Of a DNA stretch of 64,000 nucleotides, positions 1-64,000 are shown piece after piece. The stretch is from contig NZ_FUYC01000002.1 of assembly GCF_900167125.1 (NCBI RefSeq), positions 62,001 to 126,000 on the forward strand. The letters are read 5' to 3'. This stretch comes from Paucidesulfovibrio gracilis DSM 16080 (GTDB lineage: Bacteria; Desulfobacterota; Desulfovibrionia; Desulfovibrionales; Desulfovibrionaceae). Each line of letters begins with the position of its first letter. Position 1 is the stretch's first letter. The translations under genes and the position numbers were made by a program. The notes below the pieces were generated by a model, which saw nothing but the letters and a program-made list of their open reading frames with translations, had not been told where the DNA came from and did no database searches.

Positions 1-12
1 TTTCGACTCCGG

Positions 13-282
13 CTAGGCTTCGGAGGCGACGATGTGGACCCGGGTCTTGGTCCGGCGGTTGCGGACGTACTTTTCGTACTTGACCGTACCATCCGTAAGG
101 GCAAACAGGGTGTAGTCCCTGCCCATGCCGACATTTTCACCGGGATGAATCTTGGTACCGAGCTGGCGCACGAGGATGTTGCCCGCGAGCACTTCCTGGC
201 CGCCGAAGCGCTTTACGCCCCGCCGCTGGCCTTGGGAGTCGCGACCGTTCCTGGAGCTGCCGCCTGCTTTTTTATGAGCCAT
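13..282 (-). CDS. rpmA: 50S ribosomal protein L27
   Basis: This is an 89-residue ribosomal protein L27, which sits near the peptidyl-transferase centre of the large ribosomal subunit. It begins [20 protein letters not shown], the highly conserved L27 N-terminus, and has the family's usual length. There is no extra N-terminal cleavable extension of the Firmicutes type. It lies 18 bases downstream of rplU on the same strand, the standard rplU-rpmA operon. The next gene in that operon (often obgE) would lie left of the window. Identification is secure from the sequence. Confidence 0.98.
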
Positions 283-300
283 GACGTTCTCCTTGCGGCA

Positions 301-612
301 CTAGGCCGTGATGCTTTTGACCTTCAGGCGCGTGAAGTCCTGACGGTGGCCCTGCTTTTTGCGGGCGTCCTTTTTGGGGAGCTTGTGGAAGACCACGACT
401 TTCTTACCGCGGCCGTGCTTGACGACTTCGCAATCCACCTTGGCGCCGTCCACATAGGGAGCGCCGATTTGGGTGGCGTCGCCGTTGCCCACCAGCAATA
501 CCTTATCGATGGAAACAGTGGAACCGGCTTCCGCCTTGAGCAGCTCCACGTCCAGTTCGAGGCCTTCTTCCACGCGGAACTGTTTTCCGCCGGTCTCGAT
601 GATTGCAAACAT
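301..612 (-). CDS. rplU: 50S ribosomal protein L21
   Basis: This 103-residue protein is ribosomal protein L21, which binds 23S rRNA in the large subunit. The start MFAIIETGGKQFRVEEG and the C-terminal KKQGHRQDFTRLKVKSI stretch are typical of the family, and the length is normal. It is the promoter-proximal gene of the rplU-rpmA pair. The GGAGG ribosome-binding site (623-627, complementary strand) lies 10 bases upstream of the ATG. It faces a complementary CCTCC 9 bases further upstream, described as a separate entry. Confidence 0.98.
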   Translation of the reverse strand: MFAIIETGGKQFRVEEGLELDVELLKAEAGSTVSIDKVLLVGNGDATQIGAPYVDGAKVDCEVVKHGRGKKVVVFHKLPKKDARKKQGHRQDFTRLKVKSITA

Positions 613-622
613 ACTAATGATA

Positions 623-641
623 CCTCCGTCTCACAAGGAGG
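623..641 (-). promoter_or_regulatory. Leader hairpin over the rplU ribosome-binding site
   Basis: On the complementary strand the rplU Shine-Dalgarno GGAGG (623-627) can pair with CCTCC (637-641) across a 9-base loop. Pairing would hide the site. Ribosomal protein operons are often autoregulated in their leaders, but this stem is only 5 bp, so a regulatory role is a guess. The rest of the 613-954 gap shows no convincing gene. It presumably holds the rplU promoter and the end of the convergent-side ComF operon. Confidence 0.3.
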
Positions 642-954
642 GCAACCTATCCGCAAGAACCGATAAAAGTCAAGCCTTGAACGTGACCTTTTTCCCGGTG
701 CGCGAGGTATGCGCGACCCTGGGAATCGGTTTTGTGCGGGGATGCCGCCCGGGTTTGCGAAGCCGTGCCGAAATATCGGCATATGCTTCGTCCAGCTATG
801 ATTCTGACGATATGCAGCTTATGGCTCCGGGTTGATCAGAGGATTTTTGTTTTCATAACGGTGCCCGGGCGCTGCGTCGAACCAGTGTCCATATCTTTCC
901 TTGGGGGGAAAGGCAAGTGTTTTTCTGCGGCGCTGTGGGGACGTACGACGAGCT

Positions 955-1761
955 TCAGGCCCGGGCCACGACCAGCACATCCACGCGGTCGGCTCCGGCG
1001 TCCTGCAGGGAGCGGGCGCATTCCCGCAGTGTCGCACCGGTGGTGCAGACATCGTCCACCAGCAGGATGCGGCGGCCCTGCACCAGGGGAGAAGCGGTAA
1101 AGGCGTGGCGCAGGTTGGTGCGGCGTTCCGTGGCTTTGAGCGTGGATTGGGGGGGCGTGTTTCGAATGCGCTGCAGGGCCGAATCCGCCAGAGGAACCTT
1201 GCAGATGCGGGCAATGGGCCGGGCCAGGATGCGGCTTTGGTTGAAGCCGCGACCACGCAGTCGGCGCGGATGCAGGGGGACGGGGACCACTAGTTCCGGG
1301 AGCAGCAGTTCGGGAGCGTAGGGCAGGAAACCTGCAAAAGCGCGTTGCCAGGCCGATGCCGCCAGCCGACCGAGCAAATTCGATGTCTGGATGCCGCCGT
1401 GAAATTTGAAATTAACGATCAAATCCCGCAGTGGGCCTTGGTATCGTCCATGCAGGAGAAAGCGGTTCCAGGGGGGCGGATCGGCGCGGCAGGAGCCGCA
1501 GAGCATGGGGGTATCGTGCTCAGAACTGAAAAAAACGCCGCATTGCGGGCAATGGCCCGCGCTACGGGGAGCCAGGGCCGCGTTGCAGTCCGGGCAGAGA
1601 CCAAGGGCCGACACCGAGTCGGTTGGGCGGCCGCACACAGGGCAACGGACCTGCGCAAGGCCGGTCCATTGCCCCATGGCGCGCCAAAGGGAAAAGCCGG
1701 AACGCAGTCCCGGCAGGGCAGTCCCCTGTGGTGCGGCAGGCGGCTTGCCGGGGAGGTGCAT
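955..1761 (-). CDS. ComF family phosphoribosyltransferase-like protein
   Basis: A 268-residue ComF/GntX-type protein. The N-terminal half has a zinc-ribbon region with paired cysteines at C40/C43, C56/C59 and C71/C74. The C-terminal half is a type I phosphoribosyltransferase fold with the PRPP loop ILLVDDVCTTGATL near residues 235-250. In naturally competent bacteria ComF proteins help DNA uptake. In others the role is unclear, and the substrate cannot be told from sequence. It is the last gene of a same-strand run starting at the nitroreductase, 6 bases after the flavoprotein gene. No good ribosome-binding site precedes the ATG used; Met29 is an alternative start. Confidence 0.85.
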   Translation of the reverse strand: MHLPGKPPAAPQGTALPGLRSGFSLWRAMGQWTGLAQVRCPVCGRPTDSVSALGLCPDCNAALAPRSAGHCPQCGVFFSSEHDTPMLCGSCRADPPPWNRFLLHGRYQGPLRDLIVNFKFHGGIQTSNLLGRLAASAWQRAFAGFLPYAPELLLPELVVPVPLHPRRLRGRGFNQSRILARPIARICKVPLADSALQRIRNTPPQSTLKATERRTNLRHAFTASPLVQGRRILLVDDVCTTGATLRECARSLQDAGADRVDVLVVARA

Positions 1762-1767
1762 GCCGGA

Positions 1768-2364
1768 CTATCCGGCGTGGGTCTGCCAGGCTTGCTTGCC
1801 CAGGGCGCGGATGCGTTCCGCGGCCTCGGGGTGGCGTTCCATGTCCGCGATTTTTTCAAAGCCTCGGAATTCCATGGGATCCTGAAGCTCCAGATTGAAG
1901 CTTTGCAGGAAGTATTTCATGGTCAGGCGCGCCCCCTCAAAGAGCTTGTCACCTTCGGAGCGTCCCGCGAACAAGGTCATGTAGGCGGGTCGTACCGGGC
2001 GCTCCGCCACTTCGGGGTCATTTTTCATCTTGCGGGCGTAGACCCATTGGCTGCGGTCGATGAAGGTCTTGAGCCGCGAGGGAAGGTGATAGAAGTAGAT
2101 GGGCGCGGCAAAGAACACGAAGGGCGCGTTCAGCATGTTTTCGAAGAGGTCCAGGGCATAGTCCTTGCCTTGCAGCGCGCAGGGGCTGGCCGGGTCTTTT
2201 TCGCAGACGCGGCAGGCCCGGCAAGGCTTGATTTCCACTTTACGCAGTAACACGGTGTCGGCTTCACCGCCGGCCTCGCGCACGCCTTCGAGAAAAAGGT
2301 TCATGGCGTTGTTGCTGTTGCCCTGTGCCCGGTGACTACATTGAAAGACGATGGGGTTGCTCAT
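1768..2364 (-). CDS. NADPH-dependent FMN reductase / flavodoxin-like iron-sulfur flavoprotein
   Basis: A 198-residue flavodoxin-fold protein. After the first strand (IVFQCSHRAQGNSNN), where the FMN phosphate loop is expected, there is a cysteine cluster at C48, C51, C54 and C62 (CRACRVCEKDPASPC). This resembles the iron-sulfur flavoproteins of anaerobes. The segment FFAAPIYFYHLPSRLKTFID matches the conserved second FMN-contact region. It probably moves electrons from a pyridine nucleotide or ferredoxin to an unknown acceptor in the cytoplasm. It follows the candidate selenoprotein by 27 bases, with an AAGGAG site 9 bases before the ATG. Confidence 0.8.
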   Translation of the reverse strand: MSNPIVFQCSHRAQGNSNNAMNLFLEGVREAGGEADTVLLRKVEIKPCRACRVCEKDPASPCALQGKDYALDLFENMLNAPFVFFAAPIYFYHLPSRLKTFIDRSQWVYARKMKNDPEVAERPVRPAYMTLFAGRSEGDKLFEGARLTMKYFLQSFNLELQDPMEFRGFEKIADMERHPEAAERIRALGKQAWQTHAG

Positions 2365-2391
2365 GAAAACGCTGCTCCTTGCTGATGAAAT

Positions 2392-2616
2392 TCAGGTCGC
2401 CTTGCGGGTCAGGAGGATCCGCAGGTGGTCGCTTTCGGGAAATCGTTCATACGTCCATTCCGGCAGGATGTGCAGGGCGTTGTCGATCTGGCCGAGCTGG
2501 GCCTCGTCGATGCGCGCCTCAATGGCGCCATCCCGGGTGAAGCGGAGATACCAACCTATCTCCAGTCCCACGCCTCAACATTTGCCACGCAGGTCGAGTC
2601 GGTGCTTCACGTCCAT
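2392..2616 (-). CDS. Candidate small selenoprotein (in-frame UGA)
   Basis: Reading from ATG 2616, codons 1-13 give MDVKHRLDLRGKC, codon 14 is TGA (2575-2577), and the same frame continues 60 codons to TGA at 2392. The product would be 74 residues with a Cys-Sec pair. Codon use is GC-rich at third positions on both sides of the TGA, as expected for one continuous gene. A 7-bp hairpin with a GGTTGG loop begins 11 bases after the TGA and its loop begins 18 bases after, a position seen in bacterial SECIS elements. The gene starts 15 bases after the MBL hydrolase stop and precedes a flavoprotein. LDLRGxC loosely recalls TusA/SirA-type proteins, but I do not recognise the family. A broken gene is the main alternative. 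Confidence 0.6.
2544..2563 (-). promoter_or_regulatory. SECIS-like hairpin
   Basis: On the transcribed strand GGAGATA pairs perfectly with TATCTCC around the loop GGTTGG. Bacterial SECIS elements lie just downstream of the UGA inside the coding region and carry G residues in the apical loop for SelB. Here the first loop G is 18 bases after the UGA. The codons inside the hairpin (ATA, GGT, TGG, TAT) are less GC-rich than their neighbours, which suggests constraint by RNA structure rather than by codon preference. Confidence 0.6.
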
Positions 2617-2631
2617 GGTCGGATATCCTGT

Positions 2632-3252
2632 CTACAGTCCCGTGAAAAAGGGGTTGTGGTTTTCTTCCTCGCCCACCGTGGTCTGCTCCATATGCCCCGG
2701 ATAGAGGATCGTGGCGTCGGGCAGGGTGAAGATGTTCTCGCGCACGGATTGGGCCAGGGTATCGGCGTTGCCGCCCGGAAAATCGGTACGGCCCACGGCG
2801 CGCCGGAAGATCAGGTCGCCCACGAAGGCGAGTCCGGCATCCGGGAAATAAAAGGTCAGGCTGCCCGGAGTGTGTCCGGGGGTGTGCAGTGCCTGGCATT
2901 CCTGCCCCAAAAAGGTGTGTCGTCCTGGTTCCAGCGCCTGGAAATCAAAAAGCTCCACTTTGGGGAGTCCCATGATGCCGCCCTGTCCCACTTCGGTTTG
3001 CAGCAGGTGTTCATCCGCTTGCGGAGCCAGCACGGGCGCGCCCGTTGCCTCGGCCAGCGCCTTGCAACCGTAGATGTGGTCGAAGTGCAGGTGTGTCACC
3101 AGGATGTGGGTGAGGGTGAGGTTTTTTTTTCGCAGTTTGTCCAGGATGGGCGCGGGATCACCGCCCGGATCAATGACCACGGCCTCGCCGTTGTGGCTGC
3201 AGAGGTACGTGTTGGTGCCAAGAGGTCCGAGCACCAGCGTGATTACGTTCAT
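2632..3252 (-). CDS. MBL-fold metallo-hydrolase (glyoxalase II-like)
   Basis: A 206-residue metallo-beta-lactamase fold hydrolase. The metal motif THLHFDH gives H54, H56, D58 and H59; a later HTPGHTPGS and GDLIF supply the other expected metal ligands. Its size and motif order match the YcbL/glyoxalase II-like group, which cleaves thioesters such as S-lactoylglutathione, though the true substrate is unknown. Its ATG overlaps the stop of the nitroreductase by 4 bases, so the two are translationally coupled. The candidate selenoprotein follows 15 bases after its stop. Confidence 0.9.
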   Translation of the reverse strand: MNVITLVLGPLGTNTYLCSHNGEAVVIDPGGDPAPILDKLRKKNLTLTHILVTHLHFDHIYGCKALAEATGAPVLAPQADEHLLQTEVGQGGIMGLPKVELFDFQALEPGRHTFLGQECQALHTPGHTPGSLTFYFPDAGLAFVGDLIFRRAVGRTDFPGGNADTLAQSVRENIFTLPDATILYPGHMEQTTVGEEENHNPFFTGL

Positions 3253-3785
3253 GAGGTGAAGTCCTCCAATACGAAGTCGGAAAGAGGTTCGCGTTGGGAG
3301 CTGCCCGTCTGGGCGGGGTGTCCCATGGCAATAATGGCCTGGAGTTCGAACGTTTCGGGCTGGAGTCCCAGGATGGGAAGTACGGCTTTTTCCTGGTTGA
3401 TGATTTCTCCCAGCCAGACCGCACCCAGGCCCAGGGCGTGGGCCGCCAGCAGCATATTCTGTGCTGCGGCTCCGGCGGACTGGTGGTCCTTGCGTGCATT
3501 ATACAACCGATCCTTTTGCAGGAGCAGCACGACCATGACGTCGCATTCGCGGACTACATGTGCGTATTTGGTCTGCCCGGCCAGGTCTTCGCGCCGGGGG
3601 TCGTCCGGGCCGATGACCAGAAAACGGCAGGGCTGGTTGTTCAATCCGCTGGGCGCCCAGCGGCCCGCTTCGAGCACGGCAAGCACGTCCTCGCGGGATA
3701 CGGGGGTACCCGTGAACCGTCGGATGGAGCGTCGCTCGCGTATGGCGGTCAGTACCGGAGCCGCGTTCGATGTGGTTTGGGACAT
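3249..3785 (-). CDS. Nitroreductase family protein
   Basis: A 178-residue FMN-dependent nitroreductase-fold protein, short like many anaerobe members. It has the N-terminal ERRSIRRF, the RWAPSGLNNQPCRF active-site segment and a C-terminal MGHPAQTG, all typical of the family. Such enzymes use NAD(P)H or ferredoxin to reduce nitroaromatics, quinones or other acceptors; the natural substrate is not evident. It heads a same-strand run of five genes, with MBL hydrolase, UGA-containing ORF, flavoprotein and comF downstream. Confidence 0.88.
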   Translation of the reverse strand: MSQTTSNAAPVLTAIRERRSIRRFTGTPVSREDVLAVLEAGRWAPSGLNNQPCRFLVIGPDDPRREDLAGQTKYAHVVRECDVMVVLLLQKDRLYNARKDHQSAGAAAQNMLLAAHALGLGAVWLGEIINQEKAVLPILGLQPETFELQAIIAMGHPAQTGSSQREPLSDFVLEDFTS

Positions 3786-3929
3786 GTCTTCTCCTTATTT
3801 CGAAGGGGTACGTTAGCTCATGGCGGGTTTCGCGGCAAGGGGGCGTGCGGCCTCCCCGGTGGGAGAAAGGATTAAAATGCCGATGGCCAGGGGCTTTGAA
3901 AGCATGGCGGCTTGGCGTATGCTGCATCC

Positions 3930-6767
3930 ATGCGTGGAGTCTTTTACAACGCGTGCCGGGCGCACCAAGGGGAGCTGCTCCTGTGGGGAGCGCTGATTCT
4001 GGCGTGTGTTCTGCTGGTGTGGTCGCCTGTGGGGGCATGGGCCGGGACATCCGGACCGCTGGTGGTCGTGCGTGATGCCCGCGGCGAGCCTTGGTTGCGG
4101 TTTCGGCCCGTGGGCGCGCTGCAATGGGACGGCACGGCCTTGCGCGGCACGTTGCGGCTGGACTCCACGGAGATAGAGACCCCCTGGATTCGAGGCTCTC
4201 TGCGGGGCAATGCACTGGCGCGGCTGGACGGATCGCGTGTGCTGCTGGAGGAGTTTGATTTTTATTTGAACAATGCGGCCATGCCCGTGCAGGAGGCCGG
4301 GGAAACGACGGACAAAGCGCCTCTGGTGGATCTCGGCGATCTGCGTTTGCGTGGAAGCGGCGTCTGGCATTCCGGATCAGGGCGGCTGGAGTTGAGCGCA
4401 TTGCAATTGGAGGCTCCGGATGGGGCGAGGTTGACCGGGGAGCTGGATTGGGATCCGAGGCAGGGCTTGCGTACGGATCTGAGCCTGGCTGCGGAGCAGG
4501 GGGACGCCCTGGTGCGACGCTTGGCCCGCGTGTTCCCAGCAAGTCTGGAACAGGTGGCGGTTTCCGGGCCGTTGCAATTGGGAATGCGGCTGGAGATGTT
4601 GTTTTCCCCGGCTGAAGCCGCTTCGTCCGGGCAGCGGGACAGGGAAGCGGGGCAGGTGGGGCAATGGAATTTCGGGCTGGATGTGCGGCAATCCGTTCGT
4701 CTGGCCGTGGCCGATGCCTTGGTGCGCGTGCCGCGCCTGAATGCGGAGGTGCAGCTTTTGCCCGGATCGAGCGGAGCGTGGGACGCTTCGGGTCGGGTGG
4801 CTGTTCGTGGACGGCTGCACCCGGGCGGTGTGGAGCTGGTGTCGCCCAAACTATCTTTTGATGCAGGAGTATCCGGCAAGGAATATCATTTCCGGCGGTT
4901 GCGTCTGGAAAGCGCCGAGGGGCTGGTCCTGGCCGGACGCAAGCTCCCGGTGCGCGCGGTTACCCTGCGCGGCAGGCTCACGCCGCGTGCGGATCAGGGC
5001 TGGCACGCCCATGATCTGCGGGTATCCCTGCCTGGTGCCACCCTTGCCGGAGAGGCGCATATCGAGCCGGACGGGACGGTACGCACTGTCTTGCAGGCTG
5101 GGGGCATGGATTTGGAACGGATCGGGCCGGTGCTTGGTACCTTGGCCGGATTGGACGGACTCACGGCGCAGGGGCGTGCCGGGTTGTCCGTTTCCGTGGA
5201 GATGGGAGCTGAAACCATTACCGGAGATGTGCGTCTGCACTGGCGCGAAGCGGCTTATATGTCCGGGGACGCGCAATATATGGCCCAGGGGCTGGAAGGT
5301 TCGCTGCGGCTGCGCTCCCGGCTGAGCATGAAAACGCTGCGGCGTTGGGTCAACGCGGACCTGCGTCTGGACGGGGGGGAGCTGCTTTTTGGTCCCACGT
5401 ACCTGGATCTTGCCGGGCATCCGTTGCGTTTTACGGGCAATGCCAACCAGATCGGGGCGGATCGGTTTAAAGACTTGCAGGCTCGATTGGACTGGCAGGG
5501 CTATGGTACGGTGGAAGCTGAGGGCGACCTCTGGGCGCACGGGCCGCTGTCGGAATGGCGGTGCCGGGCCGGGCTGGATGTGGAGGATTTGAATCTGGGA
5601 CCGGTGTTTGCCTCGTTCGTGTCCACCCCCATGGGGCTGACGCGCTGGCAGGGCGAGAATGCCGGACTCGGCGGCACGGGGCATTTGACCCTTTCCCTCT
5701 ATTCCGACGGAACCCGGGCCGATCTGGAGGGACGAATGCGGCTTGTGGACGCGTCCCTTCGTAGCGCCGAGGGCGGAGTGGACGTGCGCGGCGCGAATTT
5801 GGATCTGCCCGTGCGGTATCGGCTCAAAGGTGAGGCGTCCATGCCCGGTGTGTCGGAACTGGACCCGGAGGAGACCGGGGCGCTGCGTGTAGGCCATCTG
5901 CATACGCCATGGTCCGAGCGGGAGAATCTGGCGTTTCGTCTGGCATTGGTTCCCAACCGGCTCTATTGGCTGGATCCTGTGGCCATCCCTCTGTTTGGCG
6001 GCCGCATCCGGCTGGAGGATTTACAATGGGACCGACCGCTTTCGCGCTCCTTCAAGTTCGGCGTGAACGCATCGTTCCGGGGCATTGATCTTGCCCAATG
6101 GTCGCGGGAGGGGGTGCCGCTTCGCGGCGTGCTTGAAGGCGACCTGGGACGCATCACGGCCACCCGGCATCGGATCAGCATTCCCGGGGCGATCCGGGGA
6201 ACATTCTTTCAGGGGCGGCTTCGGGCGGATCGGCTGTTCATGGATTGGCCTTTTGAGGCGCGGCGACAGTTCGGGGGCGAGGTCTCGGTGCGTGGCATGG
6301 ATCTGGAGTCCCTTTCCGGCGCGTTGGGCGTTGGGCGGGTCACCGGGTTGCTGGATCTGGATTTACAGGATTTCCTGTTCGCCTTTGGCCAGCCCGCCCA
6401 ATTTACGCTCACGGCGCAGACCTCCGGGGAAGGGGATTTTGAAAAAAGTGTGAGCCTCAAGGCCGTGAACTCCCTGTCCGTGATCGGTACGGGGTCGGGT
6501 CTCGGCGACGTGGGCGTGGGGCTGTTTGCCTCATTTTTTGAGGAGTTTTCCTATGCGCGCATCGGCTTTCAATGCATTCTGAATAATGATAGATTCCAGG
6601 TACGCGGCCTGATCCGGGAGGGCGGCGTGGAATATTTGATCAAAAAACCGTTCTTAACCGGCATCAACGTGGTCAATGGCAACCCGGAGAATTTCATCAG
6701 TTTCGCGGATATGCTGGAACGGATGCAACGGGTGGTCAAAGGTTCGGCCCAAGCAGCTCCCCAGTGA
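3930..6767 (+). CDS. YdbH-like AsmA-fold intermembrane lipid transport protein
   Basis: A 945-residue protein with one N-terminal membrane segment (about residues 15-38) and then a long, beta-rich periplasmic body made of repeated amphipathic strands. The C-terminal part (GGRIRLEDLQWDRPLSR onward, then LEGDLGRI and the terminal FISFADMLERMQRVVKG) resembles the YdbH domain. In E. coli YdbH spans the periplasm as one of the AsmA-like bridges for phospholipids and works with lipoprotein YnbE and with YdbL. The next gene here is YnbE/YdbL-like, which supports the call. I start at ATG 3930; a TTG lies 18 bases upstream in frame. Neither has a clear ribosome-binding site. Confidence 0.75.
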   Translation: MRGVFYNACRAHQGELLLWGALILACVLLVWSPVGAWAGTSGPLVVVRDARGEPWLRFRPVGALQWDGTALRGTLRLDSTEIETPWIRGSLRGNALARLDGSRVLLEEFDFYLNNAAMPVQEAGETTDKAPLVDLGDLRLRGSGVWHSGSGRLELSALQLEAPDGARLTGELDWDPRQGLRTDLSLAAEQGDALVRRLARVFPASLEQVAVSGPLQLGMRLEMLFSPAEAASSGQRDREAGQVGQWNFGLDVRQSVRLAVADALVRVPRLNAEVQLLPGSSGAWDASGRVAVRGRLHPGGVELVSPKLSFDAGVSGKEYHFRRLRLESAEGLVLAGRKLPVRAVTLRGRLTPRADQGWHAHDLRVSLPGATLAGEAHIEPDGTVRTVLQAGGMDLERIGPVLGTLAGLDGLTAQGRAGLSVSVEMGAETITGDVRLHWREAAYMSGDAQYMAQGLEGSLRLRSRLSMKTLRRWVNADLRLDGGELLFGPTYLDLAGHPLRFTGNANQIGADRFKDLQARLDWQGYGTVEAEGDLWAHGPLSEWRCRAGLDVEDLNLGPVFASFVSTPMGLTRWQGENAGLGGTGHLTLSLYSDGTRADLEGRMRLVDASLRSAEGGVDVRGANLDLPVRYRLKGEASMPGVSELDPEETGALRVGHLHTPWSERENLAFRLALVPNRLYWLDPVAIPLFGGRIRLEDLQWDRPLSRSFKFGVNASFRGIDLAQWSREGVPLRGVLEGDLGRITATRHRISIPGAIRGTFFQGRLRADRLFMDWPFEARRQFGGEVSVRGMDLESLSGALGVGRVTGLLDLDLQDFLFAFGQPAQFTLTAQTSGEGDFEKSVSLKAVNSLSVIGTGSGLGDVGVGLFASFFEEFSYARIGFQCILNNDRFQVRGLIREGGVEYLIKKPFLTGINVVNGNPENFISFADMLERMQRVVKGSAQAAPQ

Positions 6768-6823
6768 CGCGCAAGGCCGGTCCGTGGCCGGTGGAGTATT
6801 GTGGAGCCAAGAGGAGGAATTCC

Positions 6824-7390
6824 ATGCGACGTTTGTTTCAAATTCAGGGTGTGTTCATCCTGCTGCTGGTCACGGCCTGTGTGACCGTGAATATTTATTT
6901 TCCGGCGGCCGAACTGAAACGTGACGCGGAAAAGGTGGTCAAGCGGGTGTACGGCATCGAAGGCCAGGAGGAGCAGGAATCGCAGGAATCCGCGCCCGGC
7001 CAGTCCTGGCTGGAACTGCTCGGGCCGTCCGTGGCCCATGCCCAGGATTACCAGTCCTTTTCCAACTCCGTGACCCGCGGCATTGAGCAGCAGCTCGGCC
7101 AAGTCTACAAGCAGCTTAAGCCGTTTTACGCCTCGGGCAACGTGGGGCTGGATCAAAACGGGTTCGCCACCCTGCGCGACAAGAGCGGCCTGAACATGCA
7201 ACAGATTGGGTCCATCAACCGGCTTATCTCCCAGGACCGCAGCCTGAAGCAGCAGCTGTATCAGGAAAAGGCCAAGGCAGCTCAGACCCCGGGCAAGGCG
7301 GGCAAGGTGCAGGCCATTTATGCTGATATCTGGAAGGGGTATGCCGCGTCTGGCACTTGGATTCAGGACGGCGGCTGGCGTCAGAAGTAG
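6824..7390 (+). CDS. YnbE/YdbL-type lipoprotein (DUF1318)
   Basis: A 188-residue lipoprotein. The signal peptide ends in a lipobox VTAC with C19 as the lipidation site. Next comes TVNIYFPAAELKRDAEKVV, which looks like the strand-and-helix region of E. coli YnbE. The rest, ending in a GTWIQDGGWRQK tail, resembles YdbL (DUF1318), where the conserved end is similar. One polypeptide thus seems to hold what E. coli makes as two proteins. AGGAGG precedes the ATG by 6 bases. It lies 56 bases after the YdbH-like gene and surely shares its transcript. In E. coli these partners support YdbH bridge function at the outer membrane. Confidence 0.75.
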   Translation: MRRLFQIQGVFILLLVTACVTVNIYFPAAELKRDAEKVVKRVYGIEGQEEQESQESAPGQSWLELLGPSVAHAQDYQSFSNSVTRGIEQQLGQVYKQLKPFYASGNVGLDQNGFATLRDKSGLNMQQIGSINRLISQDRSLKQQLYQEKAKAAQTPGKAGKVQAIYADIWKGYAASGTWIQDGGWRQK

Positions 7391-7567
7391 AAGTTTGAAG
7401 TCGCCGGGACCGTGCGCCGGGGGAGCTTCCGGCGTTGTTCCGCAGCGGGTGACGAATTGAACCAGGGGCCGGGGAACGGATCATTCTTGTAGGGAAAGAT
7501 TCGCCTCCCGGCTCCTGCTTATTTTAGCCCATGAGCTACTCCCGCCGGGGGCGGACAGCGTTGGGCA

Positions 7568-7990
7568 TCAAGGACGCAGGTAGCCGAGGCGCTCCATGCG
7601 GACCGGGTCTGCGAAGCGTGCCATGGCTGTTTGCATGACGCGGAAGCCGAAACGTTCGTAAAATCCTTCCTTTCCCGGCACCGCATAGAGCAGCACGGTC
7701 TGTCCCTGAATTCGTTCCAGCAGGGCGTTGAGCAGGCTCGTACCCAGGCCTTTTCCCTGGTATTCCGGCAGGAGACAGAGATCGTAGATCGCGGCCTGGA
7801 ACACGCCGTCGTCCAGCGCCCGGCCCATGCCCGCCAGTTTGGAACCGTCCAGGGCAAAGACCGTTACCTGCGAGGCCTGAAACGCCCGCCGCAAGGGGGC
7901 AGGGTCTCGCGGGGCCAGGGTCGCGGTGATGAGCTTCGCGGCTTCCTGCCAGTCGATCTCATTGGTATTGGAGTGAATCCGCAGGTGCAT
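7568..7990 (-). CDS. GNAT family N-acetyltransferase
   Basis: A 140-residue GNAT acetyltransferase. The acetyl-CoA binding motif is LLPEYQGKGLGTSLLNAL (Q/RxxGxG/A), followed by FYERFGFR, the usual C-terminal strand-helix signature. The acceptor substrate is unknown. It is clearly a paralogue of the protein at 8608-8973: both begin MHLxxxxxTxExDWxxAA and keep the same spacing to the GMGR strand. The MarC gene stands between them, and all three run in the same direction, so they may form one operon. Confidence 0.88.
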   Translation of the reverse strand: MHLRIHSNTNEIDWQEAAKLITATLAPRDPAPLRRAFQASQVTVFALDGSKLAGMGRALDDGVFQAAIYDLCLLPEYQGKGLGTSLLNALLERIQGQTVLLYAVPGKEGFYERFGFRVMQTAMARFADPVRMERLGYLRP

Positions 7991-8009
7991 GGAATGGGGA
8001 TGGATTCTA

Positions 8010-8603
8010 TCAGACCAGAAAATTTCGTATGCCCGTGAACACGAGCTGGGCGGCCAGGGCCGCCAAAATCAAGCCCGTGAGCTTCATCAGGATGGCCAGA
8101 CCCATGGACCCGAGCAGGCGTTCCAGGTGGCGTGAGGCCAAAAGCAGCAAGCCCATCCCCACGGAAGCCGTGATCAGAGCCGCCACTCCGGTGTAGAGGC
8201 GGGGTCCGGCCAGCTCCGATCCCAGGATCATCAGCGTACCGATGGTGGCCGGTCCCACGATGATGGGTACGGCGAGGGGGACCACGGCGATGTCGTCACC
8301 GGGTTCCGGCTTTTCCGGGGCGGCTTTACCTTTGACCAGGGATACGGCCGAGAGAAAGAGCAAGGCGCCCGCGCCGATGCGGAATGCGTCCAGGGTAATG
8401 CCCAGGGTCTTGAAGATGGCCGGGCCGAAGAAAAAGATCACCAGCCCCACCACCGTGACCGAGGCCGTGGTGCGCAGGGCTGTATTGCGGCGTGTGGACG
8501 GCTCTTCGCCTTTGGTCATGGCCATGAAGGCGGAAAGACCGAAAAAGGGGGTCAGCAAAAAGAAGATTTTGATGACCAGCGAAAAAAACAAGGAAGCATC
8601 CAC
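8010..8603 (-). CDS. MarC family integral membrane protein
   Basis: A 197-residue MarC/UPF0056 protein with about six hydrophobic segments. It shows the family's VPLAVPIIVGPATI and GMGLLLLAS regions and the C-terminal LTGLILAALAAQLVFTGI. The molecular function of MarC proteins is not established, despite the historic name (multiple antibiotic resistance). I start at GTG 8603, where the first membrane helix begins. The frame stays open further upstream, but that part overlaps the GNAT gene and is an artefact. The upstream GNAT stop lies 4 bases before this start. Confidence 0.88.
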   Translation of the reverse strand: MDASLFFSLVIKIFFLLTPFFGLSAFMAMTKGEEPSTRRNTALRTTASVTVVGLVIFFFGPAIFKTLGITLDAFRIGAGALLFLSAVSLVKGKAAPEKPEPGDDIAVVPLAVPIIVGPATIGTLMILGSELAGPRLYTGVAALITASVGMGLLLLASRHLERLLGSMGLAILMKLTGLILAALAAQLVFTGIRNFLV

Positions 8604-8607
8604 GACG

Positions 8608-8973
8608 TTACCCCAACAGTTCGTCGAGTTCCATGGCTTTGTAGAATTCCAGCTCCGCATCGTTGCGGTACCGGATGGGCAGGGTGCCTTCCACGTTGCG
8701 GGCCAGGTAGTCGTGCATGGTGTGGCCGAGGCCGAAGCCCTTGTAGGATTCCACGATACAGAGGTCGTGCAGGGCCGGACCGTTGTCGGAAGCGTCCACG
8801 CGGCCCATGCCGATGAGCCGGTTCGTGTCAAAGGCGAAGCAGACCGCGTCCGAGCTGGTGAATGCGGATTGCAGGGATGCGGCATCGCGTCCGGTAAAGC
8901 CTGCGGCCTCGTAAATGGCCGCAACCTGATTCCAGTCCATTTCGTCCGTGTCGAATTTGAGGGTCAGGTGCAT
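8608..8973 (-). CDS. GNAT-like acetyltransferase (paralogue of 7568-7990)
   Basis: A 121-residue GNAT-fold protein. The acetyl-CoA loop region is IVESYKGFGLGHTMHDYL, matching the Q/RxxGxG pattern only loosely (KGFGLG). The usual C-terminal strand with a xxGF motif is replaced by RNDAELEFYKAMELDELLG. It shares its N-terminal layout (MHLTLKFDTDEMDWNQVAAI) with the 140-residue GNAT downstream of marC. AGGAGG lies 7 bases before the ATG. The open frame continues upstream but without coding character. The target is unknown, and the degenerate loop leaves activity open. Confidence 0.75.
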   Translation of the reverse strand: MHLTLKFDTDEMDWNQVAAIYEAAGFTGRDAASLQSAFTSSDAVCFAFDTNRLIGMGRVDASDNGPALHDLCIVESYKGFGLGHTMHDYLARNVEGTLPIRYRNDAELEFYKAMELDELLG

Positions 8974-9289
8974 GGGAGAGCCTCCTGGTGCGGGTGAAAG
9001 GGGAACAGCCCTTGGAAAGCCTTGGACGGGGACCGGCGAGGAACTCGGTGAACGTCGGCACGCCCCGACCGGGTGGTGTTGTCCCACAAAGTGGAACAAA
9101 AATCGAGCCTCTTTGCCAGGCAGCCGCAAGAAGGTCAGCCGGGTCGCTGCATGGAACCGAGCAAGCCCCTCCGTCACGCGGCGAGGTATTGTCCGGAAGG
9201 GATTGCGTCTTCAGTGCGTCACGGGTGTTGACCAGTGTCCGGCACTGTTTTTCCGGTCGATTGCGTCCGGCACGGACATGCTCCTGGGA
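8974..9289. other. Intergenic region between the GNAT gene and recN
   Basis: No gene is evident here. The segment presumably carries the promoter of the GNAT-marC-GNAT run and the end of the recN transcript. No strong hairpin followed by a T-run was found, and the overlapping open frames look like shadows. Confidence 0.4.
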
Positions 9290-10885
9290 TCAGATGAGCC
9301 GGCCCGCCAAGGCCTGTCCCTTGTCGCCTCCGCCCGCCATGCGCGAAAGTTCGCGGCGGACCCCGTCGGCATCCAGGCGGCGGCACCGTGTGAAGGTCTG
9401 CCCGTCCTGCACCTCCTTGGCGATGAGGAAGTGCCGCTTGGCCAGGGCCGCGAGTTGGGGCCAGTGGGTGATGAGCAGCACCTGCTGACGCCTGGCCAGA
9501 GCCTGGAGCTTGTCTCCCAGGCTGTTCAGGGTCAGTCCGCCCACGCCCGCGTCCACCTCGTCGAAGAGCAGGGACGGCAGGGATTCGCTTCGATCCGTGC
9601 GGATGCTCACCAAAGCGAGCAGAAAGCGGGAAAGTTCGCCACCCGAGGCGATGCGGTCCAGGGGTTGGGGAGCCTGTCCGGGGTTGGGGATCCAGAGCAG
9701 CCGCCCGCGGAGTTCTTCCAGACCGGGATAGGGTTCGTGGGCTTCGAAGTGCATGTCCACCCGGGCATGTTCGGAAAAGCCGAGACCATGCAGCTCCTGC
9801 TCCACGCGGCGGCAGAACTCTTGGGCCGCTTTTTGACGTGCTGCGTTGAGTTGCTGCAAAATTTCGCCGAGCCGGCCGGCAGCTTCCTGTTCCTGCTTGG
9901 CCAGCCGTTTGCGGTCCAGCTCGCAGGCATCCAGAAAGGACAGGTTCTCGGCTATTTCATCCTTCAGCCGCAGGATTTCGTTCATGGAACGGTTCAGTTT
10001 GCGGCACAGGCGGGAAAATTCAAAGAGCCGGGCCTCCACCGCATCCAGGTCGCCTTCCTCCTCCTCCCCGGCAGGGTTGCGCCGTAAGCGGGCGTCCAGG
10101 TCGTCGAGCTGGTGTCGAAAGGTGTCCACGGCGTCGCGGTCTTCGGCAAAATCCGGATACATACGGGCGATTTCGTCCATCTGGCGGGAAAGCGCGGAGA
10201 GACGATCCGCCAGGGAAATGTCGCCGTGCAGCAGGTCCAGTGCATTGCCCAGGGATTGCGTGGCCAGCTCCTGATCCTTGAGCCGCTGTTTGAGCGCTTC
10301 CAGTTCCTCTTCTTCTCCGGGTTGCGGATCGACCTTTTCTATTTCCTCGCGTTGAAATTCCAGCAGTTCCCGTTGGTTGACCAACCCCTGGGCGCGTTCT
10401 TCCAGCTCCTTGCGCTGCGTGATGAGGCCTTCCAATTCTTCCATGGCGGCATGGCGCTGGGTGAGCAGGGCTGGATCGGGCAGAAATTCGTCCACTACCC
10501 GCATTTGAAAGGCCGGGGAGAGCAGCTTTTGCTGTCCGTGCTGGCTGGTGTGGACGATGAGGCTCGGGCGCAGCTCCCGAATGGCTTCCTGAGAGCTGAG
10601 CCGGTCGTTGATGTAGATACGGCTGCGTCCGGTTTCCGCGGAAAGTTCGCGGCGGATGAGCAGGTCGCCGTCCGGCTGGACAAAGAGGGCTTCCACCACG
10701 GCCTTTTCCTTGCCCGGGCGGATCATGTCGCGCCGCATGCGTTCTCCGGTGAGGAAATCCAGGGCGCGGAGAATGAAGGATTTGCCCGCGCCGGTCTCGC
10801 CGGTGAGCACGGTCAGTCCCGCCGAGAATTCCAGTTCGGCGTCCTCGATGAGGGCGAGGTCGTGTATTCGCAAAAGTTCCAGCAT
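9290..10885 (-). CDS. recN: DNA repair protein RecN
   Basis: A 531-residue SMC-like ATPase that acts in double-strand break repair. Walker A GETGAGKS is at residues 29-36. A long coiled-coil arm region rich in Glu, Leu, Arg and Gln follows (roughly residues 160-390). The C-terminal half-domain has the signature IASGGELSRFLLAL and Walker B LLFDEVDAGVGG near residues 440-450. The start MLELLRIHDLALIEDAELEF matches the family N-terminus and the length is normal. No LexA-type box was recognised upstream. Confidence 0.96.
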   Translation of the reverse strand: MLELLRIHDLALIEDAELEFSAGLTVLTGETGAGKSFILRALDFLTGERMRRDMIRPGKEKAVVEALFVQPDGDLLIRRELSAETGRSRIYINDRLSSQEAIRELRPSLIVHTSQHGQQKLLSPAFQMRVVDEFLPDPALLTQRHAAMEELEGLITQRKELEERAQGLVNQRELLEFQREEIEKVDPQPGEEEELEALKQRLKDQELATQSLGNALDLLHGDISLADRLSALSRQMDEIARMYPDFAEDRDAVDTFRHQLDDLDARLRRNPAGEEEEGDLDAVEARLFEFSRLCRKLNRSMNEILRLKDEIAENLSFLDACELDRKRLAKQEQEAAGRLGEILQQLNAARQKAAQEFCRRVEQELHGLGFSEHARVDMHFEAHEPYPGLEELRGRLLWIPNPGQAPQPLDRIASGGELSRFLLALVSIRTDRSESLPSLLFDEVDAGVGGLTLNSLGDKLQALARRQQVLLITHWPQLAALAKRHFLIAKEVQDGQTFTRCRRLDADGVRRELSRMAGGGDKGQALAGRLI

Positions 10886-11057
10886 GCTCGGGCTTCTCCG
10901 GGGTGGTTGATTGCATGGTTGTATCCCAAGAGCCGGGTTCTGCCAAGCCGCCGCTTCCAGCTCTGATGCAAAAGGCGCGCAAAATGGAGCCTTTCAGGTG
11001 GCAGTACTGGCGAATTCTTGGTAAAAGAAGGAAATAAAAGCACACGAGGGGATAGGA

Positions 11058-13460
11058 ATGTTCAAGAAATTAAGCATTCGAAACAAGATACTGCTGTCGA
11101 CATGTTCCTTGGTGGCCCTGGCCATGTTCGGGACCAGTTCGTTGCTGGCTTCGTGGATGGGGGACGCGGCCGAGAGCGAGGCTCGGGAGCTGGCGCGTCA
11201 GACCGCGGAACGGCACGCCATGGAAGTGTTGGATTTCATCAGTCCCATTATGGAACAGGCCCGGGGGCTGGCCGCCTTTACCGAGGGCGCGCTCAGCGAT
11301 GATGTTGGGCTGACCCGCGATCAGTTCAACGCCATGATCCGGGGCATGGTGGCTGCGGAGCCTACGTTTCTCGGCGTATGGGTGGCTTTTGAACCGAATG
11401 CCTTTGACGGCGAGGATGCCGAATGGGCCGGGGTTGGTGAGGTGCAGGACGAAAACGGGCGGTACATGCCCTATTATTTCCGCGATGGTTCCGAAATAGG
11501 CGCCCAGTATTGCAGTACGCCGGAGGAGGGCGGCTGGTACACGGTTCCCCGGGATACCCGAAAGGACCATCTTACCAGACCGTATGCCTTCGAAGCCGGG
11601 GGGAAAATGGTCCTGGGCATTGATTCCGCCATTCCTATTTTGGTCAACGGCGAGTTTCGTGGCGCCGTGGGCATCGACTACAACGCGACCCAATTCATGG
11701 AAATGGCCCGTTCCATCACGCCGTTCGGTTCGGGAAGAGCCTACATCGTGGCGCATGACGGCGCTTTTGTAGGGCATCCGGATCAAGATATGATGAACAA
11801 GCCCATGCAGGAAGGCTTTGGCCCGGAGCTGGCAGGGGAGGTCCGGCGGGCGCTGGAGGCCGGAGAGGAGATTCATTTTACGCTGCAGGGAGACGATGGC
11901 GAAATCTACCGGATATTCGTTCCGCTGGATGTGACCGGAAACGGCCTGTACTGGGGGCTTGGCGTGGATATCCCCATGCAGGTGGTGCTGGCCGATGCCC
12001 GGGCCATGCTGCAGCGGGGGCTGATTATCAGTGTGGCGGTCGTGGTGCTGCTTTGTGTGCTGATCTGGTTCTTGGCCCGCTCCATCGCGAATCCCATTCG
12101 CCGGGCTTCGCTCCTGGCCGACAAGGTGCGGCAGGGCGATCTCTCGGACCGTCTGGAGGTTTCCTCGCAGGATGAAGTGGGGCAACTTGCGGATTCGTTG
12201 AACCAAATGGCCGACGGCCTTGGGGAGAAGGCAAATCTTGCCCAGGCCATTGCTGAGAACGATTTGAGCCGGAACGTGGATGTGGCTTCGGAAAAGGATG
12301 TGTTGGGCCATGCCCTGCGCAAGATGTCCGGCAACCTGAACATGGCGCTGGCCGATGTGATGCGTTGCGCCATGGAGGTGGATTCCGGAGCCAAGCAGGT
12401 GTCCGAGGCCAGTGACAACCTTTCGCAGGGGGCCACGGAGCAGGCCGCTTCCCTTGAGGAAATGACCAGTTCCCTGACCCAGGTTTCCTCCCAGACCAAG
12501 GAGAACGCGGAAAACGCCAGCCACGCCAACCAGAATGCCGCGGCCGTGCGCCAGCGCGCCGAGCAGGGCAACGAGGATTTGCAACGCATGGTCGTGGCCA
12601 TGCGGGAGGTAAACGATTCATCCGAAGCCATCGCCAAGATCATCAAAGTCATTGATGAAATCGCTTTCCAGACCAACTTGCTGGCCCTGAACGCGGCTGT
12701 GGAGGCGGCCCGGGCCGGAAAGCACGGCAAGGGTTTCGCCGTGGTTGCCGAGGAAGTGCGCAATCTTGCGTCGCGCAGTGCCAGGGCCGCTCAGGAGACC
12801 GCCCAGCTTATTGAGGAATCGTCGCAAAAAGTAGGACGTACCAACGAGCTGGTGTCCGAAACCGCGGAAAGCCTCCAGGCGGTGGTGGCGGAGGTGGGCG
12901 AGGTGGCCACGTTGGTGGACGCCATTGCCACGGCATCGTCGGAGCAGTCCCAGGCGCTCATGGAAGTGACCCAGGGGTTGCAGCAGATCGACACCGTGAC
13001 GCAGCGCAACACCGCCAGTGCTGAGGAAACGTCTTCTGCGGCTCAGCAGCTTTCCAATTTGGCGCATACGCTTCGATCCATCCTTGCCAAGTTCCGGTTG
13101 CGGAAGGGAACGGGCAAGTCTTCCACTTCGGCCACCCGGGAACAGGCCGCCACGTCGCGCTACACGGTACGGCGTGACCCGACGCCGTCCTTGCCGCGCG
13201 GAAACGGACAGCCCTCTGATCCCTCGCGCAGCAGCAGCCGTGGGCCGTCTCGGTCGGCTTCCGCGGATCAGCAAGCGGCCCGGCAATCCAGCGCATCCAC
13301 CAAGGACGCCTGGGGGCAGACCCCGCAATCGGAACCGCCCCGCCCTGGTGCCGGTTCTGGAGGAAACAGCGGCACGGGCGCGCCCCAGGATGCCTGGAGC
13401 GGAAAAGTGGATCCCGAGATCGAAATCCGCTTGGATGACGACGAGTTCGGGAGGTATTGA
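11058..13460 (+). CDS. Methyl-accepting chemotaxis protein (dCache, HAMP, MCP signal)
   Basis: An 800-residue transmembrane chemoreceptor. A first membrane segment lies at about residues 10-32. A periplasmic dCache-type ligand domain follows (about 33-315; [14 protein letters not shown] and the earlier YMPYYFRDG are typical). The second membrane segment is at about 321-343, then HAMP and the cytoplasmic coiled coil with the conserved tip [20 protein letters not shown]. After the signalling domain a low-complexity tail of roughly 100 residues rich in Ser, Pro, Arg and Gly ends in [13 protein letters not shown] fits the x-[HFYW]-x-x-[HFYW] pattern of CheR/CheB tethering pentapeptides. A close paralogue follows. 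Confidence 0.95.
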
Positions 13461-13492
13461 TCGGTTCGGTTTCCCTCGGTGACGCTATGACG

Positions 13493-13525
13493 CGGCCCGC
13501 TGTAAAAACAGCGGGCCGTTTTTTT
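13493..13525 (+). terminator. Rho-independent terminator after the first chemoreceptor
   Basis: CGGCCCGCTGT pairs with ACAGCGGGCCG (11 bp, perfect) around an AAAA loop and is followed by seven T residues. The two receptor genes are therefore probably separate transcription units. Confidence 0.95.
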
Positions 13526-13693
13526 GTGGGTGGGAAAAGGTTTCGGGCTGCGGGTGGGGTGTGAGATAAATTGTGTTCAAACGGACCGAAAAAATAGCAA
13601 AACACAAAACGACATACCACATACTAAAATGATTGGCATGACGCATGAAGTCGTGGTAGGAGACAGCACAGCAAAGGAGCAGGGAGATATACG

Positions 13694-16078
13694 ATGTTCA
13701 AGAAGCTGTCTATCCGCGATAAGATACTGATACCAATAGGTGTCGTTGTGGCCCTTGCCATGGTCGGAACCACCTTTATGCTGGCCTCCTGGATGGGCGA
13801 TGCTGCTGAAGCAGAAGCTCAAAAAATGGCACGGCAAACCGCAAATCGGCATGCAGAAGAAGTGCTGGATTTCATCAACCCCATCATGGAGCAGGCCCGG
13901 GCCGTGGCCGGATGCTATCGGGGGGCGCTGGAGGAGAATAGCGGCGTAACCCGTGATCAATTCCGGGCCATGCTGATCGGGGTCTTAAAAAAGAATCCCG
14001 ATTTTCTAGGGATATGGGTGGCGTTTTCGCCCAATGGCTTTGACGGGCAGGATGCCCAATGGGCCAACGCGACCCCGGAATATGAAGCGACCGGGCGGTA
14101 TATGCCCTACTATTATCGTGACGGCGGTTCCTTTGAATCGCATCCGTGCCGGACGCCGGAAGGCTTCAAGTGGTATACCGTGCCGCGCGACACGGGCAAA
14201 GGGTATCTCACGGAGCCTTATACCTTTGAATCCGGGGGCCAGACCATTCTGGGTATCGACTCCGCCATCCCCGTGATCGTGAACGGCCGGTTCCGCGGGT
14301 CCGTAGGCATTGACTACAATGTGACCCAGTTTATGGAAATGGCGCAGGCCATTACCCCGTTCGGTACGGGCCGTGCGTATATCGTTTCCAACTCCGGAAC
14401 ATTTGTGGGCCACCCGGACGAAGTCATGATGGGCAAACCCCTGGAGGAGGCTTTTGGATCGGATCTGGCCGTCTCCCTGAAGCAATCCTTGCGCGAGGGC
14501 CGCGAGGCCGAATTCCGCATTGACCAGGACGGAACAGAAATCCTGCGGATTTTTGTACCCATCGATGTGACGGGACATGGGCAATACTGGGGATTCGGCG
14601 TGGATGTACCCATGAGCGTTGTCCTGGCCGGTTCCACAACCATGCTGCAAAACGGGCTGATCATCACTGCCGTTGTCGTGGTGTTGCTCTGCGCCTTGAT
14701 CTGGTTCCTGGCCCGCGCCCTGACCGCTCCCATCCGCCGGGCCTCCGCCCTGGCGGACAAGGTGCGGCACGGCGACCTCTCCGATCGACTGGATGTCGCA
14801 TCGTTTGACGAGGTGGGACAGCTCTCCGATTCCTTGAACCAGATGGCCGACGGTTTGGCGGACAAGGCTCGGCTGGCCCAGGCCATTGCGGGCAACGACC
14901 TGAGCCGCGAAGTGGACGTCAGTTCGGAAAATGACGTGCTGGGCAATGCCTTGCGGCAGATGTCCGATAATCTGAACCGGGCGCTGGGCATGGTCATGCG
15001 TTGCGCCATGGAAGTGGACTCCGGTGCCGGACAGGTCTCCGAAGCCAGCGACAGCCTTTCCCAGGGGGCCACGGAACAGGCCGCTTCCCTGGAGCAGATG
15101 ACCAGTTCGTTGACCCAGGTTTCCTCTCAGACCAAGAAAAATGCGGAAAACGCCGGACATGCCAACAGAAATGCCGCGGCCGTGCGCAAGCGGGCCGAGC
15201 AGGGCAATGAGGATCTGCAACGCATGGTCGTGGCCATGCGGGAAGTGAATGATTCGTCCGAGGCCATTGCAAAGATCATCAAGGTTATTGACGAAATTGC
15301 CTTTCAGACCAATTTGCTGGCGCTCAACGCAGCCGTGGAAGCGGCCCGGGCCGGAAAGCACGGCAAGGGATTTGCCGTGGTGGCCGAGGAAGTGCGCAAT
15401 CTGGCCTCGCGCAGTGCCAAAGCCGCTCAGGAAACCGCGCAACTTATCGAAGAATCCTCCGAAAAAGTGGGCCGAACCAATGCATTGGTTTCGGATACGG
15501 CCGCGAGTCTGCAGGCCGTGGTAGCGGAGGTGGGCGAGGTGGCCACGTTGGTGGACGCCATTGCCACGGCTTCGTCGGAGCAGTCCCAGGCGCTCATGGA
15601 AGTGACCCAGGGATTGCAGCAGATCGACACCGTGACCCAGCGCAACACCGCCAGTGCCGAGGAAACCTCGTCCGCAGCGCAACAACTCTCCGGACAGGCG
15701 CGGACCCTGCGTTCCATCTTGTCCAAGTTCCATCTGCGAGAGGGAGCCGCTGACCACGCGCAGCAGGGTATGCGGCGCGGAGGGGATGCACCGCGCTATA
15801 CAGTGCGCCGTGATCAACAGGCGTCGTTGCCGCGGGGTGATGCTGCTGGTTCCAATGGTCCCCGAAGCGCGAGACCAGAGCGTGGCAATGGAAACGGGCA
15901 ACCGGAAGATCGACTGGAAACAGATGCCTGGGGTCGGCGTCCCGGGGGCAACGGTTCTTCATCCGGCAACGGATCACGGCCGGAAACCAAACGCGCCGAG
16001 GCCGAAGGCGACTGGAACGGCACCATACATCCGGGCGCGGAAATTCGGTTGGAGGATGATGAATTCGGGCGGTATTGA
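13694..16078 (+). CDS. Methyl-accepting chemotaxis protein, tandem paralogue
   Basis: A 794-residue chemoreceptor with the same architecture as its upstream neighbour: membrane segment, dCache sensor (about residues 33-315), membrane segment near 321-343, HAMP, signalling domain and disordered tail. The signalling regions are almost identical in protein sequence but differ at many synonymous sites, so the copy is not recent and is under purifying selection. The sensor domains are clearly related but diverged (for example [18 protein letters not shown] against [20 protein letters not shown]), implying related but different ligands. The tail again ends [20 protein letters not shown] precedes the ATG. 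Confidence 0.95.
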
Positions 16079-16109
16079 GTCCGATCTTGTCAATGGATAC
16101 GGTATAATG

Positions 16110-16140
16110 CGGCCCGCAGTTTGTTCTGCGGGCCGTTTTT
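16110..16140 (+). terminator. Rho-independent terminator after the second chemoreceptor
   Basis: CGGCCCGCAG pairs with CTGCGGGCCG across a six-base loop and is followed by five T residues. The stem resembles the terminator of the first receptor, as expected for a duplicated gene-plus-terminator unit. Confidence 0.93.
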
Positions 16141-16333
16141 GTCGTGGTGCGCAGGCAGGCATTGTCCAATGCAGGGAACTTTGTCATTCTGGTCCGGCTG
16201 CCGGGAATCCGGCAACCTTTCCCGCTGTGCGGGGTGGGGCGTTGACCATTCATGAACAACAGGCTGTTTCCATGCGGTGGGCTGCAATGCAGCAAGCGCC
16301 GGTTGGATCGGGCCTTTCCAAGGAGTGCCGCGC

Positions 16334-16924
16334 ATGAGCGCTACCGTGATCTGGTCCCATGGCAAGGATGCAAGCCCGTGGGGTGCCAAGAGCCGACGCA
16401 TGGCCGAGATGTGCCGTCAGTTGGAAGTGGAATTCGACTTTGTGGATTACCAGGATCTCAATGACATGCCGGATGCTCCCGAACGACGGGTGGACCGGCT
16501 TCTGGAGCGGTGCGGCAAGGTACCCGGGCCATTGGTGCTGGCCGGGTCGAGCATGGGCGGGTATGTGAGCTTGTGCGCGGCCATGCAGGTGCGGCCTTTG
16601 GGAGTGTTTGCGCTGGCTCCGGCCGTGTATTTGCCCGGGTATGTGCGCCAGGAGTTTGCGGACGTGCCGTGTCCCGTAGAAATCGTGCACGGCTGGCGGG
16701 ATGAGGTTGTGCCTGCCGCCAACGCGCTGCGGCTGGCGGAAATCTTGCGTTGCTCCCTGCATCTGGTGCCGGACGGTCACCGCCTTTCCGCCAGCGTGGA
16801 GCGCCTGGCCTTTTGGTTTATGATGTTTGTGGAAGACGTTGTGCGCCGGGGTGGGCCGTGCGATCCTCCGCAGGGGCTGGAAGCGTTCGCCCCTTCCTCG
16901 GGTGGGCCGTGCTCCTGCGGATGA
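16334..16924 (+). CDS. Alpha/beta hydrolase (YqiA/esterase-like)
   Basis: A 196-residue serine hydrolase-fold protein. The nucleophile elbow is GSSMGG (S73), the acid is likely D123 in HGWRDEVVP, and the base is H149 in DGHR, in the correct order and spacing for a catalytic triad. It is short, like the YqiA group of esterases, and lacks a signal peptide, so it acts in the cytoplasm. The C-terminus is Gly/Pro/Cys-rich (GGPCSCG). AAGGAG precedes the ATG by 9 bases. It converges on the marR gene, the two stops being adjacent. Confidence 0.85.
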   Translation: MSATVIWSHGKDASPWGAKSRRMAEMCRQLEVEFDFVDYQDLNDMPDAPERRVDRLLERCGKVPGPLVLAGSSMGGYVSLCAAMQVRPLGVFALAPAVYLPGYVRQEFADVPCPVEIVHGWRDEVVPAANALRLAEILRCSLHLVPDGHRLSASVERLAFWFMMFVEDVVRRGGPCDPPQGLEAFAPSSGGPCSCG

Positions 16925-17347
16925 TCAGAAGTTGCGGTTGATCTTGCGCAGGCATTCCGCAAACAGGGCCGATTCTTCGGATGAGAGGTCGGCCACGATG
17001 TCCCGGGTCAGGTCCATGTGCAGCTTGTCATGCTCGGCAAAACGCTGCTTTCCGTTTTCCGTAAGCTCCACCAAAATGGAGCGGCGGTCCGTGTCGTTGG
17101 GGCGGCGTCGCAACAGGCCGCGCTGCTCCAGCTTGTCCGCCACCACGGTGAGGCTGCCCGTGGTCACGCCCATGCGTTGGGCCAGTTCCTTCATGCGCAG
17201 GGCGTTATTTGCGCCCAGGATTTCAATGACATGCATCTGGGTGGGCGTCAGTCCCGTGCCGCGGACCACACCGTGCTCCCAGGACGAGAGCTTTTCATAG
17301 AATTCCACGATCAGCTGGGCCAGATCGTTTTTTTGTTCCGGCGACAT
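16925..17347 (-). CDS. MarR family transcriptional regulator
   Basis: A 140-residue winged-helix repressor. The recognition region LAQRMGVTTGSLTVVADKLE and wing LLRRRPNDTDRRSILVELT are typical of MarR proteins. It lies 60 bases after the His-rich transporter gene on the same strand, so it is probably cotranscribed with it. It may control their shared promoter through the palindrome at 18149-18160. The ligand is unknown; the metal-type transporter suggests a metal or a small stress molecule, which is inference. Confidence 0.9.
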   Translation of the reverse strand: MSPEQKNDLAQLIVEFYEKLSSWEHGVVRGTGLTPTQMHVIEILGANNALRMKELAQRMGVTTGSLTVVADKLEQRGLLRRRPNDTDRRSILVELTENGKQRFAEHDKLHMDLTRDIVADLSSEESALFAECLRKINRNF

Positions 17348-17407
17348 GTCTTCTCCTGTTCGGCCAGATTGGCCGAAGCGGTCGGCGTTGGCTGAAGTGC
17401 TGTTCGG

Positions 17408-18130
17408 CTACAGCTCCACGTACAGGGAATAGAGACCAAACGCCATGGTCATCAGGCCGATTCCCCGCAAAATCCATTCTTCAATGTGCGGATTGTTGAG
17501 CCGTCCGGCCCAGGAAACAGCCCGAAAAAGTCCCCAGATTACCGCGCCAACGGCCAGGGCCGTTGTTGCCGCGTACGCCCCGAATACAGCCGTGCTCTTC
17601 CACACGCTGCCTGAGTTGATGGCGTAGGAATACATGATGGCCACGGTAGGACAGGGAACGATCATATTCAGAAAACCGAAGGCGAACAACCCCGGTGCCG
17701 CGGCCTTGTGCAGCCGGTCGGCATGGTGCGGCCCATGGTCGTGCTGATGGGCATGCTCGTGATGGTGCGTGTGGTGGTGGTCGTGATGGTGCGCCTCTTC
17801 GTGGCCATGGCTGTGCAGCAGGTGCGGCCGGATCAGCAGAACCAACCCCAAGGCCACGATGATGCCCGCGGCGAGACGGTCCATCCAACCGGCAAACGCG
17901 GGCGGAAACAGAGTGGACACTGCGCCCAGGGTCAAGCCAATAACCAGGCAGGCCAGAGCCGTGCCGCCCACAAAGGCCAGCGTCAATTTGAGCACGCGGC
18001 GTCCGTCTCGTTCGCCGGAGACAAAGGGTGCCAGAGCCAGCCAGGAGTGACCGCAAGGATTGATGCCGTGAACCAGGCCCAGCATGAGCGAGGATTGTAG
18101 CGCCACAAGGAAGATGTGTTCGTGTGTCAT
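17408..18130 (-). CDS. His-rich membrane transporter (TauE/SafE or UreH/RcnA-like)
   Basis: A 240-residue integral membrane protein with about six hydrophobic segments. The first carries LVHGINPCGHSW (residues 19-30), with His and Cys placed like the metal-contact motifs of UreH/NiCoT-like and DsbD-like permeases. A cytoplasmic-loop-type stretch at residues 103-141 is extremely rich in His and Asp. A second motif MIVPCPTVAIMYSY lies in the fourth segment. This pattern suggests export or trafficking of nickel, cobalt or another soft metal, but substrate cannot be proven. It is the first gene of a two-gene unit with marR. Confidence 0.7.
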   Translation of the reverse strand: MTHEHIFLVALQSSLMLGLVHGINPCGHSWLALAPFVSGERDGRRVLKLTLAFVGGTALACLVIGLTLGAVSTLFPPAFAGWMDRLAAGIIVALGLVLLIRPHLLHSHGHEEAHHHDHHHTHHHEHAHQHDHGPHHADRLHKAAAPGLFAFGFLNMIVPCPTVAIMYSYAINSGSVWKSTAVFGAYAATTALAVGAVIWGLFRAVSWAGRLNNPHIEEWILRGIGLMTMAFGLYSLYVEL

Positions 18131-18148
18131 GAAGACTCCGTCATTTTG

Positions 18149-18192
18149 TTTGACATCAAAGATTTTCTAAAAATAGATATTTTGAATGTCAA
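18149..18192 (-). promoter_or_regulatory. Promoter with operator-like palindrome for the transporter-marR unit
   Basis: On the complementary strand a perfect TTGACA (18187-18192) is followed after 17 bases by TAGAAA (18164-18169). Downstream, over the expected start site, lies TTTGATGTCAAA (18149-18160), a dyad with arms TTTGA/TCAAA around a 2-bp centre. A MarR dimer bound there would block transcription. The promoter parts are seen directly; MarR binding is inferred from position and family habits. Confidence 0.6.
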
Positions 18193-18261
18193 GCAAATGA
18201 TCCAGAGAAAAGCCACAACAGCACACGCCGTGAGGAAAGGACAGGTCGGATGGAAAAAAGG

Positions 18262-19101
18262 CTATTGCCGCAACCGGGGATCCAGCAGGTCGCGCAGGCC
18301 TTCGCCCAGCAGGTTGTAGCCCAGCACGGTGAATAGGATGGCCAGTCCCGGGAAAATGGAAAGCCAGGGGGCCACGCCGAGCACTTCCTTGCCTTCGGTA
18401 AGCATGTTGCCCCAGGAAGGATCCGGAGGTTGTACGCCCAGGCCCAGGAAGGAAAGGGACGATTCCACCAGGATGGCCCCGGCCACGCCCAGAGTGGCGG
18501 ATACGAGCACCGGTGCCAGGGCATTGGGCAGAATGTGCAGAAAGATGATCCGCAGTGGTCCGGCACCGGCGACTCGGGCCGCTAGAACAAAGTCCCGGTT
18601 CCGCAGCGTGAGGGTTTCGGCCCGCACCAATCGGGCCACGCCCATCCAGGATGTCAGGCCGATCACGATCATGATGTTCAGCAGGCTGGGTTGCAAAAAC
18701 GCGATGACCGCCAGAATCAGGAAAAAGCTGGGGAAGCAGAGCATTACGTCCACCAGCCGCATGATGGCCTCGTCCGTGATTTTACCGAAGTATCCGGCGG
18801 CCAGCCCCAGCACCAGGCCGATGGCCGTGGAAAGACCGACCGCCACGAACCCTACCCAGAGCGAGACCCGACCGCCATACAGCATTCGGGAAAGCACGTC
18901 CCGGCCCAGGGCGTCCGTACCGAGCCAGTGGTCGGGACAGGGCGGCAATAGCAGGGCTTCCACGTTGATGGCATCGGGCGGATAGGGGGCCAACCAGGGG
19001 GCCAGCATCGCGGCCAGGGAAATCAGCCCCACGAGCACAAGCCCGGTCAGAAGCAGGCTGTTGCGGGAGAGAAAGCTTCGGCGGCGCAGTTCGCGGCTCA
19101 T
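18262..19101 (-). CDS. ABC transporter permease, DppC/OppC type
   Basis: A 279-residue inner-membrane permease of the oligopeptide/nickel ABC family. It has a short cytoplasmic N-terminus, about six membrane segments, the N-terminal ANPWLAPYPPDAIN-like motif and the conserved RAETLTLRNRDFVLAARVAG (EAA loop) that contacts the ATPase. Its start overlaps the stop of the upstream DppB-type gene by 4 bases. No substrate-binding protein or ATPase gene lies beside the pair, so the partner subunits must be encoded elsewhere or beyond view. The substrate is unknown. Confidence 0.92.
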   Translation of the reverse strand: MSRELRRRSFLSRNSLLLTGLVLVGLISLAAMLAPWLAPYPPDAINVEALLLPPCPDHWLGTDALGRDVLSRMLYGGRVSLWVGFVAVGLSTAIGLVLGLAAGYFGKITDEAIMRLVDVMLCFPSFFLILAVIAFLQPSLLNIMIVIGLTSWMGVARLVRAETLTLRNRDFVLAARVAGAGPLRIIFLHILPNALAPVLVSATLGVAGAILVESSLSFLGLGVQPPDPSWGNMLTEGKEVLGVAPWLSIFPGLAILFTVLGYNLLGEGLRDLLDPRLRQ

Positions 19102-20090
19102 GATTCGCCTCCCACACGGCGTGCGCGTGGATCGGCCAGACCATAGCCTACGTCCGCCAACAGGTTGCCAGCCAGGGTCAGCACCGCGCCCAGAACCAGC
19201 GATCCCATGATCAGGGGGTAATCTCGGGCCATGACCGCTTGGTAGAAGAGCTGTCCCAGTCCTGGCAGGGCAAAGATGGACTCAATGATAACGCTCCCCC
19301 CGATGAGTCCGGGAACGGACAGGCCCAGGATGGTGATGACGGGCATGAGCGCATTGCGCAGGGCATGGCGAAAGATCACGGCGCGTGTGGGCAGCCCTTT
19401 GGCCCGGGCAGTCATGATGTAGTCCTGGCGCAGCACTTCCAGCATGCTTGTGCGCATGAAACGGGACAGCCCCGCCAGGGAGCCGAAGGTGTAGATGAAG
19501 ATGGGCAGGGCCAAATGTGCGGCCAGGTCGCCGATTTTTCCGAAAAAACCCAGTTGCGGATAGTCCAGGCTGGTGAGGCCGGAGATGGGCAGGATGTTCC
19601 ACCAGATACCGAAGGCCTGCATGAGCAGCAGAGCCAGCCAGAATCCAGGCATGGCAAAGCCCACGAAAACCAGTATGGTCATGCTTTTGTCGAACGCGCC
19701 CCCACGCCTCCAGGCCGAAAGCACGCCGATGGGTACGGCAATGAACAGCGTGAGCACCAGGGAGGCCACGTTCATGCCGAAGGTCAGGGGCAGTCGTTCC
19801 TTGATCTTGTCCCACACGGGCCGGTGATCGCCGGAAAGGGACTGACCAAAGTCAAAGGTGACCATACGGCCCAGCCAGGAAAAATATTGCTCGTGAATGG
19901 GGCGGTCCAGACCGTAGAGGGCTTGCAGGCGTTGTTGGGCCTCGGGCGTGACCGCGGGATTGAGCTGGGTTTCCAGGTCCGTGGGCGAACCTGGAGCCAA
20001 ATGAATGACCCAGAAGCTGATCACCGTGATGCCGAAAAACACCACCGCGACCCAGAGGAATTTGAGAAGCAGGCGTTTGATGATGCCCAT
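19098..20090 (-). CDS. ABC transporter permease, DppB/OppB type
   Basis: A 330-residue inner-membrane permease, partner of the DppC-type protein. The start MGIIKRLLLKFLWVAVVFFG leads into the first membrane helix, then SFWVIHLAPGSP, a hallmark of the family. The EAA loop is MLEVLRQDYIMTARAKGLPT. The open frame continues 44 codons upstream but lacks coding character. GAGG precedes ATG 20090 at short spacing. It would form the channel heterodimer with its neighbour for peptides, nickel or similar substrates. Confidence 0.92.
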   Translation of the reverse strand: MGIIKRLLLKFLWVAVVFFGITVISFWVIHLAPGSPTDLETQLNPAVTPEAQQRLQALYGLDRPIHEQYFSWLGRMVTFDFGQSLSGDHRPVWDKIKERLPLTFGMNVASLVLTLFIAVPIGVLSAWRRGGAFDKSMTILVFVGFAMPGFWLALLLMQAFGIWWNILPISGLTSLDYPQLGFFGKIGDLAAHLALPIFIYTFGSLAGLSRFMRTSMLEVLRQDYIMTARAKGLPTRAVIFRHALRNALMPVITILGLSVPGLIGGSVIIESIFALPGLGQLFYQAVMARDYPLIMGSLVLGAVLTLAGNLLADVGYGLADPRARRVGGES

Positions 20091-20462
20091 GAGCCTCGCT
20101 GTCCAGGTTACTGATAAACGCGATGTTGCGATGCCGCTGCAAAACGTTCCAGCGGACAGCGGCGGGAATCGCGTATAGATTGTTGCACGTTTTGTGGTCA
20201 GCCCCTCGTCATTTGTGAGCAACCCGCGGTGTTGATTTTACAACAGTCGGTGTTGCTTGCTCCGAGGTCACCCGGTGTTGCCTTTTCCCAGAGGGGAGGT
20301 CTCGACCGCCCGCTCCGTTGTTGCTGCTTGCCGATTCCTGCAAACCGTCCGCATTACGAGCCTGTTCAGCGTTGCGTTATACGCCAAGCCCGATCCCCTG
20401 GCAACGTGTCCGAGGAATCGGGCTGGCGTCAATTGATTGCGGCGATCAAAATTCCCGACGTG
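20091..20462. other. Intergenic region between the permease operon and the alcohol dehydrogenase
   Basis: No gene is supported. An imperfect hairpin AGCCCGAT/ATCGGGCT with a large loop lies near 20388-20425 but lacks a T-run. GTTG-type short words recur through 20170-20340 without regular spacing. The segment must hold the permease promoter and the 3' end of the dehydrogenase transcript. Confidence 0.4.
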
Positions 20463-21611
20463 TTACAGCAGGGAATGATAGATGGCGGCCACAGACTCCA
20501 GATCGGCCTTGCGCGGGTTGAACGCGGTGCTGGCGCTTTCCATGGCGTCCTTGGCAAGTCGTGCAATGTCCTTTTCCTGCACGCCGTAGGCGGAGAGATG
20601 TTGCTCTAACCCGGTTTCCTCGAACAGTTCCTCCACCGAGAGTACGGTGGTCTTGGCGGCATCGCGAGCGCTCAGCTCCTGAACATTTTCGCCCAGCGCC
20701 TCGGCGATATGCCGATAACGGTCCGCCGCTGCCGAGCGGTTGAAGTCCATGACCACGGGAAGCAGCATGGCGTTGGCCTGTCCATGGGCAATGCCGAACA
20801 GTGCACCCAACGGGCGGGACATGGAGTGGACCAGGGCCACCGAAGCATTGCTGAAGGCCAGACCCGCGTGCATCTGGCCCCGGAGCATGGCCTCGCGCGC
20901 GGCCATGTTGTCGGGGCTGTCCACAGCCTTGATCAGGTTGGCACCGATGAGCCGGATGGCTTCCAGAGCATGCAGGTCGCTCATGGGCGTGGCCAGTTTG
21001 GAAATGTAAGCCTCAATGGCGTGGGTCAGGGCGTCCATGCCGGTGGCCGCGGTGACGTGTTGGGGCATGGTCACGGTCAATTGCGGGTCCAGCAGAGCCA
21101 CGCTGGGGATCAGAGCCGTCCCCTGGAGAGACATCTTGATCTTTTGTTCCGTGTCCGTGATGACGGTGAATCGGGTGATCTCCGAAGCGGTTCCGGCCGT
21201 GGTGGGAATGGAAATCAGGGGCATTCCGGGACCATCCGCGGGTTGGGAGGTATAATCGCGGATGTCGCCGGGATGGGTCAGCAGCAGAACAATGCCCTTG
21301 GCCGCGTCCAGGGGGCTGCCCCCGCCCAGTCCGACAATGACGTCGCATTGGTTTTCGCGGGCCAGAGCCGCGCCCGCTTCCACGGTCTGGATGCTCGGAT
21401 CGCTTTCCACTTCGGCAAAGAGCACGGGATGTACCCCGGCTTCGTTCAAGGAAGCGGTAACCGCCTCCAGACTGCCGGTGCGGGTGGAAGAGCTTTTGCC
21501 CGTGACGATCAGGGCGCGGCTGCCGAGTCGTGCGGTCTCGCGGCCCACCTGGGCCACGGCACCATTGCCGAAAATAATGCGGGGAGGTGTTTGAAATATG
21601 TACGTGCTCAT
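20463..21611 (-). CDS. Iron-containing alcohol dehydrogenase
   Basis: A 382-residue group III NAD(P)-dependent alcohol dehydrogenase. The dinucleotide site is GLGGGSPLDAAKGI, and the metal-binding region includes HAIEAYIS, VHSMSRPLGALFGIAHG and further downstream residues in the usual order. The start MSTYIFQTPPRIIFGNGAV follows AAGGAG by 7 bases and is the normal family start; the frame upstream is not coding. Likely substrates are small primary alcohols or aldehydes in fermentative or syntrophic metabolism. It is monocistronic here, divergent from the tRNA. Confidence 0.93.
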   Translation of the reverse strand: MSTYIFQTPPRIIFGNGAVAQVGRETARLGSRALIVTGKSSSTRTGSLEAVTASLNEAGVHPVLFAEVESDPSIQTVEAGAALARENQCDVIVGLGGGSPLDAAKGIVLLLTHPGDIRDYTSQPADGPGMPLISIPTTAGTASEITRFTVITDTEQKIKMSLQGTALIPSVALLDPQLTVTMPQHVTAATGMDALTHAIEAYISKLATPMSDLHALEAIRLIGANLIKAVDSPDNMAAREAMLRGQMHAGLAFSNASVALVHSMSRPLGALFGIAHGQANAMLLPVVMDFNRSAAADRYRHIAEALGENVQELSARDAAKTTVLSVEELFEETGLEQHLSAYGVQEKDIARLAKDAMESASTAFNPRKADLESVAAIYHSLL

Positions 21612-21746
21612 GAATGATCTCCTTTTGGTCGGAGATTTGAACAGAATTATGCGCTTGTCAATCGGACCGCCCCTGTCCGGAATGCACCGCCTTTTCCTGT
21701 CGCCATGATCCGGTCCGGGAAAATAGAAAAAAATGATCCGGAACGG

Positions 21747-21775
21747 TTGACATCCCGACGGAAAAGAGTTGAAAA
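21747..21775 (+). promoter_or_regulatory. Promoter of tRNA-Ala
   Basis: A perfect TTGACA (21747-21752), 17 bases, then TGAAAA (21770-21775), placing the start site about 10 bases before the tRNA. The -10 match is weak, the -35 exact. Confidence 0.5.
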
Positions 21776-21791
21776 GACCTCCCAACACAGT

Positions 21792-21867
<76 letters not shown>

Positions 21868-21883
21868 TATATTTTTCTTAAGT

Positions 21884-21923
21884 AAAAGGACCGTTTAGCT
21901 TGATAGGCTATGCGGTCCTTTTT
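21884..21923 (+). terminator. Terminator at the left end of the element
   Basis: AAAAGGACCG pairs with CGGTCCTTTT and the T-run continues. It ends tRNA-Ala transcription. It sits 16 bases after the attachment copy, as does the similar hairpin after the second copy (23799), which suggests each element brings its own terminator for the tRNA. Confidence 0.85.
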
Positions 21924-21931
21924 CTTGTTAT

Positions 21932-21951
21932 GGTGAACCATTTGGTCAACC
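21932..21951 (+). repeat. 12-bp-phased repeat pair, left end (arm-site-like)
   Basis: GGTGAACC-ATTT-GGTCAACC, two near-identical octamers 12 bases apart, starting 65 bases after the attachment copy. The right end of the element has GGTCAACC-ATCC-GGTCAACC in the same orientation; the 20-base blocks agree at 17 positions. Confidence 0.6.
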
Positions 21952-22057
21952 GGCTGTAGGGTGAAATGTTTGAGATAACAGATTAAAGGCGTGTATGAGC
22001 TGTGGTTGAGGTGAGAGAGCGGAACGCCATATTCTAGAGAGTTTTGACAATGAAGTT

Positions 22058-22086
22058 TTGAGCTTGAATTGGCAACATGGTATAGA
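22058..22086 (+). promoter_or_regulatory. Possible promoter of the HEPN gene
   Basis: TTGAGC (22058-22063), 17 bases, TATAGA (22081-22086), each 4 of 6 to the consensus, about 30 bases before the ATG. Confidence 0.4.
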
Positions 22087-22117
22087 ATTGAGAATGTTCT
22101 AAAAGTATGAGGTAAAT

Positions 22118-23032
22118 ATGGAACCAAAATTTTTGCGCGCTTTGGTGCGGCATTGGGATTGTCTCGAAAAGCGCATAGACCAATGTAGGGAAGTGTACCC
22201 GGAGGTCCTACTGCCTTATGTGTTCGCAGTGTTTGAAACTGCAGTCGTAGATACTCTTGTTGAGCTTGTCTCTTTTGATTTCGGGAATATTTGCCAACAA
22301 AAACTATTTAGAAAAAAAGTCCTTCCTTCATATCTACGAGGTACTGAGTTTAATGATTTTTTCGTAACAAAGTTTTTGAAATATACTTATATAGAAGAGT
22401 TGAAAAACAAGCCGTTGGATGAGAAAATTAAAGCCCTTTTGCGACCTCTTGAGATAGATTGCAAAGGTGAAATTAAAAGTATGCTTGAAAGGATTAATGA
22501 CTACAGAAAATTGAGAAACAGTTTAGTGCATCATGATTTATGCAGGTATGAAACGCTCGGGAATGTAAAAGTAGAATATGTCGATGGCCGATATGTTTTT
22601 AACAGAGACGATGCAATAAAATTGATTGAACTACTTGCTACTTTCTCAACTCAAATCAAGGAAAGACTGAGAATAGAGTTTGGAAAATATACAGACTTGC
22701 ATATTATCCAAAGGTATTGGGAAAATATTTTTGATAATAATGTGTTAGCCTTTTCGAAATGCTGGAACACAAGTGGAGCTATATTCTATACTGGCCCAAG
22801 CCCTGAGGAATATGCTCAAAAGTATGGTAGTACTAGGGTCGCTTGCCTCTTATCTCTTTTTCTCGCTGCATTTAATGGACATGAGAAAATAGTCTATTAT
22901 TCTGATTTGTTAACTCTTCCGATCAAAGAGAGGAAGAAATATCAATCAAAATTTAATAAAATTATGGAACTGCACGACATTATTGATTTGCAAAATATGC
23001 AGATTGAACTCTCTTACAAGCTGAACATCTAA
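22118..23032 (+). CDS. Hypothetical protein with HEPN-like RNSLVH motif
   Basis: A 304-residue soluble, helix-rich protein of unknown family. Residues 133-138 read RNSLVH within DYRKLRNSLVHHD, which fits the R-x4-H active motif of HEPN-domain RNases found in toxin-antitoxin, CRISPR and abortive-infection systems. The preceding helical region (about residues 1-130) would form the rest of that domain. The C-terminal half (about 170-304) has no motif I recognise. The gene is AT-rich compared with the chromosome and sits alone between the left repeats and a ParDE pair, so a phage-defence cargo is plausible. GAGGT precedes the ATG. Confidence 0.6.
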   Translation: MEPKFLRALVRHWDCLEKRIDQCREVYPEVLLPYVFAVFETAVVDTLVELVSFDFGNICQQKLFRKKVLPSYLRGTEFNDFFVTKFLKYTYIEELKNKPLDEKIKALLRPLEIDCKGEIKSMLERINDYRKLRNSLVHHDLCRYETLGNVKVEYVDGRYVFNRDDAIKLIELLATFSTQIKERLRIEFGKYTDLHIIQRYWENIFDNNVLAFSKCWNTSGAIFYTGPSPEEYAQKYGSTRVACLLSLFLAAFNGHEKIVYYSDLLTLPIKERKKYQSKFNKIMELHDIIDLQNMQIELSYKLNI

Positions 23033-23093
23033 TCCTCTTGCCTCTGGTACCAATAAATATTATAATCCTCTTAAGTCGCAACGGGAGGACCAA

Positions 23094-23324
23094 ATGCAAA
23101 AAAATACCAGCGTCACGCTCGGACCGCATTTCGACAATTTCATTAGCAACCAAGTGAAGGAAGGGCGTTTCAACTCTGCCAGCGAAGCGATCCGCGCAGG
23201 GTTGCGTCTCCTTGAGGAGCGCGAAGCAAAAGTTAAAGCACTTCAACTCGCACTCATTGAAGGTGAGAAGAGCGGCATTGCTAGTTACTCTTTGGAGAAG
23301 TTGTCTGCCGAGTTGGGCGACTAG
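23094..23324 (+). CDS. ParD-like antitoxin
   Basis: A 76-residue antitoxin. The N-terminus (SVTLGPHFDNFISNQVKEGR) forms a ribbon-helix-helix DNA-binding fold and FNSASEAIRAGLRLLEERE is the characteristic ParD/CC2985 helix. The C-terminal part would wrap the toxin. GGGAGGACC precedes the ATG. The stop codon directly abuts the toxin ATG, so the two are coupled. It should both neutralise the toxin and repress the shared promoter. Confidence 0.9.
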   Translation: MQKNTSVTLGPHFDNFISNQVKEGRFNSASEAIRAGLRLLEEREAKVKALQLALIEGEKSGIASYSLEKLSAELGD

Positions 23325-23612
23325 ATGCAATTTCAGCTTACCAACAAGGCGTATGCCGACCTCAAAAGTATTGCCAAGTACACGCAAACGACTTGGGGTG
23401 TTGCCCAACGCAAAGAGTATCTGTCTCGGCTGGACCAGTCATTTCACTTAATCGCGGAAAATGTCGGTATCGGCAGAAATTGTGACCATATCAGAGAAGG
23501 GTATTTCAGCCACCCTGTGGGCAAGCATCTGGTCTTCTATCGTGTTGAAGACGAGACAGTGACTATCGTCAGAATCCTGCATCAGAGCATGAATGTGGAA
23601 CGCCAGTTGTAA
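23325..23612 (+). CDS. ParE/RelE superfamily toxin
   Basis: A 95-residue toxin. LTNKAYADLKSIAKYTQTTWG starts the ParE helical hairpin, and the C-terminal HLVFYRVEDETVTIVRILHQ gives the strands with the conserved Arg-Ile-Leu-His. ParE toxins poison DNA gyrase while RelE relatives cleave mRNA; the helical N-terminus and HxSMN-type end favour ParE. It follows its antitoxin without a gap and closes the cargo of the element, which it may stabilise by addiction. Confidence 0.9.
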   Translation: MQFQLTNKAYADLKSIAKYTQTTWGVAQRKEYLSRLDQSFHLIAENVGIGRNCDHIREGYFSHPVGKHLVFYRVEDETVTIVRILHQSMNVERQL

Positions 23613-23623
23613 CTTAGATTTCG

Positions 23624-23643
23624 GTCAACCATCCGGTCAACCA
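23624..23643 (+). repeat. 12-bp-phased repeat pair, right end (arm-site-like)
   Basis: GGTCAACC-ATCC-GGTCAACC, exact octamers 12 bases apart, ending 94 bases before the right attachment copy. It mirrors the left-end pair at 21932-21951. Confidence 0.6.
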
Positions 23644-23737
23644 AACGCATTCAACACACCTCCAACACCACTGATTTTTTGTTGACTTCAAAATAAAAAG
23701 TCTAAGTATTTCAAAGTTTATATGCCCGTCTTCCTGC

Positions 23738-23782
23738 ATGGCATTCAAGAGGTCGTGGGTTCGATTCCCTCCAGCTCCACCA
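23738..23782 (+). repeat. Attachment-site copy 2 (tRNA-Ala 3' fragment)
   Basis: A 45-base copy of the 3' half of tRNA-Ala(GGC), one base different. The 5' half of a tRNA is missing upstream, so this is not a functional tRNA. It marks the right boundary of the element and perhaps the left boundary of a second one. Confidence 0.9.
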
Positions 23783-23798
23783 GATTTTCAAATAAAAT

Positions 23799-23839
23799 CA
23801 ACCGTTTAGGACTATCTCCTGAGCGGTTGTTTCCTTTTT
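23799..23839 (+). terminator. Terminator after attachment copy 2
   Basis: CAACCG-TTT-AGGA pairs with TCCT-GAG-CGGTTG around CTATC and is followed by a T-rich tract. It shares the ACCGTTTAG word with the terminator after copy 1 and lies at the same distance from its attachment copy. Confidence 0.7.
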
Positions 23840-23848
23840 GGGGAATCA

Positions 23849-23866
23849 GCTACCCTTTTGGCTACC
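23849..23866 (+). repeat. 12-bp-phased GCTACC pair after attachment copy 2
   Basis: GCTACC occurs at 23849 and 23861, again 12 bases apart, starting 66 bases after the attachment copy. The pair at the first element's left end starts 64 bases after its copy. The rest of 23867-24066 is AT-rich with no supported gene. Confidence 0.45.
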
Positions 23867-24066
23867 TTTTTTGGGTCTCCATGATTTAACGATATATGCT
23901 TTAGATATCTGGTTTTTCTGTGGGTATAGGCATTTTCTCTGCCGAGATCCCATCCTGTAGCTATTGAGTTCCACAGAGTCAGCGGAAAGTGTTGCTAATC
24001 AACGAAATCAGGGTTATTTGACTAAAAATGACTACAAACAGTATCAATTTGAATGGGAGTGGTATT

Positions 24067-24303
24067 ATGTCAGTGCAAAGCACAAGTTTCCGCACCGATC
24101 CCGAAACGTTGTCGACCTTGGACCAGATTGCCAAGGATATGGGTAGAAGCCGCAATTGGATCATGAACAAAGCGATCCAGGACTTCATCGAATACCAGTC
24201 GTGGTTCAAGCGACAGGTCGAGGAGGGGATCAGAGCCGCAGATAACGGCGAGTTTGCCTCTGACGAAGAGGTTGAAGCAGTTTTTAAGCGATTCGGTGCC
24301 TAG
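24067..24303 (+). CDS. Ribbon-helix-helix antitoxin (RelB/ParD-like)
   Basis: A 78-residue antitoxin. SVQSTSFRTDPETLSTLDQI is the DNA-binding strand and first helix, GRSRNWIMNKAIQDFIEYQ the second helix of a CopG-type fold, and the acidic C-terminus (DEEVEAVFKRFGA) is the toxin-binding part. I use ATG 24067 with GGAG 9 bases upstream; an in-frame ATG lies 39 bases earlier. The toxin gene begins 3 bases after the stop. Confidence 0.88.
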   Translation: MSVQSTSFRTDPETLSTLDQIAKDMGRSRNWIMNKAIQDFIEYQSWFKRQVEEGIRAADNGEFASDEEVEAVFKRFGA

Positions 24304-24306
24304 GGT

Positions 24307-24603
24307 ATGCCTAGATGGACAAAGCCCGCTCAACGGGATTTACAAGCACAGTTGGAATATATCGAACGAGAGAACCCGAATGTGGTGAGCAGGATCGCGG
24401 TTCAGATCAAGAAAGCAACGGAGTCTTTGGACTCGTTCCCGCAGATAGGTCGAGATGGAGTCGTAGACGGGACACAGGAACTTGTCATTCCTCGTCTGCC
24501 GTTCGATTGCGTATACCGGGAACAGGGTGGGCAGGTTGAGATTCTTCGATTGCTCCATGAGCGGATGCAATGGCCCATCCTATCGAATCGAGAAGGTCGG
24601 TGA
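24307..24603 (+). CDS. ParE/RelE superfamily toxin
   Basis: A 98-residue toxin. WTKPAQRDLQAQLEYIERENP starts the ParE-like hairpin; ESLDSFPQIGRDG and the terminal VEILRLLHERMQWP are family hallmarks. It differs strongly from the toxin at 23325, so this is an independent toxin-antitoxin system rather than a duplication. It is the first cargo after the second attachment copy and could stabilise a second, now incomplete, element. Confidence 0.9.
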   Translation: MPRWTKPAQRDLQAQLEYIERENPNVVSRIAVQIKKATESLDSFPQIGRDGVVDGTQELVIPRLPFDCVYREQGGQVEILRLLHERMQWPILSNREGR

Positions 24604-24913
24604 CTCAATGGAAGGCCGTGGGAGATAAATATCCAGGGCGATACCATTGCCTTGCGTGCATCAGGCGATAATGCCTTTCCTGACGATAACGATCCTGAGT
24701 ATGCCGACTATGAAGAACGATATGGCTATCTTCGTCCGCTCAGGCGATTTTTTTTTAGCTGTGCGGAGGCTGATCGGCTGGTTGCCGTTTGAATAATTTT
24801 CGGGTCGTCGGAGTATATGCGCCGTATGTGGACAAAAAAATCTTTGGGGCGAGTTCCCCTTTTGCTAAGGTTTGACGAGTTAAGAGAATCTCCAGGCAGT
24901 AGAAGGAGGCGCC
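24604..24913. other. Gene-poor region after the second toxin-antitoxin pair
   Basis: No gene is convincing. A 41-codon frame from ATG 24670 has no clear ribosome-binding site and no recognisable motif. The segment ends in AAGGAGG, the ribosome-binding site of the 36-codon ORF. No third copy of the tRNA end was found here. Confidence 0.35.
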
Positions 24914-25024
24914 ATGAACGATGATATGAAACCGCTTGGAGTCTACACCAAAAACGGGGCAGTCACGAAAGCGAACTGTTCCGAGCAGGTCCACCTTCAT
25001 TTTGAGGTGGACCCACCTCTGTAG
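24914..25024 (+). CDS. 36-residue peptide upstream of a radical SAM gene (possible RiPP precursor)
   Basis: ATG 24914 follows AAGGAGG by 7 bases and opens a 36-codon frame. The peptide is charged at the N-terminus (MNDDMKPLGVYTKNG), has one Cys (C22) and ends VHLHFEVDPPL. It lies 43 bases before a radical SAM/SPASM gene, the layout of many radical SAM-modified peptides. A 9-bp inverted repeat, GGTCCACCT/AGGTGGACC (24989-25014), falls in its last codons, so it could also be a regulatory leader ORF. I do not recognise the peptide. Confidence 0.4.
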   Translation: MNDDMKPLGVYTKNGAVTKANCSEQVHLHFEVDPPL

Positions 25025-25067
25025 GAATCACTACAGAATCGGCACGTATTTTGATATTGTAAAGCGG

Positions 25068-32949: not shown

Positions 32950-33690
32950 ATGACAAAAAAAGAAATTGGTCTGACCAATTCCGCGGGCGATCTCGCTACC
33001 GGGCCGCGCTACAGGGAAATAACCGCCCGCATCCGGGAGATGCTGGCCAATGGTACGTTGTGCGCTGGGGACAAGATCCCGTCGGAACGGAGTTTGGCCG
33101 AACGGTTTCGCGTTTCCCGCAACAGCGTGCGCGAGGCCATCCGGACCTTGGCGGAGCAGGGTATCCTTGAGACCCGGCGGGGGGACGGCACCTATGTGCG
33201 TGAGTCCGACGGCGAACGATTGGCTGCCGCGTTTGTGGCCGGGCTGGAGGCCCAGCGCCATCGTATTGGGGACATCTTTCAGTTTCGCCGCATGATCGAG
33301 CCGCCCATCGCGGCTTTGGCCGCACGGAATGTGAATAAGGAGCAGCTGGACCGGCTCAAGGTGCTGGTGTGCGATCAGCATCAATGTGTGCTGGCCGATA
33401 GGGACGACACGGATTTTGACGTGGCTTTTCATCGGGAGCTGGCCAGAGCCTCGGGCAACCGGGTGGTGGAGGAGGCCTTGAACGCGCTGCATGAGCTGCT
33501 GGCCGAAACCCGTTCCGGTTTTTTACGCCCCCTGGAGCGGCGGGAGAGCGCCCTGCGGGGACATATGCGAATTTTAATGGCTCTGGAAAACGGGGACGGT
33601 GAAGCCGCCTCCCAGGCCATGCGGGAACATTTGCAACGCGCAGAGGCCGCAGCCCTGAGCCGAAAATCATCTTCAACCGACAAAGGATGA
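32950..33690 (+). CDS. FadR-subfamily GntR transcriptional regulator
   Basis: A 246-residue regulator. The winged helix (about residues 18-85) contains SERSLAERFRVSRNSVREAI and the wing GILETRRGDGTYV. The C-terminal all-helical FCD domain binds the effector, with candidate metal ligands in FDVAFHRELARASGNRV. The two operator palindromes around its start point to autoregulation, and their sequence is that of regulators that sense 2-hydroxy or 2-keto acids such as lactate, glycolate or pyruvate (family knowledge). Its stop overlaps the start of a TauE/SafE permease, the likely partner in function. Confidence 0.92.
   Translation: MTKKEIGLTNSAGDLATGPRYREITARIREMLANGTLCAGDKIPSERSLAERFRVSRNSVREAIRTLAEQGILETRRGDGTYVRESDGERLAAAFVAGLEAQRHRIGDIFQFRRMIEPPIAALAARNVNKEQLDRLKVLVCDQHQCVLADRDDTDFDVAFHRELARASGNRVVEEALNALHELLAETRSGFLRPLERRESALRGHMRILMALENGDGEAASQAMREHLQRAEAAALSRKSSSTDKG
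32965..32979. promoter_or_regulatory. GntR-type operator 2, inside the gntR coding region
   Basis: ATTGGT-CTG-ACCAAT is a perfect ATTGGTnnnACCAAT palindrome within codons 6-10 of the regulator gene. Its centre is 30 bp from that of operator 1, close to three helical turns, so two dimers would sit on one DNA face. Confidence 0.8.
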
Positions 33691-34502
33691 ACCGAATGCT
33701 GGAGCAGCTTTTCACCTACGCAGCCCTTGGGGGCGTGGCCGGCGTACTGGCCGGTCTTTTCGGCATCGGCGGCGGGCTGGTCATTGTACCCATGCTCGTG
33801 CTGGCGTTTGAATGGCAGGGCATGGACCCGAACCTGATCATGAAGGTGGCTCTGGGAACCTCCCTGGGGACCATCATTTTTACGTCCATATCCAGCAGCC
33901 TGGCCCACCACAAACGCGGCGCCGTGTTGTGGAAGGTGGTCCTGGCCATTGCGCCGGGCATCATGGTGGGAACGTTTTTGGGCGCTTATTCCGCCCATTG
34001 GCTGCCCACGAATTTTCTCCGCGTATTTTTCGTGGTGTTTTTGTATTATGTGGCCTGGCAGATGTTGACCGGGAAAAAGCCCCCGGCGTCCCGGACCCTG
34101 CCCGGCACCGCAGGCATGTTCGGCGCGGGCGGGATCATCGGCGTGATCTCCAGCTGGGTTGGCATCGGCGGGGGAACGCTTTCCGTCCCCTTTCTGCATT
34201 GGTGCAACACCCGCATCCATGCGGCCATTGGCACGGCTTCGGCCATCGGCTTTTTTATCGCGGTTTCCGGCACGCTCGGGTACATCCTGGGCGGCTGGGG
34301 CGTGGAAGGAGTGCCGGGACCGGCGTTTGGGTATGTTTCCATCCCGGTACTGCTGGGCATCGTCTGCGTGAGCGTGTTCACCGCACCCCTGGGCGCAAAG
34401 CTCGCCCACAGTCTGGACACGGTAAAGCTCAAGCGCATTTTTGCCTGCCTCTTGCTGATCGTCTCCAGTCGGATGTTGCTCAAGGTGTTGGACATTCTGT
34501 AA
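33687..34502 (+). CDS. TauE/SafE family membrane transporter
   Basis: A 271-residue inner-membrane protein with about eight hydrophobic segments. GVLAGLFGIGGGLVIVPMLV and the matching GIISSWVGIGGGTLSVPFL form the two-fold repeat typical of TauE/SafE permeases. These export or import sulfite, sulfoacetate, thiosulfate or organic acids. Its ATG overlaps the gntR stop (ATGA), giving translational coupling; a second ATG at 33696 is possible. With the regulator's operator type, an organic acid substrate such as lactate or a sulfonate seems likely, but this is inference. Confidence 0.9.
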   Translation: MNRMLEQLFTYAALGGVAGVLAGLFGIGGGLVIVPMLVLAFEWQGMDPNLIMKVALGTSLGTIIFTSISSSLAHHKRGAVLWKVVLAIAPGIMVGTFLGAYSAHWLPTNFLRVFFVVFLYYVAWQMLTGKKPPASRTLPGTAGMFGAGGIIGVISSWVGIGGGTLSVPFLHWCNTRIHAAIGTASAIGFFIAVSGTLGYILGGWGVEGVPGPAFGYVSIPVLLGIVCVSVFTAPLGAKLAHSLDTVKLKRIFACLLLIVSSRMLLKVLDIL

Positions 34503-34624
34503 CAGGCTGGCGCAAAGCGACAGCCCCTGGCGTTGGCGTCGACGACCGTGCCGGGCATGGATCGATTGTACCGAGCGGCGCGCCGATTCGGTGGCCTTGA
34601 AGCCCCGCATCCTGCTAGAATAAA

Positions 34625-34657
34625 ACGGGCCGAACCCGGATGGGGCGGCCCGTTTTT
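34625..34657 (+). terminator. Rho-independent terminator after the TauE/SafE gene
   Basis: ACGGGCCG pairs with CGGCCCGT and is followed by TTTTT. A preceding A-run would let it act on the opposite strand too. Confidence 0.88.
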
Positions 34658-34706
34658 GCGCCTCGTTGTTTCGGACCGTGGTGATCCGATCATCCCGGCG
34701 TGATCA

Positions 34707-35168
34707 TCAGGTCAGGCTGTTTTGAAAAACCTGGGCCGGGGTGCCGCCCGCCGGAATGTTGGACCCTGACTTTTCTTTCTGCAGTTTTGCCAGCTGCTGC
34801 ATGTATTGGGTCAGTTCCTGCTGAAGCTGGGCGACTTTTTGCTGTTTTTCCTTTTCAGGCAGGTTGCTTCTCTGCGCTTCCTGAATCTCTTCTTTGATTT
34901 GTTCAATGCGTTCCTTTAGTCGCTCAATGGCCATCTCTTCCGGGCTGGATGGTTCGCTTTCCTTTTGTTTTTGTGCGGCCGAGGCCATGCTTCGACCTTT
35001 GGCGGAAAGGGTCACCTTGTCGCCTTGGGTTTCGCTCAGTTTTTTAGCTTCCTGAAGCGCGTCCTGCAATTGGAGACCGCGGTCTGGCTCGGCCTCGCTG
35101 CCCAAGTGGAGTTTGGGTGATTGGGAGCGTTCGGGAACAAGCCCGCTGGTCATGGTGAGGGAATTCAT
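34707..35168 (-). CDS. FlxA-like coiled-coil protein
   Basis: A 153-residue hydrophilic protein. The first 70 residues are polar and probably flexible. Residues 75-135 form a coiled coil (MAIERLKERIEQIKEEIQEA and QQKVAQLQQELTQYMQQLAK) like the FlxA-like family, known in E. coli as a flagellar-regulon protein of unknown role. The end NIPAGGTPAQVFQNSLT is flexible. AAGGAG precedes ATG 35168; the codon before it is a GTG that could also initiate. A link to motility is suggested by the family, not shown here. Confidence 0.65.
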   Translation of the reverse strand: MNSLTMTSGLVPERSQSPKLHLGSEAEPDRGLQLQDALQEAKKLSETQGDKVTLSAKGRSMASAAQKQKESEPSSPEEMAIERLKERIEQIKEEIQEAQRSNLPEKEKQQKVAQLQQELTQYMQQLAKLQKEKSGSNIPAGGTPAQVFQNSLT

Positions 35169-35289
35169 CACGGCTCCTTTATTATTGTTTCGTACACCCG
35201 GACACTCCTGTTGAGTGCCGCAATCGGTGCCGTTGTGTCTTCATGTTCTTCTTATCGGTCATCAGGTCGATATTGTTTAGTCTGTTTTG

Positions 35290-35333
35290 ATGAAAAAAAT
35301 AAAAAATCCCGCCGGGACATGCGTCACGGCGGG
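35290..35333 (-). terminator. Terminator of the DUF5684 gene
   Basis: Read on the complementary strand, CCCGCCG pairs with CGGCGGG and is followed by ATTTTTTATTTTTTT. Confidence 0.85.
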
Positions 35334-35419
35334 GTGGAATCGGCGTCAGGTCCAGACCGGCAAAAGGGGCGCCTTGCGCCTTGTGTCTGGGGATATCCGG
35401 CCGGTGGATGAAGGAAAAA

Positions 35420-35746
35420 CTATTCGACAGGGCGGTACTGGGCGCTGCCGAAACCGAGGATAGGCACGAAGATGAAACTCAGGAACAGGAGTCCCAGACC
35501 GAAAGGTACGCCGTAGCCGAAGTTTTTGGCCAGGCGAATGCTGATGACCACACCGATGATGATGTTCAGAATCGGTACGAGCAGCAACAGGAGCCACCAC
35601 CAGGGCTTGCCCACGATGCGCAGGAGCACGATGATGTTGTAGAAGGGAACCAAGATTGCCCAGCCGGGTTCCCCTGCTTTTTCATACGTCTTCCAGTAGC
35701 CCGCCAAAATGATAATGGTGATGGCGATCCAGATGATGAATTCCAT
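35420..35746 (-). CDS. DUF5684-type membrane protein
   Basis: A 108-residue protein with three hydrophobic segments: MEFIIWIAITIIILAGYW, then a loop KAGEPGWAILVPFYNIIVLL, and LLLLLVPILNIIIGVVISI followed by a last helix. The GEPGWAxxVPxYN motif and following KPWWW are typical of the DUF5684/signal-peptidase-associated small membrane proteins. The role is unknown. GGAGGGG lies 4 bases before ATG 35746. It is monocistronic with its own terminator. Confidence 0.75.
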   Translation of the reverse strand: MEFIIWIAITIIILAGYWKTYEKAGEPGWAILVPFYNIIVLLRIVGKPWWWLLLLLVPILNIIIGVVISIRLAKNFGYGVPFGLGLLFLSFIFVPILGFGSAQYRPVE

Positions 35747-36108
35747 TTCCCCTCCATCTGTTTGCGTCTTGCGTGCCGTGCACGGGACAGTGTTAACGTG
35801 TATCGGACTAGTAGTGCCTTGCATGGTAGAATGTCAAACACTGTTCTGGGCATGCCGGGGGCTTGTGTCATGGTGGCCACTTTCACCGCCGCACCTACTG
35901 CTGCCCTGCCGGGTTGTTGCGCGGCCTCGGGGATCCGGCAACGACGAGGCGGATGTTTTGGGGCAACCCCTTGCGGATGTGGTGAGAATTCATTACCCCA
36001 AGACCATGCGTGCGCTCTGATCCTATAGTTATCCGGCCGCCCGCCGATATGTTGACTACGGTTGTTGCCCGCTCCGTTTCATTCAATTCCTTCTTTAGGA
36101 TATGCGTA
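35747..36108. other. Intergenic region before the glycan cluster
   Basis: No gene is supported between the two divergent genes. The segment must hold the promoters of both. Short overlapping frames here have no recognisable motif or good ribosome-binding site. Confidence 0.4.
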
Positions 36109-37188
36109 ATGGTTCGATTCGCTCTTGTTGGTTGTGGCCGGATAGCCCAAAAATACGGCACGTTGTTTTCGAACGGTCGTGTCAGGCATTCCAGCCTGGT
36201 TGCGGCGTGCGAGGTCAAGGAAGAGCGGCGGCTCAAGTTCGGGGAAACATTTCGCGTCCCTGTTTTTGAGGATATTTCGTCCATGATGGCAGCCCATGGG
36301 GATGCCATCGACGTCGTGGTCATCCTCACGGAAAGCGGCAAGCACGCCCAGGTCGCGTTTGAGGTATTGGAATATGGAAAGCATCTTGTGGTGGAAAAGC
36401 CCATGGCCCTGCGTCTGCGGGACGCCGATGAGATGGTCCGGCGTTGCGATGCCGCCGGAGTGAAGCTGTTCGTGGTCAAGCAGAACAGGTTCAACCTGCC
36501 TGTGGTGAAGTTGAAGCAAGCCCTGGACGCCGGGCGTTTCGGCAGGATCACCATGGGAACGGTGCGGGTGCGGTGGTGCCGCAAGCAGGAATATTACGAC
36601 CAGGATGCCTGGCGGGGAACCTGGGCCATGGACGGCGGGGTGTTTGCTAATCAGGCCAGCCACCACATTGACCTGCTGGAATGGATGCTTGGCGAACCCG
36701 TGTCGGTTTTTGCCAAGAGCCGGACGGCCCTGGTGGATGTTGAGGTGGAGGACACCGGTGTTGCGGTGATAACGTTTGCGGGCGGAGCCATCGGCATTGT
36801 TGAAGCCACCAACGCCACCCGTCCGACAGATTTGGAAGGCTCCATTTCCATTCTGGGGGAAAAGGGAACCGCCGAGATAGGCGGATTTGCCGTGAACGAA
36901 ATGAAGGTCTGGCAATTCGAGGAGCCGGAACCCGACGACGAGACCGTGTTGCGCGAATGCCGTACAAATCCGCCGGATGTCTACGGCTTTGGACACATTG
37001 AGTATCTCAACAACGTTGTGGCCTGCCTTGAAAAGGGCAGCCCTTCCCTTGTCGACGGCATTGAGGGGAGAAAGTCGCTGGAATTGATCAACGCGATGTA
37101 CGAATCCATTGAAACCGGAAAGGAAGTGCGGCTCAAGTTCCGGCCCGTTCACTGCAAGTTGGGACATTGTCGGGAAGATTGGGTGTAG
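36109..37188 (+). CDS. Gfo/Idh/MocA family sugar oxidoreductase
   Basis: A 359-residue NAD(P)-dependent oxidoreductase. The Rossmann motif is FALVGCGRIAQKYG, the catalytic Lys lies in VVEKPMALRLRDADEM (EKP motif), and the C-terminal domain contains the active-site HHIDLLEWMLGEP. It resembles the WlbA/WbpB/GnnA group, which oxidises C3 of a nucleotide sugar to a ketone. A formyltransferase and a PLP aminotransferase follow at once, so the three likely make a 3-formamido sugar. The start ATG 36109 fits the fold; upstream in-frame codons do not. AGGATAT precedes it. Confidence 0.92.
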   Translation: MVRFALVGCGRIAQKYGTLFSNGRVRHSSLVAACEVKEERRLKFGETFRVPVFEDISSMMAAHGDAIDVVVILTESGKHAQVAFEVLEYGKHLVVEKPMALRLRDADEMVRRCDAAGVKLFVVKQNRFNLPVVKLKQALDAGRFGRITMGTVRVRWCRKQEYYDQDAWRGTWAMDGGVFANQASHHIDLLEWMLGEPVSVFAKSRTALVDVEVEDTGVAVITFAGGAIGIVEATNATRPTDLEGSISILGEKGTAEIGGFAVNEMKVWQFEEPEPDDETVLRECRTNPPDVYGFGHIEYLNNVVACLEKGSPSLVDGIEGRKSLELINAMYESIETGKEVRLKFRPVHCKLGHCREDWV

Positions 37189-37190
37189 CT

Positions 37191-37994
37191 TTGAGAAAAG
37201 TGGCTTTTTTGGGAAGAAAAACCGTTGCAACGCAGTGCTTTAAGCATGTTCTAGAACTGCGGCGCAAGGGGATTGTGGATATTGTGGGCGCTCTTTCCAC
37301 GCGGCATGTGCTCGACGAGGAGGAAAGTGTGGTCTCCCTCTGTGAACGGGAAGGCGTTCCCCTTTTGGCCTCACTTGAGGACTATCTGGCGTTGCCCGAA
37401 GTGGATGTGTTGTTTTCCGTGCAGTATGAGCGGATATTGACCTCTTTTGAGCTGTCCAAGGCCTCGGAACTCAACGTGAATCTGCATATGGCCCCGTTGC
37501 CGGAGTATCGAGGCTGCAATCAGTTTTCCTGGGCGTTGCTGGACGGAGCCGAAGAATTCGGAACCACGCTTCATGTTATGAATGAACGCATCGACAATGG
37601 GGACATTCTGTTTGAAAAACGGTTTCCGATACCTGCGGCCTGCTGGGTGGAGGATCTTTATGCCCTGACCGTGGCGGCATCTGTCCAATTGTTTGCGGAG
37701 CATGCCGAACAGATTGTTACCGGCGACTACACCCGGACGAAACAATCGGATATTTCCGCAAGAACCTCCTCGCTGCATTTCCGTGACGAGATTTCGGAGA
37801 TGAAGCGGGTGGATCTTTCCTGGGAAGCGGACAAGATCCACGCACATGTCAGGGCGACGAGCATGCCCGGGTTTCCACCTCCGTATTACATTGCCGACGG
37901 CCAGCAGCAACATATTGTTGCAAGCCGATACGCGCTGCGCAACGGGCGGTTGGAACGCGGATCGCAACACCCGGTACAGCAGGATGGCAGATGA
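37191..37994 (+). CDS. Formyltransferase (sugar N-formyltransferase candidate)
   Basis: A 267-residue protein with the methionyl-tRNA formyltransferase fold. The segment VNLHMAPLPEYRGCNQFSWA followed by TTLHVMNERIDNGDILF supplies the catalytic Asn, His and Asp of N10-formyl-tetrahydrofolate enzymes. It lacks the tRNA-binding C-terminal domain size of Fmt. Its stop overlaps the aminotransferase start by 4 bases, so it most likely formylates the amino sugar made by that enzyme. I use TTG 37191, right after the preceding stop, because RKVAFLGRK is the normal first strand; TTG 37167 is also in frame. Confidence 0.82.
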   Translation: MRKVAFLGRKTVATQCFKHVLELRRKGIVDIVGALSTRHVLDEEESVVSLCEREGVPLLASLEDYLALPEVDVLFSVQYERILTSFELSKASELNVNLHMAPLPEYRGCNQFSWALLDGAEEFGTTLHVMNERIDNGDILFEKRFPIPAACWVEDLYALTVAASVQLFAEHAEQIVTGDYTRTKQSDISARTSSLHFRDEISEMKRVDLSWEADKIHAHVRATSMPGFPPPYYIADGQQQHIVASRYALRNGRLERGSQHPVQQDGR

Positions 37995-39094
37995 ATATCC
38001 CATTGGTTGATTTGGGCGCCCAATACGAGCGCATTCAGCACGAAATGGAACCTGCCCTTGCAGCCGTTCTCCAGCGGTCCCAATTTATCGGCGGCGAGCC
38101 GGTCGCCTGTTTTGAGAAGCAGTTTGCAGCGTATTGCAGCGCCGCGTACTGCGTGGGCGTCGGCAACGGCACGGACGCCTTGTTCCTGACGCTCAAGGCC
38201 TTGGGCATTGGCGCTGGCCACGAGGTTGTGGTTCCGGCCACGAGTTTCGTAGCCACGGCCGAGGCCGTGTCCATGGCCGGAGCACGGCCGGTTTTTGCGG
38301 ATGTTCATCCCGAGACCTACACGCTTGATCCGCGGGCCGTGGAACCCTGCATCACCCCGAGGACCAGGGCGCTGCTGCCGGTGCACCTCTATGGCTGTCC
38401 GGCCGACATGGACGCCCTGGCGGAAATCGCCCGGCGCCATGGACTCCACCTGATTCAGGACGCGGCCCAGGCGCATGGGGCCGCTGTAAACGGTAACCCC
38501 ATCGCGAACTACGGAACCTGTTGCTATAGTTTTTATCCGGGAAAGAACTTGGGAGCGTATGGCGACGCAGGCGCGGTCGTCACCAACGACGAAGCCTTGG
38601 CCGTGATGGTGCGGAAGTGGGCCAATCACGGGCGGATCGCCAAATATGATCATGAATTTCCGGCCGTCAATTCCAGGTTGGACGGCCTTCAGGCCGCTGT
38701 TCTTTCGGTAAAGTTGCGGCATCTGGAATCATGGACCAGGGCGCGGGAGCAGGCGGCGCAGCACTACGATCATCTGCTCGCAAACATACCGGCCATTCGC
38801 CGCCCCTTGGTGCCTTCGGGGAGGCGGCATGTGTTTCACCTCTACGCCCTCCAGTGCGAAAAGCGCGATGGCCTGCGTCAATTTTTGTCCGACCGGGGCG
38901 TGCGGACCGGCATTCACTACCCCACAGCCTTGCCTTTTCTCCCGGCCTATGCGGATTCGGGCCATGCACCTGGGGATTTTCCCGTGGCGTTTCAGTTGCA
39001 GAATACGACGTTGTCGCTCCCGATGTTTCCTGAACTGACGCAAGCGCAACAACAGTACATTGCGGAAAGCATAACCCTTTGGCCGGACCAATAA
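37991..39094 (+). CDS. DegT/DnrJ/EryC1/StrS sugar aminotransferase
   Basis: A 367-residue PLP-dependent aminotransferase. The Schiff-base Lys is K185 in YPGKNLGAYGDAGAV, with the conserved GNGTDAL (59-65) and DAAQAHGA (157-164) regions. It transfers an amino group, usually from glutamate, to a keto sugar nucleotide. The start MNIPLVDLGAQYERI is the family norm and overlaps the formyltransferase stop. With the oxidoreductase it forms a 3-keto to 3-amino step, as in WlbC or GnnB systems. Confidence 0.93.
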   Translation: MNIPLVDLGAQYERIQHEMEPALAAVLQRSQFIGGEPVACFEKQFAAYCSAAYCVGVGNGTDALFLTLKALGIGAGHEVVVPATSFVATAEAVSMAGARPVFADVHPETYTLDPRAVEPCITPRTRALLPVHLYGCPADMDALAEIARRHGLHLIQDAAQAHGAAVNGNPIANYGTCCYSFYPGKNLGAYGDAGAVVTNDEALAVMVRKWANHGRIAKYDHEFPAVNSRLDGLQAAVLSVKLRHLESWTRAREQAAQHYDHLLANIPAIRRPLVPSGRRHVFHLYALQCEKRDGLRQFLSDRGVRTGIHYPTALPFLPAYADSGHAPGDFPVAFQLQNTTLSLPMFPELTQAQQQYIAESITLWPDQ

Positions 39095-39100
39095 GATACT

Positions 39101-40258
39101 ATGAAAGTTCTTTCCATAACTCCCGACATCGACAGCGGCGGGGCCGCGAAAAGTCTTTTTCTTCTGGCGCGCCAGGTCGTGGCGGAAGGGCACGAAATGC
39201 ACATCATCAGCATTGCCAAGCCCTCAAGAACGAAACGCAAGGTCGAGGAACTCGCGGCCATGGGCGTTACCGTGGACTATTTCGACATTCCCTATTTTCC
39301 CCTGAAGCTTTACGTCTGCCCCATCCCCTTTGTTCGCAACGCCAAACGGACCGTGCGGTCCCTTCCCGTCTACCGGCAGCTTGCGGCAAGGGTGCGCGAA
39401 CTGGGTCCGGATATCATTCATTACAACAGTTATACCACGCTGTTGATCGCCCAATGGCTGAAGGGGTATCCCGCCGTGCTGCACGCCCGGGAGGTTATGG
39501 TGGAGCCGACTCGGTCCATGCCGCTGGTGCGGCATATGGTACGGCGCAGGATTGACGAGATCGTCGCCATTGCCCCGGAAGAGGGGGAACAGGCGGAACG
39601 CGTTTTTGGCATCCCCGTCACCACGGTGTTCAACTGGCCGGAGAAGCCGCAGCAGCTGCTGCCCATGCCCGAAGACGGGCCGTTGGTGTATGCTGTTTTT
39701 TCTCATGTCACGCCCGTCAAAGGACATCTGGAATGCGTCAAGGCCTGCGCCCTGGTTGCGGACGAGCTTCGGCAGGCAAATGTTCGGATCCGTCTTTTCG
39801 GCGGTCGGGTGCCGATTCACGAGGGCTATTATCAGTCCTGCGTGCGCTTCATTCATGAGCACGGCCTGGATGACATTGTCAGCTTTCCCGGGTTCGTGGA
39901 CAATCCGGAAGAGGAGATGCGCCGGATTCATCTGCTTATCCGTCCGGACACCACGGGCCACTCCTGGGGGCGCGACATCATCGAATGCATGAGCCTGGGG
40001 CGTCCGGTCCTGGCCATGGGAGCACGGGACGTTATGGTCAAGAATGGACTGACCGGAACCCTGGTTCCCATTGGGGACGTTGCGGCGTTGGCAAAGGGCA
40101 TGGTCGAGCTGGCCGATTTGAACACGTTGCAGAAACTGGGGCGCAATGCCTACCGGTTTGCGACCGAGCATTTCGACCGTGTGGACAATCCGCAACGGAT
40201 CATCCGGCGAATGGAATCCTTGGTCGAACGGCGTGCGCAAGGAAAAGGCAGAGGATAA
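39101..40258 (+). CDS. Glycosyltransferase family 4 protein
   Basis: A 385-residue GT-B glycosyltransferase. The N-terminal domain opens MKVLSITPDIDSGGAAKSLF, with a GG acceptor-binding loop. The donor domain carries VKGHLECVKACALVA, IRLFGG and the GT4 signature DTTGHSWGRDIIECMSLGRP, in which E binds the nucleotide sugar. It adds a sugar to a growing glycan or lipid carrier at the cytoplasmic membrane; the sugar is unknown. It follows the aminotransferase by 6 bases in the same operon. Confidence 0.93.
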   Translation: MKVLSITPDIDSGGAAKSLFLLARQVVAEGHEMHIISIAKPSRTKRKVEELAAMGVTVDYFDIPYFPLKLYVCPIPFVRNAKRTVRSLPVYRQLAARVRELGPDIIHYNSYTTLLIAQWLKGYPAVLHAREVMVEPTRSMPLVRHMVRRRIDEIVAIAPEEGEQAERVFGIPVTTVFNWPEKPQQLLPMPEDGPLVYAVFSHVTPVKGHLECVKACALVADELRQANVRIRLFGGRVPIHEGYYQSCVRFIHEHGLDDIVSFPGFVDNPEEEMRRIHLLIRPDTTGHSWGRDIIECMSLGRPVLAMGARDVMVKNGLTGTLVPIGDVAALAKGMVELADLNTLQKLGRNAYRFATEHFDRVDNPQRIIRRMESLVERRAQGKGRG

Positions 40259-40260
40259 AC

Positions 40261-41502
40261 ATGTCTCCGGTATTGGTCATCGCCTTTAAATTTCCTCCGT
40301 TTGCGGGAGTTGGCGGGTTTCGTTGGACTAAGATGGTGAAGTACTTGGCCAGACTCGGCAGAGAGGTCCACGTGGTTACGGTGGACTGGGACGCCTCCGG
40401 GCCGGGTATTCTCCCCGAAAAGTATTATTCCCCCCTCGTTCACGTCCACCGGATCGCCTCTGGTTTTCCACACAAACAGTTGCATTACAGGGGGAATGAT
40501 CCTTCCTGCATCGCCCTGCGTGAGGAAGCTCGTACCCAGATGATGGATTCGGGTTTTTTTGATGAGGCGGGTGCCTGGGGCGAAACCCTGATACCCGCCT
40601 GCCGGGAGCTTATAGCCCGCCATGGAATACGGCTTGCTATCGCTACCGGGCATCCTTTTCACGCCAATGAATGGGCCGCTGCGTTAAAAGCGCAAACCCC
40701 CGGGTTGAAGCTCATTCAGGATTTTAGGGATCTCATTTCCTCACTCATGGTCAACACCGCTGCCACGCAAGACGATTGTCTGGCAATGCAACGCCGCTGC
40801 GTTGAACAAGCTGATGCCGTTGTTGCTATATCCGCAGGCATGGTCCGGATTCTCCAACAGGAAACGCCTTCGGATATATATCACGTCATCCGCAACGGTT
40901 TTGACCCGGAACGGCTTGAAGCGTTTCGCAAGTCCCCAGAAGACCGCCGTCCGACAGCTCCCCTTTCATTTTGCTATCTCGGCAGTCTGGGATTCGGCCG
41001 GCATTTGGTGATGGATTCGTTTTTGCAAGCCGTTGCGAGAGTGGCTGCTCGGGGCAGACGCATCTTGGTGACCATGTGTGGCGACAATCACGGGTATATC
41101 GCCAAGAAATTCAGGAACCTTGTAGATGCGCGGATATTGCGGTTGCACCCCAGCATGCCATGGGACCGAGCCATGCGCCTTGCCATGGAAAGCGATTTCG
41201 GTCTGAATTTACTGTCTCCTCCTATGGGGCATTACCTCCCTACCAAGATTTATGACTACGTGGGAGGAAGGCTTCCATGCCTGTCCATCGGTCCGGAGGG
41301 AGACACATCGGAGCTTTTGCGGGAGCGGGATTGCGGCGTGGCTTTGCCTCAGGATCAAACCGTGATTGCACGGGCGATGGATACCTGGTGCGACACGCTT
41401 CCCCGGTTTTCCTTCAAGGATGTAGATCAACTCGGCGTGGACCGTCTCGCCGCGGAATACAATACGCTCATCAACCGTATTGTCGGAGAACCTCATGGAT
41501 AA
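40261..41502 (+). CDS. GT-B glycosyltransferase (family 4-like)
   Basis: A 413-residue GT-B glycosyltransferase. The start MSPVLVIAFKFPPFAGVGGF is the acceptor-domain strand with a GG loop, and the donor domain holds DIYHVIRNGFDPERLEAF, ARILRLHPSMPWDRAMRLAM and PTKIYDYVGGRLPCLSIGPE, as in WcaI/family 4 enzymes. AGAGGATAAAC precedes the ATG, 2 bases after the previous stop. It probably extends the same glycan as its neighbours. Confidence 0.9.
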   Translation: MSPVLVIAFKFPPFAGVGGFRWTKMVKYLARLGREVHVVTVDWDASGPGILPEKYYSPLVHVHRIASGFPHKQLHYRGNDPSCIALREEARTQMMDSGFFDEAGAWGETLIPACRELIARHGIRLAIATGHPFHANEWAAALKAQTPGLKLIQDFRDLISSLMVNTAATQDDCLAMQRRCVEQADAVVAISAGMVRILQQETPSDIYHVIRNGFDPERLEAFRKSPEDRRPTAPLSFCYLGSLGFGRHLVMDSFLQAVARVAARGRRILVTMCGDNHGYIAKKFRNLVDARILRLHPSMPWDRAMRLAMESDFGLNLLSPPMGHYLPTKIYDYVGGRLPCLSIGPEGDTSELLRERDCGVALPQDQTVIARAMDTWCDTLPRFSFKDVDQLGVDRLAAEYNTLINRIVGEPHG

Positions 41503-42466
41503 ACGTTCAACTTCAGAGCGGGCACACGGCATTTCCTTGCTCATCCCCACACAAAATGCGGAGTTGACTGTGGAGCTTTGCATTCGCTCCTTTGTTCACT
41601 ATCCAGATGAAATAATAGTGGTTGATAACGGATCCACAGACGGCACCAAGGAAATTGTCAAGGAACTGGAAAAGGAATTCGATCATCTTTCCTTTTATGA
41701 TTGCCCGGAGCTGCCGGACTTGCATCACAATCGGCAGTTTGCACTCGAAAAATCGAGGTTTAATTGGATAGCCAGGCTAGACAGCGATTATGTCGCCTAC
41801 ACCTCGGGCGACAATGACATCCGAGATCTTAGGAAATTGGTGCTTGCCGCACCCAGAACCGAACCGCCTTCAACGTTTCGCATCAAGCAGTTTTCTTTGA
41901 CTCGTGATTGCAACACCGTTGGGATCGAAAGATCCGAGAAGCCGGAAGGGCGAGGGAAATATGTGCAAGGTGGATGGAGTGAGTTGGGGGCAAGGATTAT
42001 TCAATATTTTTCAGGTATGAGCTTTGCAAGAGTCAATAAACGCTGGGAGGGAGTGCCGGGTCAGGAGACGTTCTTAAGTCGGACCCTGGACCGTGCCTAC
42101 TGGATGCATTGCGATTTCAAACGGCCTGTCGATTATTTGCTGCGGTCGGAAAGGACCAACTGGCGTGAGCATGGGGATTTTGATCGATATCCGACATTGC
42201 GGGAGTACTTACGGGCCGTGTTGCCGGAAAAATATGGCACCGAATGTCTTAAAAAGGCTGCTTTGATGTATATGAAGCAGGAATTTGATCCGTGGGTCCG
42301 CCCCTACGACCCGGCGACAATGCCGCCTTATCCCGAAACAGTGGAACTGGCTGCCAAAGGACAATTGCAACTTTTTTCCGGAAGTATTGTCTCAAGAATA
42401 TTGCCTAACCAGCCACGGTCGACAGCACACCAGCCAACAGCAATTCGGGAAAAGAATGATGTGTGA
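41495..42466 (+). CDS. Glycosyltransferase family 2 protein
   Basis: A 323-residue GT-A glycosyltransferase. ISLLIPTQNAELTVELCIRS is the first strand and VVDNGSTDGTKEIV the nucleotide-binding motif; RLDSDY supplies the DxD-type metal site. The C-terminal third (YMKQEFDPWVRPY onward) is not typical and may set acceptor choice. It overlaps the preceding gene by 8 bases and the following gene by 11. GGAG precedes ATG 41495. Confidence 0.9.
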   Translation: MDKRSTSERAHGISLLIPTQNAELTVELCIRSFVHYPDEIIVVDNGSTDGTKEIVKELEKEFDHLSFYDCPELPDLHHNRQFALEKSRFNWIARLDSDYVAYTSGDNDIRDLRKLVLAAPRTEPPSTFRIKQFSLTRDCNTVGIERSEKPEGRGKYVQGGWSELGARIIQYFSGMSFARVNKRWEGVPGQETFLSRTLDRAYWMHCDFKRPVDYLLRSERTNWREHGDFDRYPTLREYLRAVLPEKYGTECLKKAALMYMKQEFDPWVRPYDPATMPPYPETVELAAKGQLQLFSGSIVSRILPNQPRSTAHQPTAIREKNDV

Positions 42467-43121
42467 TCAACCGGAAATGGCAACGGTACATGGCATTCGG
42501 CTGTTGTTGAACGATGAGTACCTTTCGCCCAAGATGCGTTCTGTTCTGGAGAAAGGCGCTTATGAAGATAATGAGGTCCGGATTCTGAAGGAAACGCTTG
42601 TTTCCGATGATTCATATCTTGAGCTGGGTGCAGGCATAGGAGTGACCGCCATCATTGCGGCGCAACGCCTGGACAAGGCTCCCGTACTGTATGAAGCAAA
42701 TCCGGTTTTGTGTAAATATTTGGAGAGGAACAGCCGCATCAATGGGGTAGAGTTGGAGATCAACAACGGAGTTGTTGCACACGGCAAAAGCAAGGATTTT
42801 TATATCCACGAAAACTTTTGGTCTTCTTCCTTGTTATACAAGGAAGGCACAGTGCAGACTGTAAGTGTCGCGGCACATACCATGCAGTCCTTGCTCATGC
42901 AGTACCAGCCTAGCTACTTACTTTGCGACATTGAAGGCGGCGAGGTCGAGGCTTTTGCCGATGCGGACTTGACTTGTCTGCGGACGATCTGCTTGGAAAT
43001 TCATAACCATTATGTCGGTGACTACCAGACCACACAAACCATCGCCAAGATCGTGGAACAAGGTTTTGCAATCGATTTCCAACGTTCAGCAGGCAAGGTT
43101 TTTCTGTTTTATAGACCGTGA
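42456..43121 (+). CDS. FkbM family methyltransferase
   Basis: A 221-residue SAM-dependent methyltransferase. Motif I is YLELGAGIGVTAIIAAQRLD, and LYEANPVLCKYLERNSRING is the region that follows in FkbM enzymes. LCDIEGGEVEAFADAD is the conserved DIEGxE acid motif of the family. It likely O-methylates a sugar of the surface glycan. The start at 42456 overlaps the upstream gene; Met2 is immediately next and equally possible. The ribosome-binding site is weak. Confidence 0.88.
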   Translation: MMCDQPEMATVHGIRLLLNDEYLSPKMRSVLEKGAYEDNEVRILKETLVSDDSYLELGAGIGVTAIIAAQRLDKAPVLYEANPVLCKYLERNSRINGVELEINNGVVAHGKSKDFYIHENFWSSSLLYKEGTVQTVSVAAHTMQSLLMQYQPSYLLCDIEGGEVEAFADADLTCLRTICLEIHNHYVGDYQTTQTIAKIVEQGFAIDFQRSAGKVFLFYRP

Positions 43122-43163
43122 CGTTGGAGAAGGGGTATTTGGCCGACGAGGAGGAGAAGCAAT

Positions 43164-43817
43164 ATGCGCTTTGATGATGAAGATTGGCGTGTAACCAAAA
43201 ATATGACAGTTCCGACTCGTGAAGTTGATCTCCAACATGTTGAATTTTGGAAGGATGATCGAGTCCTCAGCGAGTTTCACCACAACAACTACGGGCGCCC
43301 CTGGGTGCTGGGTAAATATCAGTTTGACTACTTGCTGGAGCGTGGTCTTGCTCCAGAAGATAAGGTCTTGGATTTTGGTTGCGGGGCGGGACGGCTTGCC
43401 ATTCATCTGGTACGGTATCTGCATTCGTCCTGCTATTTCGGAATTGACTCCAATAGGAAATCTGCTGAATCGTTCGCCTATGAGATGTTTTTGCATGGTT
43501 TGGTGGAAAAAAGGCCGAGGTTTGTTCTGGACTCAAGCTTGTCCTGCGGGGTGTTTGGTGCATCCTTCGATTGGATAATCGATTTTTACTCCATGAAGCA
43601 CATGGATGAAAAAAAACAATATCAAGCATTTGAGTCTTTCTCAAAAGTTTTGGCACCCAAGGGGAGAGTGTTGGTCGTTCCGCAGCCGAGGGTGGACAGT
43701 GACCGATTGGGAAAACTGGGGTTCCACCTGTCGTATACACGGATCCAGGAGTGCCAAGCCCTTGCCTTGTCAAAAAAGAGTGTGAACCACTGGCACGAAT
43801 ACGAATATGGAGAATGA
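43164..43817 (+). CDS. Class I SAM-dependent methyltransferase
   Basis: A 217-residue methyltransferase. Motif I is VLDFGCGAGRLAIHLVRYLH, followed by FGIDSNRKSAESF; the post-motif region IDFYSMKHMDEKKQY is consistent with motif III/IV of class I enzymes. The C-terminus is short, without an extra domain. Its substrate is probably a sugar or lipid intermediate of this cluster. It is the last gene of the rightward run that begins at 36109 and it converges on the sulfotransferase. Confidence 0.85.
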   Translation: MRFDDEDWRVTKNMTVPTREVDLQHVEFWKDDRVLSEFHHNNYGRPWVLGKYQFDYLLERGLAPEDKVLDFGCGAGRLAIHLVRYLHSSCYFGIDSNRKSAESFAYEMFLHGLVEKRPRFVLDSSLSCGVFGASFDWIIDFYSMKHMDEKKQYQAFESFSKVLAPKGRVLVVPQPRVDSDRLGKLGFHLSYTRIQECQALALSKKSVNHWHEYEYGE

Positions 43818-43878
43818 TAAGGGCGAATCCATGATGCGGGAGAAAAGTTTTCCCCCTTTTTAAGAGCTTGAAAAACGG

Positions 43879-45033
43879 TTAGTTTTCTTTGAGCTTGGCT
43901 TCCAGCGACCGGATTTGTTCCTTGAGTTTCACAATTTCCGCGCGGTGATCCGCGAGTGCGTTACCGTAGGCGATGATAAGATCAGTCAGGTCGACGCTGC
44001 ACTCGTCAACGCGTTCCCCTTTGGGGAGAGCATTGGAGAATAGTTCCGGGCGTCCAAGGTAACTGCGGGCGATACGGTTGTTGGAGTCGCGGTAGGTGTC
44101 CAGATAGCGTTCACGTTCGTTGTTTGTAAACAATAACGGTTTTGTTTGACATGGGAAGGAAGCCTTTTGCAACACGTGCCGTATATCCAGGCGTCTGGGA
44201 ATCTCCGGGTCCACTCCCCGTGCAAGCGCCTGGTGAACACGTCTGTAATCCGCTTTCGTCTTGCGGTTTTCGGGTGAAAGCGTCCTGGCAAACGCGTCCA
44301 GCCGTGTTTTGCGTTCCTTGTCAGTCAAGAAGAATTGTTGGTTGAACACCCTGTGTACTTTCAGTGCGTGCCCGTTGTAGGAGGTGTTTTGTTGCTCTGC
44401 GGACATTGATCCCGTGGATAGCATTGAAAGCAATGCATCAGGCAACCCAACGGTATCCACGAAGTCGGCGACAATGTCACCGTCTTTTAATTCGGAACGT
44501 TCGTATGCTTTGACAATGATGTTTTCAACACCAAAGTGGGCTGCGTAGGCGTCTACTAAGTGACCCCAGTCGTTATGGTTGCCCGCGTGAAGCCCCAGGT
44601 AGTCAGCAAAGGAAAGATCCAGTCCATTTTTGACGGATTGAGTGTAGCGGGATTCCATGAATAAATCCTGTCTTCGGAGATATACTATAATTTTGACTTC
44701 ATTGTCTTCAAATAGTCGGGCGAGATGCCCTGCGTACATATCCGCAATGGAGTTGGGATGGATATATGATACGCCTGCGAATGCTTCATGTGACATGAGT
44801 AGGATGTCTTCTTTGCATTTCAGTTCACTTTGAATTATTTTTTTAATTGCAGGTAGATTATCGACTCCGGAATCCATGTTGTCCTGCAACATAAGCTGCA
44901 CTTCATTTAAGGTAGCTCGCGGAGTTACATGCACACCATGCTTCCGCAGCAATTCAGCATGGTTCATGACGGTATTTTGCAAGGTGGTCGTACCTGTTTT
45001 GGGAGTGCCTATGTGGAATAGTATTTTTTTCAT
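43879..45033 (-). CDS. Sulfotransferase-like protein
   Basis: A 384-residue protein with the PAPS-binding 5'-phosphosulfate loop HIGTPKTGTTTLQNTV at its very N-terminus and VKIIVYLRRQDLFMESRYTQ as the 3'-phosphate region. This is the layout of carbohydrate sulfotransferases. The last 30 residues form a coiled coil (RAEIVKLKEQIRSLEAKLKE), perhaps for oligomerisation. In this setting it would sulfate the glycan. It is transcribed against its neighbours and has an intergenic region of 260 bases before the next methyltransferase. Confidence 0.85.
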   Translation of the reverse strand: MKKILFHIGTPKTGTTTLQNTVMNHAELLRKHGVHVTPRATLNEVQLMLQDNMDSGVDNLPAIKKIIQSELKCKEDILLMSHEAFAGVSYIHPNSIADMYAGHLARLFEDNEVKIIVYLRRQDLFMESRYTQSVKNGLDLSFADYLGLHAGNHNDWGHLVDAYAAHFGVENIIVKAYERSELKDGDIVADFVDTVGLPDALLSMLSTGSMSAEQQNTSYNGHALKVHRVFNQQFFLTDKERKTRLDAFARTLSPENRKTKADYRRVHQALARGVDPEIPRRLDIRHVLQKASFPCQTKPLLFTNNERERYLDTYRDSNNRIARSYLGRPELFSNALPKGERVDECSVDLTDLIIAYGNALADHRAEIVKLKEQIRSLEAKLKEN

Positions 45034-45293
45034 AGAGATGTCCTTGGGAGGCCGCGGAGGATTGCTTCACTCACTTTTATGCTACTTTGCTTACTGATAT
45101 TTTAACTATCTTGTGCAGAGATAGGTCGTCAACCATTTTGCATTGCGTTGGTCCGCAACGTTTTTATATCGTTGAAGGATAAAGGTGTAATTCGTATTTC
45201 AAAAGACTGCCGCTGGTCAGTAGGAGCAGTAAGGCTTTACTGCGGCTGTGTTAACTTCTATTTTGGATTGCGGTCAAATTTCGGGAGGCACTG

Positions 45294-46478
45294 ATGGACA
45301 GAGCAGAGATTGAAAGAGAAATCGAGCGGTTAAGCCCATGGCCCCGGTTAGTCCAGCTTGCCGACAAGTTATATACCATCCCCCAACAGGAATGGAACAA
45401 ACACAGCAATGCGATAAGTCATCAGCATTTTGTCACCCAGCTGTTGCGAGATGTATTTGATGATTTCGATATCACGCCGGACGAGAAGACTCTCCTTGAT
45501 TATGGCTGCAATTGTGGATGGCTTTCGATGAGCCTGCGACGGTTTGGATTTGAGCATGTTACCGGGGTTGACGTTTCTGAGCGTTGGATTGAGCAGGCAA
45601 ACTTTCTTGCCTCTGCCTGTAAATTGGATAGATTACACTTTATTCACGGTGGTGAGGAGGTTCTCGATACAGTACCTCAGGTTGATATTACCTGTTGCCT
45701 AGGGGTGTTGAATCATACTTGCTCTCCAGTGTTATTGCTTGAAAAATTACGGGAAAAAACAAAAACAAAGTTGATTTTGGATTGTAACTGTCTTGTAAAG
45801 GAGAATTCTGTCGAAGTGGAAGAAGGTGCCAACGATGCGGGGACCATCGCAGCACATTTTCGCAAAGGCAGGGGGCTTGTTTTTGACTACTCCAAGCAGG
45901 CTGTACGCAATTTGCTTTTGTCGGCCGGGTTTGAAACAGTCTATGAAAGGGTGTTACCGGTGTCACTGCCCAGAAAAGGTTATTATATCAGAAGAGTGTT
46001 CTTTGTCGCAAACTGTGACACGAAAACAAATAGCAGCGACGCTCTACAGCTTGATATTTTGTATAACGATATCGGACCCGGCTCTTATGTGCAGGATGCG
46101 ACATTCCCGATAGAAAAATGCATCCCACGAAAAAACACGATGGTTGATACGCGAAATGTCCAACTGTCGACTCAGCCTGAACATTTAAGAAAGGCATATC
46201 TTGATTTTATGAAAAGAAATCCGGACAAGCGATTTTATATTTGGGGAACAGGCTCCTTGTACACGTCTTTGCAGGAGATTTTTCCACGAGACAGGATTTT
46301 GGCCTTTATTGAGAACGACACCAGCAAGGTCGGTCATAAAATCGAAGGAATACCAGTTGTTACCCCCATAGAAGCAAGTCGGATGGGTGGCGAAGCTATT
46401 CTGGTTGCCTCTCATGCAAAGAAAAAAATCTTGAAGCAGATACCTTATGTGTTTCAGGGTAAAGTCCAAATTCCATAA
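45294..46478 (+). CDS. Class I methyltransferase with C-terminal Rossmann-like domain
   Basis: A 394-residue two-domain protein. The N-terminal domain is a methyltransferase with LLDYGCNCGWLSMSLRRFG as motif I and GVDVSERWIEQA next, though the acidic end of motif I is unusual. From about residue 305 a second domain starts, FYIWGTGSLYTSLQEIF then FIENDTSKVGHKIEGIPVVTP. The same kind of domain ends the next gene. GGGAGGCACTG precedes the ATG. Its substrate is unknown. Confidence 0.8.
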   Translation: MDRAEIEREIERLSPWPRLVQLADKLYTIPQQEWNKHSNAISHQHFVTQLLRDVFDDFDITPDEKTLLDYGCNCGWLSMSLRRFGFEHVTGVDVSERWIEQANFLASACKLDRLHFIHGGEEVLDTVPQVDITCCLGVLNHTCSPVLLLEKLREKTKTKLILDCNCLVKENSVEVEEGANDAGTIAAHFRKGRGLVFDYSKQAVRNLLLSAGFETVYERVLPVSLPRKGYYIRRVFFVANCDTKTNSSDALQLDILYNDIGPGSYVQDATFPIEKCIPRKNTMVDTRNVQLSTQPEHLRKAYLDFMKRNPDKRFYIWGTGSLYTSLQEIFPRDRILAFIENDTSKVGHKIEGIPVVTPIEASRMGGEAILVASHAKKKILKQIPYVFQGKVQIP

Positions 46479-46502
46479 CCTTGTGCTTTAGTGGAGATTG
46501 TC

Positions 46503-48275
46503 ATGGCAAAAGTTTCACTCGTTACATTCTACGACACTACAGCAATTGGAATGAGGTGTATTGCTTCTTATTTGGAACGCTACAATCATGATGTTCAATT
46601 AATTTTTGTCAAGAGATTGATTCAAAGGCAAATTACTTCTTCAGCTCAGTCGCCGGAGCAATACCAGATAGTGCGAAATGGAACACTGTATGGTCATGGC
46701 CTGGACGTGGACAAAGTTTCTTCCATTGAATGGGGATTACTCGATGCAACGTTGCAGGACTACAATCCCGACGTGATCGGCATCAGTACGAGATCGTTTT
46801 TTGATGACTATGCGATTGATTTCGCGAAAAGGATAAAAAAACAAATACCGGAAGCGCTCCTTATCGCGGGGGGGTTCGGTCCGACTTTATCTCCTGTGAG
46901 GTATCTTGATGCATATGACATCGTTGTTTTGGGGGAAGGGGAGGAATCATGTCTTGAAATAGCGAGCAGGGTTGATCGCGGAGATAAACTCACTGGAATT
47001 GAAAATACAGCCTACCGAGATGAAAACGGGTATCAGCAAAACAGGCTTTCTGCTCCAGCAATCGACCTTTCAAAATATCCTCATCCGATGTTCTTTGGCG
47101 ATAATTGTACGTTTGTCCAGAATAACTCGATCTATGATGCTGACCCTGCAACTTTTGAAGAGAATTATAGCATATTGGCTGGTCGTGGTTGCGTCGGGAA
47201 ATGTACCTATTGCTCTGGAGGTAATTGGAGAAAGATTTATAAGGATAATGGAAGGAATATGCCTCCCCGTAGGAATCGTCCTGTACATCAGATAATGGAC
47301 GAATTACAACGTGCCAAAAAACGCGGAGCGAAAAGAGTCTCCTTTAAGGATGAGTTTCTTGTCGGGTCATATGACTTTTTGATGGAGCTTTTTACGCGAT
47401 ATAGAGATGAAATAAATCTTCCTTTTTTTGCCTATGTTCATCCGTCCATCCCTGAAAAACACCAGGATATTCTGGATGTCATGCTCGAAGGCGGACTTGA
47501 CTGTACTTCCATAGGCATTCAAACTGGTGCTGAGAAATTTGCACAGTCTGTATATAAACGATTTCAGAAAAATGCACATATTGTTTCATTTGCAAAACAT
47601 ATGGCAAAGTATGATGTGCAGATCAATTATCATTTCATTGGTGCGAATCCGCTTGAGTCTAATGAGCACTTTGAAGAGACTTTGGAGCTTGTCTCAAAAC
47701 TTCCCTTTGATCCAGTCCTCTCCACTGTCTATTGGTTTTATTTCACTATTTTTCCAGGTGCTCCCATAAGTGAACATATTAGCGACGATAAGATGTCAAA
47801 AAGAGACTCAGAGGATTGGCATAAAAAGGGACAAATTCTATATTTGAAGTTTCTCAATCCTGCTGGTTCGTATCCGATTGAGAAATATAGTGTAGATGAA
47901 TTAAAAAATGAGATTCTCGCAGCTAAAATGAAGCTTATTTTGCAAGGGAAATATTCTGTTCTTTCCTCTGGAAAAGAACAGGAATACGTTTACGCAGAGA
48001 TTGCAAAGCAGTTTGTGGGCAAGGATGTTTATGTTTGGGGGTACGGAGAGGCGTTTCGCCAGAGACATCATCTTTTGGATGGATGCACAATCAAGCGTGT
48101 TATCGACAGCAATCCCAAGCTGCATGGCACGAGTACTCCGGAAGGTGTGCCTGTTGTTTTGCCAGACGCATTGTATGACTTAGAAAAGGCACCAATATTC
48201 ATTTTTTCTTCCTACAAAAGAGACATCGTTAAACAACTACAGAAGATGTCGCTAGGAAATCGCATTGTGCCATAG
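46503..48275 (+). CDS. B12-binding-type radical SAM protein with C-terminal Rossmann-like domain
   Basis: A 590-residue enzyme. Residues 1-150 resemble a cobalamin-binding domain (DVIGISTRSFFDDYAIDF, LLIAGGFGPTLSP, VVLGEGEESCLEIA) but the DxHxxG cobalamin ligand is not seen. The radical SAM cluster motif is CVGKCTYC. The last 100 residues start VYVWGYGEAFRQRHHLL and repeat the layout of the preceding gene's C-terminus (IWGxG, then D/END-S/T, then GVPVV-P). Members act as methylases or oxidoreductases on glycans, lipids or small molecules. TGGAG precedes ATG 46503. GC content is well below the core genome. Confidence 0.82.
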   Translation: MAKVSLVTFYDTTAIGMRCIASYLERYNHDVQLIFVKRLIQRQITSSAQSPEQYQIVRNGTLYGHGLDVDKVSSIEWGLLDATLQDYNPDVIGISTRSFFDDYAIDFAKRIKKQIPEALLIAGGFGPTLSPVRYLDAYDIVVLGEGEESCLEIASRVDRGDKLTGIENTAYRDENGYQQNRLSAPAIDLSKYPHPMFFGDNCTFVQNNSIYDADPATFEENYSILAGRGCVGKCTYCSGGNWRKIYKDNGRNMPPRRNRPVHQIMDELQRAKKRGAKRVSFKDEFLVGSYDFLMELFTRYRDEINLPFFAYVHPSIPEKHQDILDVMLEGGLDCTSIGIQTGAEKFAQSVYKRFQKNAHIVSFAKHMAKYDVQINYHFIGANPLESNEHFEETLELVSKLPFDPVLSTVYWFYFTIFPGAPISEHISDDKMSKRDSEDWHKKGQILYLKFLNPAGSYPIEKYSVDELKNEILAAKMKLILQGKYSVLSSGKEQEYVYAEIAKQFVGKDVYVWGYGEAFRQRHHLLDGCTIKRVIDSNPKLHGTSTPEGVPVVLPDALYDLEKAPIFIFSSYKRDIVKQLQKMSLGNRIVP

Positions 48276-48325
48276 CGCTATAAAATGATATCAGCGCTGG
48301 CGTTGCGAGGAAATTCCTTTTTGTG

Positions 48326-49129
48326 TTATTTTGTTTTGTGTATCCAATACGAACACAGTTTTTCCAATGTAGTACAGTCTGGAAATTCATTTTGACTCAA
48401 ACTAAAGAGTGGCAGTCTGTAGAATAAGGATTGAGTGTCGCTGCTTTTAGGGTTGTATTGGATTTGAATTGATGTTGCGGGGTTTATTTTGTTATTGCCT
48501 TCTTTTTTTGTGCGAATAGAGTAGATCACCTCATCATCATAGTATATTGTTTTTGCATCCTGGCTCCGTTGTGAACCTAAGCTTTTGGTAGCTTCGTAAA
48601 CTTCATGGCAGGTATCCTTTGGTTGGTCCTGCACCATGCCTTTTATCTTTGGAAGACGAATTTCGTTTCCGGATCGAAAGCGTTTTGGAACGGCACGGAG
48701 GTTCCATGCTGGATTGGAATACTGCGAGTAAGGTACAACCGAATGTACTATGGGGGAACTTTCCGTGTCGTGTGTTATTTTCTGCTGCATAAGCCCCGAA
48801 CGAAATTCAAGCAGGCGATGGGAAGTAAAAAGGCCGAGGAATGGCCTGATAATGACAACCCAGTGTTCGTTAGCTGTCTGTTTTTGTGCAGCATCCCAGC
48901 TTTGTATGGCGTTTATCTCCGCTTCATATCGTTTCCTAGCTGGCAGGAGTATGGTCTCTTTTCCAAGCTTAAAAGGCACGGGATGGCTGACCAGTACCCC
49001 TGATGCCTTTTCTCCAGCGTTGGCGATAGATTGCAACGTGCAATTATAGATGTATTCGCCAATTGCCGGATGCGACAGCAGTTGTTGCTCAATTCCTGTG
49101 TGGTAAGTCAAAGAGATAAATATCAACAT
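48326..49129 (-). CDS. Hypothetical protein in the glycan cluster
   Basis: A 267-residue soluble protein I do not recognise. Its start MLIFISLTYHTGIEQQLLSH overlaps the stop of the cytidylyltransferase gene by 7 bases, so the two are coupled. The middle (WVVIIRPFLGLFTSHRLLEF) and the later IYYDDEVIYSIRTK recall, in position only, nucleotidyltransferase strands, so a divergent partner of the CMP-sugar synthetase is possible. There are few Cys, no membrane segment and no signal peptide. Low GC suggests recent acquisition with its neighbours. Confidence 0.55.
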   Translation of the reverse strand: MLIFISLTYHTGIEQQLLSHPAIGEYIYNCTLQSIANAGEKASGVLVSHPVPFKLGKETILLPARKRYEAEINAIQSWDAAQKQTANEHWVVIIRPFLGLFTSHRLLEFRSGLMQQKITHDTESSPIVHSVVPYSQYSNPAWNLRAVPKRFRSGNEIRLPKIKGMVQDQPKDTCHEVYEATKSLGSQRSQDAKTIYYDDEVIYSIRTKKEGNNKINPATSIQIQYNPKSSDTQSLFYRLPLFSLSQNEFPDCTTLEKLCSYWIHKTK

Positions 49130-49887
49130 AAATCAATTCCGAAGTCGTAACATCCAGACAGTATTATTTCTTCAGCTAACAGAAAGTCTTCATACGTATC
49201 AATGTCCAGCAGTTCAACGGGATTGTTTACTAAGACATACTCTTGCCACCTGGATTCCAAGTTATTCAACTTGTTCCCGACAAATCCGCTGAATACTTTA
49301 TAGAAGCAATAGCTATCGCTAAGTGCTGCTGCGTTTGGGATGCGTATGGTTTGACCATCGTGTCGCATTTCATGCTGTGGAGGTGTTGGGCAGAATGCTG
49401 TGGAAATATTGCCTGCACGCTCTAGGAGCGTAAGGTATTTTTTCAGAGTCCAATAGTTGCGAAACGGTGTGGTCGGAAGTAGCTCCACCCAGGTTCCCAC
49501 GGGATAGCCCTCAAGCAAAAGCCGTTTTACCATATAGTAGGTAACGAAACCTGGAGGAGTTGAACCAGTACTCAATTTTTTGGGGCGGAGAAATGGTACT
49601 TCCGCCCCAAAATTTTTGGCGATTTCAGCAAATTCTTCTGAATCAGTGCTGACGATGACCCGATCGACCCCGATGGATTTGGCCATGATGATGCTGTAGG
49701 CCATCAGGGGTTTCCCGCAAAGTGGCTTGATGTTTTTTTTAGGGATCCTGCTAGACCCGGCGCGGGCCGCGATGTTGACCACAACTTTGTCATGTTGCAA
49801 TGGACTTTGTAACAAAATGTTTCTGATGATCGGGTCTGTACCTGGAAAAAACGTATCGGTCAGGCGTCGCTTTGTCTTGAGATCCAT
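49123..49887 (-). CDS. Acylneuraminate cytidylyltransferase-like protein
   Basis: A 254-residue CTP-dependent nucleotidyltransferase of the NeuA/PseF/KdsB group. The CTP loop is NIAARAGSSRIPKKNIKPLC followed by GKPLMAYSI, and VSTDSEEFAEIAKNFGAEVP plus ELLPTTPFRN are the sugar-acid-binding strands. It would activate a nonulosonic acid or related sugar as its CMP form. An N-terminal extension of about 30 residues is unusual for the family. No NeuB-type synthase lies in the window. Confidence 0.85.
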   Translation of the reverse strand: MDLKTKRRLTDTFFPGTDPIIRNILLQSPLQHDKVVVNIAARAGSSRIPKKNIKPLCGKPLMAYSIIMAKSIGVDRVIVSTDSEEFAEIAKNFGAEVPFLRPKKLSTGSTPPGFVTYYMVKRLLLEGYPVGTWVELLPTTPFRNYWTLKKYLTLLERAGNISTAFCPTPPQHEMRHDGQTIRIPNAAALSDSYCFYKVFSGFVGNKLNNLESRWQEYVLVNNPVELLDIDTYEDFLLAEEIILSGCYDFGIDLC

Positions 49888-49890
49888 TAT

Positions 49891-50949
49891 CTATTCCTGC
49901 AGCAGTTTGAAATAGAACTCTTCTACAGCACGAATATGTTTCTCCATGCTGATTAAAGAGAGGTCGTCAACCGGTGCGATGGGAGGGCTGTTGAGCAGAA
50001 CATCAAGCATTTCATCCAATGAATGCACATGGTATCCTACACCGTGTTTCTCACACCACTTTCCAGCTGTTGCATTATTCATAACTATCGGGCAAGCCCC
50101 GGAAAAAATGTAGTCGAATAATTTGTTTGGCAAAATGCTGTTGAGAAAAAGAAGTTTGTCTTTTTCATGAATATCTTCGATATTAAAGGCAGCTAGACCC
50201 CATTGGTATTGACCCAGTTCGTCCAGTAATTGTTCATATGGAACCTGTTGGTGGAAATGGAAGAATGTTGTGGATTGATCAAGGTGGATATATGAGGATA
50301 ATACTTTTGGATTAAAGATAGAGCAGTAAACGTGTACATGGATGCCCTTCTCCACCATGGCTTTGAAAAATGGATAGTAATTCCTATATTCTAATGGATG
50401 TATACCGCTATCCAAGATCATACCTTGATATACAAGGTGATTTCCCGGCAACTTTTTACGTTGTACACGTGGAACATTTTCCACAAGGCAATAGCATGGC
50501 AATGCAATAATGTTGTCAACATTATAACGCTTGCTAATCACGTCCACCAACGTATTCGTAACCATGATCACGCCGTCGCTTTCCTCAAAGCAGCGTCGTT
50601 CGTTCTCGCGCCTTTCTGGGTCAAGCTGCTGGCGTAATCCGGTCACATCGTGGCAGTCATAGACGACAGGGCAGTTGCTGGCGTTTTGTGTTGCCACCAC
50701 GGTCGGCATGTTCGGCTCGTTGTGGCAGTGAACGATGTCCCAGCAGTCTTTGCGTATAATTTCGGCGAGTTGATCATAATCCGCATATTTATATATTGTA
50801 TCTATATACTGGGTGATGTCAGGATGCTGATCATTTTTTTCGCAAGCAATATCTATGCTGTGCCCCAATCCAGTCAGGGCCACGGCTTCCTTGTAGGCTC
50901 GGGCGCAAGGATTTTTGTGGACGAATAGAATCCTGAGGTTCTTACTCAT
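49891..50949 (-). CDS. Glycosyltransferase, family 4-like
   Basis: A 352-residue GT-B glycosyltransferase. The start LRILFVHKNPCARAYKEAVA, the middle CPVVYDCHDVTGLRQ and SDGVIMVTNTLVDVISKRYN, and the donor-domain ILPNKLFDYIFSGACPIVMN with the Glu-less GxCP end place it in the family 4-like group. It is the second gene of the leftward run wecB-type epimerase, glycosyltransferase, cytidylyltransferase, hypothetical. It likely uses a sugar made by the epimerase. Confidence 0.85.
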   Translation of the reverse strand: MSKNLRILFVHKNPCARAYKEAVALTGLGHSIDIACEKNDQHPDITQYIDTIYKYADYDQLAEIIRKDCWDIVHCHNEPNMPTVVATQNASNCPVVYDCHDVTGLRQQLDPERRENERRCFEESDGVIMVTNTLVDVISKRYNVDNIIALPCYCLVENVPRVQRKKLPGNHLVYQGMILDSGIHPLEYRNYYPFFKAMVEKGIHVHVYCSIFNPKVLSSYIHLDQSTTFFHFHQQVPYEQLLDELGQYQWGLAAFNIEDIHEKDKLLFLNSILPNKLFDYIFSGACPIVMNNATAGKWCEKHGVGYHVHSLDEMLDVLLNSPPIAPVDDLSLISMEKHIRAVEEFYFKLLQE

Positions 50950-50971
50950 TGGTTGTGTGCTCCCGTGAGGG

Positions 50972-52078
50972 TCAGATTGCTATGCCGGAATCTAAACGGT
51001 TCTGTAAGTCTTGAGCAATTCTTATGCCGGCATTTCCGTCCCATAAGGGGATTTTGGGGGGGGCGCTTCGTGTTGTTGCGATTGTCTGTGCATATATTTC
51101 AGGTAATTGGTTTGGCTCGACAAGCTGGTTTGTTCCCATTGTGCAGGTGATTGGCCGCTCAGTGTTCGGCCGCAAGGTCAGACACGGTATGCCAAGGTAT
51201 GAGGTTTCTTCCTGAATTCCGCCAGAGTCGGTGATTATCGTGGCGGCAGACTCCACCAAGGAAAGAAAATCAAGATACCCCAAGGGGGCGATCAAAACGA
51301 TTGAGGGATGGCTACTTAAGAGTTTGTGATAATTGAGTCGTTTCAGGCTCTCTACGGTTCTTGGGTGAACAGGAAAGATGATTTGTGTTTCGTCGGCAAG
51401 GGAGCAGAGTCCTTTTATGATATTGTAGAGTCTTTGCGGAGAGTCCACATTGGCAGGCCGATGCAGAGTGACCACGCTGTAGGACTGAGGTCGTGCGGCA
51501 TACGATTTCCATGCGGCTCTTTTTCGGATGCTGGGGAGCAGGTGAACCAGCGAGTCGATCATGCAGTTCCCCACGCGGGAAATTTTCTCCGGGGGTATCC
51601 CTTCAGAACGGAGATTCGCGTCGGCATCTGCAGAAGGGGACCAAAGAATGGATGCTAGTTGGTCTGTCAGAATGCGGTTAATTTCTTCCGGCATTGTTCT
51701 GTCCCTGCTGCGCAGTCCTGACTCGATGTGAGCGACAGGGATGTGGAGCTTTACAGCGGCTAGGGCACAGGCCAATGTTGAATTGACATCACCTGCGACA
51801 ATGCAGATGTCGGGTTTGGTTTCTTGGAGAAAGTCTTCGTAGGCCGTCAATACACCGGCCGTTTGATGGGCATGGCTGCCTGAGCCGACGGCAAAGTTGT
51901 GTTGTGGGGCTGGCAGAGACAACTCCGCGAGCAGCTGATCAGAAAGGCACGGGTCATAGTGCTGCCCTGTATGGAGCAGGGTGACGGAAAAATTTTCTTT
52001 GCAGCTCAGGGCATGGTAAACAGGTGCAACCTTCATGATGTTTGGTCGTGCTGCGATGACAAGGTGTACAGTATACAT
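50972..52078 (-). CDS. wecB: UDP-N-acetylglucosamine 2-epimerase (non-hydrolysing)
   Basis: A 368-residue UDP-GlcNAc 2-epimerase, which interconverts UDP-GlcNAc and UDP-ManNAc. VHLVIAARPNIMKVAPVYHA, LLHTGQHYDPCLSDQLLAEL, AHIESGLRSRDRTMPEEINR and the UDP-binding DSGGIQEETSYLGIPCLTLR are all typical. Length is normal. It heads the leftward operon. Homologues also epimerise related sugars, so UDP-ManNAc is the default, not proven, product. The symbol follows that family. Confidence 0.88.
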   Translation of the reverse strand: MYTVHLVIAARPNIMKVAPVYHALSCKENFSVTLLHTGQHYDPCLSDQLLAELSLPAPQHNFAVGSGSHAHQTAGVLTAYEDFLQETKPDICIVAGDVNSTLACALAAVKLHIPVAHIESGLRSRDRTMPEEINRILTDQLASILWSPSADADANLRSEGIPPEKISRVGNCMIDSLVHLLPSIRKRAAWKSYAARPQSYSVVTLHRPANVDSPQRLYNIIKGLCSLADETQIIFPVHPRTVESLKRLNYHKLLSSHPSIVLIAPLGYLDFLSLVESAATIITDSGGIQEETSYLGIPCLTLRPNTERPITCTMGTNQLVEPNQLPEIYAQTIATTRSAPPKIPLWDGNAGIRIAQDLQNRLDSGIAI

Positions 52079-52724
52079 TGCGTTTAGTTCTTCTCATCTT
52101 TTTTGATATGTAAAGACTAATTTTTATACGGTTGCCGTTTTGTTTTTTTGGGGAGTGCCTTTATTTGTTGTTATCTTGCTGGAAAGTGTAATCCAATCTC
52201 TTCCGATCGCCATTCTCTGTATGCAGCAGATGGAAAACGCGAGGCATAGGAAAGCATATTCAACTCTAGCTTAGCAAGCTGTTGAAAGCCGCACAATTGC
52301 CGCGTGCTTCAAAAACTTCAGATCTCGCGTACCGGAGGTACACGTTGACCTTGACGTTTATTTGTGCCTTGCACTCATACATTCTTACGCAGCCTGCAGT
52401 ATTGGTTTTCAAAGGCCAATTGGCGCTGTTGGCCAAAAAACTGGCAAAACAGGAGTTTCAAAATGTATTATAGCAACTGCCAATCATCGACTCAAGCCCC
52501 TGGGGCTTTGACTTCTATACTCCTTCCAGGCGAATTTCCCTTCGGGACTTGGCGGAAATAGGGGAATGTGGCATGCTATAGATGGTTCCCTGCTTAGGTG
52601 GAGTCCAGTGGATCGGCGGGGTGAAATGTTGTTGTTTTCTTTTTGGAATCATTGCAAAAGGAGGGCAGCCCCGGGACGTCCCCCTGGGGTGTGTGACGCC
52701 ACTAGGGGATGAAACGGGATTTGC
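52079..52724. other. Intergenic region between the epimerase and the hybrid kinase
   Basis: Both neighbours read away from this 646-base segment, so it must hold two promoters. The left two-thirds is AT-richer, like the glycan cluster, and the right third returns to core GC content, so a horizontal-transfer border probably lies near 52480. An 18-base palindrome, CAAGCCCC-TGGGGCTTTG, lies at 52493-52510. The short open frame at 52282-52473 has no motif and is not called. Confidence 0.4.
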
Positions 52725-55607
52725 ATGAGTAGCAAGCCGGAAACAGTGGAGCGTGAGCTTCGCGAATTGCGCCGACAATTTCGTGAGCTTGAGCGCGAGC
52801 ACCAGGTCTTGTCGGAAAAGTACGAACGGACTCGGGCAAGGGAAAAGGCCAAGGAACGTCTTGGTGATATTTCCACCCAGGCCGTGGTTTCGTTTACGTC
52901 TTCCGGGAATGTGGCGCGGTGCAACATGGCCTTTGCGACCTTGCTGGGAGCTGTTCCCGAAGCACTGACCGGCAGTGATCTGCGATCCGAGCTTTCCTCT
53001 GCGGCCTTGCAGCGTCTGCATACGTTGCTGGACACGATTCAACGGCAGGGCGAGTCCCGAGGGAATCCCTGGAGTGTTGAGCCGCGGGATGGACCTTCTG
53101 TTTGGTTATTGCTGGACGGCGTGTTTCTGGGCGGCGATCCCGAACAGGGGACCGTGTATTGCGCGCTTCGCCCGGCGCCAGGGGATGACGCCACGCAGTC
53201 CCTACTGGAAGATACCTCGCATTTCCGCACCATGTTTTATGAAGATCCCGCCATCCGGCTGCTTATTGATCCGGAACGGCAAGAGATCGTGGACGCCAAC
53301 AATGCGGCGGTTGAATTCTACGGGTACAACCGCCAGGAGTTTCAGGGACTTCCGCTCAGTTCCGTCAACCCGCTGATGAAGCGAGGGCTGGATCGCGCCC
53401 TGGAGCGGACGCGGGAAAGCAGTCGCAAGCATTTTCGGTTCAAGCACATCCTGAAAAACGGAGAAATCCGGGAAGTTGACGTGTTCAGCGGTCCACTGGA
53501 GATGCAGGGACGAAAATTCGTGTATTCCGTGGTGCATGATGCAACGGAGTGGCGGCGCGCAGAACGCCGTTTGCGGGAGTACTCGGCCCTGCTTTCGGGC
53601 ATCATGCAGAATTCCGCGCCCATGATCTACGCCAAGGATCGGGCCGGTCGTTTTATTTATTGCAACGTGAGCATGTGCAACTACCTGGAGCGGCCGCAGG
53701 AAGAGATTCTCGGCCGGACCGACAGGGAGCTTTTTCCCGAGGACCGCGCCAGGGAGCACCGGCGCTGGGACTGGATGACCATGGAAACGGGCGAGGCATC
53801 CACTCATGAGGTGTTGGTCTGGCACGAGGATCGCGAATACTATTGGATGGTCACCAAGTTTCCCATGCGGGATGAACGGCAGCGGATTTTTGGAGTTTGC
53901 GGCATTTCCACGGACATTACCGAACGCCGGGTTGCCGAGCGCGAAGTGGAGGCCATGAACCAGCAGTTGGCTGCGGTGAATGAGCAGTTGCTCGCCTCTA
54001 ATGAGGAAATGCAGGGCGAGGTGGAGCGACGGCGGCTCATGGAACAGGAACTGCGCGAACGCGAGGCCCAGGTGCGGGGGATTCTTCGGGCCGCTCCCGT
54101 GGGCATCGGCATGCAGCGCAACGGTGTTGTGCGGTGGAGCAATGAACAGCTTGCGCACATGCTGGGACATACCCGCGAGGAACTGGACGGCATGTCTGCG
54201 GCAAAGCTGTATCCGTCCGATGCGGAGCACGCCAGGATACAGCGGTTCAAAGAGGAGCAGCTTGGGTCGCATGGCAGCAGCTCCGTGGAAACCAGGCTTC
54301 GGCATCGGGATGGATTCGAGCTGGACGTGTTGCTCAGCTTTTCCAGTCTCCGGTCCGGGGAACCGGACGAGGGGGTGATTTTTTCCGCCCTGGACGTGAC
54401 CGAGCGCAATCGATTCGTCCGGGAATTGGAGCGCACGCGCGATGCCGCCGAGGTTGCCTCGCGTGCCAAGGGGGAATTCGTGGCCAATATGAGTCACGAA
54501 ATTCGGACCCCGCTCAACGGGATCATGGGCATGCTCCAGCTCATGGGCATCACAGCGCTCACCGAAGAACAGAAAGAGTACGTGGACACGGCACTGGATT
54601 CGGCCCGGGGACTGATGAGCGTGCTCAACGACATTCTGGATTTTTCCCTCATCGAGTCGGGCAAGCTGGTTTTGCGGCGGGAGCCGTTTCATCTGCGGGA
54701 ATACCTCCAGCCCGTGGTGGTCATGTTCCGGGAGCAGGCCGCATCCAAGGGGCTGGATTTCGTGTTGGACATTCATCCGGATGTGCCGGAGGGGCTTTCC
54801 GGCGACCCCGGCAGATTGCGCCAGGTGCTGTTCAATATTCTCGGAAACGCCATCAAGTTCACGCATGAAGGAGAGGTGCGCCTCTCCATTTATCCAATGG
54901 AACGTCCCTCGGCAATGCGCCGCGCCGGATTGCTCATGGCGGTGGAAGACACGGGCATCGGTGTGCCGGAAGATAAGCTGGAGCGCGTGTTCGACACCTT
55001 TACCCAGGCGGACGGATCCCACACCAGGGACTACCAGGGTACGGGATTGGGATTGGCCATTGTGCGGCGGCTGTTGCAAATCATGGGCGGAGAGGTGACC
55101 ATGACCAGCCGTCTGGGCAAGGGTACCACGGTGTGGTTCTGCGTGCCTTTGGATATTCGTCGGTCCGGTTCGGTTCAGGAACGGGATGCACATCATCTGG
55201 AATCGGCGCCCTGGCGGGTGCTCGTGGTGGAGGATAACCGGGTCAACCGTGTCATGCTTCAACGGTTTTTGAAGAAGCTCGGCGCCACGGTCACGGCCGT
55301 GGAAAACGGCAAACACGCTTTGGATTCTTTGGCTCTGGACACGTTTGACGTGGTGCTCATGGACGTGCAAATGCCGGTCATGGACGGCATTGCCGCTACC
55401 CGGGCCATCCGGGCGGGCAAGGCCGGGCCGCGGAACAGGGACGTTCCCATTGCCGCGCTCACGGCGCACGCCATGAGCGGTGATCGCGATCGGTTCCTGG
55501 ACTCGGGCATGGACGACTATTTGGCCAAGCCCGTCAGTCTGGAGTCGCTGGCCCGCCTGATCCAGCGTTTGACAGGCAAGGCTTCCGGCCAGGGTGCGCC
55601 GAACTGA
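52725..55607 (+). CDS. Cytoplasmic hybrid sensor histidine kinase with PAS domains
   Basis: A 960-residue hybrid kinase without membrane segments. An N-terminal coiled coil (residues 5-45) is followed by several PAS/PAC regions (about 45-560), a short coiled coil, then HisKA with phospho-acceptor H591 in MSHEIRTPLNGI, a HATPase with N, G1 and G2 boxes (ILGNAIKFTH, DTGIGVPEDK, GTGLGLAIVRRL), and a C-terminal receiver whose Asp is D880 in LMDVQMPVMDG. It senses a cytoplasmic signal, perhaps redox or a small ligand. Its C-terminal codons are followed by cheV, so a link to taxis is likely. Confidence 0.92.
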   Translation: MSSKPETVERELRELRRQFRELEREHQVLSEKYERTRAREKAKERLGDISTQAVVSFTSSGNVARCNMAFATLLGAVPEALTGSDLRSELSSAALQRLHTLLDTIQRQGESRGNPWSVEPRDGPSVWLLLDGVFLGGDPEQGTVYCALRPAPGDDATQSLLEDTSHFRTMFYEDPAIRLLIDPERQEIVDANNAAVEFYGYNRQEFQGLPLSSVNPLMKRGLDRALERTRESSRKHFRFKHILKNGEIREVDVFSGPLEMQGRKFVYSVVHDATEWRRAERRLREYSALLSGIMQNSAPMIYAKDRAGRFIYCNVSMCNYLERPQEEILGRTDRELFPEDRAREHRRWDWMTMETGEASTHEVLVWHEDREYYWMVTKFPMRDERQRIFGVCGISTDITERRVAEREVEAMNQQLAAVNEQLLASNEEMQGEVERRRLMEQELREREAQVRGILRAAPVGIGMQRNGVVRWSNEQLAHMLGHTREELDGMSAAKLYPSDAEHARIQRFKEEQLGSHGSSSVETRLRHRDGFELDVLLSFSSLRSGEPDEGVIFSALDVTERNRFVRELERTRDAAEVASRAKGEFVANMSHEIRTPLNGIMGMLQLMGITALTEEQKEYVDTALDSARGLMSVLNDILDFSLIESGKLVLRREPFHLREYLQPVVVMFREQAASKGLDFVLDIHPDVPEGLSGDPGRLRQVLFNILGNAIKFTHEGEVRLSIYPMERPSAMRRAGLLMAVEDTGIGVPEDKLERVFDTFTQADGSHTRDYQGTGLGLAIVRRLLQIMGGEVTMTSRLGKGTTVWFCVPLDIRRSGSVQERDAHHLESAPWRVLVVEDNRVNRVMLQRFLKKLGATVTAVENGKHALDSLALDTFDVVLMDVQMPVMDGIAATRAIRAGKAGPRNRDVPIAALTAHAMSGDRDRFLDSGMDDYLAKPVSLESLARLIQRLTGKASGQGAPN

Positions 55608-55728
55608 CGCGCTCGATACCGGACCGATATCCTATGATTTCTTTTCATGCGGCAGAGGTGTTCTTGACAAAATGATGGATGGCGGGGAAAGGTTGGATTT
55701 CGCCTACCCGCAGCCCCTTGGAGCAAGC

Positions 55729-56679
55729 ATGTCGCGTCGCAGTATCCTGCTGGAGTCCGGTACTAACGAGCTTGAAATCGTTGAGTTTTATATGACCGAG
55801 GAACCACGCGTGGAAGGCGGGGCTTCGGTCAGCACCTACTATGGCATCAATGTGGCCAAGGTGCTGGAGATTCTTCGTGTGCCGGAACTGACGGACCTGC
55901 CCGAAATTTCCCATCCAGCCGTCCTTGGAGCCTTTACCCTGCGGGATCGGATCATCCCACTGGTGGATCTGGGAAAATGGCTCCGCAAAAAGCTGGTTCC
56001 TTCCGAGGCAGCCAAGGTGATTGTCACGGAATTCAATAAGACCAGCACGGCCTTTCTGGTATCCGGGGTAACGCGTATTCACCGGCTCAGTTGGGAGGAT
56101 GTGGAGTCACCCAACCTGTATGTTTCGAGTCTGGCATCCAATTCCATCACCGGTGTGGTCAAGATCGAGGGCCGGATCATTTATTTGTTGGATATGGAAA
56201 AGATCGTGGCGGACCTTTGCCCGGAACGGTGTGATCCGGTTCAGGAGGCCGAGGACGTACGCGAGGCGTTGTCCCGGCGTGGGGCGCGGGTGTTGGTGGT
56301 GGATGATTCCCTGCTGGCCCGCGGCATGATGCGTGATCACCTGACCCAGGCCGGGGTGCGCGTCACCCAGGCCAAAAATGGGCGAGAGGCGTTGGAACGA
56401 TTGCTTTCCTGGGCCAAGGAAGCCGCAAAGCGGGGTGAGCCTTTGTCCCACTATGTGCATGCCGTGGTTTCGGACGTGGAAATGCCGGTCATGGACGGGC
56501 ATAGCCTGACAAAACAGATCAAAGAGCGTTCGGAGTTGCGGGAACTGCCCGTGCTGCTCTGTTCGTCCATCGTGTCTGAAAACCTGGAGCATAAGGGGCA
56601 GGCCGTGGGGGCCGATGCCCAGCTTTCCAAGGCGGACATGGCGCAGCTGCCCGAAGTGCTGCTGGAACTTCTTTCCTGA
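55729..56679 (+). CDS. cheV: Chemotaxis protein CheV
   Basis: A 316-residue coupling protein. Residues 1-175 form a CheW domain (YYGINVAKVLEIL, LRDRIIPLVDLGKWLRKKL), and 190-316 a receiver with ARVLVVDDSLLARGMMRDHL and the acceptor Asp in AVVSDVEMPVMDGHSL. CheV joins receptors to CheA and adds a phosphorylation input. I use ATG 55729 with GGAG 7 bases upstream; the longer frame upstream overlaps the kinase stop and is not typical. It may serve the two large receptors at 11-16 kb. Confidence 0.93.
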   Translation: MSRRSILLESGTNELEIVEFYMTEEPRVEGGASVSTYYGINVAKVLEILRVPELTDLPEISHPAVLGAFTLRDRIIPLVDLGKWLRKKLVPSEAAKVIVTEFNKTSTAFLVSGVTRIHRLSWEDVESPNLYVSSLASNSITGVVKIEGRIIYLLDMEKIVADLCPERCDPVQEAEDVREALSRRGARVLVVDDSLLARGMMRDHLTQAGVRVTQAKNGREALERLLSWAKEAAKRGEPLSHYVHAVVSDVEMPVMDGHSLTKQIKERSELRELPVLLCSSIVSENLEHKGQAVGADAQLSKADMAQLPEVLLELLS

Positions 56680-56721
56680 GGGGCTGCTGATCCAGCCACG
56701 ATCTTGGTCTTTTTATGCAGT

Positions 56722-56757
56722 GAAACGACCCCTGCTGGTATGCGGGGGCCGTTTCTT
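56722..56757. terminator. Terminator between cheV and rlpA
   Basis: GAAACG-A-CCCC pairs with GGGG-C-CGTTTC around TGCTGGTATGCG and is followed by TTTT. Both convergent genes can use it. Confidence 0.8.
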
Positions 56758-56782
56758 TTGTTTTGCGTTGGTCGGCCACGGA

Positions 56783-57601
56783 TCAGGACGTGACGAAGCT
56801 GGAAGGGTAGTAGATGCGGACCCGTTCCAAGGCATGCCTTGCCTGGGTTTTGCTGCCTGCGCGGACGCGGACCAGATGCAACGTTCCTCGGCTGGTGCGT
56901 CTGGCTGCGACATGGGCCTGGGAAAAGCCTTTACTGCGCAGATGGCGCAGCACCTTGTCCGCATTGCTTCTGTCCCGAAAGGCGCCCACCTGGATTGCGT
57001 ACTGTGTTTCCCGGACCTGCGCGGTGGGTTGGGGCGGGGGAGCCGGGTTGCCCCGTTGCGGCACAGTGGCGGTGGGAATGGTGCCGCGCGCTGTGGCCGT
57101 ACCCACGGCCTGCACGCGAACCCTTGCCAGGCCTTTGCGGTCGCTGCCCAGCGCCTGGGCCGCAGCATAGGACAGGTCGATGATCCGGGTACCCACGAAT
57201 GGACCCCGATCGTTCACCAGCAGGTTGACCCGCTGTCCGTTTTCCAGATTGGTCACGCGGACCACGGTTCCTAGCGGCAGGGTCTTGTGCGCGGCGGTCA
57301 TCTTGTGCATATCATAGATGTCACCACTGGCCGTGGGCTTTCCGTGAAAGTCCCGTCCGTACCAGGAGGCTATGCCCACTTCGTCATACCCCGCGGCTGT
57401 TCGGAGCGGGTAGTAGCGTTTGCCCATGACGGTGTACGGTTTGGTCTTTGGTGCGTACTGCCGACCTGGTGTAACGTCCGGGGAGCGTGTTGCTGTCCCG
57501 TGACGCGAGGGAGCGGGTCGGCTGAGTACCCGGTCCACGGTGGCACAGCCGGAAAGCCCGAGCACCAGCGTAAGAACGAGTAGAACAGCGGATCGTTGCA
57601 T
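56783..57601 (-). CDS. rlpA: RlpA-like septal lipoprotein with SPOR domain
   Basis: A 272-residue outer-membrane lipoprotein. The signal peptide MQRSAVLLVLTLVLGLSGC ends at lipidated C19. The double-psi beta-barrel domain (GIASWYGRDFHGKPTASGD to RGPFVGTRIIDLSYAAAQAL) is RlpA's, a lytic transglycosylase-type fold acting on denuded peptidoglycan. The C-terminal SPOR domain (YAIQVGAFRDRSNADKVL) targets septal glycan. I start at ATG 57601 with GGAGG 6 bases upstream. An 8-bp hairpin (CCGCCAGG/CCTGGCGG, 57628-57649) sits in the leader between this gene and typA. Confidence 0.9.
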   Translation of the reverse strand: MQRSAVLLVLTLVLGLSGCATVDRVLSRPAPSRHGTATRSPDVTPGRQYAPKTKPYTVMGKRYYPLRTAAGYDEVGIASWYGRDFHGKPTASGDIYDMHKMTAAHKTLPLGTVVRVTNLENGQRVNLLVNDRGPFVGTRIIDLSYAAAQALGSDRKGLARVRVQAVGTATARGTIPTATVPQRGNPAPPPQPTAQVRETQYAIQVGAFRDRSNADKVLRHLRSKGFSQAHVAARRTSRGTLHLVRVRAGSKTQARHALERVRIYYPSSFVTS

Positions 57602-57771
57602 GCGGTCCTCCAACAAAATCAGTGTTTCCGCCAGGTCCCTCCCTGGCGGTGGGCGGCAAAAACAGCCGTCAGCGTGTCAATTTGCAACAGTCGTGCCTAA
57701 ACCCTTGCGGGGCGGACGTGGTTCACGTATAGCGCGCAAGGCCGGGCATGTTCCGGCGGAGGAGAACATAT

Positions 57772-59610
57772 ATGACGACTAGTGTACGAAATGAAAAATT
57801 GCGCAATATTGCGATCATTGCGCACGTCGACCACGGCAAGACCACCCTGGTGGACGCCATGTTCCGGCAGTCCGGCCTGTTTCGCGCGAACCAGGAAGTG
57901 CAGGACCGTCTCATGGACAGTATGGATCTGGAGCGGGAGCGCGGCATCACCATTGCCGCCAAAAACTGTTCCGTCCAGTTGGGCGACGTAAAGATCAACA
58001 TCATCGACACCCCCGGCCACGCCGATTTTGGCGGCGAGGTGGAGCGCTCCCTTTCCATGGCGGATGGAGCCGTGCTGTTGGTGGATGCTTCGGAAGGCCC
58101 GTTGCCCCAGACTCGGTTCGTGCTGCAAAAGGCGTTGGGCCGCGGTCTGCCCATCATTGTGGTGATCAATAAGATCGACCGCCCCGACGCCCGGGCCGAC
58201 GAGGTGCTGGACGAAATTTACGACCTGCTCATCGACCTCGGTGCCAATGAAGAGCAGCTGGAGTTTCCGCTGCTGTATGCCATCGGCCGTGAGGGGGTGG
58301 CCATGGCCGATCCCGCGGTCAAGGGAACGGACCTGCGCCCCCTGTTCGATCTGATCATGACCGAAATTCCCGGCCCGGCCCACGATGAGGACGCGCCGTT
58401 CCAGATGTTGGTTTCGGATTTGAGCTATTCGGACTACCTCGGCCGTCTGGCCGTGGGCAAGGTCTTCAACGGTAAGGCCCACGCCAACGACACCTTGGTG
58501 TGCCTGAAAGAGGACGGCACTGCCGCCCCGTTGCGCGTCACCCGCCTGCAAAGCTACGTGGGTCCGCGTCTGGATCCGGCGGAAAGCGTGGAACCCGGCG
58601 ACATCATCGTGCTTTCCGGCATTGAGGACGTGAAGATCGGGGACACCATCTGCACCAAGGAAGCGCCCAAGGCATTGCCGCGCATCAGCGTGGACGAGCC
58701 TACGGTATCCATGCGGTTTTCCATCAATACGTCTCCGCTGGCCGGACGCGAGGGCAAGCTCGTGCAGGCCAATAAGATTCGGGAACGCCTGGAAAAAGAA
58801 GCCCTCATGAACGTGGCCATTCGCGTGGAAGACGGTCCGGACCGCGACAGCTTCATCGTCAAGGGTCGGGGTGAATTCCAAATGGCGATCTTGGTGGAAA
58901 CCATGCGCCGCGAAGGATTCGAGCTGACCGTGGGGCGTCCTGAGGTCATCCTCCGCAAAGAGGACGGCAAGACCCTGGAACCCATCGAGCGGTTGTTCGT
59001 GGACTGCGGCGAGGAATTCACGGGCGTGGTCACGGAAAAACTTTCCGCACGCAAAGGCCGCATGGTGAATATGACCAACAACGGCCTGGGCCGGGTGCGT
59101 ATGGAGTTTTCCATTCCTTCCCGTTCCCTGATCGGCTACCGGGACGAATTCCTGACCGATACCAAGGGAACCGGCCTGCTGAACTCCTACCTGGAGGGCT
59201 ACGGCGAACATCGCGGGGATTTCCCGTCCCGCCGTACCGGGTCCATTGTTTGCGACCGGGCAGGCTCTGCCGTGACCTATGCGTTGTTCCACCTGGAACC
59301 GCGCGGCCAGTTGTTCGTGCGACCCAACGACGCCGTGTATGACGGCATGATCGTGGGCGAGCGGAACAAGTCCGGCGACATCGAGGTGAACCCCTGCAAG
59401 GAAAAAAAGCTCACCAACATGCGCGCCTCTGGTAAGGACGAGTCCCTGATCCTCACCCCGGTGAAGCCCATGAGCCTGGAACGGGCCATCCACTTCATCG
59501 GTGAGGACGAGTGCGTGGAAGTCACACCCGAGTCCATCCGTCTGCGCAAGCTGGCGCTCACGGCCCAGGAACGCCGCCGCAACGAAAAGATCAAGAAAGG
59601 CGTTGCCTGA
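57772..59610 (+). CDS. typA: GTP-binding protein TypA/BipA
   Basis: A 612-residue ribosome-associated GTPase of the translational GTPase family. G1 is AHVDHGKTT, G2/G3 are RGITI and DTPGHADFGGEVER, and G4 is NKIDRPDARADE, in the normal order. Elongation-factor-like domains and the family C-terminal domain follow, ending NEKIKKGVA. It acts in ribosome assembly and stress or cold growth. GGAGGAG precedes ATG 57772, and the codons upstream are leader. A good terminator follows at 59650. Confidence 0.97.
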   Translation: MTTSVRNEKLRNIAIIAHVDHGKTTLVDAMFRQSGLFRANQEVQDRLMDSMDLERERGITIAAKNCSVQLGDVKINIIDTPGHADFGGEVERSLSMADGAVLLVDASEGPLPQTRFVLQKALGRGLPIIVVINKIDRPDARADEVLDEIYDLLIDLGANEEQLEFPLLYAIGREGVAMADPAVKGTDLRPLFDLIMTEIPGPAHDEDAPFQMLVSDLSYSDYLGRLAVGKVFNGKAHANDTLVCLKEDGTAAPLRVTRLQSYVGPRLDPAESVEPGDIIVLSGIEDVKIGDTICTKEAPKALPRISVDEPTVSMRFSINTSPLAGREGKLVQANKIRERLEKEALMNVAIRVEDGPDRDSFIVKGRGEFQMAILVETMRREGFELTVGRPEVILRKEDGKTLEPIERLFVDCGEEFTGVVTEKLSARKGRMVNMTNNGLGRVRMEFSIPSRSLIGYRDEFLTDTKGTGLLNSYLEGYGEHRGDFPSRRTGSIVCDRAGSAVTYALFHLEPRGQLFVRPNDAVYDGMIVGERNKSGDIEVNPCKEKKLTNMRASGKDESLILTPVKPMSLERAIHFIGEDECVEVTPESIRLRKLALTAQERRRNEKIKKGVA

Positions 59611-59649
59611 TCCTGTTGCGGACCGCGTTGTGGTGGTCCCGGTGAAAAG

Positions 59650-59676
59650 GGCGGTTCCGATGGAGCCGCCTTTTTT
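59650..59676 (+). terminator. Rho-independent terminator after typA
   Basis: GGCGGTTCC pairs with GGAGCCGCC around GAT, with one G-U, and is followed by six T residues. Confidence 0.93.
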
Positions 59677-59769
59677 GTTGCTGGTGGGGTCGGGCAACAC
59701 CCCTTGTCCCGTGGTTGCGGGATTTTCCGGCTTTGCTACACTGCGGGACCAACAAGGAGATGCGCGTTC

Positions 59770-60702
59770 ATGCGGATATTGCGGCGATTCATGCGGCCTT
59801 CCACACGGGCTTTTTTCGATGCGGCGGACGAGGCAGGAAAAAATTGGTACGAAAAGATCCACGGGTATTGCTATGCCCGCTGGCCTTACCTCTATATCGG
59901 CGTGGCCACGGGGTCTCGGAAGCTGGCCGCGCTCCTGACGCTGCCGCTTTCCCTCTGGGTGTGTCGACGCAACCCGCCATTTCCCGGGAAAGGGGACGAG
60001 CGTCCTTCGTTCGCGGATTCCTACCACGGCAAACCCATGCCCCTGGAGGACGCCACCCGGCTTGTAACACTGAATCGGTCCGTACACATGCCCGACCTGG
60101 AGCACGTGGTCCCCTATGCGCAGGCCCGGGAGATCATTCTGCGTAATCCGGAACGTATCGTTCTCTTGGACTGCCCCTGCCGTGTGGTGCGGAAAAATCC
60201 GTGTCTTCCGCTGGACGTCTGTCTGATCATCGGTGACCCGGTGGCTTCGTTCATTCTGGATCATCAACCCGAGCGCGCCCGGGAGATTACGCCAGAGGAA
60301 GCCGTGCGTGTGCTCAAGGAAACGGATGAGCGTGGCAACGTCCACCACGCTTTTTTCAAGGAAGCCATGCTCGGACGGTTTTATGCCATTTGCAACTGCT
60401 GCTCCTGTTGCTGCGGGGCAATGCAGGCCCAGCGCAATGGGATTCCCATGCTCTGCTCCTCGGGGTATGCGGCGCAGGTGGATGCCGAGCGGTGCGTGGG
60501 CTGCGGCAATTGCACCAAGTATTGCCAGTTCGATGCGTTGCGTCTGGAAGACGGACTGGTCCATGTGACCGGGGACTGCATGGGCTGCGGGGTGTGCGTG
60601 TCCAAATGCCCCAAGGACGCCCTGTCGTTGGTGCGTGCGCCCGAGCGCGGCACGCCATTGCAGGTGGAGCGCCTGGAAGATCTGGAGAATTCCTCGAAAT
60701 AA
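59770..60702 (+). CDS. Polyferredoxin-like 4Fe-4S protein with CxCCxCCC motif
   Basis: A 310-residue iron-sulfur protein. A first region (about residues 1-120) has a hydrophobic patch LAALLTLPLSLWVC that might touch the membrane. LLDCPCRVVRKNPC supplies three Cys, and CNCCSCCCGAMQ six closely spaced Cys. Two [4Fe-4S] motifs, CVGCGNCTKYC and CMGCGVCVSKCPKD, follow. The Cys-dense CxCCxCCC segment is unusual and could bind another metal site. The role is probably electron transfer, unproven. AAGGAG precedes the ATG, with 10 bases between. Confidence 0.8.
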   Translation: MRILRRFMRPSTRAFFDAADEAGKNWYEKIHGYCYARWPYLYIGVATGSRKLAALLTLPLSLWVCRRNPPFPGKGDERPSFADSYHGKPMPLEDATRLVTLNRSVHMPDLEHVVPYAQAREIILRNPERIVLLDCPCRVVRKNPCLPLDVCLIIGDPVASFILDHQPERAREITPEEAVRVLKETDERGNVHHAFFKEAMLGRFYAICNCCSCCCGAMQAQRNGIPMLCSSGYAAQVDAERCVGCGNCTKYCQFDALRLEDGLVHVTGDCMGCGVCVSKCPKDALSLVRAPERGTPLQVERLEDLENSSK

Positions 60703-60838
60703 CGAGTGGTTGCTTCGGCATTGAAGGGCCGGACCGCAGCAGTGAACGCGTTGTTCTCTCTCCTGGCGGCAGGGTGCTGGCGGTTGCGCTGTGGCCCGGT
60801 TCAGTCTCCTTGTTGATGCAACCCGTTTGAACCGGATG

Positions 60839-63025
60839 TCAGGTGGTCAGCCCCTTCATGCTCAGGCTGATGCGTTTGCGGGAGGCGTCCACCTCCAACA
60901 CACGGACATGCACCTGTTGTCCGGCTCGTACCACCTCTGCGGGGTCGCGCACAAAGCGGTCCGCCAGCTGGCTGACATGCACCAGTCCGTCCTGGTGCAC
61001 TCCCACATCCACAAACGCGCCAAAGGCCGTGACGTTTGTCACAATGCCGGGAAGCTGCATGCCCGGTTCCAGGTCGCTCAGTTCATGTACGTCCGCAAAG
61101 GAAAACACCTCGAACCTGGCGCGTGGGTCGCGGCCCGGTTTTTCCAGTTCGGCCAGAATGTCGCGCAGGGTGGGCAGACCCACGTCACCGTCCAGGAACT
61201 GGTCCAGGTCCAGTTTTTTACGCTGTTCAGCATTGTTCATTAACTGTTCAACAGAAAGGCCCAGGCTTTGGGCCATGCCGCGCACCAATGCGTATCGTTC
61301 CGGGTGAACCGCGCTGGCGTCCAGGGGGTCGGTGCCGCCGTGCACGCGCAGGAATCCCGCGCATTGTTCAAAGGCCTTGGGACCGAGTCCCTTGACCTTG
61401 AGAAGTTCTCGCCGGGTGGTGAACGGCCCTTGGTGCTGACGGCGTTCCACAATGGCTTCGGCCACTTTGGGACCGATGCCGGGTACGGCCTGGAGCAGCT
61501 CCGGACTGGCCGTGTTCAGATCCACGCCCACGGCGCTGACGCAGCTTTGCACCACTTCGTCCAGGGCGCGGCGCAGGGCGGACTGGTCCACGTCGTGTTG
61601 GTATTGGCCCACGCCAATGGACTTGGGGTCGATCTTGACCAGCTCGGCCAGCGGATCCATGAGCCGCCGACCAATGGAAACCGCGCCGCGCACGGTGAGA
61701 TCCAGATCCGGGAATTCTCGGCGTGCGGTGGCTGAAGCAGAATACACCGACGCACCCGCCTCGTTGACCATGATCACATCCACGGGGCGTGGCGTGGCGG
61801 CCTGGGCCGCAGGTCGGGCCTGGAGCGCGAGGTCGCGCACAAAGGTTTCGGTCTCGCGGGAGGCTGTGCCGTTCCCGATGGCCACGGCACGGATCGGAAA
61901 GCTTTCGGCAAGTGTGCGCAAGGTTTCCGCAGCCCGCTGTGCATCCGCCTTGCCCTTGGTCGGGTAAATGGTGGTGTGTTCCAGCAGTGCGCCCTGGGCA
62001 TCAAGGACCGCGACTTTGGCCCCGGTACGAAAGCCCGGATCCAACGCCAGCACGGGGTGCGGTCCGAGAGGGGCTGCCAGGAGCAGCTCCCGCAGGTTGG
62101 CCGCGAACACGGCAATGGCCTGCTGGTCCGCGCGTTCCTTGAGCTGCTTACGCAATTCGTTTTCCAGGGAGGGGGCAAGCAGCCGCTTCCAGGCGTCGGC
62201 CAGCGCGGTTTCCAGTTCGCGGGCCGCGGCGTTACGTTTTTTGACCATGCCCCGCGTGAGCAGGGCCACAGCTTCCTGGTCATCCGGCCGCAGGCTCAGG
62301 TTGAGGATGCCTTCGGCCTCGCCGCGCAGGGCGGCCAGGGCGCGGTGGGAAGGAATGCGGGCAAAGGGTTCGTTGTATTCAAAATAGTCTCGGAATTTGG
62401 CGTTGTCCGGATCGGCTTCCTTTTTGCCGCGGGCCAGCCCGGTGTGCAAGCGGGCGCGGCGTTCAAACAGCGTTCGCAGGGCTTTGCGTACCCGGGCGTC
62501 CTCGCTGACCCATTCAGCCACAATGTCCCGTGCGCCGGCCAGGGCCGCGTCCACGTCCGGGACGCAATGATCTTTGTCTTCGTCCGGGCGAAGATACGCT
62601 TCGGCCGTGCGGCGCGGATCAAATTCCTCTTGCAGGTAAATGCGCCGGGCCAAGGGTTCCAATCCCCGTTCCCGGGCCATGGTGGCGCGGGTGCGGCGTT
62701 TGGGCCGATGCGGAAGGTACACGTCCTCAAGCGCGGCCAGATCCGGTGCAGCGTTTACGGCTTTGTGCAGTTCGTCCGTGAGCAGGTCGCGTTCTTCCAA
62801 TGATTTCAGAATGGCGCTTCGCCGTTTGTCTAGCTCCTGATACCGTTCGGCCAGGTCGCGGATGGCCGTAACAGCCACCTCGTCCAGTGAACCGGTGGCC
62901 TCCTTTCGATACCGGGCGATAAAGGGAATGGTGGCGCCCTGCTCCAGCAGTTCAAGGACGGAGCGGACGCCGTTGCGGGGCAGGGAAAGTTCCTGGGCCA
63001 GACGTTGGGTGTGGTCGGTGCTCAT
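60839..63025 (-). CDS. tex: Tex family S1 RNA-binding transcription accessory protein
   Basis: A 728-residue Tex protein. The N-terminal helical domain (SLPRNGVRSVLELLEQGATI and FIARYRKEATGSLDE) is followed by the YqgF/RNase H-like part (DPGFRTGAKVAVLDAQG), tandem helix-hairpin-helix motifs (AVPGIGPKVAEAIV and KGLGPKAFEQCAGF) and a C-terminal S1 domain (PGIVTNVTAFGAFVDVGVHQ and GLVHVSQL). It acts in transcription and RNA handling and is widely conserved. Length and order of domains are normal. Confidence 0.95.
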   Translation of the reverse strand: MSTDHTQRLAQELSLPRNGVRSVLELLEQGATIPFIARYRKEATGSLDEVAVTAIRDLAERYQELDKRRSAILKSLEERDLLTDELHKAVNAAPDLAALEDVYLPHRPKRRTRATMARERGLEPLARRIYLQEEFDPRRTAEAYLRPDEDKDHCVPDVDAALAGARDIVAEWVSEDARVRKALRTLFERRARLHTGLARGKKEADPDNAKFRDYFEYNEPFARIPSHRALAALRGEAEGILNLSLRPDDQEAVALLTRGMVKKRNAAARELETALADAWKRLLAPSLENELRKQLKERADQQAIAVFAANLRELLLAAPLGPHPVLALDPGFRTGAKVAVLDAQGALLEHTTIYPTKGKADAQRAAETLRTLAESFPIRAVAIGNGTASRETETFVRDLALQARPAAQAATPRPVDVIMVNEAGASVYSASATARREFPDLDLTVRGAVSIGRRLMDPLAELVKIDPKSIGVGQYQHDVDQSALRRALDEVVQSCVSAVGVDLNTASPELLQAVPGIGPKVAEAIVERRQHQGPFTTRRELLKVKGLGPKAFEQCAGFLRVHGGTDPLDASAVHPERYALVRGMAQSLGLSVEQLMNNAEQRKKLDLDQFLDGDVGLPTLRDILAELEKPGRDPRARFEVFSFADVHELSDLEPGMQLPGIVTNVTAFGAFVDVGVHQDGLVHVSQLADRFVRDPAEVVRAGQQVHVRVLEVDASRKRISLSMKGLTT

Positions 63026-63082
63026 TGTTTTGTTTCAAGGGTTGGGGGTGCGGTGCCGATGGCCTGGGGGCCGGGACGATCT

Positions 63083-64000
63083 TCAGCCGTGTTGGAGCCG
63101 TTGGTCCATGTGTTCGAAAAAGGCGCGTGCGCACGCGGTTTCCGTTTCCTGCAGGAGTTGAAACGGGTGCGCGAAGTCCGTGTCTCCGACCGCGAACACG
63201 CCGTGTCCGTGTACAACCGCCACCCCGTATTTGGTCAGAGCGTGGGGCAGGGTTTGGCAAAGGCCCGTGGGACCGGTGCCCACTTCGCCGGGTATGATGG
63301 GTACGGCGCAGGGACCGGGGATGTCCAGAAAACGTTCTTTGGGACATCGCAAATGGCATTCCCCGGCGCGGCCCACATCGCAGGTCGGGGCATCCGGTTC
63401 GTTGCAGCGCATGGAGAGGATGACGGAAAAGGGGGGATGGCCGTGCAGAATCGTTCGAATTCGCGGGTCCAGAGCGTAGGTGCGTTCATGCGCCAGGCAT
63501 TCGCTGGACGCGGTCATGCCTTCTGTGGAGGATCCGTCCAGGGGGCAGGCGTCCACACAGTCCTCAAGCTGGTCCAGAAAGCTGCCTGTCTGGGAAATGA
63601 GCATGGTTTGTCCGCTGGATTCCGAACAAAGGCAGGACACGTTGCCGAACGATGAGTCCACCAGTCCGTGTTCCACCACGGCACGGCCCGCTTCCGTCAT
63701 GGCCGCAAGCGCGGCGGCGCGGTCGGCAAATGGTCCGTGTTCCGGCGTGGGGTGGGGCTTGGCCGGTTCGGTATCCGGGTGGGCATGCTTGCGAAGGCGT
63801 TGGTACAAGGCCAGGCGCTTCTGGGAGATGTCTGCGGGATCGGATTGCAGCAATTGGGAGGCAAAGAGCACAAACAGCGCAAAGCAGGTGGAACTGATCG
63901 AAACCAGCGCCTGTTCCGGCACCATGCTGCCCAAAGCCAGAACGCCCAGGCCCGGAATGACGCAGCTCTTGCGGTCGGCCAAAGCGGTTTTCGCCAGGTT
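63083..64000 (-). CDS. Class II aldolase/adducin protein, tandem domains, 5'-truncated by window
   Basis: The frame runs from the window edge to stop 63083, giving at least 305 residues. From about residue 95 on there is a class II aldolase/adducin domain: FADRAAALAAMTEAG, ILHGHPPFSVILSMR and a terminal VAVVHGHGVFAVGDTDFAH with the metal-type His. The upstream part ends with CVIPGLGVLALGSMVPE and a helix, which lines up with the end of that domain, so two aldolase-like domains seem fused. The first copy has lost the His in GHG (here GLG). The substrate is unknown; the true start lies beyond 64000. Confidence 0.8.
   Translation of the reverse strand, partial: NLAKTALADRKSCVIPGLGVLALGSMVPEQALVSISSTCFALFVLFASQLLQSDPADISQKRLALYQRLRKHAHPDTEPAKPHPTPEHGPFADRAAALAAMTEAGRAVVEHGLVDSSFGNVSCLCSESSGQTMLISQTGSFLDQLEDCVDACPLDGSSTEGMTASSECLAHERTYALDPRIRTILHGHPPFSVILSMRCNEPDAPTCDVGRAGECHLRCPKERFLDIPGPCAVPIIPGEVGTGPTGLCQTLPHALTKYGVAVVHGHGVFAVGDTDFAHPFQLLQETETACARAFFEHMDQRLQHG

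Follow-up and report, generated by a model that had tools for sequence, protein, structure and literature searches.

The window, a stretch of 64,000 nucleotides from contig NZ_FUYC01000002.1 of Paucidesulfovibrio gracilis DSM 16080, carries on its minus strand a 74-codon gene (2392..2616) that contains an in-frame UGA and has homologues sharing this UGA. The gene starts with an ATG at 2616-2614 and ends with a TGA stop at 2394-2392. An AGGA upstream of the start (2626..2629, minus strand) is its likely ribosome-binding site; a Shine-Dalgarno-like core was found at this place in 48 of 69 members of the family. The internal UGA, read as Sec14, lies at 2575..2577 on the minus strand and directly follows the codon of its partner, Cys13 (2578..2580, minus strand). 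Translation of the minus strand over window positions 2616-2395 gave MDVKHRLDLRGKC-U-GVGLEIGWYLRF...TRKAT, and the complete product encoded by these positions, up to the stop at 2394-2392, is MDVKHRLDLRGKC-U-GVGLEIGWYLRFTRDGAIEARIDEAQLGQIDNALHILPEWTYERFPESDHLRILLTRKAT. A hairpin assigned as a bacterial SECIS element (2544..2563, minus strand) lies past the UGA; its stem pairs 2563-2557 with 2550-2544 and closes a GGUUGG loop (2556-2551). An earlier note, made from the sequence alone, had described a TGA at codon 14 of a 74-codon frame directly after a Cys codon, a perfect 7-bp hairpin with a GG-containing loop starting 11 bases past it, coding GC3 on both sides of the TGA, and gaps of 15 and 27 bases to a metallo-hydrolase and a flavoprotein gene. 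The strand was not stated, and the frame was found on the minus strand. Each of these claims held (Cys13 with UGA at 2577-2575; GGAGATA-GGTTGG-TATCTCC at 2563-2544; GC3 of 0.69 upstream of the UGA and 0.83 past the hairpin; neighbours at 2632-3252 and 1768-2364).

The gene is located 15 nt downstream of a gene encoding a metallo-beta-lactamase-fold, glyoxalase-II-like hydrolase (2632..3252, minus strand; PF00753, E 2.7e-33) and 27 nt upstream of one encoding an NADPH-dependent FMN reductase/flavodoxin-fold protein (1768..2364, minus strand; PF03358, E 4.7e-12). The hydrolase gene overlaps by 4 nt with the gene of a nitroreductase-family FMN protein (3249..3785, minus strand; PF00881, E 1e-30). 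All three are conserved neighbours, and the last gene of the conserved cluster encodes a ComF-type phosphoribosyltransferase (955..1761, minus strand), which was named from sequence features and not from an HMM. The order nitroreductase, metallo-hydrolase, selenoprotein, FMN reductase and ComF, with a receiver domain before ComF in some cases, recurs in many genomes from three taxonomic families. Just past the cluster, the window encodes ribosomal proteins L21 and L27. Neighbouring genes were grouped by BLAST clustering and named from the Pfam hits of the window and from sequence features; their frames were picked mechanically, and absence at a locus does not amount to loss. Two variations in this neighbourhood were observed. 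Within one genus-level group (L059, L060, L091), the selenoprotein gene no longer sits in this operon and is followed by a gene (cluster 21) whose product has about 710-765 residues. Within one taxonomic family (L107, L108, L115), a glycosyltransferase-like gene is inserted between the metallo-hydrolase and selenoprotein genes.

Homologues were present in 108 of 199 genomes of the same taxonomic family, and the in-frame UGA was found in all 108; the sole match without UGA in this set was a second hit in one genome (G024). Codon 14 was TGA, and never TAA or TAG, in 77 of 77 distinct extracted members, codon 13 encoded Cys in 76 of them, and a Gly followed the vicinal Cys-Sec pair in nearly all (CUG). 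The remaining member (L129, G057:C13:34036-34260) has Gly-Sec in place of Cys-Sec and retains both the UGA and the hairpin; because Cys is the residue replaced there, Sec looks more essential than the Cys of the pair. Of 247 genomes from the order searched with a 56-row alignment, 144 gave matches, spread over four families; the UGA-less matches that were inspected belonged to a Cys paralogue family, apart from a single orthologue (G630). The gene is common to most of the Desulfovibrio-type sulfate reducers sampled. Phylum-wide searches of 395 genomes gave matches confined to the same taxonomic family, and we infer that spread beyond the order has no support in this sample. Searching contigs with the single protein identified only one close relative, the metagenome-assembled genome Desulfovibrio sp. 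STF2_139.

The homologues do not end at the TGA; they keep the UGA in frame, and the protein sequence before and after it is conserved. Across the 56-row alignment, residues 8-13 show in-frame conservation, and downstream of the UGA, comparison with the two nearest species gave dN values of 0.03-0.13 against dS values of 0.37-0.70. This deficit of dN indicates purifying selection on the part of the protein that follows the UGA.

Judged on the window sequence alone, the hairpin is weak evidence, only modestly better than chance; its minimum free energy (MFE) of -13.7 kcal/mol corresponds to a z of -1.84, and a comparable perfect stem was found at 14 of the 1801 TGAs of the window. It meets the bacterial SECIS model, which requires a stem of 4-16 bp, a loop of 3-9 nt whose first two positions include a G, a UGA-to-loop distance of 16-37 nt and an MFE at or below -7.5 (PMC13188914), with values of 7 bp, GGUUGG, 18 nt and -13.7. 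A chance hairpin, conceivable from a single sequence, was ruled out by conservation, and we accept the hairpin as real because it is conserved across the order. Among 71 distinct sequences, the seven stem pairs were formed in 93% of cases, against 37-69% when one arm was slid by 1-3 bases. The loops of the family are mostly GGUUGG, GGGUGG or AGUUGG, and every member has an MFE of -7.5 kcal/mol or lower. The hairpin is kept among homologues with compensatory changes: the first stem pair is swapped from G-C to C-G in some lineages, and position 1 of codon 20 (mostly Ile/Val) covaries with the synonymous position 3 of codon 23 (mostly Tyr/His), with counts of 28 A-T, 0 A-C, 23 G-C and 20 G-T (p 7e-7). 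This p value ignores kinship, related species not being independent.

The machinery for Sec insertion was found in the P. gracilis genome, with selA at C3:136566-137924, selB at C3:139566-141452 and a tRNA-Sec with anticodon UCA at C3:235830-235919. Across the 199 genomes of the family, 100 carried both the gene and selB, 8 the gene without selB, 67 selB without the gene and 24 neither (Fisher p 4e-4, uncorrected for relatedness). All 8 gene-carrying genomes in which no full-length selB match was found are drafts of some 30 to 590 contigs, fragmented or incomplete.

A second family with the pattern D-[LV]-x-x-x-x-C-[GN]-L-x-P is encoded in the same genomes, P. gracilis included (G000:C1:221423-221659; L118 3001-3237), and carries Cys in the Sec column. 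Profile comparison related the two families at 99.2% probability (E 8e-20). The Cys paralogue gave nothing meaningful in Pfam or NCBIfam; in a structure comparison, TusA-type chains came first at Z 7.7-8.4, with the first other fold at 6.3. In several genomes (L118, L119, L120, L123-L127), its gene immediately follows khpB (jag) and mnmE. We infer from this neighbourhood a tRNA wobble-uridine setting, which would fit a relative of TusA, and the paralogue is possibly a sulfur carrier for that modification.

Collectively, the comparative evidence (in-frame decoding, SECIS, Sec machinery, Sec/Cys exchange and operon conservation) indicated that the gene encodes a genuine selenoprotein; we regard this as nearly certain, in the absence of direct proof of selenium incorporation. 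The earlier note had proposed a selenoprotein, to be refuted by a genome without selA, selB and selC, by homologues ending at the same stop or lacking Cys or Sec there, or by a hairpin that is not conserved. Its proposal survived all of these tests and is supported. The note expected standard gene callers to miss or fragment the gene, and ordinary annotation truncates it at the "stop". The note saw neither the TusA-type fold described below, nor the distribution across the order, nor the Cys paralogue.

An AlphaFold2 model built with the family alignment (pLDDT 91.7) displayed a strand-helix-strand-helix-strand-strand (beta-alpha-beta-alpha-beta-beta) arrangement. Its best structural match was TsuB/YeeD (Z 10.4, 2.2 A over 72 residues), followed by a SirA-like protein (Z 9.4) and TusA (Z 9.2), with Alba and Smr domains close behind at Z 8.3-8.6. 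The predicted fold and the length of about 75 residues are those of the TusA/SirA/YeeD (TsuB) proteins of PF01206, and the nucleophile stands six residues past the Asp conserved in the first strand, a place taken in TusA by the Cys that accepts the persulfide. This cysteine of E. coli TusA accepts sulfur from IscS (PMC2854127). The sulfur-accepting cysteine of E. coli TusA is Cys19. Support from profile comparison with TusA proteins was weak (44% probability, pairwise E 2.4e-4), the alignment pairing Sec14 with the TusA cysteine; alignment A3 consists of 18 rows from genomes and a row for E. coli TusA added by hand. No match to PF01206 was found in any of 56 members at E values up to 1, and the family profile gave only chance hits against the sequences of solved structures (E 0.79 or worse). 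Unlike TusA, the selenoprotein has Sec for Cys, a Cys before it and Gly instead of Pro after it, so that CPxP is absent, and the family is not recognised by PF01206 or by other Pfam or NCBIfam models. The structural ranking and the Asp spacing therefore make the family TusA-like in fold and nucleophile position, yet the HMM results and the missing CPxP keep it outside PF01206. We consider a TusA-type fold with Sec14 at the position of the TusA cysteine likely, as predicted by the model. PF01206 itself is matched twice in the P. gracilis genome: a 76-residue frame contains one match (G000:C18:10857-11057), and the other (G000:C3:377198-377386) falls inside a 229-residue frame that is possibly a YedF-type fusion.

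The earlier note recognised no described selenoprotein family, and this held in our comparisons. The family had no match in Pfam or NCBIfam, selenoprotein models included, and is absent from the table of 119 families in a 2026 review, which has no entry with a TusA domain (PMC13188914). No paper on a TusA-type selenoprotein was found in the literature searched, a scope that left out bioRxiv and most subscription journals. The family is also missing from early lists of selenoproteins for Desulfovibrio vulgaris and D. desulfuricans (PMC1794560). Desulfomicrobium orale and Salidesulfovibrio onnuriiensis were examined with deep-Sep, and no new selenoprotein was reported in either (PMC12013277); two of our contigs that carry the UGA gene, G618:C1 and G665:C1, are inferred to be these two genomes. 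Candidates without recognised Cys homologues are filtered out by deep-Sep (PMC12013277). The family was probably overlooked because its frame is tiny, because the UGA comes after only 13 codons, and because pipelines of this kind apply such a filter. We conclude that it is so far uncatalogued in the lists and models compared. The Sec-containing sulfur-handling families that are listed, DsrE-like, rhodanese-like forms 1-5 and YeeE/YedE (Table 1, PMC13188914), resemble it in their predicted sulfur handling, in having Sec at or near a reactive cysteine and in having been found by in-frame UGA and SECIS, but their domains (PF02635, PF00581 and PF04143) differ. A vicinal Cys-Sec, with a possible selenenylsulfide, is shared with CopZ-like form 2, SaoC, SaoL, HgcA, MbdU, KCU-star and the GCUG of mammalian thioredoxin reductase, but these proteins are unrelated and the members match none of their NCBIfam models.

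Our main reading, a selenoprotein with a TusA-type fold, is very likely (probability about 0.88). In the mechanism we propose, SelB and tRNA-Sec would insert Sec at UGA14 under the direction of the downstream hairpin, and the product would be a small protein handling sulfane sulfur (or selenium). The Sec14 selenolate may attack a persulfide or polysulfide. The sulfur may then be passed on with Cys13 acting as a relay, or Cys13 may resolve the adduct, forming a Cys-Sec selenenylsulfide and releasing sulfide. The neighbouring FMN reductase would restore the reduced Cys-Sec pair. This chemistry, with its substrate and reductant, is inferred and could as well be wrong as right, with only the neighbourhood to support the substrate and the part given to the flavoproteins. 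A bolder reading, towards which we lean only slightly, is that this is the first TusA-type selenoprotein, a new family found across the order in which Sec, working with the vicinal Cys, takes over from the sulfur-accepting cysteine of a TusA-fold carrier, and which acts as a sulfane-sulfur reductase or relay in dissimilatory sulfate reducers.

The rival explanation that is hardest to dismiss keeps the selenoprotein and the TusA-like fold but assigns to Cys-Sec a thiol-disulfide or peroxide-type redox role in which no sulfur is carried. In its favour, nearly all members have a Gly directly after the vicinal Cys-Sec, an arrangement that resembles the GCUG terminus of mammalian thioredoxin reductase, and genes for an FMN reductase and a nitroreductase flank the gene. 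Against it, the fold and the position of Sec match a sulfur carrier rather than a thioredoxin-type oxidoreductase, and the member with Gly for Cys (L129) indicates that the pair is not strictly required. We place this redox role clearly below even odds, and it is not excluded. Delivery of selenium or sulfur for tRNA wobble-uridine modification, as by TusA and perhaps by the Cys paralogue near mnmE, appears unlikely. The role of TusA in mnm5s2U synthesis (PMC2854127) and the paralogue genes downstream of khpB-mnmE in several genomes, P. gracilis included, speak for it, but the Sec gene sits in a flavoprotein operon and not in the khpB-mnmE neighbourhood, and the genome already has two PF01206 proteins.

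The remaining rival denies selenium altogether: the UGA would simply terminate translation, and a short frame beyond it would start internally at codon 16. This codon is indeed GTG in the window gene, and ATG, GTG or TTG in 38 of 69 members. However, it is no such start in the other 31, and a Shine-Dalgarno core precedes it in none of the 69; the variation at codon 16 and the missing cores rule out an internal start there. In addition, residues 8-13 are conserved in frame, the terminator is never TAA or TAG, a covarying hairpin lies downstream and Cys replaces UGA in the paralogues, which leaves this rival all but excluded.

The selenoprotein reading adds a widespread family to the well-studied sulfate reducers. 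If Sec occupies the reactive position of a TusA-type protein, the benefit of selenium for sulfane-sulfur transfer becomes testable, as does the handling of persulfides by organisms that live in sulfide. The only orthologue found without UGA (L099, G630:C7:10377-10586) has DLRQACPC in place of the DLRRVCUG of a congener, and its hairpin has decayed. No selB was found in this genome (G630), which is 85% complete, and both the UGA and selB are present in its congeners G584 and G632. A CPC form without a detected selB, next to congeners that retain UGA and selB, constitutes a natural experiment.
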